From a virus: 30,821 nt of DNA. Numbering within the stretch: position 1 is the first letter of the stretch; each line of letters starts with the position of its first letter. The notes below the pieces were generated by a model. That model saw only the letters and a program-made list of their open reading frames with translations, searched no databases and was not told where the DNA came from. The translations under genes and the position numbers were made by a program. The stretch lies in the IMG/VR virus record IMGVR_UViG_3300048930_001096, positions 1 through 30,821 of that record; one strand, given 5' to 3'. Below, piece by piece: positions 1 through 30,821 of this stretch.

Positions 1-189
1 ACCGTACCACTTCTTCTCATCGTTATGCCTTCGTGGAACTGCGAAGTCATAACTCCACGGTAAACCGATTTCATGCATCTTTCTAAAGTACCAACATGTT
101 CCAAGAATTGCGGCTGTGTCTCCACCGTCCCAATTGCCGCTATAGTCTCTTGTTCCTGGATAACCTTGTTCATCGAAGTAGCTTTTCAT
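1..189 (-). CDS. Partial hypothetical phage protein (cut by left edge)
   Basis: An open frame starts with ATG at 189 and runs off the left edge, giving 63 visible residues. The start is preceded by a good ribosome site (AAGGTGG). The visible protein is rich in Gly, Trp and Tyr and contains NWDGGDTAAILGT near residues 19-31, with no signal peptide or membrane segment. I do not recognise the family. It follows the CsrA-like gene after a 40-base gap and is probably a further member of the same leftward run. An AGTTTAAATT motif lies 26 bases upstream of the start, so it may also have its own control. Confidence 0.7.
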   Translation of the reverse strand, partial: MKSYFDEQGYPGTRDYSGNWDGGDTAAILGTCWYFRKMHEIGLPWSYDFAVPRRHNDEKKWYG

Positions 190-229
190 TTAGCCCACCT
201 TTTTTAGGCATCTTAAATTTAAACTAAAA

Positions 230-418
230 CTATTTAATTTCATCATCCTCTACCTTCGTCCGCTTAATAGCAATCGTCGCATCTGCCCTGATGTAAAGTC
301 TCATTTCTGTATTGCTTCGGGTTGGCTTGTGGCACCACGCCACTTCAATGACTTTGCCTGTTTCTTCATCGACCAATCTAACCAGTTCTTTTTCTTTTGT
401 GGTGATGATGATGGCCAT
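230..418 (-). CDS. Small CsrA-like protein (62 aa)
   Basis: The start overlaps the methyltransferase stop (TAATG), so it is translationally coupled. The length and pattern fit the small RNA-binding regulator CsrA: a short N-terminal strand (AIIITT), then RLVDEETGKVIEV, then MRLYIRADATIAIKR, comparable to the family's RLGIxAPxxVxVHREE. The Arg of the VHR motif seems kept, but the usual N-terminal TRK/TRR is TTK. CsrA dimers bind GGA motifs in mRNA leaders, and a phage copy could retune host or phage translation. The match is by eye and remote. Otherwise it is an unnamed small early phage protein. Confidence 0.45.
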   Translation of the reverse strand: MAIIITTKEKELVRLVDEETGKVIEVAWCHKPTRSNTEMRLYIRADATIAIKRTKVEDDEIK

Positions 419-1320
419 TACGCACCAATCCTTTCTCGAGCAATTTTTGCGTAAGTCTCGTTGATCTCAATTCCTACCCATTTTCTATTGAGCTTTTTTG
501 CGACAAGCCCAGTCGTCCCTGCTCCAAAGAATGGATCCAACACCACACCGCCCTCTGGGCAACCGGCTAGGATACATGGTTCGATTAAGTCTGGCGGAAA
601 GGTTGCAAAGTGAGCGCCTCTAAATGGCTTTGTGGTAACGGTCCAGATTGAGCGTCTGTTTCTCATCCCATCGCTAAGTTTGCCGTAATGGCTCATAGAA
701 TGTGGATTATAGGATTCTGGCATCGACCGCTGTCTTTCACCGTTCCATGGTCTCAGCTGACGCTCTACCGAAGATGCCTTCATTGGCTCTCTGATCGCTT
801 TGTGGTCAAAATAATACTGTGGTCGTTTTGACATCAAAAAGATGTACTCGTGTGCTTTTGTGCAGCGATCGCGAACGCTTTCAGGCATGGGATTTGGTTT
901 GTGCCAAATGATGTCTTGGCGGAGATACCACCCGTCTTGCTGAAGCGCCAATGCGACTCGCCAAGGGATTCCGGCCAGGTCTTTTGTCTTTAGACCAGAC
1001 GCTTTTTTGTCCAAGATTCGTGATGCCGTAAAAGATCTGTTTTGCCTTTGCCCGTTCTTGCCCTGCTTACCGCCGGATGGACCGATGTAGCTGTCACCTA
1101 AGTTGAGCCACAAGGTGCCGGTATCTTTGAGGACGCGCCTAACTTGCTCAAAGATCATTCGCAGATTTCCAACGAAAAGGTCTGGCGACTCTTCCAGTCC
1201 AAGCTGACCCTCAACGCCATAATCCCTCAAGCCCCAGTAAGGCGGAGAGGTCACAACGCAGTGAAAGTGATCGCTGGGGAAGGTCGCAAGGACGCTCATT
1301 GCATCGCCAACGTGAATCAT
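418..1320 (-). CDS. Orphan DNA methyltransferase, SPPY type (beta group, m4C or m6A)
   Basis: This 300-residue protein has catalytic motif IV as TSPPYW (residues 24-29) near the N-terminus and the AdoMet-binding motif DPFFGAGTT (262-270) near the C-terminus. The target-recognition region lies between them, which is the order of beta-group amino-methyltransferases. SPPY favours N4-cytosine methylation, although some members methylate adenine N6. The start ATG overlaps the stop of the upstream gene (ATGA). No endonuclease gene lies beside it, so it is probably an orphan enzyme that protects phage DNA from host restriction or marks it for regulation. The only other nuclease candidate is the DUF559 protein about 6.5 kb away. 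Confidence 0.88.
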   Translation of the reverse strand: MIHVGDAMSVLATFPSDHFHCVVTSPPYWGLRDYGVEGQLGLEESPDLFVGNLRMIFEQVRRVLKDTGTLWLNLGDSYIGPSGGKQGKNGQRQNRSFTASRILDKKASGLKTKDLAGIPWRVALALQQDGWYLRQDIIWHKPNPMPESVRDRCTKAHEYIFLMSKRPQYYFDHKAIREPMKASSVERQLRPWNGERQRSMPESYNPHSMSHYGKLSDGMRNRRSIWTVTTKPFRGAHFATFPPDLIEPCILAGCPEGGVVLDPFFGAGTTGLVAKKLNRKWVGIEINETYAKIARERIGA

Positions 1321-1904
1321 GCGGCATCGTCTGGTTCGGGTTGCTGGACTATGGTTCCGATTTTCAGGATTTCACCAATCGACTGCATACCATCGGACCC
1401 TCTACTCTCGTGCGCAGGAAGGGCTCTGATTGATCGCTCGATCGCGGGGGTACCGTAGCGAAGGGTCCCCTCGATTTGATCGCGCAGCTGCGCCTGAAAC
1501 GTCGTTGGATTGATTGTTACGCCGAGGTTCTGGCAAATGTGCATCCAGCCGCCTTGACGCAAGACAGTCTGCCAGCCAATTGGGCCGATGTATAATTCGG
1601 CCGCCTTTGCGTTGCACCAACCGTGGCTGGTAACTGCCCCGACGACGCGGGCCGCAATCTCGCGAGCTTGGACCTCAATCTCAACGAACTCCTCTGGCGC
1701 TACGAGTTCACGAATCTGGGATGGTAGTGGAAAGAATCGATTCTTAGGATTCTTTCGATACCGACCGTAAGCTGCAGTCACCTCGTCCACCGGCAGGTCT
1801 TCAAGGTCATCAACCATCAAGCTCAAAACTTCTGGCTCGAGCTGTCGACCATAGTAAACGGCAACGGCCTTGATCACTTTCGCTAAGGCTTGGCGGTTGT
1901 TCAT
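1317..1904 (-). CDS. Probable phage replication accessory / helicase-loader protein
   Basis: This 195-residue soluble protein starts with ATG inside the stop of the replication initiator-like gene (ATGA overlap) and ends overlapping the methyltransferase start. Its N-terminal half carries the pattern LEDLPVDEVTAAYGRYRKNP followed by FFPLPSQIRELV. Such a pattern is common in proteins encoded just after phage O-like replication genes that act as helicase loaders or loader adaptors. No Walker A motif is visible, so it is not a DnaC-type ATPase. The assignment rests on this pattern and on gene position (initiator then partner, as with lambda O-P). Confidence 0.6.
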   Translation of the reverse strand: MNNRQALAKVIKAVAVYYGRQLEPEVLSLMVDDLEDLPVDEVTAAYGRYRKNPKNRFFPLPSQIRELVAPEEFVEIEVQAREIAARVVGAVTSHGWCNAKAAELYIGPIGWQTVLRQGGWMHICQNLGVTINPTTFQAQLRDQIEGTLRYGTPAIERSIRALPAHESRGSDGMQSIGEILKIGTIVQQPEPDDAA

Positions 1905-2917
1905 ATCTTTCCCTCGTCGATGAGACGGTCCAGTTCGTGGTTTTCGACGGCGCGTTCAAACCTCTTCAGCTCGGAATTGGTAACGGCGCGACCCCTAGCC
2001 CACTGGGTTCGCAGAGACTCGGCGTCGCTGAGGCACACTCCGATCTCGTGCAGCTTGGACACATAGAATGTTTTTGGATGGTTTACGAAAAAGCGAACAA
2101 CGTGTGGCGCATCTTGGCCCAACCTTTTAGCCAACTGATCGATCTGCGAATTTACCTTCGGGTTTCGAATTGGCTCGACTTTGTAGCGGTTCGAGTATTC
2201 CTCTCGGTATGCCGCCCAAATCTGCCCATTCAAATCTTTTTCTGCCGGGGCCGGGGCAGCATCGGCTGCCACGCGTACTCCTTCCCTTCCAGTTCCTTTC
2301 CTCTTCCCTTCCTTTCCCTTCCCTTCCCCACGTGCATGCACGTGCGTTTCAGTGTAATTACATGTGCTATCTGATTTCGCACAGTTACAAGAGCGGCAAA
2401 GAATCTGGAGGTTTTCCAGGCTATGATCGCCTCCCCGCGAGAAAGGATGAATATGATCAATAGTGAGGTCATCGGTGGCTCCGCAGTGCACGCACATGCG
2501 TGCACGTGCAATTACAATGCGTTTCACATGCGCCGGAATGTGTCGGGAACGTGGCTTTTCGGACACCAGAATTTCTGCTGGCGGCTCTGGCAGTTTACTC
2601 TTCGCTTCGCGCGCGTTAATTACCTGATGCCTCAGAAATTTCGGAATCACACCGAAGACCTCTCCGCCAAACTCGTAACGCGCCACGAAGCCCGCGGCCT
2701 CCAGCGCATCTAGGATGTGCGAAAAGTCAACGTCCTGGTCATAAGGCAATATGTCGACTTTCATTTCTCGCGGCCGCCACTTGAACCGACCCTCGCGATC
2801 GGCGACAGTGAACAGCCCGATCCAGGCTACGCGGATTGGAAGGCCAGTCTCCAGTTCCAAATCGTAAAGATCTTCGTGTTTGAAAAGCTCAGGCTTAACC
2901 GTCCTGATCCTCGCCAT
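1901..2917 (-). CDS. Phage replication initiator-like protein with embedded HNH domain
   Basis: This 338-residue protein starts at ATG 2917 behind a strong ribosome site (GGGGGA). Residues 1-110 look like the winged-helix N-terminus of phage replisome organisers (RTVKPELFKHEDL..., VAWIGLFTVADREGRFKW). Residues 132-182 form an HNH/zinc-knuckle nuclease motif: CVHC 142-145, DH 154-155, N169, CRSC 174-177. A very basic Gly/Lys/Arg linker follows at 195-214, then an Asn/Tyr-rich C-terminal region. It is likely to bind the phage origin and recruit helicase with the downstream partner. The HNH block looks inserted. Its DNA is bounded by inverted repeats and by a homopurine tract that encodes the basic linker. 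Confidence 0.72.
   Translation of the reverse strand: MARIRTVKPELFKHEDLYDLELETGLPIRVAWIGLFTVADREGRFKWRPREMKVDILPYDQDVDFSHILDALEAAGFVARYEFGGEVFGVIPKFLRHQVINAREAKSKLPEPPAEILVSEKPRSRHIPAHVKRIVIARARMCVHCGATDDLTIDHIHPFSRGGDHSLENLQILCRSCNCAKSDSTCNYTETHVHARGEGKGKEGKRKGTGREGVRVAADAAPAPAEKDLNGQIWAAYREEYSNRYKVEPIRNPKVNSQIDQLAKRLGQDAPHVVRFFVNHPKTFYVSKLHEIGVCLSDAESLRTQWARGRAVTNSELKRFERAVENHELDRLIDEGKI
2278..2344. repeat. Pyrimidine tract plus 16-bp palindrome (possible replication origin part)
   Basis: The plus strand is all pyrimidine from 2278 to 2290 and again from 2293 to 2329, with only AG between. Directly joined to it is the perfect palindrome CACGTGCATGCACGTG at 2329-2344. Both lie inside the replication initiator-like gene, where lambda-type phages keep their origin. 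On the coding (minus) strand the tract is purine-rich and encodes the Lys/Arg/Gly linker. It may be an origin element or only low-complexity coding sequence. Confidence 0.45.
2352..2517. repeat. Inverted repeats bounding the HNH-coding segment
   Basis: Positions 2352-2367 (GTGTAATTACATGTGC) and 2502-2517 (reverse complement TTGTAATTGCACGTGC) match at 13 of 16 positions in inverted orientation. They enclose the DNA for the HNH knuckles. The right copy overlaps a second perfect inverted repeat, TGCACGCA-CA-TGCGTGCA, at 2487-2504. The repeats are seen directly. Whether they mark a mobile HNH insertion or form origin iterons is inference. Confidence 0.5.
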
Positions 2918-2990
2918 GATGTCCCCCGTTGATGTAGAAAAGAGCAGGAAACACGGTGATTATTTTTCCCCTTGTTTTCCCCTACCCTGT

Positions 2991-3031
2991 TTATGAAAAT
3001 CGATGAAAATGGATGAACGACTGTTGAAAAT
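2991..3031. repeat. 10-bp-phased ATGAAAAT repeats in the left att arm
   Basis: ATGAAAAT occurs at 2993-3000 and 3003-3010. A degenerate copy (ATGAACGA) is at 3013-3020, and TTGAAAAT is at 3024-3031. The first three are spaced exactly 10 bp, so they lie on one face of the helix. Their place between the arm repeat and the core fits cooperative binding by an excisionase or another bending protein. Function is inferred. Confidence 0.5.
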
Positions 3032-3057
3032 GCGTGCAATCTCAGCTTCAAATAAAA

Positions 3058-3063
3058 TATAAA
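3058..3063 (+). promoter_or_regulatory. Possible -10 box upstream of the tRNA half
   Basis: TATAAA lies 12 bases before the first base of the tRNA half, about where a -10 box should be if transcription begins a few bases upstream of the mature tRNA. No clear -35 box is seen at 16-18 bp. If the phage restores the host tRNA from its own 5' half, it must supply a promoter here, and this is the best candidate. Confidence 0.35.
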
Positions 3064-3074
3064 GGGAGCTCGCA

Positions 3075-3115
3075 GACCCCGTAGCTCAGTTGGATAGAGC
3101 ATCAGTTTCCTAAAC
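3075..3115 (+). other. 5' half of tRNA-Arg(CCU), att core
   Basis: Positions 3075-3115 follow tRNA rules base by base. Acceptor strand GACCCCG is 3075-3081, T8 A9, D-stem GCTC/GAGC 3084-3087 and 3097-3100, D-loop AGTTGGATA with the invariant GG, A26, anticodon stem TCAGT 3102-3106, and loop TTCCTAA with anticodon CCT 3109-3111. Two bases of the 3' stem (A39, C40) follow and then the match ends. No T-arm or 3' acceptor appears before the integrase stop. This is the identity segment shared with a host tRNA-Arg(CCU) gene, with the crossover expected in the anticodon region. Confidence 0.82.
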
Positions 3116-3188
3116 AAGTTGATCGTGATATATTCAGTAATTAAAAGACAAAAGATTTCCAGAGGATACGCCAAGTAAGTTCTTAAAC

Positions 3189-4307
3189 TCACTTTCGTTT
3201 CCCCTTGTTTTCCCCGAGGGTGTCTTTCCGGGTGGTGATCAAATCAGACAAACCGGGCACGTCGACTACGTCTTCGAGACCCCGCAAGTCCTCATGATCC
3301 ATGTTAACATAAATGCGACCTTGAACGTCCAATGATGCATCTGCGAACTTCTCTTTTTGCATGTCCGTATGATTTAGAGACTTGTTCGAATACTTCTCAA
3401 AGGTGGCCCTGAAATCATGCCAGGTGATGCCCTCAAGGCCTGCCCTCTGCAAACACTTAAACCATGAGGTCTTAAGTCCTGACACGTCGCCGTGCCTACG
3501 CCAGTCGTTTCGATTCGGGAAAACCCACATCTTGAGTTTGCCCTTTTTTTCGAGTTCGTCCCGATGTGCTTGAAGAACATTTGCAACCGTTTGGTTGATC
3601 GGAAGAGAGCGGTCTCTCCCTTTCTTGTTAAAATCACGTGCGATCACGATATAACGCTCTGAAAGGTTCACCCGGTCCCAGCTGAGCGTCATGATCTCTT
3701 TTCGTCTGAGCCCGTTATAGAGGGCAAGTGACAAGAACACCAAAAGGCCGCCCTTAGAGTTCTCAAAGATCTTCATCAGCTCATGCTGCTTTATGATTCG
3801 TCTCTTGCGCCGCTGGTGGTGAGGAATTTCAGTAATGTCAGGCACGCCCAGAATGTAGCCCTTAGATTTGGACCACTTTAAGAATCCAGACATGACTTTT
3901 CTGTGGTTGGCCAAATCGCTAACCGCTGCCCGGTCGCAATACTGTGCCCAAAGAAGCGGGGTAATTTGCGAAAGTCGTCTCTTCTCAAAAAACCGCAAAA
4001 GGTGCTTTTCGAAAATGTAGACAATCTCGTTGTAGGTCCCCTCTCGAATCTTTTTCTTCTTTAAGAGCTTGCCGTCTCGCTGCTTCTGTTTTTCAAGTTT
4101 ATATTGAACGTAAAGGTCGCCAACCCTTGTTCTTGTTGCAATGGATCCGGCAGCATCAATTTCTAAAAGCAGAAGCTTTTTTCGCTCTAAAGCCTCTGCC
4201 CACACATTGGTTTTGAGGCTTTTCTCAATCTTACCTCGCTTGAAATAGTAAACGCCTGTTCCTGGATGCCGCTTAATATTCGCATCTGAGGTATGATCGT
4301 ATTTCAC
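3189..4307 (-). CDS. int: Tyrosine-recombinase integrase
   Basis: The 372-residue protein has the usual phage integrase plan. An arm-binding N-terminal domain (about 1-55) is followed by a core-binding SAM-like domain (about 60-160) and a catalytic domain (170-345). Catalytic residues seen are Arg201 (GLRRKE), a Lys at 228-229 in the beta-hairpin, His297 and Arg300 (HDFR), and nucleophile Tyr333 (RIYVNMD). The usual LGH before the tyrosine is FAD (321-323), so the third His/Trp is missing. It promotes integration at, and with Xis excision from, a tRNA-Arg site. The gene ends beside attP and its last codons contain the right arm repeat. The excisionase-like gene ends 4 bases upstream of its start. 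Confidence 0.92.
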   Translation of the reverse strand: MKYDHTSDANIKRHPGTGVYYFKRGKIEKSLKTNVWAEALERKKLLLLEIDAAGSIATRTRVGDLYVQYKLEKQKQRDGKLLKKKKIREGTYNEIVYIFEKHLLRFFEKRRLSQITPLLWAQYCDRAAVSDLANHRKVMSGFLKWSKSKGYILGVPDITEIPHHQRRKRRIIKQHELMKIFENSKGGLLVFLSLALYNGLRRKEIMTLSWDRVNLSERYIVIARDFNKKGRDRSLPINQTVANVLQAHRDELEKKGKLKMWVFPNRNDWRRHGDVSGLKTSWFKCLQRAGLEGITWHDFRATFEKYSNKSLNHTDMQKEKFADASLDVQGRIYVNMDHEDLRGLEDVVDVPGLSDLITTRKDTLGENKGKRK

Positions 4308-4311
4308 GGAC

Positions 4312-4557
4312 CTAACTCACTAACTTTAAGACTTCAGCTTTGCTGACAAGGCAGTACTTGCCTTTGCGCCACCGATTTAGCTCGCCAGAAGAAGTCTTAT
4401 TGTAGAGCGTGCCCTTCGAATAAGCACAGCGCTCAACTACGGTTGGGTTATTGTACCTATTCATTAGGTACTCTTTAATGACGGTTACAGCCTCATCCAT
4501 TGTAATTAGGTCCACAGGCTCCTTTGCCGGTCTTCCTACTTTCCTTTTCTTTTCCAT
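4312..4557 (-). CDS. Excisionase-like small DNA-binding protein
   Basis: The frame is open further upstream, but the ATG at 4557 is the likely start because it has a purine-rich ribosome site (GGGGGTTTC) and the upstream residues look non-coding. The resulting 81-residue protein starts with a basic tail (MEKKRKVGRPAKEP). It then has a MerR/HTH_17-like fold with a helix region YSKGTLYNKTSSGELNR and the wing-type ending CLVSKAEVLKLV. Small proteins of this kind beside int usually act as excisionases (Xis), bending att DNA to favour excision. Its gene lies 4 bases upstream of int and is presumably co-transcribed. It could instead be a plain regulator. Confidence 0.65.
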   Translation of the reverse strand: MEKKRKVGRPAKEPVDLITMDEAVTVIKEYLMNRYNNPTVVERCAYSKGTLYNKTSSGELNRWRKGKYCLVSKAEVLKLVS

Positions 4558-4639
4558 ATGAAACCCCCAAAAAAACTCCAGCCAGGCATGCAAACGAACC
4601 GCGACCCAGGTTTTGCTGACAAACCTGGCGGAGTAAACA

Positions 4640-4870
4640 TCAAACAAACTTAAAGACTTTTCTAAGCTTCTCTTTTGATTCCTCAATCCTCATCTCAATC
4701 AAGACTTCCATTGGAATTCCCAAAATCTTTGATGCTTGCTTATATTTTGAGACCGGAAGTTTTGAGATTTTTCGCTCAATATTTGAAATGTATTGAGCTG
4801 TTGAATAACCGAGCCTATCCGCAAGCTGAGCTTGTGTAAGCCCCGCCTTCAATCTCCACTTTTTCAGCAT
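4640..4870 (-). CDS. XRE-family helix-turn-helix regulator (76 aa)
   Basis: Residues 1-58 form a clear Cro/CI-type helix-turn-helix: LKAGLTQAQLADRLGYSTAQYISNIER, then KYKQASKILGIPMEVLIEM. The C-terminal tail is charged. No effector or peptidase domain is present. It sits in the leftward early operon between the 24-residue membrane micro-ORF and the excisionase-like gene, and may tune int/xis or early expression. DNA-binding regulator is secure. Its target is unknown. Confidence 0.85.
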   Translation of the reverse strand: MLKKWRLKAGLTQAQLADRLGYSTAQYISNIERKISKLPVSKYKQASKILGIPMEVLIEMRIEESKEKLRKVFKFV

Positions 4871-4879
4871 ACTAGAACC

Positions 4880-4954
4880 TCAAACTAAAAATGAAATTGC
4901 CCAAACTGCACCCAAGATGCAAACCACTATGACGACGGTTTCTAACCGAAACAC
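4880..4954 (-). CDS. Possible 24-residue single-pass membrane micro-protein
   Basis: A GTG at 4954 lies directly after the stop of the upstream gene and 5 bases behind a strong ribosome site (AGAGGGGG). The frame reads VFRLETVVIVVCILGAVWAI and four more residues, then TGA. It is one hydrophobic helix with a short Arg/Glu head. It fills the gap between two early genes. Tiny membrane peptides are common in phages but hard to prove. The strong ribosome site and coherent hydrophobicity are the evidence. Confidence 0.45.
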   Translation of the reverse strand: MFRLETVVIVVCILGAVWAISFLV

Positions 4955-5233
4955 CTATGCCCCCTCTTTGCTCCAATCCTCTGGAATCAATTCGTTGCTC
5001 CCCTCAGCAGCGATGTATTTTGTTTTTAAATAGTCCTCTACCTCTAATAGAGTGCGTTCTTTAATAAATTTGGTGATGTCGATTGTCTTTGAATCAAGAT
5101 CAATCGTTGCACGCTTTACCTCTGCGCCGTAACCCCACTCGTCCTTGTAAACAACGCCAGCAATGGTCGACTCGTGGTAGCCCATGTCCCCAAGATCAAG
5201 CTGGTATTCAATGACAAACATTTTTGGTTCCAT
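4955..5233 (-). CDS. Hypothetical early phage protein (92 aa)
   Basis: I place the start at ATG 5233 (MEPKMFVIEYQLDLGDMGYH). It has GGAG just upstream, while the in-frame TTG at 5254 has no ribosome site. The protein is acidic, soluble and beta-rich at its N-terminus (FVIEYQLDLGDMGYHESTIAGVVYKD), with a helical C-terminal part (LLEVEDYLKTKYIAAEG). I do not recognise a family. It overlaps the end of the small upstream ORF by 26 bases and lies between recombination genes and regulators in the early operon. Confidence 0.7.
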   Translation of the reverse strand: MEPKMFVIEYQLDLGDMGYHESTIAGVVYKDEWGYGAEVKRATIDLDSKTIDITKFIKERTLLEVEDYLKTKYIAAEGSNELIPEDWSKEGA

Positions 5234-5372
5234 GCTCCACACCTCTGACGTCAAATTTCATTTGTAAAAGCTCAAAAAGGGTTCGCCTTAAACTTGCGTG
5301 CGGCCACCCCTTGGATTGATAGAACTGAATCAGCCCGTGAAAGAAAGTTATCTGTTGATCAAGCTCAGTCAC
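5208..5372 (-). CDS. Small early ORF (54 aa, GTG start)
   Basis: A GTG at 5372 overlaps the stop of the annealing-protein gene and lies 4 bases behind a strong ribosome site (GGGGGGAGAGC). The 54-residue product begins VTELDQQITFFHGLIQFYQS and continues with a helical, Leu/Arg-rich segment (ASLRRTLFELL) to a stop at 5208. It fills an otherwise empty gap of about 110 bases. It looks like a genuine small phage protein, but no family is recognised and comparison with related phages would be needed for certainty. Confidence 0.55.
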   Translation of the reverse strand: MTELDQQITFFHGLIQFYQSKGWPHASLRRTLFELLQMKFDVRGVEHGTKNVCH

Positions 5373-6153
5373 GCTCTCCCCCCAAGAATGCGAGCCATGC
5401 TTTTGTCTCTTTTATATCCTCGTGAACGTCTGGATGCGTTTTTGGATTTTTAGATCCATCCCTATCGTACCAACCGCAAATCTCTCGAAGGCGATTCACG
5501 TCTAGCTCTTTGAGAGGCTTACCTTTAAAGTACTTGCCGCTCTTAAAGATGTAGTCGCCAGGTTGGGTGGCCACAATTTCCTCTGGGATATTAAAAAAAT
5601 CCTCTGCCGCAAATGATGGCTCAGATGTTGGCGCCTCAATCTTATTCTGAATTTCGGCAGCTCTTGCCTCGTTCTCGGCTCGAGCGGAATCGGCAATTTC
5701 AGTTTCATCAAGTAAACCTAGACCGCAAATTGAGAGCGTTACTCTGCGCTTTGCTTTTGTCTCAGCTTTCATTAGTGCGTTAGCCAGGTCCTGACCAGAT
5801 AAACCCTTAATTGTGAGCGCACCCACGGCTTCGTCCGTTCTGCCCGAGCGATCTGATGCCTTGGCAGTTACAACGTAAAGGTCATCGATCCGCTCTCGAG
5901 AAACGCTGACAATTGATACGCCGTGAATCTCTCTAAGCTGATCCGCGCAGTCTCTTCGAGCGTAAAGAACCTCTTTGCCTTGGAACCGGATGATATCAAA
6001 CGGCTTGGTTAAGGGATTTAGCCCAAGTGATTCACAAACGCGGTTTATGTAGGAAACTTTCTCTTCAGAGCTAAGCCTCGATAGATCACCGCCAAGGAGC
6101 ACGGATTCAATCTTCGCGGCTAACGTAGTTTCTTGCGTAGAAAGCTGTTTCAT
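5365..6153 (-). CDS. RecT/Bet-like single-strand annealing protein
   Basis: This 262-residue protein carries the typical pattern of phage annealing recombinases: INRVCESLGLNPLTKPFDII (36-55), LYARRDCADQLREIHGVSI (63-81) and ALMKAETKAKRRVTLSICGL (126-145), ending the core at GLLDETE. It would coat single strands made by the partner exonuclease and pair homologous DNA. Residues about 205-262 form a separate small domain (GKYFKGKPLKELDVNRLREI) like those at the C-terminus of other nucleic-acid enzymes. The start ATG overlaps the exonuclease stop (ATGA), so the pair is coupled, as in RecE-RecT systems. Confidence 0.85.
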   Translation of the reverse strand: MKQLSTQETTLAAKIESVLLGGDLSRLSSEEKVSYINRVCESLGLNPLTKPFDIIRFQGKEVLYARRDCADQLREIHGVSIVSVSRERIDDLYVVTAKASDRSGRTDEAVGALTIKGLSGQDLANALMKAETKAKRRVTLSICGLGLLDETEIADSARAENEARAAEIQNKIEAPTSEPSFAAEDFFNIPEEIVATQPGDYIFKSGKYFKGKPLKELDVNRLREICGWYDRDGSKNPKTHPDVHEDIKETKAWLAFLGGERD

Positions 6154-6983
6154 TCACTCACCTCTTGAGGAAAAGCCCATGGTGGAAGCGAAATGCTTTG
6201 CACCTTGTCTGGGTAGCCGTGAAAATTATTGTGCTTTTGGCACGCGGCTAGTGAGGTAAGTGCCTTGCGATAAAGATGCCGACCAGCTCCAATCGTCTGG
6301 TCACATAGGTGGTAAACTGCGACGCCGTAAGGTGGAGCCTTCTCAACGGCGACAATTACGAACTCATTATATTTTTGACCTGTAACAGAAGTGACAACAT
6401 CTAAATAGTAGGCGGCAGATAGATGATACTGGTAGGCGGCAATCGACCGCATGAACTCACTCTCGCGAGCATCGGTCGTAGTTTTTATGTCTACAATGAT
6501 ATGGCCGTCTCTTAAGAAGTCTGGGCGCGCCTTTCGAGCAATTCCAGTCTCTGGGCAGACGTCAAAATAAGATTCCTCAGCTTTTCCACCAGACAGAAGA
6601 TTGTACGCAGTCTTACACTTAAGAAGCGATTCTCGCATTCCTAAGATATCCGCGTATTGATCAGCACTTAGCTTTATCTTTCCGTGGTTTTCAGCTTCCC
6701 ATTGATCTTGTTTAGCTCTTGCCCCTGTACCTGAAAACTTAGGCTTGATTGCCATCATCTCTTGAAACTTATCTGGCTCCAAAAGGGCCATGTGAGCGGC
6801 AGTGCCAAACTCTTGAGAAGGTGTGGCTTCCGACGGATTCTCTAAGTCATATTTATAATGAGCCGGTGAGCGAAGAACTTTCTTAAGAGATGACGACCCT
6901 ACCGCTGCATGCTTATGGTAATCCTCGGACGACAGAATCAGTTTACACGGCGGTGTCATCCCTAGTTTTTCTGCAGCAGTCAT
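6150..6983 (-). CDS. Exonuclease VIII (RecE)-like PD-(D/E)XK nuclease
   Basis: This 277-residue protein has the RecE/PDDEXK_12 layout. GTAAHMALLEP (60-70) precedes the catalytic core RPDF (153-156) and IVDIKTT (163-169), with Asp155, Asp165 and Lys167 as metal-binding and catalytic residues, and a YQYHLSAAYYLD helix (184-195). It would digest one strand of duplex DNA from the end and hand single strands to the annealing protein encoded next. The start has a clean ribosome site (CAGGAG). It is the second gene of the leftward early operon after the Cro-like gene. Confidence 0.87.
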   Translation of the reverse strand: MTAAEKLGMTPPCKLILSSEDYHKHAAVGSSSLKKVLRSPAHYKYDLENPSEATPSQEFGTAAHMALLEPDKFQEMMAIKPKFSGTGARAKQDQWEAENHGKIKLSADQYADILGMRESLLKCKTAYNLLSGGKAEESYFDVCPETGIARKARPDFLRDGHIIVDIKTTTDARESEFMRSIAAYQYHLSAAYYLDVVTSVTGQKYNEFVIVAVEKAPPYGVAVYHLCDQTIGAGRHLYRKALTSLAACQKHNNFHGYPDKVQSISLPPWAFPQEVSE

Positions 6984-7068
6984 TTACAATCTCCTGTTTT
7001 AAATACACGCCGGCGCCTTACACGCTTGACGGGCTTCGAGATCAGATCTTAATTGTCAGCCAAAAGGT

Positions 7069-7278
7069 TTAGGACGCCTTCTCAGAGGCCTTCCTGGCCA
7101 ACAAGCTTTCTAAGGCCTCTGCAACTCGCGTTTTGGGCGTCGAGCCATAGGTGCCTGCAATTAATTTTTCGGCCGTAGAAAAGCCGACTCCGGCGCCAAC
7201 AAGCTCTATCCTGGCGCGCCGGATGCCGACTTCTTTAGCCCACCTGTAAATTCGCTTCTTTAGCTGATTGCCGTCCAT
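7069..7278 (-). CDS. Cro-like small regulator (69 aa)
   Basis: This 69-residue basic protein is divergent to the repressor gene across a 92-bp repeat-rich control region. It contains a helix-turn-helix-like stretch, VGIRRARIELVGAGVGFSTA followed by EKLIAGTYGS. Position, size and charge fit a Cro-type protein that is first in the early operon and shuts off the repressor. The family match is by position and fold pattern only. Confidence 0.65.
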   Translation of the reverse strand: MDGNQLKKRIYRWAKEVGIRRARIELVGAGVGFSTAEKLIAGTYGSTPKTRVAEALESLLARKASEKAS

Positions 7279-7370
7279 ACCGTTATTTTACGTATTTTAC
7301 GTTTATAGTCAACGTTAATATACGTGTATCACGGATATATTTATTAAATTTTACGGATAGGCTGTAACTA
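7279..7370. promoter_or_regulatory. Divergent immunity control region with repeated operators
   Basis: The AT-rich gap between the Cro-like and repressor genes contains ATTTTACGT twice in tandem (7285-7293, 7294-7302) and a third copy, ATTTTACGG, at 7348-7356. Between them is the related TACG-containing stretch AACGTTAATATACGTGTATCACGG. Both divergent promoters should lie here, with the repeats as binding sites for the repressor and the Cro-like protein. The repeats are seen directly. Their role is inferred. Confidence 0.65.
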
Positions 7371-7820
7371 TTGGGAAGGACTACAAAACGGGCTAAGCCC
7401 ACCTTTGCCGTGAATACAATATGGCGCCGAAAGGCACGGGGTTGGAATGCCCATCAACTCGCGGCCGAAGCGCGGATTCCTTATCCTACTTTGCGAGACA
7501 TTGAGGCGGGGATAAATGCAGGTCGGGAAGAAACAAAGCTAGCCATTGCCAATGCCCTCGAATGCACCGTATCTGACCTGTACAGAGAAGAAGGTGGCGT
7601 CGCCACGTCTATTCTTCCTTCTCGCCACCTTCTAAAACAAGCAATAGAGGGAGTTGACGGTCACATCCCGTTGAGCTCGATGGTGACTTTCCTTCAAAGG
7701 TGGTTAGAGGTGGATGCTCGGACAAGGGCCACGGCCCTAGCGATCCTGTTCGACGATAGCTCAATTGCGGCTCCATATCTTGGGCGCGCTGCTCCCGCAA
7801 AAGGTTCAAAAGTACGTTAA
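7371..7820 (+). CDS. Phage repressor, XRE helix-turn-helix, no peptidase domain
   Basis: This 149-residue protein has an XRE helix-turn-helix at residues 15-72 (GWNAHQLAAEARIPYPTLRDIEAG). A roughly 75-residue helical C-terminal part follows, without the Ser-Lys S24 peptidase that RecA would trigger in lambda CI. A TTG at 7371 is the most upstream start and has GGATAGG nine bases before it. GTG at 7410 would cut into the domain. Position opposite the Cro-like gene and at the head of the plus-strand lysogeny genes argues for the prophage repressor. Induction must then rely on something other than self-cleavage. Confidence 0.75.
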   Translation: MGRTTKRAKPTFAVNTIWRRKARGWNAHQLAAEARIPYPTLRDIEAGINAGREETKLAIANALECTVSDLYREEGGVATSILPSRHLLKQAIEGVDGHIPLSSMVTFLQRWLEVDARTRATALAILFDDSSIAAPYLGRAAPAKGSKVR

Positions 7821-7893
7821 GTGCCTCAACCCCGTCCATAACACGTCTCGTCGTCTATTCCATTCAGGCTATTATCATTATAACCCGTCACCG

Positions 7894-8328
7894 ATGAAAA
7901 TTGTACGGCCATTGCGTAAAATACCAATAGATGTTCCAAGGGAAAGCAAGAAGTTTGCGAGGGCGCTTCGAAGGCGAAAGACCAACGCGGAAGACATCTT
8001 CGCGAGGACCTTTCAAAGCTGGAAAGCAAGAGGGCTATTGCCCAAATGCAGCCTAAGGTCGCAGCGCCCAGTTCTCTCATACTTTCCCGATTTCATGGTA
8101 GAAAAGTTCGCGCTTTTTATTGAAATCGATGGTGGATACCACGAAAGACGGTACGTGTACGACTGCACTCGAACCCTTCAGCTTTATGAGGCAACTGGCT
8201 TCACAGTGCTTCGCTTCACCAATCAAGATGTCATACATAACAGCGAATTTGTGCTTTATCAGATCAATCAGACCATAGGGTCCTATAAAAAAAGAGGCTA
8301 CCATCCCCCACCCAACCTTGAATATTAA
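7894..8328 (+). CDS. DUF559 / Vsr-like endonuclease-fold protein
   Basis: From ATG 7894 the 144-residue product matches the DUF559 pattern throughout. ARALRRRKTNAEDIF (22-36, Glu33) leads to a strand with Asp66 (FPDF), then FIEIDGGYHE (75-84, Glu77, Asp79, His83), YDCTRTLQLYEATGF and VLRFTNQDV. This family shares the restriction-endonuclease-like fold of Vsr mismatch nucleases. The frame is open upstream to 7765, but that stretch does not look coding and would overlap the repressor gene. No ribosome site is obvious at 7894. In a lysogeny cassette it could serve in defence against other phages or in DNA repair. That is inference. Confidence 0.8.
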   Translation: MKIVRPLRKIPIDVPRESKKFARALRRRKTNAEDIFARTFQSWKARGLLPKCSLRSQRPVLSYFPDFMVEKFALFIEIDGGYHERRYVYDCTRTLQLYEATGFTVLRFTNQDVIHNSEFVLYQINQTIGSYKKRGYHPPPNLEY

Positions 8329-8567
8329 CACGCGTCCCCTAAGCCCTGAAAGTACTTCCTGTATCGCGAGGTGCTTGGATTTAAGTTACGAATTTTTAAA
8401 ATTCAAGTGCATTTGAATTAAGCAGAAGAAATTGCACAAACGTATGTCTCGAATCCGATCGCCGGACGATTCATCTCGAGATGCGTCAACCCAGTTTTCT
8501 AAACATTTGTGCACCTAGTCTTAAAATAGTTTATCATCAACTATAGTTTAACTAACTGGGGGTTTAC
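8329..8567. promoter_or_regulatory. Structured non-coding gap with palindromes and promoter for the lipoprotein gene
   Basis: These 239 bases lack a convincing gene. They contain a perfect 15-bp palindrome GAATTTTTAAAATTC (8390-8404), the overlapping inverted repeat AATTCAA-GTGCAT-TTGAATT (8400-8419), and a wide inverted repeat TGCACAAA...TTTGTGCA bracketing about 70 bases. Just before the lipoprotein start, TAGTT/AACTA half-sites recur, including TAGTTTAACTA at 8544-8554, which overlaps a possible -10 box TATAGT (8542-8547). The gap may hold a terminator for the nuclease gene, an operator, or a small RNA. Confidence 0.5.
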
Positions 8568-8900
8568 ATGGCGCGTTTTCTAATATTGGCACTTTTGACA
8601 CTTATTGGCACCGGCTGCACCCACGCAATGCTTAAAACTGAGCGAAAAGATGGCGGCAGAATTTCTTTTTCTGGTCCGCCCGACAAATCAATGAAGCAGG
8701 CTAAAGATTTGATGTCTAAGAAATGTCCCAACGGATATGAAGAAGTTGAAAAAGGATCTGAATCAAGTGGTATGCGTGTCGGTGGTGGCCTAGGTGGTGG
8801 AAGTATCGACGTCCCTTCTCAATACATAGACTTCAAATGCTTAGATCAAAGCGCAAAGTCTGATTCGAGTGAGGCTAAAAAGACGACCATTAAGAAATAA
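8568..8900 (+). CDS. Small secreted lipoprotein, probable lysogeny (moron) gene
   Basis: This 110-residue protein starts at ATG 8568 behind GGGGG. It has a short signal peptide (RFLILALLTLIGTG) with a lipobox-like end and Cys17. The mature part holds a Cys-Pro-Asn-Gly-Tyr motif (KKCPNGYEEVEKGSE), like small envelope lipoproteins in which an xxCPxGYxxVxEG segment recurs. A Gly-rich stretch (GGGLGGGS) and a Lys/Ser tail follow. It has its own promoter region and sits among lysogeny genes, so expression from the prophage to alter the host envelope or block superinfection is plausible. Lipoprotein is well supported. The role is inferred. Confidence 0.75.
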   Translation: MARFLILALLTLIGTGCTHAMLKTERKDGGRISFSGPPDKSMKQAKDLMSKKCPNGYEEVEKGSESSGMRVGGGLGGGSIDVPSQYIDFKCLDQSAKSDSSEAKKTTIKK

Positions 8901-8918
8901 ATTCCCTGGATTTACATC

Positions 8919-8946
8919 GGCCACTATGGCTTCGTGGTGGCCGTGA
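8919..8946 (+). promoter_or_regulatory. Hairpin and possible six-codon leader before the next gene
   Basis: GGCCAC (8919-8924) can pair with GTGGCC (8937-8942). Inside it, ATG at 8926 opens a six-codon frame reading Met-Ala-Ser-Trp-Trp-Pro, whose stop TGA overlaps a GTG (GTGA, 8943-8946) in frame with the following gene. No ribosome site is seen for the leader. It may be a coupling device or chance. Confidence 0.25.
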
Positions 8947-9566
8947 AGAATGAATTAGCACTTCCCAAATCCCTTCAAAAGCCAACGCTCTTCTGTGCGG
9001 TCACTTGGCCGCACTCAAAGAAGGCCATGCATAAGGCATGCATAAAATTGGCTAAGTATGCGTCCGTATATTCAGAGGTTGAAGTTGACGGAGCGCTTCA
9101 TTACGCGGTGGGATTTAAGAAAACAGCTCGCGATGCAAGGCTCTGCTTTCTATTCCTAGAAAAAGTAAAAGAGCTTAAGAACTATACCTGCTTCATTTCA
9201 GGCCAGCCCGAAAAGATCACATGGCGCCTTTTAAATGTGATTGAGTGTTACTCGAAGGCACTTAAAACAAAGAACAGACAAGCCTATTGTCAGGTAGAAA
9301 CAGAGACGGAATCTCTACCCTACCGTGGCATGCGAATGAACATTGAAACCCTTAAATACGAACCTATCGGCGAGGTTGGCGAGCAAATCGTTTGCATGAG
9401 CCCATGTCGGGACTTAGCGCCCTTTCTCATGCTCTCTAAAAAGTCAGGCATCCCCCTAGTTGACCAGGTGGTATCTGCGGCACATGAGAAAAAGCAGATA
9501 CTTTGCCCACTATTCAAACCTAACCTATTTAAAGAGCTCTTGAGCGAATCGAAAAGATACTGGTAA
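8934..9566 (+). CDS. Unknown 210-residue cysteine-rich protein
   Basis: Start codons GTG 8934, 8937 and 8943 are all possible, and none has a good ribosome site. The protein is soluble with mixed helix and strand, and is rich in Cys and Lys. No membrane segment, known catalytic motif or DNA-binding motif is visible. Recognisable stretches are FCAVTWPHSKKAMHKACIKL near the N-terminus and MSPCRDLAPFLMLSKKSGI near residues 154-172. It follows the lipoprotein gene by 33 bases on the same strand and precedes the BrnA-like gene. I do not recognise it. As part of the lysogeny cassette it is a candidate for exclusion or defence. Confidence 0.7.
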   Translation: MVAVKNELALPKSLQKPTLFCAVTWPHSKKAMHKACIKLAKYASVYSEVEVDGALHYAVGFKKTARDARLCFLFLEKVKELKNYTCFISGQPEKITWRLLNVIECYSKALKTKNRQAYCQVETETESLPYRGMRMNIETLKYEPIGEVGEQIVCMSPCRDLAPFLMLSKKSGIPLVDQVVSAAHEKKQILCPLFKPNLFKELLSESKRYW

Positions 9567-9575
9567 GCCCATGCC

Positions 9576-9604
9576 TTGAAAGTATGCATAAATATGTGTA
9601 TAGC
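9576..9604 (+). promoter_or_regulatory. Sigma70-type promoter for the BrnA-like gene
   Basis: TTGAAA (9576-9581) and TATAGC (9599-9604) are separated by exactly 17 bases. Transcription would begin around 9611, only about 2 bases before the ATG at 9613, so the mRNA would be nearly leaderless unless an upstream transcript supplies the GGTGTGG ribosome-site-like sequence. Confidence 0.6.
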
Positions 9605-9612
9605 GGTGTGGC

Positions 9613-9951
9613 ATGTCTTCAGACCGAAGTAAAATAAAGTACGGCGCGATTGATCTAGATGATAGCTATCTCGATCCCAAAAGCCATAAAGTTAGGATCA
9701 CCACTTTCGTTGATGGTGACATTCTGTTGTGGCTAAAAGACGAAGCTAAAAAGTCAGGAAAGGGCTATCAAACATTGCTCAACGATACGCTTAGAGGTGC
9801 TATGGAAGGCGGCTCAGTGGTTGAGAGGATTGAAACACTTGAAAGAAAGATTGGCCTAATCGACGTAAGTCGTCCGCTTTCGAGGCGGCGCAATGAACCA
9901 AAACAGCTATTCCCCAAAAAGCGAGCCGCTCGAGAGGCCAGTGGGCGCTAA
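9613..9951 (+). CDS. BrnA/CopG-like ribbon-helix-helix protein without a visible toxin
   Basis: This 112-residue protein carries the BrnA-type ribbon-helix-helix at residues 26-64: KVRITTFVDGDILLWLKDEA, then SGKGYQTLLNDTLRGAM. BrnA proteins are antitoxins that bind their own promoter and the BrnT toxin. A BrnT-like gene of about 90 residues is not seen beside it, and the upstream 210-residue protein does not resemble BrnT. The basic C-terminal tail (RRRNEP...KKRAAREASGR) is an extra. It may be a stand-alone regulator or the antitoxin half of an unusual pair. Its stop overlaps the stop of the convergent late operon (CTAA). Confidence 0.75.
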   Translation: MSSDRSKIKYGAIDLDDSYLDPKSHKVRITTFVDGDILLWLKDEAKKSGKGYQTLLNDTLRGAMEGGSVVERIETLERKIGLIDVSRPLSRRRNEPKQLFPKKRAAREASGR

Positions 9952-10142
9952 TTTGCAGAACCAAGTGGTCTACATAGCATTTGCCAAACTGGCTTAAAGC
10001 TCGCACCTCTGCGCTCGACCACAAGCTTGGTTTTGCATTTATAGGTGACTTGAAAGCTTCCTTCTTTTGAGCCCTTCCCCCAAGGTTTCGCATCATCTCT
10101 GCCGCTTTCACAAAATGGGCAATGATGGGGTAAGAAGTCCAA
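9948..10142 (-). CDS. Small zinc-ribbon protein, Lar-like
   Basis: This is the last gene of the late operon, starting at TTG 10142 just after the glycine-rich gene (no ATG is available). The 64-residue product begins with HCPFCES (Cys8, Cys11), then FQVTYKCKTKL (Cys36) and MLCRP (Cys57). The CPFC start followed by a YxC strand is typical of small Lar/restriction-alleviation-like zinc ribbons, though the second Cys pair is widely spaced here. Lar modulates host restriction. The match is weak, and a small structural or regulatory zinc protein is equally possible. Confidence 0.5.
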   Translation of the reverse strand: MDFLPHHCPFCESGRDDAKPWGKGSKEGSFQVTYKCKTKLVVERRGASFKPVWQMLCRPLGSAN

Positions 10143-10146
10143 GCGT

Positions 10147-11055
10147 TTACCAAAGAAGTCTTATTCGACCAGGTGAGCCGTCACCGCCATTGGCGCCCGA
10201 TACAGCTGACCCAATGTTACATCCGCCGCCACCACCGCCGCCACCTGCGCCGTAACCAGTAGCGTTTCCGCCAGCAGTCATCCCAACGTTGTCAGCGGTT
10301 CCACCCTGACCACCACCGCCACCATCGCCTATACCTGCACCGCCGCCGCCGCCGCCGCCAGCGCCACCCTCACCGCCATTCGCGCCCGCACCACCACCGG
10401 CCCCACCAGAAGAAAAAATGCTCGACTGACCCGATGCTCCAGCGGTTGGTACAAATCCGCCAACCCCTGCATTGCCACCACCGCCGTTACCAGTGGTCTC
10501 AAGCTTTGGGGACCATGAGTTACCAGAGGATCCGCCACCAGAGCCGCGGTTTGAAGTAACTCCCCCTGCGATGCTACCGTTTCCGCCAGAACCGCCAGTC
10601 GCGCCAAACGTGACTAACGTACCGAATGATCCTGACAATACGGTTTGGCCCCCTGATCCGCCCGTGCCACCAATTCCACCGCTCACTCCACCAGGTGCGC
10701 CCGCTCCACCAGCTCCAATGGTGGCCGAAAGGGTTTCAAGTGGCGTTACCTCAACCCATGCATACTTTGGCAAACAACCCATTCCGCCCGCACCACCACC
10801 GCCTGCGCCGCTACCTGCCGAGCTTCCACCGCCGCCGCCACCACCGCCGCCACCAATGAGCTCCACCATCATGCGCGTCACGTTCTCTGGCACCTGGAAA
10901 GTTCCGCTCGCCGTAATTGACGTGAAATTTCCAAATAAGTCGATCAACGCATTGATATTTGCGCCTATTTTATTGAATAGGGCCTCAGTCACGGGCGCTT
11001 CGGCGGAAACCTCAACATCGTTAACCTTGTTTATTTCGCCTGGAATATCAGCCAT
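10147..11055 (-). CDS. Glycine-rich tail tip / receptor-binding protein
   Basis: This 302-residue protein has an N-terminal anchor (about 1-45, EINKVNDVEVSAEAPVTEAL). A segment FTSITASGTFQVPENVTRMMVELIG leads into over 200 residues of glycine-rich sequence broken by short strands. Such glycine-rich domains fold as stacked polyglycine-II helices in phage adhesins (the S16 gp38 type) and occur in many tail-tip proteins. The DNA holds runs of repeated GGC/GGT triplets whose copy number can change without shifting frame. It lies directly after the tail hub gene, in keeping with a receptor-binding role. Confidence 0.75.
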   Translation of the reverse strand: MADIPGEINKVNDVEVSAEAPVTEALFNKIGANINALIDLFGNFTSITASGTFQVPENVTRMMVELIGGGGGGGGGGSSAGSGAGGGGAGGMGCLPKYAWVEVTPLETLSATIGAGGAGAPGGVSGGIGGTGGSGGQTVLSGSFGTLVTFGATGGSGGNGSIAGGVTSNRGSGGGSSGNSWSPKLETTGNGGGGNAGVGGFVPTAGASGQSSIFSSGGAGGGAGANGGEGGAGGGGGGGAGIGDGGGGGQGGTADNVGMTAGGNATGYGAGGGGGGGGCNIGSAVSGANGGDGSPGRIRLLW

Positions 11056-11067
11056 GTTTCATCTCCA

Positions 11068-13338
11068 TTAGAGCTGGTCAAAAGGTGTTTTGCCGTCATC
11101 AAAATCGTCATCACTCATAAAGACATAAACTAGTTTCGCGTTGTCGGTAGCCGTGTTGTATGTGGCAAGCTCCATTACCATGCCATCTGTTGGCACAGAG
11201 GAAAATGCTGGTGAAACCTGAATGGTGTTTGAACTCGCACTTGTGAGCGTTGATAAAAGCACGGTCGAGAAGTCTGCGTTTCTCACCTGTATTTGACAAC
11301 CAACCAAACTTTGCCACTTTCGATATTCAAACGCGCCAAATCTCGAAGCAAAGCTTGATTCAATAACAAAGGACGTTGTGGAGATTCCGCTCTTAACGAT
11401 TGAAGCAGGGCTGATCAAGCCGTAGCGGGCAGCACCAGAAAAGTTTGTATCAACCGCTTCAAACCTAACGTCCCCAGTCTTAATTTGAAATTCCTTGTTC
11501 TGAATCTCAAAAAACCTTGGCGCCATTCCAACGGCGCCAGTCTTGGAATCTGGAAGCTTTAACTTTGTCCCGTCAAAAATGATGATATCGCCAATCTCAA
11601 CACCAAACGAATCATCTAGGAAAGCATCAAAGGTTATAGCTTCTGCTCCGTACTCATAGCGCTTAAGGCGCCTTGACGTCTGCTCTTGCGCAATGTTGTT
11701 TGCAAGGTTCTCGCTTCTTAAGCCCTTAGCCTCAACAAAGAGCGACTTGTTGCCACCTGGAATTCTGTTCTTGGAATTCTGCGAGATTGCAATGTAGCCG
11801 CTATAATACTTATCCTCGAGCGGGTCCTCGTCCCAACGATAGATAACCTCATTATAGAACTGCTTACTCGTTGAGCGCCTGATCTTTACCTTCGAGGGGT
11901 TTTTAACATTCGTGTCGTTAAAGGTCGCTATGTCCTGACCAGGGATTGGACCAATGTGGTAACCAAGAGAGGATCTCGACTTCCTTGGTATAGAATATGC
12001 GGCCATTGGTGAATAAACATACTGATCAAGAAACTCTCGAGCGTTCTCAATTCCCTCTTTTAAGTAAAAGTCATACTCGACAGAGGAGAGAAACAATCGG
12101 TAAATTCGAAGGTGTTCGGCAATATCGACCTCGTCGCCGTACATCTTTAAACCATCTGGCAGAGTATCAAACTGCGATCTAAACGAGGCTTGCGAATACT
12201 TGCCGTTATCATCGGTGAGCGTTACACCCTCAATCTGCACGAAATCGCCAAGGGTACTTTTGATGATGGCCGAAACGCGCTTATCCGTAAAATCGTTGGC
12301 AGGTAAAAAGTCATTTACCAAGGAGACATAGTCACCCTCAGTTAAGCCGTACTTTTCCGTTACATCGATATCTTTGAAAAAGAGGGCATTCTCAACTCTC
12401 TCTGCACCAGAGATGTTAACACCATCAACGTCGACCTCTTCTAGGTAAGGGCCATTCCAGCCTGACAGCATTAGTTTTAAGGCAAGATAAACGCCGTTAC
12501 CTTTTAGCCTATAGTAACTGCTAACTGGTGCGTCCTCAGCGTGCGAAGATGCCGTGGTTCCGAGCGCACCTCTAGTCACGCCTGTTAGGACATTCGAAGA
12601 TATGCCCGTATACTGAATGATCTCGTCGTCAATTCTAACGTATGAGAGAAAGGATGAGTCGTAGCTGCCATCAGGACCTAGGATTCTGGTTAGAAAATTT
12701 GTTGAGTTCGCAAGTGTAATGCTACTCGTCTGTGAGCTGTCGATTGCAGAGAATAGATTTGTCTCGGCAAGCTTGAAAATGTTTGAACGCTTCTTTTCAT
12801 CCGGGTGGTTTAACTGCAAGACGGACTTGCCAGCCGAAGACATGACGTCGGTGATAACGCCTCGAAATATCGTAATGTAGTCCTCAGGCCAAGCAGTACC
12901 AGTAAATCCCATGTAGACCTTGCATCGCCTCTGCAAGAGGTCGTCCAAGATCTCACCAGGAGTTAGTAGCCTTGTTACATAGCCATCATCCATGAGCGCA
13001 ATATTCAAAGCCGAGATGCTCGAGCCTTCACCCTTATCAATCTGTAAAGAGCTTCGTATTGAAGTCGATGTTTCTTCAAACGTGATGATGTCGTCTTGAT
13101 CTTCTACAAGGTTAAAGCCGCCTATGTAAAAAGCGAGATCGTTTGTTTCCGGATCACCAATCTCGGGGACTGGATCACCTGGTCCTGGTTCCTCGTAGGT
13201 TCCACCAATTCTAACGTATTGCTGGATAAGTGAAGCGCCAAAAACAGTGTTTAAGCCCTCAATCTCAAGCACAATGTTTGGCTCTTTAGCCGTCTGTTTT
13301 AGAGCTGATTTCGCCTGAGTCGTGATCGAGATGCCCAT
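11068..13338 (-). CDS. Large tail hub / tip protein (756 aa)
   Basis: This is the longest protein of the window after the tail genes. Residues 1-190 form a beta-rich hub-like region (ITFEETSTSIRSSLQIDKGE..., IFRGVITDVMSSAGKSVLQL). Residues near 225-285 carry a small recurrent tail domain (VRIDDEIIQYTGIS, LTGVTRGALGTTASSH). Residues 390-640 resemble the long middle of baseplate hub proteins that wrap the tail channel (DTLPDGLKMYGDEVDIAEHL, VKIRRSTSKQFYNEVIYRW). It is the probable central fibre/hub for the distal tail protein. Between it and the distal tail gene lie fibre and lysis genes, which is unusual but seen in mosaic phages. Confidence 0.72.
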   Translation of the reverse strand: MGISITTQAKSALKQTAKEPNIVLEIEGLNTVFGASLIQQYVRIGGTYEEPGPGDPVPEIGDPETNDLAFYIGGFNLVEDQDDIITFEETSTSIRSSLQIDKGEGSSISALNIALMDDGYVTRLLTPGEILDDLLQRRCKVYMGFTGTAWPEDYITIFRGVITDVMSSAGKSVLQLNHPDEKKRSNIFKLAETNLFSAIDSSQTSSITLANSTNFLTRILGPDGSYDSSFLSYVRIDDEIIQYTGISSNVLTGVTRGALGTTASSHAEDAPVSSYYRLKGNGVYLALKLMLSGWNGPYLEEVDVDGVNISGAERVENALFFKDIDVTEKYGLTEGDYVSLVNDFLPANDFTDKRVSAIIKSTLGDFVQIEGVTLTDDNGKYSQASFRSQFDTLPDGLKMYGDEVDIAEHLRIYRLFLSSVEYDFYLKEGIENAREFLDQYVYSPMAAYSIPRKSRSSLGYHIGPIPGQDIATFNDTNVKNPSKVKIRRSTSKQFYNEVIYRWDEDPLEDKYYSGYIAISQNSKNRIPGGNKSLFVEAKGLRSENLANNIAQEQTSRRLKRYEYGAEAITFDAFLDDSFGVEIGDIIIFDGTKLKLPDSKTGAVGMAPRFFEIQNKEFQIKTGDVRFEAVDTNFSGAARYGLISPASIVKSGISTTSFVIESSFASRFGAFEYRKWQSLVGCQIQVRNADFSTVLLSTLTSASSNTIQVSPAFSSVPTDGMVMELATYNTATDNAKLVYVFMSDDDFDDGKTPFDQL

Positions 13339-13339
13339 C

Positions 13340-13936
13340 TTAAGATTTCCTCAAAGAGATCGACTCAAGATCCATTCTGTAAAGGTGAAGAAGATCAAAG
13401 AACTTTCGCCAGCTAAAAAACCGGCCTGGATCTCGCTTTCTTCCAGGGCTTACGTTCTCATGTCCCGTTATGCACCTTGGATCTATTGCTCGATACCTGT
13501 CCATAAGGTAAGCACAAAGTTTAGCTGTACTGTGATACTGTTCGTCTGTGAACCCATCTTTATCACCGTCGCCTAAAAGCTCAATTCCGATGGCATAGGA
13601 ATTCCAACCAGACATGATCTTTCGCTCTAGCGGATGATAGTACTCACTAACACCTGCATGAAAAGTTACGTAGTTATCGGGATCAGCAAGCTGCGAACAC
13701 TCACCTTCGCGGCCAATTAAAAAGTGTGCCGATACATAGTTCTTATCGTTTGATACAAGCCAACCGCGAATATTCTGATAAAGCTGCTTCCAAAGGTCTT
13801 TCGAGATGCTGCCTTGTGAGCGCTCACCGATGCCGGTGTGATGAATAACAATTCCAACCCAAGGCGATGGGCTTTTAAGCCTCTTATCTGGCGTTTCCAC
13901 CAGCTCCGATACTACCTCGGGGAACCTGTTCTTCAT
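13340..13936 (-). CDS. Endolysin: N-acetylmuramoyl-L-alanine amidase (Amidase_2)
   Basis: This 198-residue enzyme shows zinc-site signatures of the amidase_2/PGRP fold: IVIHHTG (29-35), TFHAG (91-95), GIELLGDG (117-124) and TGHENVSPGRKRDPG (157-171). It cleaves the bond between muramic acid and L-alanine in peptidoglycan. No signal peptide is present, so release needs a holin. The loop DGDKDGFTDEQY (123-134) looks like a metal-binding turn. Its start overlaps the stop of the small lipoprotein gene (ATGA), placing it in a compact lysis cassette. Confidence 0.9.
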   Translation of the reverse strand: MKNRFPEVVSELVETPDKRLKSPSPWVGIVIHHTGIGERSQGSISKDLWKQLYQNIRGWLVSNDKNYVSAHFLIGREGECSQLADPDNYVTFHAGVSEYYHPLERKIMSGWNSYAIGIELLGDGDKDGFTDEQYHSTAKLCAYLMDRYRAIDPRCITGHENVSPGRKRDPGRFFSWRKFFDLLHLYRMDLESISLRKS

Positions 13937-14166
13937 TTTGCTCTCGCCTCACATTCAATAAGGGTTTTTCGAAGAGCTTTAACATCCTCTTGGTTCAAAC
14001 AGGCCAAGGTTTCATTTGGCACGATCTCGCAAAATTGCCACTTCCCATTGAAGGTCTTAGCCTCTGGCTCTTTGACGAAGAAAGCACAGCTACTTAGACT
14101 CAAAAATACGCCTAAGAGCATCGCTATCTTTGTTCTTAAACGCCTGCTCAATCGCCCTAAAGTCAT
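13933..14166 (-). CDS. Small lipoprotein, possible o-spanin (Rz1-like)
   Basis: From ATG 14166 (AAGG six bases upstream) the 77-residue product has a basic start (RLSRRLRTK), a hydrophobic run (IAMLLGVFLSLSS) and a clear lipobox LSSC, giving a mature lipoprotein of about 50 residues with further cysteines. Its first 77 bases overlap, in another frame, the end of the preceding small membrane-protein gene. That nested layout is typical of Rz/Rz1 outer-membrane spanins, which fuse inner and outer membranes at lysis. The mature part is not proline-rich, so the spanin call is tentative. Confidence 0.65.
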   Translation of the reverse strand: MTLGRLSRRLRTKIAMLLGVFLSLSSCAFFVKEPEAKTFNGKWQFCEIVPNETLACLNQEDVKALRKTLIECEARAK

Positions 14167-14281
14167 CCTTAACCTTCTCTTTTCGCTCGGCTTCTTCAGC
14201 CTTCTCGATGATCGCCCGAATCAAACCCAAAACCTCTGGCGCGTTAAAAATGAGCACTTTGATGACTGCGAGCCAGCTCAT
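14090..14281 (-). CDS. Small membrane protein of the lysis cassette
   Basis: This 63-residue protein has an N-terminal membrane segment (WLAVIKVLIFNAPEVLGLIRAI) followed by a charged helix (EKAEEAERKEKVKDDF). Membrane anchor plus helix fits a short i-spanin or an antiholin. It overlaps the holin-like gene upstream (ATGA) and the lipoprotein gene downstream. The assignment is from topology and position only. Confidence 0.6.
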   Translation of the reverse strand: MSWLAVIKVLIFNAPEVLGLIRAIIEKAEEAERKEKVKDDFRAIEQAFKNKDSDALRRIFESK

Positions 14282-14520
14282 TTTTTTTGCGGAAGTTTAA
14301 CCGAGGTTAGATAGTCGAGTACAAAGCACAAGTATTTATAGGCCTTTGATTGCTCGACAGCCGTCAACATTTCGTCATCTTTCTTTGTTTCCGTAGCACC
14401 CACATACGACTTAAGAAGCGCAAAAAGAGGCTTATTTATAGCTCTAAGAACTCCAATCACGCTAAATATTGCAACGAGTGCCGGATACTTCGTTGCCAGC
14501 ATTACAATTAGTTCTTCCAT
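14278..14520 (-). CDS. Holin-like membrane protein (80 aa)
   Basis: This 80-residue protein has one or two hydrophobic helices in the first half (ELIVMLATKYPALVAIFSVIGVL, and PLFALLKSYVGA more weakly) and a charged C-terminal part. Small size, membrane segments and place at the head of the run membrane protein - lipoprotein - endolysin make it the best holin candidate. Holins form the membrane holes that time lysis. No specific family is recognised. Confidence 0.55.
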   Translation of the reverse strand: MEELIVMLATKYPALVAIFSVIGVLRAINKPLFALLKSYVGATETKKDDEMLTAVEQSKAYKYLCFVLDYLTSVKLPQKK

Positions 14521-14533
14521 GATCTAATCCCCC

Positions 14534-14974
14534 CTATTTCACTTTTGGTAAATCGTTTGGCCAAAGTATCATCAATTGCTCTGGCGTCTGTGCGTGAGCA
14601 ATTTTAAAAGTCTGAGGTATATTCCTCAGAATATTCTTCTTCGATTCGATCTTAGCCAATGTCTCGGTGTCATTTGAGCCAAGGGCTCGAATCGCTTGAG
14701 CATCGAGCTTTTCAAGCTCGAGATCCCTCATTGCGCGAATGGTCTGCATGTGATGCTCACGCGCCATATCCATGTCTACTTCAATTTTTCCATTCTGCTT
14801 AAACCAAGCTTTTCTAAAGTAGTTCGTGCTTGGGACCTTGTCTTTGGTGAGGATTTCCACCTCTGTGGCGTCACTTGGAACATCTCTTTGCATTACTGTT
14901 TCAATCGATGCGCTGGGTGCTGGATAAAGCAGAATGAGTTTTCCGTTCCTGTTATATGCAATAAGCTGATCCAT
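14534..14974 (-). CDS. Probable tail-fibre-associated protein (146 aa)
   Basis: It starts at ATG 14974 joined to the fibre stop (TAGATG). The N-terminus (MDQLIAYNRNGKLILLYPAP) and the middle, with a long helix (ARAL-type segment MRDLELEKLDAQAIRALGS), resemble proteins encoded directly after phage fibres. These act as fibre chaperones or small tail proteins. The C-terminus reads LMILWPNDLPKVK. Position strongly suggests a partner of the fibre. The family is not certain. Confidence 0.6.
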   Translation of the reverse strand: MDQLIAYNRNGKLILLYPAPSASIETVMQRDVPSDATEVEILTKDKVPSTNYFRKAWFKQNGKIEVDMDMAREHHMQTIRAMRDLELEKLDAQAIRALGSNDTETLAKIESKKNILRNIPQTFKIAHAQTPEQLMILWPNDLPKVK

Positions 14975-16390
14975 CTATAGGTCTCCAAAAAATACGCAGT
15001 GAATAAGTGAGCTATCGCCAAGGCCAGTGAACGAGTTACTGTAAACCTCTATGCGATAGTAACTGGTGTCTGGCGATTGGTTGTCACTAATCGTAACGAT
15101 CTTGGCAATACCCGAGTCACCTTGGGCTATCCCGGCCCCGACATAGCTTCCGCTACTAAATGAATTCGAAAAGTTGATCGTGTAGTCTCCTACACCATTG
15201 TCAGAAACACTCGAGACGTTGTAGCTAGCAAAAATAGTCACGGTGCCACTTCCGGTAAAGGAAACCCAACCCTTTGAAGCACTTGGGTGGAACTGTTGTC
15301 TTGCAGGGGTGACTACCCTATCAGTAGCGCTTCCCGTTTCTTGATCTGACTGAGTGGCCGCGACAGCTTCGACCACGTCTTCGACAGTAGCTTTGTCGGC
15401 AGATGTTGAAGATACGTCACCGAGAATTAATAAATCAGTAGGCTCTACCGACGTTTCAGCGGGCAAGCTATTGATAAACGTGTAGTCGATACTTGAGCCG
15501 CCAGCACTTAGGTCGACCTCAAGCCCTGTTGAATCCTTCGTATAAAGCTTTTTATCGTTCTTCGCATAGATCCTAAGAACGCCAGAGCCTGGTGTTGATG
15601 GTGCACTCCCTTGCTCAGAGGCATCGACGTAATTCGTAACACTCGGTTGCGCAAGTGAGGGCGTGTTTACAGTAGGGCTAGTTAGGGTTTTATTTGTGAA
15701 GGTTTGAGTGGAGCTAACGTCTGCAACCTCGGCTTCTGAGCCAACAAGCCCAAGCTTCCACTTTGAGGTAAGCGCTGGATCAAACAAAAAAGTCCCGTGA
15801 GTGGACGTTCGCTCAACAGTTAAGCCAGCACCAATTGCGGAAGTGTCATTTCCACCTTTGTTGACGGTGATGTTTTGATCTTCTACATCCAAGTCTGCGG
15901 TATTGATAACAGTCTGCGTACCATTAACCGTCAGATTTCCTTGAACGACTAGGTCGCCTGGAATGTCCATGTTGTCGCTATCGTCTATTGTAACGCCGCT
16001 ACCTTGAATGTCGTTCCCATCAACGCCGTCAAATCTTGCAATCGTATTATTAGTTGAACTGCCAGGGCCAGTGACTTTGCCAGCAATGGCGCTTACAGCC
16101 TGACCAAGCGATTGATCAAGCTTACCGATTGCGACCTTTCTATCGTCACCATCGGCGATCACTGTGTGGCTAGAATAGGTGTTAGGCGCAGTATCCGTTT
16201 CACCCGATAAACCAAGCGTGTCCATCGACAGATTGATCGCTCTTTGAGCGTTATATATCTGCGCACCAGAGTCAGGATCAGAGGTGTTGTTTAGGCTTTG
16301 AACACCAGCATACTCGTTATCTGTAGTCTTTGACGCAAAAGCATTGTTGAAGGTTGTTGCATTGGCCTTCTGCCCGTTCGATACCGACAT
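14975..16390 (-). CDS. Tail fibre protein (471 aa)
   Basis: The start overlaps the distal tail stop (TAATG). The N-terminal 20 residues (SVSNGQKANATTFNNAFASK) and the segment LDQSLGQAVSAIAGKVTGPG form a helix-linker region. Beta-repeat fibre blocks common in phage fibres follow: NTIARFDGVDG, GDLVVQGNLTVNGTQTVI (about 150-167) and VSSTQTFTNKTLTSPTVNTP (about 226-245). The C-terminal 100 residues form a beta-rich tip (WVSFTGSGTVTIFASYNV). It is likely a side or tip fibre attached by the distal tail protein. Confidence 0.8.
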   Translation of the reverse strand: MSVSNGQKANATTFNNAFASKTTDNEYAGVQSLNNTSDPDSGAQIYNAQRAINLSMDTLGLSGETDTAPNTYSSHTVIADGDDRKVAIGKLDQSLGQAVSAIAGKVTGPGSSTNNTIARFDGVDGNDIQGSGVTIDDSDNMDIPGDLVVQGNLTVNGTQTVINTADLDVEDQNITVNKGGNDTSAIGAGLTVERTSTHGTFLFDPALTSKWKLGLVGSEAEVADVSSTQTFTNKTLTSPTVNTPSLAQPSVTNYVDASEQGSAPSTPGSGVLRIYAKNDKKLYTKDSTGLEVDLSAGGSSIDYTFINSLPAETSVEPTDLLILGDVSSTSADKATVEDVVEAVAATQSDQETGSATDRVVTPARQQFHPSASKGWVSFTGSGTVTIFASYNVSSVSDNGVGDYTINFSNSFSSGSYVGAGIAQGDSGIAKIVTISDNQSPDTSYYRIEVYSNSFTGLGDSSLIHCVFFGDL

Positions 16391-17163
16391 TAGCTCACCA
16401 CCCTAAGCTGTAAAACACCAGTCTCATAAAAATCAGGCAAGTCTCTAGAGAGCATTTCCCTAAGCTTGAAACCCGTTCCTTTTGAGAAACCAGGGCTTGA
16501 TTCCAAAATGACTTTGTAAAATGAATCCAGATTGGCAACGTCTGGAATGAACTCGAAGCGCTTCTTCTGCGAGATGTAGGACATAAAAGCGAGTGCGCTT
16601 TCCAGACCAGACTGATTGTTCTTGATCGCGACGTTGTCCATCACGTTGTTTGTAATATAGCGAATGTTCATCTCTATCTTTTGCTCGATTCCAAATCTCA
16701 CGACCTCAACTCGGCCACTCGCCGAGCGGTTTACCGTGGCATCAATCGACTCTTTGAAGTTCTCAGGTGGCACGTAGTCCTGAAGTAAAAACTGCGGATC
16801 GTAAAAGGAGCCACAAGGCGCGTTGCCCGTATAACTGCTAAGACCAGTTAGATCAGACGCAAAGTTAAAACCCAAAAGTCCGAATATAGAATTTGCGGCT
16901 GTGTCGCCCGTTGCAATATTCAAATCAAATGTGTCGTCGGCGGAGATTGTAACTAAAAGAGTGCTTCTATTTACCGTCACCGTATATGTGTTCTGACCAG
17001 AGCTATTGAGTGCTGATTGGACGGCACTTAGGCCTTCACCCAACGTGTAGTTTCCAAACTCAATCTCGGCAGTCTGTGGAAAACCATCCTCTGTGAAGTC
17101 CAAATATTTATTATCCGACTCCACATCAAAACCAAAAGTGAACTTTGACCACGTCCTGATCAT
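16390..17163 (-). CDS. Distal tail protein (Dit-like, 257 aa)
   Basis: It directly follows the tape measure gene (ATGA overlap) and precedes the fibre, the expected place of the distal tail protein, which forms the ring at the tail end. The C-terminus ENFKESIDATVNRSASGRVEVV through ESGV-like ending DFYETGVLQLRVVS is beta-rich and matches the belt-domain style. Residues about 30-110 (NYTLGEGLSAVQSALNSSGQ, then LLVTISADDTFDLNIATGDT) are a small recurrent virion domain inserted in the N-terminal part. Confidence rests on position, size and fold pattern. Confidence 0.68.
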   Translation of the reverse strand: MIRTWSKFTFGFDVESDNKYLDFTEDGFPQTAEIEFGNYTLGEGLSAVQSALNSSGQNTYTVTVNRSTLLVTISADDTFDLNIATGDTAANSIFGLLGFNFASDLTGLSSYTGNAPCGSFYDPQFLLQDYVPPENFKESIDATVNRSASGRVEVVRFGIEQKIEMNIRYITNNVMDNVAIKNNQSGLESALAFMSYISQKKRFEFIPDVANLDSFYKVILESSPGFSKGTGFKLREMLSRDLPDFYETGVLQLRVVS

Positions 17164-18917
17164 GTTGCAAGCACCCTAGCGCCATCTGTATCAAACGCTT
17201 CGTTGATCAGGTCGACGATTCTAAGTCCACTCTCTCTGGAATCTAAGACGTCGCCCTGAATGTTTACTTGAACGCGAGCTTGCCTTTCCTCTAGCTGATC
17301 TGTAGTGCCCTGAGAGCCTGAGGCGTCGGCACTAACACCACCACCAGGAACACCTGATCCAGGCTGGCCAGCCGATACAGCCGCACCGCCTGCGCCAGAG
17401 CCAGCGATTGACTTCATGAGCGCGCCAAAAGCCACAAGCGCCACACCAGCCGCTACCGCCGCAGCGCCCGCAGTAAATGGGTTTGAAACCAGAGCTTCTA
17501 GGCCAAGACCTGTGGTGATAAAGAATGTTCCAAGCTGAATAGCGATGTCGCCAATAACGCCAAGGAGAGCATTTCCGATTGCCTTAAACGCGTTCTGCCC
17601 CTGAGCAATTGCCGTGACGGCTTGCTGGACCGTGGTTGCAATCCCTTGACCAATTGAGCGCCCAAGGTCGAACACTTCTTTTTTTGCCTTCTTTAAGCCT
17701 TCCTCTACACCGGATCCAATCTTATTTCCCATCTCTTGAGAGATTGCACCGGCCTGCTCCGCAGTAGTTCTAAATCCCTCGATGAACTCAGCCGACTTAG
17801 TCGCAAAATCAAAATTGAAAATATCATCCAGCGAAGCCCTCGTTTGCGCTGCCATGTCAGTAAACGTGGCGCCAGTGGTTTCGGAGAGCGCATTTAAGTT
17901 CTGCGCAAGCTCACTGTTTGGTGCAAAGATGTTCACAATCCCAGATGTCGCATTGATGATTCCAGCAACAAGGCCTTGTATCGCGGTCCTGATACCGTTG
18001 AATACAATTTCAAGACCGTTGTAGACCATCTCGATTGGTGCCACGACGAAAGTGTTTACAGCGTCTGCAAACTTGATCAGCTCAATTATCAGGGCACCAA
18101 CAATGTCCGTTTTGCCCACTTCAGAAATCGAGCCCGATAGGCGCATAAAAATATCAGCTAACTGCTTAACCAAAGCCACGACAACAGGGCTCTGAGTGAC
18201 AAAGCCACCAATTGACTCTTGAAATGAGTTGAAACTGTTGCGCAATTGAGAGAGGGCACCGTTGAATGTATTTGTCTCAGCAGCTGCAAAACCTTTAAAC
18301 TTCTCAGCCACCAGGTCTATCGCGGCGCCAGCCCTTAACTGAGCTTCGGTGTACTGTTGAAGCTCAGGAATTCGCCTTGCCAGCTGACCAGACGTACCAC
18401 TTAGAGTTGTGCCAAGCTGTTGCAAAGCGGCTTCCGGCCCCTTGCCTGTCGCAGCCCCAAGATCGATTGCAGCTTTAGTAAGCTTAATCGCTTCTTCATT
18501 GGTTTTTGTCATGTTCCTGGCAAGAGCAGCTAGTGATAGAGCCGCGTCGTCTTCAATTGTCGTTGTTCGCTGAATCTCATTCGCCATGTCGACGAACTGC
18601 TGAGAGGCTTCCTTTGAATATGTACCCGCTAGACGAAGAGAAGTGTTAAGGCGATTGAGCGCAACCTCGCCCTCGGCGGCCGCATCAACTGCGTCCCCTA
18701 GAAAGTTTTTAACTGCTCTAAGGGCCGCAAAGCCCGCAACCGTTGCGCCGACAGCTAGAGCTATGCCATTTAAACCCTTTTTTACGCCCGTTTCTAAGCC
18801 GTCGCCAAGCTGTTCGCCAGCCTTTTGGGCCTTAGATTCCATGCGACGAAGGCCCTCGACAAACTTGACCTCGTCCGGCGAGACCTCAATCGTTATCTTG
18901 TTGTCTTCGTCTGCCAT
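17160..18917 (-). CDS. Tail tape measure protein (585 aa)
   Basis: The protein sets tail length. 585 residues suggest a short siphovirus tail, roughly 85-90 nm by the usual 1.5 angstrom per residue. It opens with an acidic-helical region (ITIEVSPDEVKFVEGLRRME), has long helices (VALNRLNTSLRLAG, QFVDMANEIQRTTTI and LAALARNMTKTNEEA), and ends with hydrophobic stretches (residues about 440-505, GLEALVSNPFTAGAAAVAAG) and a Gly-rich tail. Position just after the tail chaperone genes is diagnostic. Confidence 0.9.
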   Translation of the reverse strand: MADEDNKITIEVSPDEVKFVEGLRRMESKAQKAGEQLGDGLETGVKKGLNGIALAVGATVAGFAALRAVKNFLGDAVDAAAEGEVALNRLNTSLRLAGTYSKEASQQFVDMANEIQRTTTIEDDAALSLAALARNMTKTNEEAIKLTKAAIDLGAATGKGPEAALQQLGTTLSGTSGQLARRIPELQQYTEAQLRAGAAIDLVAEKFKGFAAAETNTFNGALSQLRNSFNSFQESIGGFVTQSPVVVALVKQLADIFMRLSGSISEVGKTDIVGALIIELIKFADAVNTFVVAPIEMVYNGLEIVFNGIRTAIQGLVAGIINATSGIVNIFAPNSELAQNLNALSETTGATFTDMAAQTRASLDDIFNFDFATKSAEFIEGFRTTAEQAGAISQEMGNKIGSGVEEGLKKAKKEVFDLGRSIGQGIATTVQQAVTAIAQGQNAFKAIGNALLGVIGDIAIQLGTFFITTGLGLEALVSNPFTAGAAAVAAGVALVAFGALMKSIAGSGAGGAAVSAGQPGSGVPGGGVSADASGSQGTTDQLEERQARVQVNIQGDVLDSRESGLRIVDLINEAFDTDGARVLAT

Positions 18918-18918
18918 G

Positions 18919-19463
18919 TTACCTGCCGAGTTGTGCCATCAATTGCTTCAGGTGAGCCGGGTCCATGTATTGCTTTTTCGGGAACGCTGCTTTTTTAAGC
19001 CTCGATTCCGTTTTTCTCGCCGAATCTTTATTCATGTGCGGCACGCTGGTGATCTCCATTTGTAAGAGAGCCTCTCTTGCCTCAATCACCGTCATTGCCC
19101 GCCAGTACATCTCGGCGTGTCTCGCATCCATCATTCTGACTTCGTTGTGCGAGAAACCGTAGAAGCGAACCAGGGAAGCTCGCCTAATCCACTGGTCGCT
19201 TAACTCTTTTTTCCAATTTCGCCCATCAAGCCCTCAACAAGCTTGTTCACATGAGCGAATTCCATCTTATCCAAAGTCGCCTCAGGAATACCGAGCCCGA
19301 TAAGCATATTTCGTCGAGCCCTAAGCATTCCCTTTAGGTCGTCCCCAGCGCTCGCGACCTCTTCTTGCATCGCGAGCACCTGTCCCTCGGTTGGCATCGT
19401 GATCTCTACGATTTCACCGTAAATCTTCAATTCAACCTTTGTGCGCTCAAACTCTAACTTCAT
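18919..19463 (-). CDS. Tail assembly chaperone fusion (G-GT) made by -1 frameshift, about 181 aa
   Basis: The first frame (19463 to 19200) ends GEIGKKS-stop. At A AAA AAG (19212 down to 19206) a -1 slip enters a frame that is open without a stop to 18919. The frame continues ELSDQWIRRASLVRFYGFSH, then MMDARHAEMYWRAMTVIEAR, and ends HLKQLMAQLGR. The fusion is 86 residues from the first frame plus 95 from the second. Tape measure starts 2 bases after its stop. This is the conserved tail-chaperone arrangement of long-tailed phages. A separate start at ATG 19134 has no need to be used. Confidence 0.85.
19200..19463 (-). CDS. Tail assembly chaperone, short form (G-like, 87 aa)
   Basis: This is the zero-frame product: MKLEFERTKVELKIYGEIVE, a helical middle (EEVASAGDDLKGMLRARRNML) and the end VEGLMGEIGKKS. 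It lies between the major tail protein and the tape measure, where tail chaperones are always encoded. It would coat the tape measure during tail tube assembly, with the long frameshift form recruiting the tube protein. Start ATG follows the major tail stop by 4 bases. Confidence 0.85.
   Translation of the reverse strand: MKLEFERTKVELKIYGEIVEITMPTEGQVLAMQEEVASAGDDLKGMLRARRNMLIGLGIPEATLDKMEFAHVNKLVEGLMGEIGKKS
19206..19212 (-). promoter_or_regulatory. Programmed -1 ribosomal frameshift site (A AAA AAG)
   Basis: Read on the minus strand, the codons GGA AAA AAG AGT TAA contain the heptamer A AAA AAG in the correct phase, the same slippery sequence as E. coli dnaX. It lies 1 codon before the zero-frame stop, and the -1 frame is open for the next 95 codons. 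It joins the two tail chaperone frames. Confidence 0.88.
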
Positions 19464-19467
19464 TCAA

Positions 19468-20361
19468 CTATGCTCCAAGCTGACTAGAATCACCGATTGC
19501 TAGATATTGAATCTCGCGAGGCTTTGTCTCATCTGGGTAAACCATGAAAGATGCAGGAATCACAAAAGCCGCCTCACCGCTGAAAGTCAGAGTGTCGAGA
19601 GCGGGGTAAGCTTTCCAGAAGGTCCAGTCCTCAGAAAGATCTGTTTCAATCTTTCGAATGGGGTGAAGACGAAGCTTCTTGGCTTGTGCATATGTCGACG
19701 TGAACTGGCGATCAATACCAAGACCTAAGAGCTCTGTGCTGCCGACGCCATCAGGAATATGCACGCCACCGCTTGAGAGCAAGATCGCTCGGAGCTGCTC
19801 AGGAGTGGTTTCTTTAAAGTTGATCGTGGCTGAAAGCTCAGGCTGACCTTTACGCAAGTGAGTGATGATCGTCGAGCCGCGCTGTTGAGCAGTCACAGGC
19901 TCCAAGTCTTCACCGAAGCCAGAGAGCTCGATCTCACCGTCAATGTAACCTACGTTTCGCTCTGTATCACCGTAAGTTAAAACCTCATAAGAGAATCCAG
20001 AGGTGTTGCCGTCTCTGACTCTAGTCTTGTATCCGGTCGCAACGTAAGTAAGAGTGACGCGCTCATTAGCGGCTGTCGAAGTAAAAGCAGCGTCGCCATC
20101 GATTGCGGCAGATAAGGCAGTAGCCACTTGGCTTGCGGTCGCAGCTGTTGCAACGGCCACCTCAAGATCAGTAAGTCCAGCGAGAGCCGGATCTGTGCCA
20201 CCGCTATTCACGTTGAACCACGCATAGTGCGTGTCACCGATCAGGATGTACTTGTTGTTAAGACTTGTGGCCGCAGGACATGTGATGCGCTCAACTTGCG
20301 CCGTGTCCTCACCGAAATAAACATCCATCGCTTCGATTTTGATGTTTGCTGAATTTGGCAT
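19468..20361 (-). CDS. Major tail tube protein with inserted domain (297 aa)
   Basis: It is encoded directly before the tail chaperones, as major tail proteins are. The flanking parts (SANIKIEAMDVYFGED; GEIELSGFGEDLEPVTAQQR through SFMVYPDETKPREIQYLAIG) fit a tail tube fold (NIKIE strand, then SATINFKETTPEQLRAILLS). Residues about 25-130 hold an extra domain (YILIGDTHYAWFNVNSGGTD, LEVAVATAATASQVATALSA) that recurs in phage virion proteins and probably projects outside the tube. Confidence 0.78.
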   Translation of the reverse strand: MPNSANIKIEAMDVYFGEDTAQVERITCPAATSLNNKYILIGDTHYAWFNVNSGGTDPALAGLTDLEVAVATAATASQVATALSAAIDGDAAFTSTAANERVTLTYVATGYKTRVRDGNTSGFSYEVLTYGDTERNVGYIDGEIELSGFGEDLEPVTAQQRGSTIITHLRKGQPELSATINFKETTPEQLRAILLSSGGVHIPDGVGSTELLGLGIDRQFTSTYAQAKKLRLHPIRKIETDLSEDWTFWKAYPALDTLTFSGEAAFVIPASFMVYPDETKPREIQYLAIGDSSQLGA

Positions 20362-20377
20362 TGTTCCCCCAATTTTA

Positions 20378-20800
20378 TTAAACGTCTAAACTTACAAACG
20401 CTGTAAACTGCACTCGGCTAAGCAGAATGTTGTCATTAGAAACGCTCAATGCCTCAGGGATTGCCTGATTGAAGCTTATTCTAACGATTCCATCTGCATA
20501 CTTTTCTTTGTTCTGTGGCGATAAAACCTCGCCAATGATGTCTTGAATAGTCTCTTCTGCGACTTCAAAGTTTGCTATCTCGTCGCGCTTTGATTTCTTG
20601 GCAAAAGTTATCGTAACAGGCACTTGGACTTCAACGTCTCTCTGATTTTGCTTTACGCCAGAGATTGTCTCTGTTCTTAAATGGTAAATGTCTTCAAGCA
20701 AGGACTTTGGAAAATTGTCGGGCTCTAAGGATTTTCGCCACTCGACAAACCCTAGGTCCTTTAAGATTCTTTTAAAGTAAGGTCTAACCGATGTGATCAA
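20378..20800 (-). CDS. Tail terminator / tail completion-like protein (140 aa)
   Basis: It lies between the head-tail connector and the major tail gene, the place of the tail terminator, which caps the tube and docks to the head. The protein has an N-terminal helix (ITSVRPYFKRILKDLGF), then alternating strands (VEVQVPVTITFAKKSKRDEI) and ends in a strand (ILLSRVQFTAFVSLDV), consistent with the gpU/terminator fold. Start overlaps the upstream stop (ATGA). The call is mainly positional. Confidence 0.6.
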   Translation of the reverse strand: MITSVRPYFKRILKDLGFVEWRKSLEPDNFPKSLLEDIYHLRTETISGVKQNQRDVEVQVPVTITFAKKSKRDEIANFEVAEETIQDIIGEVLSPQNKEKYADGIVRISFNQAIPEALSVSNDNILLSRVQFTAFVSLDV

Positions 20801-21507
20801 CGCATCCTCACTTCTATCGAATCAAAACGAATGTTCTCTTGCGATTCAACCTCGCCATCGCCGTCCGTATCAATTGGCAATTGCACTCTCTGGCGGGCAC
20901 TCTCTTCGAGCTCTCGGTAGTACTTAGACTTAACATCATAGATGTCGTCTGGCTGGTTTGATTGATCAAAGAAGATCAACCTCAGCACCATAAACTTCGA
21001 CCAGGTCCTATACTCTTCTTTTTGAACCAATGCTTCTTTTGTAAGCATGGCACCATCTGAGTCGTAGTAACCGTTTTTATTTAGGTAGTCCAAAATCAAG
21101 GTCTGAGCTTTGCGGTGCATGTACTTAAAGGAGTTCTTGCCCCGTGGCAAAAAGCTCATGATGTCGTGCTCTAAAGCCTTGATGTCTTCATCAGAGCTTA
21201 AAAGCCCATCTTCCGCTTCAGTTAAGACAGTGATGGTTTTTGTAATTGTAACGGGTGAGCCATCGGTGGTGATTCGAAGGCTAACGGTCTGCTCGCCAGC
21301 TGTAGCGTAGGCCCAGTCAAGATACCAGTTCTCAGCCGTTCCATCGTCGCCCGTGATATCGATAAACGAGTCAGTATCAGAGGGCTTGATTTCAACAAGG
21401 GTGATGTCAGATGAGCCCTTTGCGACAAATGATAAAGACGCATCAAGCCTCGTTTTATCAGAGACCTGCACCACGGCGTCCATCTTTAGGTCGGCAAAGA
21501 TACTCAA
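20797..21507 (-). CDS. Head-tail connector-like protein with N-terminal Ig-like domain and EF-hand-like loop
   Basis: The gene follows the major capsid gene. Residues about 10-100 are beta-rich with an Ig/PKD-like pattern (KTRLDASLSFVAKGSSDITL, TAGEQTVSLRITTDGSPVTI). The rest is helical (DIKALEHDIMSFLPRGKNSF, KAQTLILDYLNKNGYYDSDG) like head-completion connectors that bind below the portal. Near the C-terminus DTDGDGEVESQE matches a 12-residue calcium-binding EF-hand loop. The combination of decoration domain plus connector is unusual. Role from position. Confidence 0.65.
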   Translation of the reverse strand: MSIFADLKMDAVVQVSDKTRLDASLSFVAKGSSDITLVEIKPSDTDSFIDITGDDGTAENWYLDWAYATAGEQTVSLRITTDGSPVTITKTITVLTEAEDGLLSSDEDIKALEHDIMSFLPRGKNSFKYMHRKAQTLILDYLNKNGYYDSDGAMLTKEALVQKEEYRTWSKFMVLRLIFFDQSNQPDDIYDVKSKYYRELEESARQRVQLPIDTDGDGEVESQENIRFDSIEVRMR

Positions 21508-21533
21508 AACACTAACCCCTTTTAGAGAGGAGA

Positions 21534-21557
21534 GGAGCCACCACTAAAGGTGGCCCC
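21534..21557 (-). terminator. Hairpin downstream of the major capsid gene
   Basis: On the transcribed strand GGGGCCACC and GGTGGCTCC form a 9-bp stem (one G-U pair) with a 6-base loop, beginning 15 bases after the capsid stop. No U-run follows, so it is more likely an attenuator or mRNA-stabilising hairpin that helps make capsid mRNA abundant than a full terminator. Confidence 0.5.
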
Positions 21558-21571
21558 AACTAAGAAGCTAA

Positions 21572-22486
21572 TTACGTGTTCGCACCAACACTAGAAGCAG
21601 AGATGCCAACCCAAAGAGCGTCTTGATCGACGATCTTATACTGTAAGCAACCGTGCCAGCCGATGTTGACGAAGCGAGCCAGTTTATCAAAAGGACCAGT
21701 GATCACACCGGCAGGATCTTTTGAAACGGCTTTGCCGAGAGCGTTAAAACCCATGAAGATGCTCTTATAGGTATCAACCGCAGAAGCACCAGCGTCGTCT
21801 GAGATCGAGCAATGGTTGTTTACGATCACGCGGAAGCCTTTGAGCATACCGATTTCGTTCATCAAGATGTTTTGGGGGGCGGCGTACTTCATTACATCCA
21901 ACCAGTGAGTCGATTGGCGTAAATCGTAGGCAACGTCTTCGTGAACAACGGCAACGTAAGCGCCATTCAGCTTAGGAATCGAAGCGCGAGAAAGCTTGTT
22001 GTACATCTTGTCGAAGAAGGTGTGAGTCATAACATCGGTAGCATCAAGAGCGGATTCAGCACCAGCGTCTACGGTAGCGCTGTTAGAAGAAGCCTCTAAA
22101 GCCAAAACTGCCAATTTATCCAATGTGGCGGCTTGGTTTACACCAACCAATCGAGCGGCAACCAAATCAGCCTTGCCACCAGTTTGCAGGTTTGCAAGCT
22201 TGGTTGTAGTAACAACTTTACCGTACTCAGCAGGTGTCAGAATGATCTGAGCATCTGCCAATGCCTCTGAAGTTACATCATCATCTTGATCCAATGATGT
22301 TGTAGCCAAGGCAAGGCGAGAGTACTTTGGCATCTCGATAGACTTTGCACCGATGTCACGGCGAACAGATACGAACTGTTCCATAACAGCGTCTTGACCA
22401 GCTGCGATCAAGTATTGTGCATCCATCAACTCGATGATGCTGTTGTCAACTTCTGCGGTTGTCGACATGTTGGTTGTAAAAGCCAT
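21572..22486 (-). CDS. Major capsid protein (HK97-fold type, 304 aa)
   Basis: The gene follows scaffold and precedes the connector. The 304-residue product is typical of HK97-fold capsid proteins in composition: an N-terminal helix arm (DNSIIELMDAQYLIAAGQDA), VSVRRDIGAKSIEMPKYSRL, LTPAEYGKVVTTTKLANLQT, a helical backbone (KLAVLALEASSNSATVDAGA), VAVVHEDVAYDLRQSTHWLD and MLKGFRVIVNNHCSISDDAG at the C-terminal half, where capsid monomers form the A-domain. No separate protease gene is seen, and scaffold is encoded separately just upstream. Confidence 0.85.
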   Translation of the reverse strand: MAFTTNMSTTAEVDNSIIELMDAQYLIAAGQDAVMEQFVSVRRDIGAKSIEMPKYSRLALATTSLDQDDDVTSEALADAQIILTPAEYGKVVTTTKLANLQTGGKADLVAARLVGVNQAATLDKLAVLALEASSNSATVDAGAESALDATDVMTHTFFDKMYNKLSRASIPKLNGAYVAVVHEDVAYDLRQSTHWLDVMKYAAPQNILMNEIGMLKGFRVIVNNHCSISDDAGASAVDTYKSIFMGFNALGKAVSKDPAGVITGPFDKLARFVNIGWHGCLQYKIVDQDALWVGISASSVGANT

Positions 22487-22520
22487 TTTTAGATTCCCCC
22501 TAGTGAATCGTTAATTTTGT

Positions 22521-23162
22521 TCAAGCCATCCCATACTTCTTAAGTACGGCGTCGAACTCGGCTTGGGTTTTGGCCTTTTTAGCCTCTGAAACCATCCCGC
22601 CTTGCTCGGTATCAGGCTTCTTCGGAGCACCATCTTTTGGTGGTCTCTTCTCGTTTTGGAAGAAGTCTGTGCCGTACTTTTCTCTAAACTTATCAAGTTC
22701 AAATGAAACCTGTTCGCGGTTTACTTTGAACTTGTCGTCTAGTTCGATCTCAGAAAGGGCAACCAGCTTCTCGGCGGCTTCCGCTAAGTGCGGCTTTCCA
22801 CCAGACTTCAAATACTCCTGGCGAAACGCCACGGACCTTGAAGTTGTAGCGATTAGATCTTTGAGCTGGCCATGTTCTTGCGAGAGAGATTCGTACATTT
22901 CCTTGTACTTGCCTTGCTCTTTAAGCTTGGCCTTATCATGCTTTTCTCTATCAGCTTTGATTGCGCTTAATTCTTTACGAAATTTTGCAGCTTCGGCAGA
23001 AGCCTCTCGCCATTTCTTAGCGTAATCTTTGGCCGATAGTTTTGGCTCAAAGTCATCCGAGCTTTCGCTCTGATCGCTTTCCTGATTGTCTTTTGGATCT
23101 TGATCATCCGGCTGGTGATCTTTTTCTTCGGTGTCCGGCTGGACATCGCCTTTGACTTTCAT
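22521..23162 (-). CDS. Scaffolding protein (213 aa)
   Basis: I choose ATG 23162 (MKVKGDVQPDTEEK), which has GGGGGG just upstream, over ATG 23174, which has no ribosome site. The protein is strongly acidic at its N-terminus (DHQPDDQDPKDNQESDQSES), with a long coiled coil (SAEAAKFRKELSAIKADREK, KLKEQGKYKEMYESLSQEHG) and a helical C-terminus (AKTQAEFDAVLKKYGMA). Such proteins guide capsid assembly and leave before packaging. It lies directly upstream of the capsid gene. Confidence 0.85.
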   Translation of the reverse strand: MKVKGDVQPDTEEKDHQPDDQDPKDNQESDQSESSDDFEPKLSAKDYAKKWREASAEAAKFRKELSAIKADREKHDKAKLKEQGKYKEMYESLSQEHGQLKDLIATTSRSVAFRQEYLKSGGKPHLAEAAEKLVALSEIELDDKFKVNREQVSFELDKFREKYGTDFFQNEKRPPKDGAPKKPDTEQGGMVSEAKKAKTQAEFDAVLKKYGMA

Positions 23163-23266
23163 CCTACCCCCCATTTTTTATTTGTAAAGAGATTTTCTTC
23201 ATTGCTTTTCTAAACATGTTTTGTTCCACATTTTTCAGGAGCAAGGTCTTGTATCAACTTAAGTCA
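23163..23266 (-). promoter_or_regulatory. Gap upstream of scaffold and capsid genes (possible internal promoter)
   Basis: This is the longest gap inside the late operon. It contains a palindrome AAACATGTTT at 23212-23221, an AT-rich stretch leading to the scaffold start, and TTGATA on the minus strand near 23254. It may hold an internal promoter that boosts scaffold and capsid expression. No exact promoter can be named. Confidence 0.3.
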
Positions 23267-23773
23267 TCACCTTCTAAGGACGGCCCTTAAGTGCCTCGCA
23301 ACCATCTCTCTGATCTTTTGCCGAAGCGTTTGATCAACTCCTAAAATGTCTCTCCCCTGATCCTTTTGCCACCTTGCAATATCCGCGTTCTCAACACCGC
23401 CCATGCCCACCTTGCCGTCTTTTGTTTTGTAGCGCTTGTGCGTGCCTGAGAAAAATAGCTCCACTCTTCCTTTTGCAAAGGCTGGCTTTAGGGACCTTAA
23501 AAGATCGCCCGTGAAGTGAAGGTTAGAAAAGATATCGATGTAGCGGCTGGAAGTTTTGTTATAAGCCGCCATCTCAATTCTCTTCTTTATCGTTTTATCT
23601 TTAAGAGCCTTAAGCGGCTTTAAATCTTTATCAAGTCCCTGCGCTGTCCGCTCTCTGATCTCTCTAACCGCTAAGCGACCAATCCTTTCGAGCAATTCTT
23701 GGCTTCGAAGTGACTCTCTAACCTTTAGAAGTCTTTCAGAGATTGTCTTTACGCCGTAAACCTTGATCGCCAT
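23267..23773 (-). CDS. Phage virion morphogenesis / tail-completion-like protein (168 aa)
   Basis: The basic, helical 168-residue protein starts at the stop of the preceding gene (ATGG overlap in TAATGG). It contains ERIGRLAVREIRERTAQGLD, FTGDLLRSLKPAFAKGRVEL and a terminal basic helix (REMVARHLRAVLRR). This is the general pattern of virion morphogenesis proteins (helix - GxLxxSL strand - C-terminal helix) that act at the head-tail interface. It lies in tandem with a related-looking gene. The role is assigned from pattern and position. Confidence 0.6.
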   Translation of the reverse strand: MAIKVYGVKTISERLLKVRESLRSQELLERIGRLAVREIRERTAQGLDKDLKPLKALKDKTIKKRIEMAAYNKTSSRYIDIFSNLHFTGDLLRSLKPAFAKGRVELFFSGTHKRYKTKDGKVGMGGVENADIARWQKDQGRDILGVDQTLRQKIREMVARHLRAVLRR

Positions 23774-24303
23774 TAGATACCAAGCTCCTCGTCAAGTTCG
23801 CCAGACAAGATTGACCTAAGAACGTCCTCTAATTCCTCATCTTCAATGTTTCTGCCCTCACGCTCTGAGTTTTGAATGTCCTCAAGCTCGCCCGAAAAAC
23901 TTCGAGCAATTTCCTCGAGTTCTTTTTGTGGAAGCCCAAAGAATTCTCGCTTCTTTACCGTGTCCCCCGTCATGTGGTTCCAAGCTTTAGCGTTCTCAGT
24001 CTCGTCTGGAAAACCAATCGTTACGGTCTGAGCGGTACTATCAATGACGTCAATTGCAGCAAGCATGTCGCCACTTAAGGTTAGGTCAACGTCGCCCTTT
24101 GCCACGCCTTTCTTTTTGGCATAGGCGTCTGAGTACTGAGCAAAGGGCTTCCCGTGAATAGAGACGTTATCTTGGGTTCTCTCGACAATCCGGTCAATAA
24201 CTGCCTGGACGACCTTCTCTTTGAATTCCTGGTCATCTGGCACACGAGAGCCAAAGATCTTTTGGAAGTTGATTTTATATTTAACCTTTCCAACCCTACC
24301 CAT
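23773..24303 (-). CDS. Phage virion morphogenesis-like protein (176 aa)
   Basis: It starts overlapping the portal stop and ends overlapping the next gene. The pattern EFKEKVVQAVIDRIVERTQD (N-terminal helix), LTLSGDMLAAIDVIDSTAQT, VTIGFPDETENAKAWNHMTG and KKREFFGLPQKELEEIARSF is that of head-morphogenesis/minor head proteins, in which the LxxSGxxLxxI strand and a conserved REFFGL helix recur. The C-terminus is very acidic. It looks like a diverged tandem relative of the following gene. Confidence 0.65.
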   Translation of the reverse strand: MGRVGKVKYKINFQKIFGSRVPDDQEFKEKVVQAVIDRIVERTQDNVSIHGKPFAQYSDAYAKKKGVAKGDVDLTLSGDMLAAIDVIDSTAQTVTIGFPDETENAKAWNHMTGDTVKKREFFGLPQKELEEIARSFSGELEDIQNSEREGRNIEDEELEDVLRSILSGELDEELGI

Positions 24304-25901
24304 TAAGAAGCCGCATCCTCATCTTGAAGAGCGTCCTCACCTTGATTGTCTTGATCTTCGACCTCATCAATTTCAGCCATTGGTGGCTCAGGCTCAGTCA
24401 AAGGCTGAAGCCCTTCTGAGACCATTCGCTCGCTTATGAGCTTCTTTAGCCTTGCTTTTCTAATCTCTTTTTCAATGAGCTTTTCAATTGCCATTTGCTC
24501 ATCAAGGCCCTCGAGCTCCATAAGAATCTCAACATCGTCTTTAAGACTCTCTTTTTTAAGCTTAATAAGAGAATCCTCTTGCTCGGCTTTTGTTTGCACG
24601 AACTGCGGCGTAACAAAGTTTACGGAAATCGTCGCATTCTCGTTGATGAGCCCACGTTGAAGATCGCTTATTAAGAGGTCACTTCCCTGGTAAGCGTTAT
24701 TCCACTTAACAATCAGATCAAAGAGCTGATCTTCCACGATCTTAAAAAGGTCGATGTCATCCTTTGAGGCTTCAAACTTATCCATTGTCGCAAGTAAGCG
24801 CTCAAGACCAGAGGAGTAACTCTTTACATCTCCTGAGCCAGAAACAGTCTTTGGATCGACGTTCTGAGATGAGAGCCAAAGTTTTAAATACTGATCGACA
24901 AGGTCTAAACTTGCTGAAAGATCAGGTGAAGGCGTTGCGAACTCAAACTTTGGATCTTTTGCGTCTGGATCTGGGTTTTGTGGAATAAAGAGAGCTCTTT
25001 GTCTGCCAATTTCCATGCTTTGAGGCTTCTCTGGTCCTGTATAGATCATTTGCGAAAAGCCTTGGTTTCGATTCACCGTGGCCGTGTCACTTAAGATGAC
25101 AGAGAACTCGGTTGCAAAATCAATCACCGTTGAACCACTTGTCGTCCAGAACTCATGATCCTTATCGTTACAAACATCAATGAATGGAAGCTTGCCGATT
25201 GGGTTTTCAGCCTGCGACACCTCTTGCGGATCACCCTCTTGAGGCAGGTATTTGCCATGGCCATCTGTCATGAAATGATAAGAATCAGTCCACCAAATAA
25301 AGCGCATCTTAGCGAGCTTTAAGAAGTCATCTTTATCTGCAATCTTTTGGTTCACCTGGTCGCTGCCAGACGTTCTAAAGATTTCATTCTTATCCATGAC
25401 GTTAATAATGTAGGCCAAGGCTTTTTCTGGGTTATCTTCCCTTGGGATCACGTCGTACTGGTGAGGAGAGAAAACTTTGGCCGTGATCACGCCATCGATA
25501 GGTAGCACCTGAATGGCGCATTGCTGAAGAAACTTAAAATAGCGATTAGCCTTTTTAAGCTTCATATCGAACTGGCCGTATCTATAGATATCCATCAATA
25601 CTTCGTACTGACCTTCACTCACCTCACCAAAGGTTCGAGCTGGCGGAGATTTATAAATTGATGCCATCTCATTTACAATTCGTTGAGAGGGATTGATAGA
25701 CGATATCTTTCGCATTTCCTTCATTGTGGTTTCTGAATACTCGCGCTCAAGAGCAGAGGCGAGATATGGCTTTAGATTCATCTTATAGATGTCTACTTTT
25801 CTAAATGCATCAGCCTTTCGAGCCTTGTTCTCTTGACCTAAAATTTCGTCAATAATTCCTTTGCGGAAGGATTCGTCTAAAACATCTTGTTCTACGGCCA
25901 T
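24303..25901 (-). CDS. Portal protein (532 aa)
   Basis: It follows the large terminase and is of portal size. The sequence has the style of the DUF1073/SPP1-type portals: YSETTMKEMRKISSINPSQR, FLQQCAIQVLPIDGVITAKV, a substrate-like middle (KLPFIDVCNDKDHEFWTTSG), SQNVDPKTVSGSGDVKSYSS and a helical stem (LEGLDEQMAIEKLIEKEIRK) with an acidic C-terminus. The portal ring is the DNA channel of the head. Position between terminase and the morphogenesis genes makes this the only candidate. Confidence 0.82.
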   Translation of the reverse strand: MAVEQDVLDESFRKGIIDEILGQENKARKADAFRKVDIYKMNLKPYLASALEREYSETTMKEMRKISSINPSQRIVNEMASIYKSPPARTFGEVSEGQYEVLMDIYRYGQFDMKLKKANRYFKFLQQCAIQVLPIDGVITAKVFSPHQYDVIPREDNPEKALAYIINVMDKNEIFRTSGSDQVNQKIADKDDFLKLAKMRFIWWTDSYHFMTDGHGKYLPQEGDPQEVSQAENPIGKLPFIDVCNDKDHEFWTTSGSTVIDFATEFSVILSDTATVNRNQGFSQMIYTGPEKPQSMEIGRQRALFIPQNPDPDAKDPKFEFATPSPDLSASLDLVDQYLKLWLSSQNVDPKTVSGSGDVKSYSSGLERLLATMDKFEASKDDIDLFKIVEDQLFDLIVKWNNAYQGSDLLISDLQRGLINENATISVNFVTPQFVQTKAEQEDSLIKLKKESLKDDVEILMELEGLDEQMAIEKLIEKEIRKARLKKLISERMVSEGLQPLTEPEPPMAEIDEVEDQDNQGEDALQDEDAAS

Positions 25902-25913
25902 TTTCTACTCCCT

Positions 25914-27155
25914 TTAAATCATTCCAGGTTTATCAGATGACATTTTTTCGTTCTTAACTTCCCAATGAATGCAGTATCCAAAGGCATCAGCTTTATGGCC
26001 GCGGTTGTTCTCATCAGAAGGCAATCGGCCAACAAGCTTTTGGCTCGCTAGATCTAGTATCAGCTCCTTGCATGAAGGATCGATTTCAACCCGATGCTCA
26101 CCGTAAACATTTTTAAGATATGAATTTGCGTGCTTAACGCGATCAATGATTGGTGGGTTCGCTGACCAGACTTCTTTCTGGTACTTAAAGCCATACTTCC
26201 GTAATATCTCTTCAACGTAAAAATAGTCAGAATACCCAGTGGTCGAAGCTCTTGATGAGCCTGAGGCGTCCCCTCTTATTTTGATCAACCAGTGGTTGGC
26301 CTTCTTCTTATGCTCAGCGCAGAACTTCTCAACTGTTTCTTCGGTTGAAGAGTTTTTAAGCGAGTATTCTTTCTTAAACCTAAGCTTATCTTCCCTCTGG
26401 GCTACAAGTAGAGTCGTAGGGTTCACGTTAAAGTCAAAGCAGAGGATGACGGCTCTATCGTCTCTGATTGGTGGTTGCTTTTTTATATGCAGGTTTTCAT
26501 CAAAACAATAATATGCAAGAGCGCCAAAAGTTTCCCATGTGGCCATGTACTCTTGGCGAAATGAGATCGGATCAAGATCACGCTTTGCTGCCTCAACCTC
26601 TTCTGGATCAATAAAAGGGTTATCAAGAGTCACCCATTGGTGGGTGGACCACTCAGGATCACTCTTAACTTTCATCCACCAATCATAGGCTTCTGAACCC
26701 TTGCCATCGGGAGTGGTACCCATCCGAGCTTCACCCTTAAGATCAGATAAAGCAGGTCTTAGCGCTCGCCAAACCTTCTCGATTGGCTGTTTAAAGTAAG
26801 CAAGCTCATCAAGGACCACGCGTTTAACGGCCTTACCCCTAACGCGCGTGATGTTTTCGGCACCAATGATATAGATCTTTCTCTTGTGTGTGAGCTCAAA
26901 GCGCTTCTTAGAAACCCTAGGTTTAAACTTCCACCCTAGATCTAGTAGGCGGTCTTCCATAGGCTCCCACATAAGCTCTAGCGCGTGGCCATTGGTTGGA
27001 CCGATGAAATAAAACTCAGATCTCGGCGGCGATTTCGGAACGTCTTCTAAAAGCCATTCTCTAAAACCCATGGTTTTACCGCCACGGCGCCCTGCGAGCC
27101 AGAATGCATACCTCGCTTTGTCTTCTAAAGCCTGAATTTGCTTTATATGGCGCAA
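25914..27155 (-). CDS. terL: Terminase large subunit
   Basis: This 413-residue packaging motor has Walker A GRRGGKT (22-28), a Walker B with catalytic Glu in VVLDELAYF (about 112-120), and a C-terminal RNase H-like nuclease (CFDFNVNPTTLLVAQREDKL; GDASGSS; GHKADAFGY). It translocates and cuts phage DNA. Start is a TTG at 27155 immediately after the small-subunit stop (TGATTG), with AGGA nine bases before. No ATG is available upstream of the Walker A motif. It fits the late-operon order TerS-TerL-portal. Confidence 0.93.
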   Translation of the reverse strand: MRHIKQIQALEDKARYAFWLAGRRGGKTMGFREWLLEDVPKSPPRSEFYFIGPTNGHALELMWEPMEDRLLDLGWKFKPRVSKKRFELTHKRKIYIIGAENITRVRGKAVKRVVLDELAYFKQPIEKVWRALRPALSDLKGEARMGTTPDGKGSEAYDWWMKVKSDPEWSTHQWVTLDNPFIDPEEVEAAKRDLDPISFRQEYMATWETFGALAYYCFDENLHIKKQPPIRDDRAVILCFDFNVNPTTLLVAQREDKLRFKKEYSLKNSSTEETVEKFCAEHKKKANHWLIKIRGDASGSSRASTTGYSDYFYVEEILRKYGFKYQKEVWSANPPIIDRVKHANSYLKNVYGEHRVEIDPSCKELILDLASQKLVGRLPSDENNRGHKADAFGYCIHWEVKNEKMSSDKPGMI

Positions 27156-27572
27156 TCAATCGGTCCTCATTGAATCCGGTCGCTCATACTCTTCTGGTTC
27201 TTCTGCGGTTTGTTCTTCTGGATCGCGATCACGCCACTTGAATCGGTTCTTCATATTGAAGATCCAGCTTGCTGTGTTTAGGCGCTTTGAAAAGGATGGC
27301 TTTCCGTTCTCGTACTCGGTTAAATCCCAAACACCGTCGATTCCGATTTTTTCCCAGAGTAAAAGGCTTTTTGAGGTTCCGATTTCTTTTGCTTCGTCAA
27401 AAGCTGCAATATCCCTCGCCCACCGATAAACTGTGTCCCTAGAGACGCCAATGACGCCTGCGAAAGATTCAAAGCTTAGGCCCTTTGACATATGCTCGAT
27501 CAGCATTTGGCAAAAGTGCTCTTGGTACTTGCTCGGGCGGCCAAGCTGAATCTCATCATCCATTAAATCCAT
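27156..27572 (-). CDS. terS: Terminase small subunit
   Basis: This 138-residue protein has an N-terminal helix-turn-helix (SFESFAGVIGVSRDTVYRWA), a central acidic-helical region and an acidic C-terminus rich in Glu (EEQTAEEPEEYERPDSMRTD). Small subunits recognise packaging DNA and load the large subunit, which is encoded directly after it. It opens the late operon, opposite a divergent plus-strand gene. Confidence 0.85.
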   Translation of the reverse strand: MDLMDDEIQLGRPSKYQEHFCQMLIEHMSKGLSFESFAGVIGVSRDTVYRWARDIAAFDEAKEIGTSKSLLLWEKIGIDGVWDLTEYENGKPSFSKRLNTASWIFNMKNRFKWRDRDPEEQTAEEPEEYERPDSMRTD

Positions 27573-27653
27573 GAGACTCGATGCTGCGTATTGATTCTAT
27601 ATAAATTCGAGTTTAAATTGCGCTTACAATAAAAGCTTAGGTTTAATTTACGA
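27573..27653. promoter_or_regulatory. Divergent late promoter region
   Basis: The gap between TerS (leftward) and the small plus-strand gene is AT-rich and carries AGTTTAAATT (27610-27619), repeated at 29560-29569 and, on the other strand, at 216-225. TATATA lies near the TerS side. The late promoter and its activator site should be here. Confidence 0.5.
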
Positions 27654-27860
27654 ATGGCAATCAATCTAGAAATCGACGAAAAAGATCCAATTAAGATGGT
27701 CCTCGGCGTGCCGGTGAGTCGTACAATGCTTCAGCGCTACAAGGACGTGGCGCACAGACTTTCCGAGCGAAATGAGAAGCTTAGGCTCCACAAATTCACT
27801 AGAGAGAGAATCGACCAGCTTCTAACAGAGCTTGAGACAAAGCTTAACGAAGCGGGTTAA
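27654..27860 (+). CDS. Small helical unknown protein (68 aa)
   Basis: An ATG at 27654 opens a 68-residue, charged, helical protein with a possible helix-turn-helix-like middle (GVPVSRTMLQRYKDVAHRLS) and a helical end (KFTRERIDQLLTELETKLNE). It is divergent to the late operon and closed by a strong hairpin, so it is probably a single-gene unit. A regulatory role, perhaps on the late promoter, is possible, but no family is recognised. Confidence 0.6.
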   Translation: MAINLEIDEKDPIKMVLGVPVSRTMLQRYKDVAHRLSERNEKLRLHKFTRERIDQLLTELETKLNEAG

Positions 27861-27892
27861 GGGCCCCAAGCCAGTCCATCGACTTGGGGCCC
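27861..27892 (+). terminator. Strong hairpin after the small divergent gene
   Basis: GGGCCCCAAG (27861-27870) and CTTGGGGCCC (27883-27892) form a perfect 10-bp stem with a 12-base loop, 1 base after the stop codon. No T-run follows, so it resembles a Rho-aided or stability hairpin. Confidence 0.6.
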
Positions 27893-28001
27893 CTCTAGGC
27901 CCTCAGTCCTTGAAACACCTAGCCCGAGTTCAGATTAGCATAAAGTCTAAATCAATTTACGTTGGTTATGAGTTATTTGGGACTTCAGCGATAATTGGTT
28001 T

Positions 28002-28205
28002 ATGGCAAACAGGGGATTGAAGCGCTACACAAAAGACGAGATCAAATTTCTAATTTCTTGCATCCTTGTAAAGCATCTAGATTTTAAAAGAGCAGCTGAT
28101 CTTGCACGCATCATCTATGCTGATGTTGTTGCCCCTGCCGTAGACGAAGAGAGAAAACTCTGGGAGCAAGCAAATCAAGCAAGAGAAACAGATTCCTTTA
28201 ACTGA
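28002..28205 (+). CDS. Small basic unknown protein (67 aa)
   Basis: ATG 28002 opens a 67-residue helical protein (RYTKDEIKFLISCILVKHLD) with no clear ribosome site. It precedes the membrane protein gene. Its frame ends at 28205, but the downstream frame continues without a stop from 28144 (see findings). A start-up protein of a small operon, or the front half of a frameshifted longer gene, is possible. Confidence 0.5.
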   Translation: MANRGLKRYTKDEIKFLISCILVKHLDFKRAADLARIIYADVVAPAVDEERKLWEQANQARETDSFN

Positions 28206-28251
28206 GCAAAAGGTCGAGTTCACGCCGATTGCAAAGGTTGGCGATGTCGAG

Positions 28252-28524
28252 ATGGGATTTGGTGTAACCAATCCGATGCTTGCGGCAGTGCTCATTGGCC
28301 AGATGGCCATGTTTATAAAATGGCTTCTCACTCAAATATTTAACACCCACAAAAAAGCTGAAGAAAAGAAGGCAGAGCAAATGCAAAAGCTGATCGATGC
28401 CGTCGAGAAGCTTCAAAAGGATGTTCAGGCAATAAATCACACAATGCTTTCAGAGAGCGATGTAGAGAAAACCGTACAATTGGTGGTTTATAGAATGTCT
28501 CACGAGAAGGGTAAAACTCAATGA
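28252..28524 (+). CDS. Membrane protein with coiled coil, possible i-spanin or holin
   Basis: From ATG 28252 the 90-residue product has a membrane helix (NPMLAAVLIGQMAMFIKWLL) then a charged coiled coil (EEKKAEQMQKLIDAVEKLQK). Such topology fits an i-spanin (Rz) or a small holin. Its stop overlaps the next gene's ATG (ATGA). The frame stays open upstream to 28144 with protein-like residues, so the real start may lie further up. Confidence 0.6.
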   Translation: MGFGVTNPMLAAVLIGQMAMFIKWLLTQIFNTHKKAEEKKAEQMQKLIDAVEKLQKDVQAINHTMLSESDVEKTVQLVVYRMSHEKGKTQ

Positions 28525-28721
28525 AGGACCTCTTTATCTTCCTTGCGACAGCCTTATTTTTAATTGTCACTTGGTCAGGTTGTAAGGAAATGAGAATGGA
28601 TATGTGTGAAACAGCTTGCGCTCAAAAAGGTCTTGAGTGCGCAAGCGTTAGCGATAGCTTGCCCACTAGATTCACATGCCGCGAGAAGTCGATAGAAGAA
28701 CCAGGTGTTAGAAAACTTTGA
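28521..28721 (+). CDS. Small cysteine-rich secreted or lipoprotein (66 aa)
   Basis: This 66-residue protein has a hydrophobic N-terminus (LFIFLATALFLIVTWSG) with Cys21 after it and four further cysteines (29, 33, 40, 53). The lipobox is imperfect (Trp at -3). ATGA overlap with the coiled-coil membrane gene recalls an Rz/Rz1 spanin pair, but it could equally be an exported envelope protein. A terminator-like hairpin follows 70 bases on. Confidence 0.6.
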   Translation: MKDLFIFLATALFLIVTWSGCKEMRMDMCETACAQKGLECASVSDSLPTRFTCREKSIEEPGVRKL

Positions 28722-28790
28722 ACTAAAGGGTTTGGGATTTTCATCCGAGATGTGGGTTGCCTTCAGTCCACACGTACCGCGCATGACCCT

Positions 28791-28824
28791 AGGGCGGCCA
28801 GTTTAGGCTTTCTCTGGCCGCCCT
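28791..28824. terminator. Bidirectional hairpin between convergent genes
   Basis: AGGGCGGCCAG (28791-28801) and CTGGCCGCCCT (28814-28824) form a perfect 11-bp stem with a 12-base loop between the stop codons of a plus and a minus gene. It probably insulates both transcripts. There is no clear T-run. Confidence 0.7.
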
Positions 28825-28827
28825 ACT

Positions 28828-29034
28828 TTAAAGCTCTGGCGATAAAGGCTCGCGAAGGCTTTCAAGCGTCGAGAACAAGACTTCATAGTGATCAAGGAGA
28901 TTGTCGAAGAACTGCTTTGGCACAACAGCAAATGCGTTATCGCTCCCTGGCGCACACTGAAGGTACATGCCCTTTTCGTATTTAATCCAAATAACGGGTG
29001 GACTAACGCTTATTGACTGCCCGCTCTTTGCCAT
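28828..29034 (-). CDS. Small soluble unknown protein (68 aa)
   Basis: ATG 29034 (GAAGG upstream) opens a 68-residue protein, overlapping the end of the coiled-coil gene by 32 bases. It has a compact beta-start (SVSPPVIWIKYEKGMYLQCA) and a helical end (FFDNLLDHYEVLFSTLESLR), with no signal. It has no recognised family. It closes the short minus-strand pair against the convergent hairpin. Confidence 0.55.
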   Translation of the reverse strand: MAKSGQSISVSPPVIWIKYEKGMYLQCAPGSDNAFAVVPKQFFDNLLDHYEVLFSTLESLREPLSPEL

Positions 29035-29476
29035 TTACGCCTTCTGCTTTCTTAAAGATCTTCTCAACTTTGTCAATGGCCGCACTTCTAGTTTTCTTGC
29101 TAGCTTCTTCGCACTTGTTCTCTTTAATTTCTAGCTGAATCTTTCTAGGTAAAGCACTCACTCGAATAAGCCTATCTTCAACATGCCTTTGCCTTAGGTC
29201 CTGGAAGCGAACCGTTTCAGAAAACGCACTCAACTGATCTCTCATCACATCAAGATCTTCGTAAAGCTTTGCGATCTCTCCCTGCTTTTCATTTAAACTT
29301 AAGTTTAAACTTTGCACCTGCTTTTGAAGCTTTGAGATCTCGCTATCTTGGTTAATATTGAGTTTATCAACAAATCCTATTTTCATCTCTAAATCGCCGT
29401 CAGTCTTTACCAGAGCGATTAAGCAGGCGACGACGAAGAACAATGCCACTGCTAAAATCCAGAATTCTGTCGACAT
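29003..29476 (-). CDS. Membrane-anchored coiled-coil protein (157 aa), spanin-like
   Basis: I choose ATG 29476, which has GGAAGGGG six bases upstream. The TTG at 29491 would overlap that site. The product starts with an N-terminal membrane helix (FWILAVALFFVVACLIALV) and then a long coiled coil (NQDSEISKLQKQVQSLNLSL, KLYEDLDVMRDQLSAFSETV) with a Lys-rich end. Topology and length suit an i-spanin (Rz). It could also be another membrane-tethered assembly factor. Confidence 0.65.
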   Translation of the reverse strand: MSTEFWILAVALFFVVACLIALVKTDGDLEMKIGFVDKLNINQDSEISKLQKQVQSLNLSLNEKQGEIAKLYEDLDVMRDQLSAFSETVRFQDLRQRHVEDRLIRVSALPRKIQLEIKENKCEEASKKTRSAAIDKVEKIFKKAEGVNGKERAVNKR

Positions 29477-29627
29477 GTTTCCCCTTCCCAAGTCTTGATC
29501 ACACTTTCGAAGTAATTCAGATTCAAGGCTTAAATGTTGTGCATGCTTATTTTTATTGCAGTTTAAATTGAAACGAAGCCTTTGAGTGTGAAAAATAACT
29601 ATGAACCCTTAAAGCATGGCGGAGATC
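29477..29627. promoter_or_regulatory. Divergent gap upstream of the fibre cluster
   Basis: This AT-rich gap lies between the coiled-coil gene and the fibre genes and carries AGTTTAAATT at 29560-29569, 58 bases before the chosen fibre-gene start. The same motif is in the late-promoter gap. It likely contains the promoter for the plus-strand fibre operon. Confidence 0.45.
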
Positions 29628-29999
29628 ATGGCGGCTGCTTCACTTGATATATTTATCGAACAAGGTGCTACATTCTTTCGACGCCTGACCATAAAGGATG
29701 AGAACGATCAACCCGTTGACCTAACGGGCAGAACTTTTCGCGGAAAGATAAAGCGCTCAATTGGTGGGGCTGAGCTCGCCTCATTTACCTTCGATATCCT
29801 CAACCAAACCACCGATCCTGGAAAAATCACCATGGCTCTTACGCCAACTCAGACGGCAGCCCTACCAGTTAAGCGCGGCACAGACGCTATTCGAACAACC
29901 GCAGAATACATTTACGATGTTGAGATGGTGTATGGCACTGGCGACGTTGATCGCATCCTTCAGGGAAAAGCGACAGTTTCGGGTGAAGCCACGACATGA
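29628..29999 (+). CDS. Small virion/fibre-linked protein (123 aa)
   Basis: The ATG at 29628 has GGAG 4 bases before it, so it is preferred over ATG 29616. The protein has a beta-rich pattern (LDIFIEQGATFFRRLTIKDE, VDLTGRTFRGKIKRSIGGAE) and a Thr-rich C-terminus. The segment (DIFIEQGATFFRRLTIKDEN...LTGRTFRGKIK) is common in short phage structural proteins preceding fibres. It overlaps the collagen-like gene (ATGA). Likely part of a side-fibre attachment module. Confidence 0.65.
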   Translation: MAAASLDIFIEQGATFFRRLTIKDENDQPVDLTGRTFRGKIKRSIGGAELASFTFDILNQTTDPGKITMALTPTQTAALPVKRGTDAIRTTAEYIYDVEMVYGTGDVDRILQGKATVSGEATT

Positions 30000-30706
30000 G
30001 CAATTACGACGTTCTTGTTCAAGATGGAACAAGTACCAACGTCGAAGTTACGGCAGGACAGAACTTTTCGGCAACCGTTGAATCAGATCAAGAATCAATC
30101 GTCGTTCAAATTCTTCCCGAGCAGTCCTTCACGGCAGTGGTCGAGCAGCAAAGCGATATCTCTTTAACGGTTGAGCCTGACCAAGAGATTTTGACTGTTG
30201 TCGTAGAAAATCAAGCTGCCTATAGCGTAGAGGTCTCGCAAGAAGAAGACTTCTTCACGATTGAGGTGGGATCTGTGCCAGGCCCACCAGGGCCAACAGG
30301 ACCTCAAGGACCGATTGGCCCACAAGGCCCTCAAGGGGATCCAGGCGAGCTAGAATACCTTATATCTAGGCGCCTTGCCGGTGAAACCATCTCTGCGCTT
30401 AAATGTCTAAGAGTGAGTAACCAGAAATATTTTGTCGCACGCTCAGACTTAACCTTTGAGAGCGCACAGGTTGCAGCGATTGCAAGAAACGCTGGCGCAG
30501 TTGATGCCGAAATCGAAGGCATCTCTCAAGGCGACCTTGCCGATCCGGCATTTACCTTCACTGAGGGATCTCAGCTCTATCTCTCGGCCACTGGATCTAT
30601 AACAGACGTGGCACCCACTTCGGGCTTTCGCGTAAGAATCGGAAAAGCCTTAGGTGTTGGATTAATTCAAATATCGATAACGGAACCCATAACCTTGGAG
30701 ATTTAA
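29996..30706 (+). CDS. Collagen-like phage fibre protein with decapeptide repeats (236 aa)
   Basis: Residues 21-90 consist of seven 10-residue beta-type units (GQNFSATVES, PEQSFTAVVE, QQSDISLTVE and others). Residues 96-116 are seven Gly-X-Y collagen triplets (GPPGPTGPQG and on). Residues 120-236 form a globular C-terminal domain (ISRRLAGETISALKCLRVSN, DVAPTSGFRVRIGKALGVGL) also seen in other fibre proteins. A trimeric fibre with a collagen stem is expected. It lies in a plus-strand fibre cluster separate from the minus-strand tail operon. Confidence 0.82.
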   Translation: MSNYDVLVQDGTSTNVEVTAGQNFSATVESDQESIVVQILPEQSFTAVVEQQSDISLTVEPDQEILTVVVENQAAYSVEVSQEEDFFTIEVGSVPGPPGPTGPQGPIGPQGPQGDPGELEYLISRRLAGETISALKCLRVSNQKYFVARSDLTFESAQVAAIARNAGAVDAEIEGISQGDLADPAFTFTEGSQLYLSATGSITDVAPTSGFRVRIGKALGVGLIQISITEPITLEI

Positions 30707-30707
30707 G

Positions 30708-30821
30708 ATGGCAGGAAATAAGTATTTAGACCTAACAAGCGGTAAGATCACCGAGAAGCGATCGAACCAGTCGTCGGCTGGTGCAGCTGATGCTGGAAAG
30801 ATCGTTGCACTTGGAGCAGAC
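30708..30821 (+). CDS. Partial fibre-cluster protein (cut by right edge)
   Basis: ATG 30708 follows GGAG and opens 38 visible residues (AGNKYLDLTSGKITEKRSNQ..., SSAGAADAGKIVALGAD), running off the right edge. The opening matches the short N-terminal module of phage fibre proteins, where a KYLDL-G-T-E strand leads to an SAGAADAGKIVAL motif. It is the third gene of the plus-strand fibre operon. Confidence 0.75.
   Translation, partial: MAGNKYLDLTSGKITEKRSNQSSAGAADAGKIVALGAD

Follow-up and report, generated by a model that had tools for sequence, protein, structure and literature searches.

Introduction

Elements that integrate into tRNA genes normally carry an attP of ~250 bp that includes a fragment of the target gene (PMC4383910). 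The Islander survey mapped 3919 islands, of which 3760 carry a 3' fragment and 159 a 5' fragment (PMC4383910). Among archaea, use of the tRNA 5' half is described in a review as unique to the pTN3-like integrases, where the tRNA is read from a promoter of the element, and comparable use of the 5' half is described there as rarely encountered in bacteria (PMC8371274). Pairs of arm-type sites flanking the core have been described for lambda-like mycobacteriophage integrases (PMC10865867). Here we analysed a phage record in which positions 2965-3215 (251 bp) very probably form the complete attP of a tailed phage with a temperate lifestyle. The phage integrase would recombine this attP with a tRNA-Arg(CCU) gene of the host, in the region of the anticodon loop. 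The attP is of the 5'-half type, a known minority class, and its novelty is modest.

The phage and the genes around the site

The window, that is, the whole stretch of DNA analysed, is the entire IMG/VR record IMGVR_UViG_3300048930_001096, which is linear and has 30,821 bases and a G+C content of 0.47. Judged by its genes, which encode a terminase, major head protein, neck, tape measure and tail proteins, exonuclease VIII, a CI/Cro-type regulator and an integrase, its source is a tailed temperate phage. The named phages searched at the DNA level gave no match to the record, and viral contigs searched with single integrase or terminase proteins gave no close relatives; the phage is without close relatives in the collections searched. 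Alignment of the integrase in viral contigs returned four weak matches, and the only tRNA in the DNA surrounding these was one tRNA-Phe.

A gap of 271 bp separates the integrase gene (int, 3189-4307, minus strand) from a gene for a replication initiation/HNH protein (rep, 1901-2917, minus strand; PF01844, 7.1e-12; phrog_16167, 4.5e-43). A DNA methyltransferase is encoded further to the left (418-1320; phrog_67, 5.6e-78). Directly upstream of int lies a gene for an 81-aa HTH protein (4312-4557, minus strand), a candidate excisionase by virtue of its position; its match to HTH_17 (0.0022) is weak and under the cut-off. A 76-aa HTH_3 regulator of the CI/Cro type is encoded at 4640-4870 (minus strand; PF01381, 3.5e-12; PHROG regulators/repressors). 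Within rep, the palindrome CACGTGCATGCACGTG and a near-copy occur at 2328-2346 and 2486-2511, and these are possibly part of a replication origin. Elsewhere in the window, CCGCC/CCACC low-complexity tracts were observed in a tail-fibre-assembly-like ORF at 10147-11055 (phrog_863, 2.4e-5), and a tail-fibre-like ORF close to the record's right end (29996-30706) contains a short collagen-like stretch (GPPGPTGPQGPIGPQGPQG).

The probable attP core consists of a tRNA-Arg(CCU) 5' half

Positions 3075-3115 (plus strand), the core of the attP, contain 41 nt of a tRNA-Arg(CCU) gene, from the acceptor strand to the anticodon stem. The half gene reads GACCCCG-TA-GCTC-AGTTGGATA-GAGC-A-TCAGT-TTCCTAA-AC, with the anticodon CCT at 3109-3111, and ends two bases beyond the anticodon loop. 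This loop (TTCCTAA, 3107-3113, plus strand) is the probable strand-exchange (overlap) region, as judged from the known anticodon-loop class; the identity with host tRNAs ends at 3115. No whole tRNA was detected in the window by ARAGORN, and an Rfam search of the site gave no relevant match. An intact tyrosine integrase gene lies beside the tRNA half, as is typical of an attP derived from a tRNA gene.

The initial annotation described the half gene as exact. It is a well-formed 5' half, but the exact 41-mer was absent from the genome collection, where the best matches were 39/41; a viral contig reached 40/41. The stretch of 34 nt that begins at tRNA position 8 was found exactly in six genomes (four Hyphomicrobiales, one Deltaproteobacteria MAG and one member of the Bdellovibrionota, the phylum of Bdellovibrio-like predators), always within intact tRNA-Arg(CCT) genes, and a looser form of this 34-nt pattern was present in 24/369 Bdellovibrionota genomes. 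Intact matching genes, such as a tRNA-gene attP calls for, are present in plausible hosts, with exact identity over 34 nt and near-identity (39/41) overall, and no host at 41/41; the lack of any tRNA match in a likely host, named as counter-evidence in the initial annotation, was not observed.

To this half we joined in silico the 3' halves of real tRNA-Arg(CCU) genes from Bdellovibrionota, other bacteria and viral sequences, and ARAGORN recognised a tRNA-Arg(cct) in 8/8 joins. With the 3' half of one Bdellovibrionota genome, G199, the phage half formed 7/7 acceptor pairs and 5/5 anticodon-stem pairs; the 5' strand of G199 itself (GACCTCG) leaves one G-U pair in the acceptor stem. This full pairing suggests that the phage half remains usable and that the 3' half of the true host should resemble that of G199.

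Repeated boxes flank the core next to an integrase of predicted lambda type

The sequence TTTCCCCTTGTTTTCCCC occurs as two exact 18-bp direct copies at 2965-2982 and 3198-3215. The identity of these copies, and the position of the second within the terminal part of the integrase gene (ORF 3189-4307), had both been noted in the initial annotation and were confirmed here. In shuffled sequences, 0.03 matches to the 18-mer with up to three mismatches are expected. When direct repeats with copies 20-500 bp apart were considered, the longest in the window was 18 bp, whereas each of 300 dinucleotide shuffles gave either no such repeat or a longest one of 12-16 bp. The 18-bp repeat is also the longest non-simple direct repeat of the window, the remaining repeats of at least 17 bp being low-complexity CCGCC tracts. 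Each copy consists of tandem TTTCCCC boxes (GGGGAAA on the minus strand) spaced 11 bp apart, which places boxes at 2965, 2976, 3198 and 3209. These are four of the five TTTCCCC boxes in the window (the fifth is at 29478), and GGGGAAA is not found on its plus strand. Four boxes within 260 bp were seen in 0/300 shuffles, where the maximum was two. The repeat pair and the box cluster are not a product of chance.

The box pairs of the P-arm repeat (2965-2982, minus strand) and the P'-arm repeat (3198-3215, minus strand) are probably arm-type sites bound by the integrase. Identical short repeats on either side of the core, here ~136 and ~97 bp from its centre, are the arrangement known from lambda-type (heterobivalent) arm sites. 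Between the P arm and the core is a further direct repeat, ATGAAAATCG/ATGAAAATGG (2993-3012, plus strand), with its copies 10 bp apart; the motif occurs at just two further places in the window, and, as a guess, it may provide accessory (excisionase) sites. When the 18-mer was sought in viral contigs, the one match lay in an unrelated small ORF of L015 that also reads GENKGK, and was taken as a coincidence.

The int gene encodes a tyrosine integrase of 372 aa with a GTG start (PF00589, 1e-13; phrog_1, 1.2e-31). Its catalytic residues were placed by alignment at R201, H297/R300 and Y333, the last being the catalytic tyrosine. An AlphaFold model based on six sequences was of moderate quality (mean pLDDT 66), and the last 67 residues were poorly modelled. 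In the model, a three-stranded sheet and a helix at residues 11-57 are followed by core-binding helices and the catalytic domain, and Foldseek matched the model to XerA and to DNA-bound lambda Int (1z1b/1z1g). A Pfam search of the integrase returned no arm-binding family. The predicted β-β-β-α fold (strands 11-30, helix 36-57) would supply the separate N-terminal arm-binding domain that marks the lambda type, and a lambda-Int layout is what this moderate-quality model predicts. Such a layout is required by arm sites, and the arm-site reading made earlier from the DNA is in keeping with it. The C-terminal tail of the integrase is longer than that of its nearest Bdellovibrionota relative, and the P' repeat lies within this tail, where it encodes GENKGK.

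The site appears to be an unrecombined attP

With phage genes to the left and right of the site and an identical arm on each side of the core, the sequence supports an unrecombined attP rather than a prophage end. The competing view is that the site is the int-side end (attL) of an integrated prophage, in which the half-tRNA is the displaced host 5' half and host chromosome lies to the left of 3075. A displaced host 5' half beside int is indeed expected of such an end, and the record is linear. However, the DNA to the left of 2917 carries phage replication and methyltransferase genes (phrog_16167 and phrog_67) and not host genes, so that phage gene families are found both left and right of the site, as expected before recombination. 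Furthermore, the left arm repeat is identical to the copy in int, and the host side of a prophage end would not retain such an arm. We therefore regard an attL as very improbable, and the earlier reading of the site as the attP of a free phage stands.

It is somewhat easier to imagine, though still unlikely, that the core is a tRNA-based attP and the 18-bp repeats are operators or sites for another protein, controlling for example rep and int. The left copy precedes the rep start codon by 48 bp, and binding of the repeats by the integrase is putative. Yet the tandem boxes with their 11-bp spacing are placed symmetrically about the core at the distances of arm sites, the integrase has a predicted arm-binding domain, and the end of the int coding sequence would be an odd position for an operator. 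Hardly any weight falls on the half-tRNA being a chance or decayed remnant that takes no part in integration. An exact host match to the 41-mer is lacking, and no integrated copy or relative with a rebuilt tRNA and a displaced fragment was found in the collections searched, which may lack the true host. A remnant would hardly be undamaged across 41 nt, end just beyond the anticodon loop, adjoin an intact integrase gene and still yield a complete tRNA when joined to 3' halves from hosts. Collectively, these observations favour a complete, unrecombined attP.

Proposed integration mechanism

In the proposed mechanism, the N-terminal domain of the integrase would occupy the GGGGAAA box pairs and its other domains the core, thereby bridging arms and core, and strands would be exchanged within the anticodon loop (3107-3113). 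Since the phage carries the 5' half, its union with the host 3' half would rebuild a working tRNA-Arg(CCU) at the prophage end that carries rep, and the original 5' half of the host gene would be left beside int. The rebuilt tRNA would then be transcribed from phage DNA. As in 5'-fragment islands, positions 3075-3115 are the 5' part of the tRNA and the DNA upstream of them is that of the phage; among promoter candidates in the phage DNA that precedes the half, the best scored 9/12, which is not above background. The crossover would take place outside int, so int would remain whole and the P' arm site would be kept in both states.

Related loci in Bdellovibrionota and viral contigs

The nearest Bdellovibrionota integrase (L054, 3394-4488, minus strand) is 29% identical to that of the phage. 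Its end and the 3' end of an intact tRNA-Arg(UCU) gene (3242-3318, plus strand) are separated by 72 bp. This arrangement fits the common 3'-half type at a different arginine tRNA, and its location at the 3' side of the tRNA counts against the 5'-half reading of the phage attP. If L054 is read correctly, distantly related integrases occur with both 5'- and 3'-half types.

In three Bdellovibrionota genomes (G268, G132 and G274), an intact tRNA-Arg(CCU) gene is preceded by an extra tRNA-Arg(CCU) 5' half. No integrase was found near these stand-alone halves on their contigs. In G268 (L047, C37 44000-62000), the half at 11605 (minus strand) and the intact tRNA at 7861-7785 (minus strand) are 3.7 kb apart and have identical 5' halves; no gene between them is integrase-like, and the locus is possibly an old 5'-half island. 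In G132 (L048, 8369-8601) and G274 (L049, 11147-11377), the half lies ~155 bp upstream of the intact gene. The two spacers share a 27-nt motif, GACGGGGAAATTGACGGAAAAGGAAAA, that is absent from the rest of the 369 genomes. In both genomes, the stand-alone half and the 5' half of the intact gene are different in sequence, and the former is therefore not a simple copy of the latter; these loci are possibly very small integrase-less elements or relics. The motif GACGGGGAAATTGACGG of both loci resembles the phage boxes and has the opposite direction relative to the tRNA, and we do not claim kinship. Together, the three genomes show that tRNA-Arg(CCU) 5' halves get displaced in Bdellovibrionota; that this phage was the agent does not follow. 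Separately, in a viral contig (L090, IMGVR_UViG_3300013126_003582), an intact tRNA-Arg(CCU) gene and a tRNA-Arg(CCU) 5' half on the opposite strand face each other (70-118, plus strand, and 294-220, minus strand), and no PF00589 integrase was found in its 18,984 bases.

Candidate hosts

Calling the host from the tRNA alone was rejected, as Hyphomicrobiales, a Deltaproteobacteria MAG and Bdellovibrionota all tie at 39/41. The G+C content of the window (0.47) leans towards Bdellovibrionota, whose loci have values of 0.39-0.47, compared to 0.55-0.58 for Hyphomicrobiales loci; the tetranucleotide correlations of the candidate groups overlap. The phage terminase was sought in 119 genomes of the order of G199, with one weak match only, and in the 24 Bdellovibrionota genomes with the tRNA pattern, with none. 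The search for the host is narrowed by the tRNA half itself: the host 3' half should carry CGGGGTC, which pairs with GACCCCG, and ACTGA, which pairs with TCAGT.

Discussion

These results provide a precise predicted integration site and a tRNA target for a phage that has no close relatives in the collections searched. They also add a clear attP to the minority 5'-half type, in which the prophage would take over transcription of the host tRNA. We tentatively consider, as a rather doubtful extension, that the phage is a member of an undescribed lineage of Bdellovibrionota phages that take over the 5' part, and hence the transcription, of the host tRNA-Arg(CCU), and that the stand-alone 5' halves in three genomes are traces of repeated use of the site, some of it by very small integrase-less elements.

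Compared with described systems, the phage resembles the anticodon-loop class of Islander in its core made of a tRNA fragment, its length of ~250 bp, the crossover predicted at the anticodon loop and the adjacent integrase, but Islander islands mostly have a 3' fragment, whereas the phage carries a 5' fragment (PMC4383910). As in the attP of lambda-like mycobacteriophages, the common core lies between pairs of putative arm-type sites and the integrase has an N-terminal arm-binding domain, predicted in the phage (PMC10865867). Attachment-site DNA that overlaps the integrase coding sequence is shared with the Mx8 and SSV integrases; in those systems int spans attP, whereas the phage int contains one arm repeat only and not the core (PMC4383910). 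The pTN3-like integrases likewise use the tRNA 5' half, and the rebuilt tRNA is read from the DNA of the element, as would be the case for the phage. In contrast, these integrases are archaeal and their gene is split on integration, whereas the crossover of the phage would lie outside int (PMC8371274).

Follow-up and report, generated by a model that had tools for sequence, protein, structure and literature searches.

A conserved slippery heptamer very probably joins two overlapping tail chaperone frames by −1 frameshifting in an environmental phage

Two small open reading frames (ORFs), here called G and T, overlap just ahead of a tape measure gene in IMG/VR virus record IMGVR_UViG_3300048930_001096, and T lies in the −1 frame relative to G. 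Is T a gene of its own, or is it reached by ribosomes that change frame at a slippery heptamer close to the end of G? We analyzed positions 1 to 30,821 of the record (hereafter, the window, 30,821 nucleotides [nt] in length), in which the G/T region is on the minus strand. Our answer, read from the sequence and held with high confidence, is that programmed −1 ribosomal frameshifting joins the two overlapping tail chaperone frames (Table 1).

TABLE 1 Positions in the window of the features that make up the G/T locus and its surroundings
Feature	Position	Strand	Basis or remarks
Slippery heptamer A AAA AAG	19212-19206	-	In frame with G and a single codon short of its stop
G, putative zero-frame tail assembly chaperone ORF, 87 aa	19463-19200	-	Sequence, modelled fold, gene position
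T, −1 frame extension from slip site to TAA	19212-18919	-	97 codons, including two slip codons
Predicted bulged hairpin	19199-19149	-	6-nt spacer after heptamer; putative stimulator, depends on length folded
Tape measure protein gene, 585 aa	18917-17160	-	Below-cut-off Pfam matches to TMP_2 (E 1.7e-5) and TMP_3 (E 5e-4)
Probable tail tube (major tail) protein gene, 297 aa	20361-19468	-	Position, relatives' matches, four-sequence alignment
Conserved gene after tape measure, 257 aa	17163-16390	-	Anchor for finding relatives

Read on the minus strand, G ends in GGC GAA ATT GGA AAA AAG AGT TAA, which confirms the in-phase heptamer that a preliminary description of this DNA had placed one codon before the zero-frame stop; the single separating codon is AGT, and the TAA occupies positions 19202 to 19200. 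The −1 frame is closed upstream by a TGA (19236 to 19234), is open from 19233, and continues from the heptamer to a TAA at 18921 to 18919, again as described. Over the 34 nt that the two frames share, A AAA AAG is the only in-phase heptamer of the form X XXY YYZ. The predicted fusion combines 86 residues of G with 95 of T across the junction GKK-ELSDQW, and the resulting 181 amino acids (aa) agree with the length of about 181 residues proposed earlier.

The genes on this strand follow the order tail-tube-like gene, G, T, and tape measure, with the tape-measure ATG at 18917 directly after the TAA of T. PHROG tape measure families are matched by the tape-measure genes of two of three relatives. 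Likewise, two of three relatives of the tail tube protein match PHROG 2175, an Ig-domain protein (E values of 3e-9 and 9e-13), and one weakly matches a major tail protein family. Elsewhere in the window, a minus-strand protein (3189 to 4307) resembles a tyrosine integrase by eye, which, if true, would make the phage temperate, and a predicted plus-strand protein (29996 to 30706) contains a short stretch of collagen-like GPP/GPQ repeats.

Within the window, the string AAAAAAG is not enriched (14 seen versus 13.9 expected). Strict heptamers, defined as A AAA AA[AGC] or G GGA AA[AGC] (the A6 or G3A3 kind), occur in phase 12 times in the 9257 codons of the 43 listed ORFs, and three of them are no more than two codons from a stop. 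Shuffling the codons of G yielded a heptamer in the overlap with a P of 0.03 for the strict kind and of 0.08 for any X XXY YYZ. By the evidence of the window alone, the site is suggestive and could be luck.

Heptamers at other ORF ends of the minus strand have readings of their own. At 14281 to 14287, A AAA AAA adjoins the stop of a small ORF (14520 to 14278), with 65 open codons in the −1 frame; an ordinary coupled start is the simpler reading, since the next ORF (14281 to 14090) has its own ATG there. At 1907 to 1913, a single codon separates G GGA AAG from the stop of ORF 2917-1901, and the −1 frame extends for 198 codons; this string may simply belong to the Shine-Dalgarno region that serves the next ORF, whose ATG is at 1904.

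Direct searches of phage records and virus contigs returned no near relatives of G, T, the capsid, tail tube, or tape measure proteins, or the terminase, and most proteins of the window phage are without a near relative in the collections searched. Distant capsid relatives, from Streptomyces, Bacillus, and gut phages, were not used in the comparison. A genome scan named no host; its one domain match, a weak one, was in a Verrucomicrobia bin. A 756-aa tail protein (13338 to 11068) was matched by three contigs over almost its full length, at 32 to 42% identity, and alignments of this protein and of the 257-aa gene gathered 47 nonredundant contigs besides the window, some of them partial matches. 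Scoring proceeded from the 257-aa anchor to the long run before it, then to a frame ending at the start of that run, and then to an overlapping frame one base ahead. The search required a −1 overlap, so the phase was selected by the search; the heptamer was not.

Among the 48 nonredundant contigs (window included), 35 were scored and 13 were not: L020 has no anchor gene in the stretch, 11 have no long run before the anchor, and in L065 the run starts at the contig edge. Loci whose match is confined to one short domain of the 756-aa protein (L011-L018 and L025) were left out of scoring. The overlapping pair of small ORFs stands just before the tape measure gene in 35 of the 36 contigs with a scored tape-measure run, the other being at a contig edge. 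A looser rescan covered 16 loci, comprising the 13 unscored ones, L009, L010, and the Marinomonas phage L019; seven of them (L062, L063, L064, L073, L009, L010, and L019) yielded a plausible pair in which an A6 heptamer is present. No such pair was recovered in L020 or in eight others (L055, L057, L059, L061, L065, L066, L067, and L071); a T profile search located T elsewhere in the L020 contig and detected none in those eight. In L020, which thereby became a 36th contig with a heptamer, G ends in AGT AAA AAA AAA TAG, the heptamer is A AAA AAA, and the T frame is open.

The 25-row alignments of G and T omit some of the 35 contigs, namely L052 and those whose G and T look unlike the window's (L037, L046, L054, L056, L058, L060, and L068-L070). 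Near copies (L052 of L042, and L069-L070 of L068) are counted among the 35 and not among the 32 used for RNA folding. In L037, L046, and L054, T carries EFW-type motifs and the anchor gene is held in common, which looks like a swap of the chaperone pair in which the slippery heptamer was kept.

An in-phase X XXY YYZ heptamer lies inside the G/T overlap in all 35 scorable metagenomic virus contigs (window included), compared with 2.99 expected from codon shuffling, and the strict kind is present in 32 of the 35, compared with 0.94 expected when codons are shuffled within each G. As a control, 367 other genes from the same loci were scanned over their last 13 codons, where a heptamer of the strict kind occurs twice and one of any kind 18 times. 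The preliminary description had named conservation in relatives as a check on the frameshift, and every scorable relative keeps a heptamer. When the A6 or G3A3 site closest to the stop is counted in each, 17 contigs use A AAA AAG, 8 use A AAA AAA, 3 use A AAA AAC, and 3 use A AAA AAT; the remainder are G GGA AAG (2 contigs), G GGA AAC (1 contig), and G GGA AAA (1 contig). Identity between relatives and the window is 12 to 32% for G and 18 to 45% for T, and the locus thus offers a tested example of a slip site that outlasts the sequence similarity of the proteins joined by it.

A cultured phage has a similar arrangement. Marinomonas phage P12026 (JQ867100) contains an in-phase A AAA AAG (L019:8073) in the overlap with a −1 frame that ends before a tape-measure-like gene. 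Its record annotates just a short separate CDS at that junction (L019:8178-8312), and the arrangement suggests a G/GT fusion that has probably been overlooked.

The G of the window matched no family in PHROGs or Pfam. Among the 25 aligned G members, three match Pfam Phage_TAC_7 (best E value of 3.8e-4, below the cut-off) and three match PHROG 166, "tail protein" (best E value of 5.3e-6). A profile comparison of G with P2 gpE was not significant, and a PDB sequence search with the G profile returned nothing usable. The G model (pLDDT of 92) has as its nearest solved folds 3fgx, 2ob9, 5ir0, and 3klu, with Z scores of 7.1, 5.8, 5.6, and 5.0, respectively, and the next row at 3.5. The second of these is the HK97 tail assembly chaperone (root mean square deviation of 3.9 over 80 residues), and 3fgx and YqbN (3klu) are, we presume, relatives of tail assembly chaperones. 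Among solved structures, tail assembly chaperones appear nearest to the modelled fold of G; the Z scores are middling and the Foldseek E values weak (0.095 and 0.22, and about 0.1 to 0.35 among the top neighbors). The chaperone assignment is carried by gene position and the slip site. The preliminary description had taken the pair for tail chaperones of the G-GT type, a reading with which gene order, the below-cut-off Pfam match of the tape measure, and the modelled fold of G are in keeping. The third-best neighbor, 5ir0, is an uncharacterized Vibrio cholerae protein, ORF19 on a PICI-like element, and may itself have a tail-chaperone-like fold.

T belongs to a conserved family (25 aligned rows) with near-invariant K2, F17, and Y18. 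The T of the window was recognized by neither PHROGs nor Pfam. Its model has a pLDDT of 89, with helix 1 spanning residues 6 to 18, and nothing stood out in a comparison with solved structures, which is not in itself evidence of a new fold. In the window, the T frame has its first ATG, GTG, or TTG at codon 27, downstream of all three near-invariant residues and of helix 1; the frame is accordingly without a usable start before its conserved block. By our reading of the alignment, 15 of the 25 T members have no start codon before the FY pair, and 10 have one, in varied places. Moreover, a −1 frame TAA or TGA directly adjoins the slip site in 12 of the 35 contigs (L024, L026-L029, L031-L033, L036, L039, L048, and L054). 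In these contigs, the only ways into the T frame are the slip site and a start codon farther downstream, and slipping anywhere upstream would be dead. The abutting stops are in part a by-product of the base that precedes the A run.

These results bear on what the heptamer is for. If it were a chance A-rich end of G, without meaning, one might point to the P values of the window alone and to the two other in-phase strict heptamers there that also adjoin a stop; this reading is refuted by conservation, with heptamers in 35 of 35 contigs versus about 3 expected while the proteins are only 12 to 45% identical to those of the window, and we assign it virtually no probability. Conservation therefore makes decisive a case that the window alone left suggestive. 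T might instead be a separate gene with its own start, at ATG 19134 or a rarer start codon, with no fusion made. The tandem ATG ATG at 19134 to 19129 would yield a T of 71 aa, and some start codon does precede the FY pair in 10 of the 25 aligned relatives; initiation at 19134, however, would remove helix 1 and the near-invariant F17 and Y18, start positions in the T frame vary from contig to contig, and a separate start leaves the heptamers of all 35 contigs unexplained. We regard an independently initiated T as highly improbable.

A further alternative moves the slip from the ribosome to RNA polymerase, which would stutter on the A run and produce a share of mRNAs already in the T frame. Runs of 8 or 9 A are present at the junction in 14 of the 35 contigs (e.g., L026, L028, and L038), and transcriptional realignment is associated, in PMC3711429, with runs of more than 7 A. 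The run in the window is only six A, below that range, making polymerase slippage unlikely at this junction; in addition, A AAA AAG is the heptamer of 17 of the 35 contigs, and in 4 others the site is G GGA AAN, where there are just 3 or 4 A, a spectrum that fits tRNA slipping and not polymerase stutter. As the general explanation, transcriptional slippage is very unlikely. The contigs with 8 or 9 A could use either process, and a mixed mode, in which ribosomes slip at A AAA AAG, A AAA AAC, and G GGA AAN and the lineages with 8 or 9 A have moved to polymerase slippage, has a small but appreciable chance of being correct. If so, translation would determine the ratio of G to GT in some members, and transcription would determine it in the rest.

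Programmed ribosomal frameshifting, the reading that we prefer, would operate as follows. Most ribosomes would read G and terminate at its TAA, producing the 87-aa protein. A minority, with tRNA-Lys on AAA and AAG, would re-pair one base back within A AAA AAG, on AAA AAA, remain in the −1 frame, and produce the 181-aa GT fusion, with the predicted hairpin that begins six bases downstream probably raising the slip rate. By analogy with lambda, G would coat the tape measure protein and the T part would recruit the tail tube protein, and for this reason the ratio of G to GT would matter for tail assembly. From the site, its phase, its conservation, the lack of an early T start, and the chaperone-like G model, we infer that slipping occurs, at some rate, along with the role of the hairpin and the binding partners.

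The evidence for the hairpin as a likely stimulator is moderate. Its predicted energy is −21.7 kcal/mol when the 60 nt after the heptamer are folded, and its spacer falls within the 5 to 9 nt given as usual for −1 frameshift signals in PMC7618472. With dinucleotide shuffles as the reference, folding 57 nt gave a z of −2.4 and folding 81 nt a z of −1.0; synonymous-codon shuffles gave P values of 0.143, 0.010, 0.003, 0.002, 0.019, and 0.073 for 40, 50, 57, 60, 70, and 80 nt, respectively. Across 32 nonredundant contigs, stability after the slip site exceeds that of control stretches from the same contigs (mean z of −1.48 versus −0.54; P = 0.002), and among 21 offsets tested, that following the slip site has the lowest mean (−1.17). 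RNA structure after the slip site is common in these contigs and not universal: z is below −2 in 9 of the 32, and many relatives show no structure. A Shine-Dalgarno-like stimulator upstream was looked for and is not general, the nearest GAGG in the window being 19 nt away.

At the DNA level, the locus has the features of a G/GT system, as judged from a pair of ORFs before the tape measure gene, a −1 T frame with no start that would cover its conserved part, and a conserved in-phase heptamer. The frameshift of lambda G/GT is described in PMC5009743, which cites Levin 1993 and Xu 2004 and 2013 as original papers, as widely conserved in long-tailed phages despite low sequence similarity. As in lambda, two small overlapping frames precede the tape measure gene, T is in the −1 frame, and the heptamer is near the end of G. 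The lambda heptamer, however, is G GGA AAG (G GGA AAN is used by 4 of the 35 relatives) as opposed to A AAA AAG in the window, and lambda G is about 140 aa, whereas the G of the window is 87 aa with its heptamer one codon from the stop; no sequence similarity was seen between the lambda and window pairs. The HK97 record also annotates a −1 frameshift product, and the HK97 chaperone is the second-best solved neighbor of the G model; a small gene separates the HK97 pair from its tape measure gene, which in the window follows immediately, and the two pairs have no sequence match. In P2, a −1 frameshift fusion beside the tape measure gene is likewise annotated (gpE and gpE+E', of the Phage_TAC_7 family), but the G of the window has no Phage_TAC_7 match of its own, and only the three below-cut-off relatives do.

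The heptamer A AAA AAG, followed in the window by a predicted hairpin, is also that of Escherichia coli dnaX, where a hairpin likewise lies downstream, as outlined in PMC5009743 and PMC3711429. Unlike dnaX, the window has no Shine-Dalgarno-like element close upstream, and its frameshift product would be an extension rather than a truncation. In E. coli, according to PMC5009743, A_AAA_AAG is far likelier to shift than either A_AAA_AAC or A_AAA_AAA. The GeneTack study (PMC3711429) reports a frequency of about 7% measured for a phage tail assembly chaperone cluster, and the PRFect work (PMC10885494) drew on 2476 phage genes that carry a frameshift annotation, with tail assembly chaperones making up 2397 of them. 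The case in the window, as far as its sequence indicates, is very probably the G/GT programmed −1 frameshift already known from lambda, HK97, and P2. It leaves the understanding of tail assembly unchanged, extends the known frameshift to a little-described group of environmental phages, and has the practical use of showing which ORFs to annotate as one fusion.
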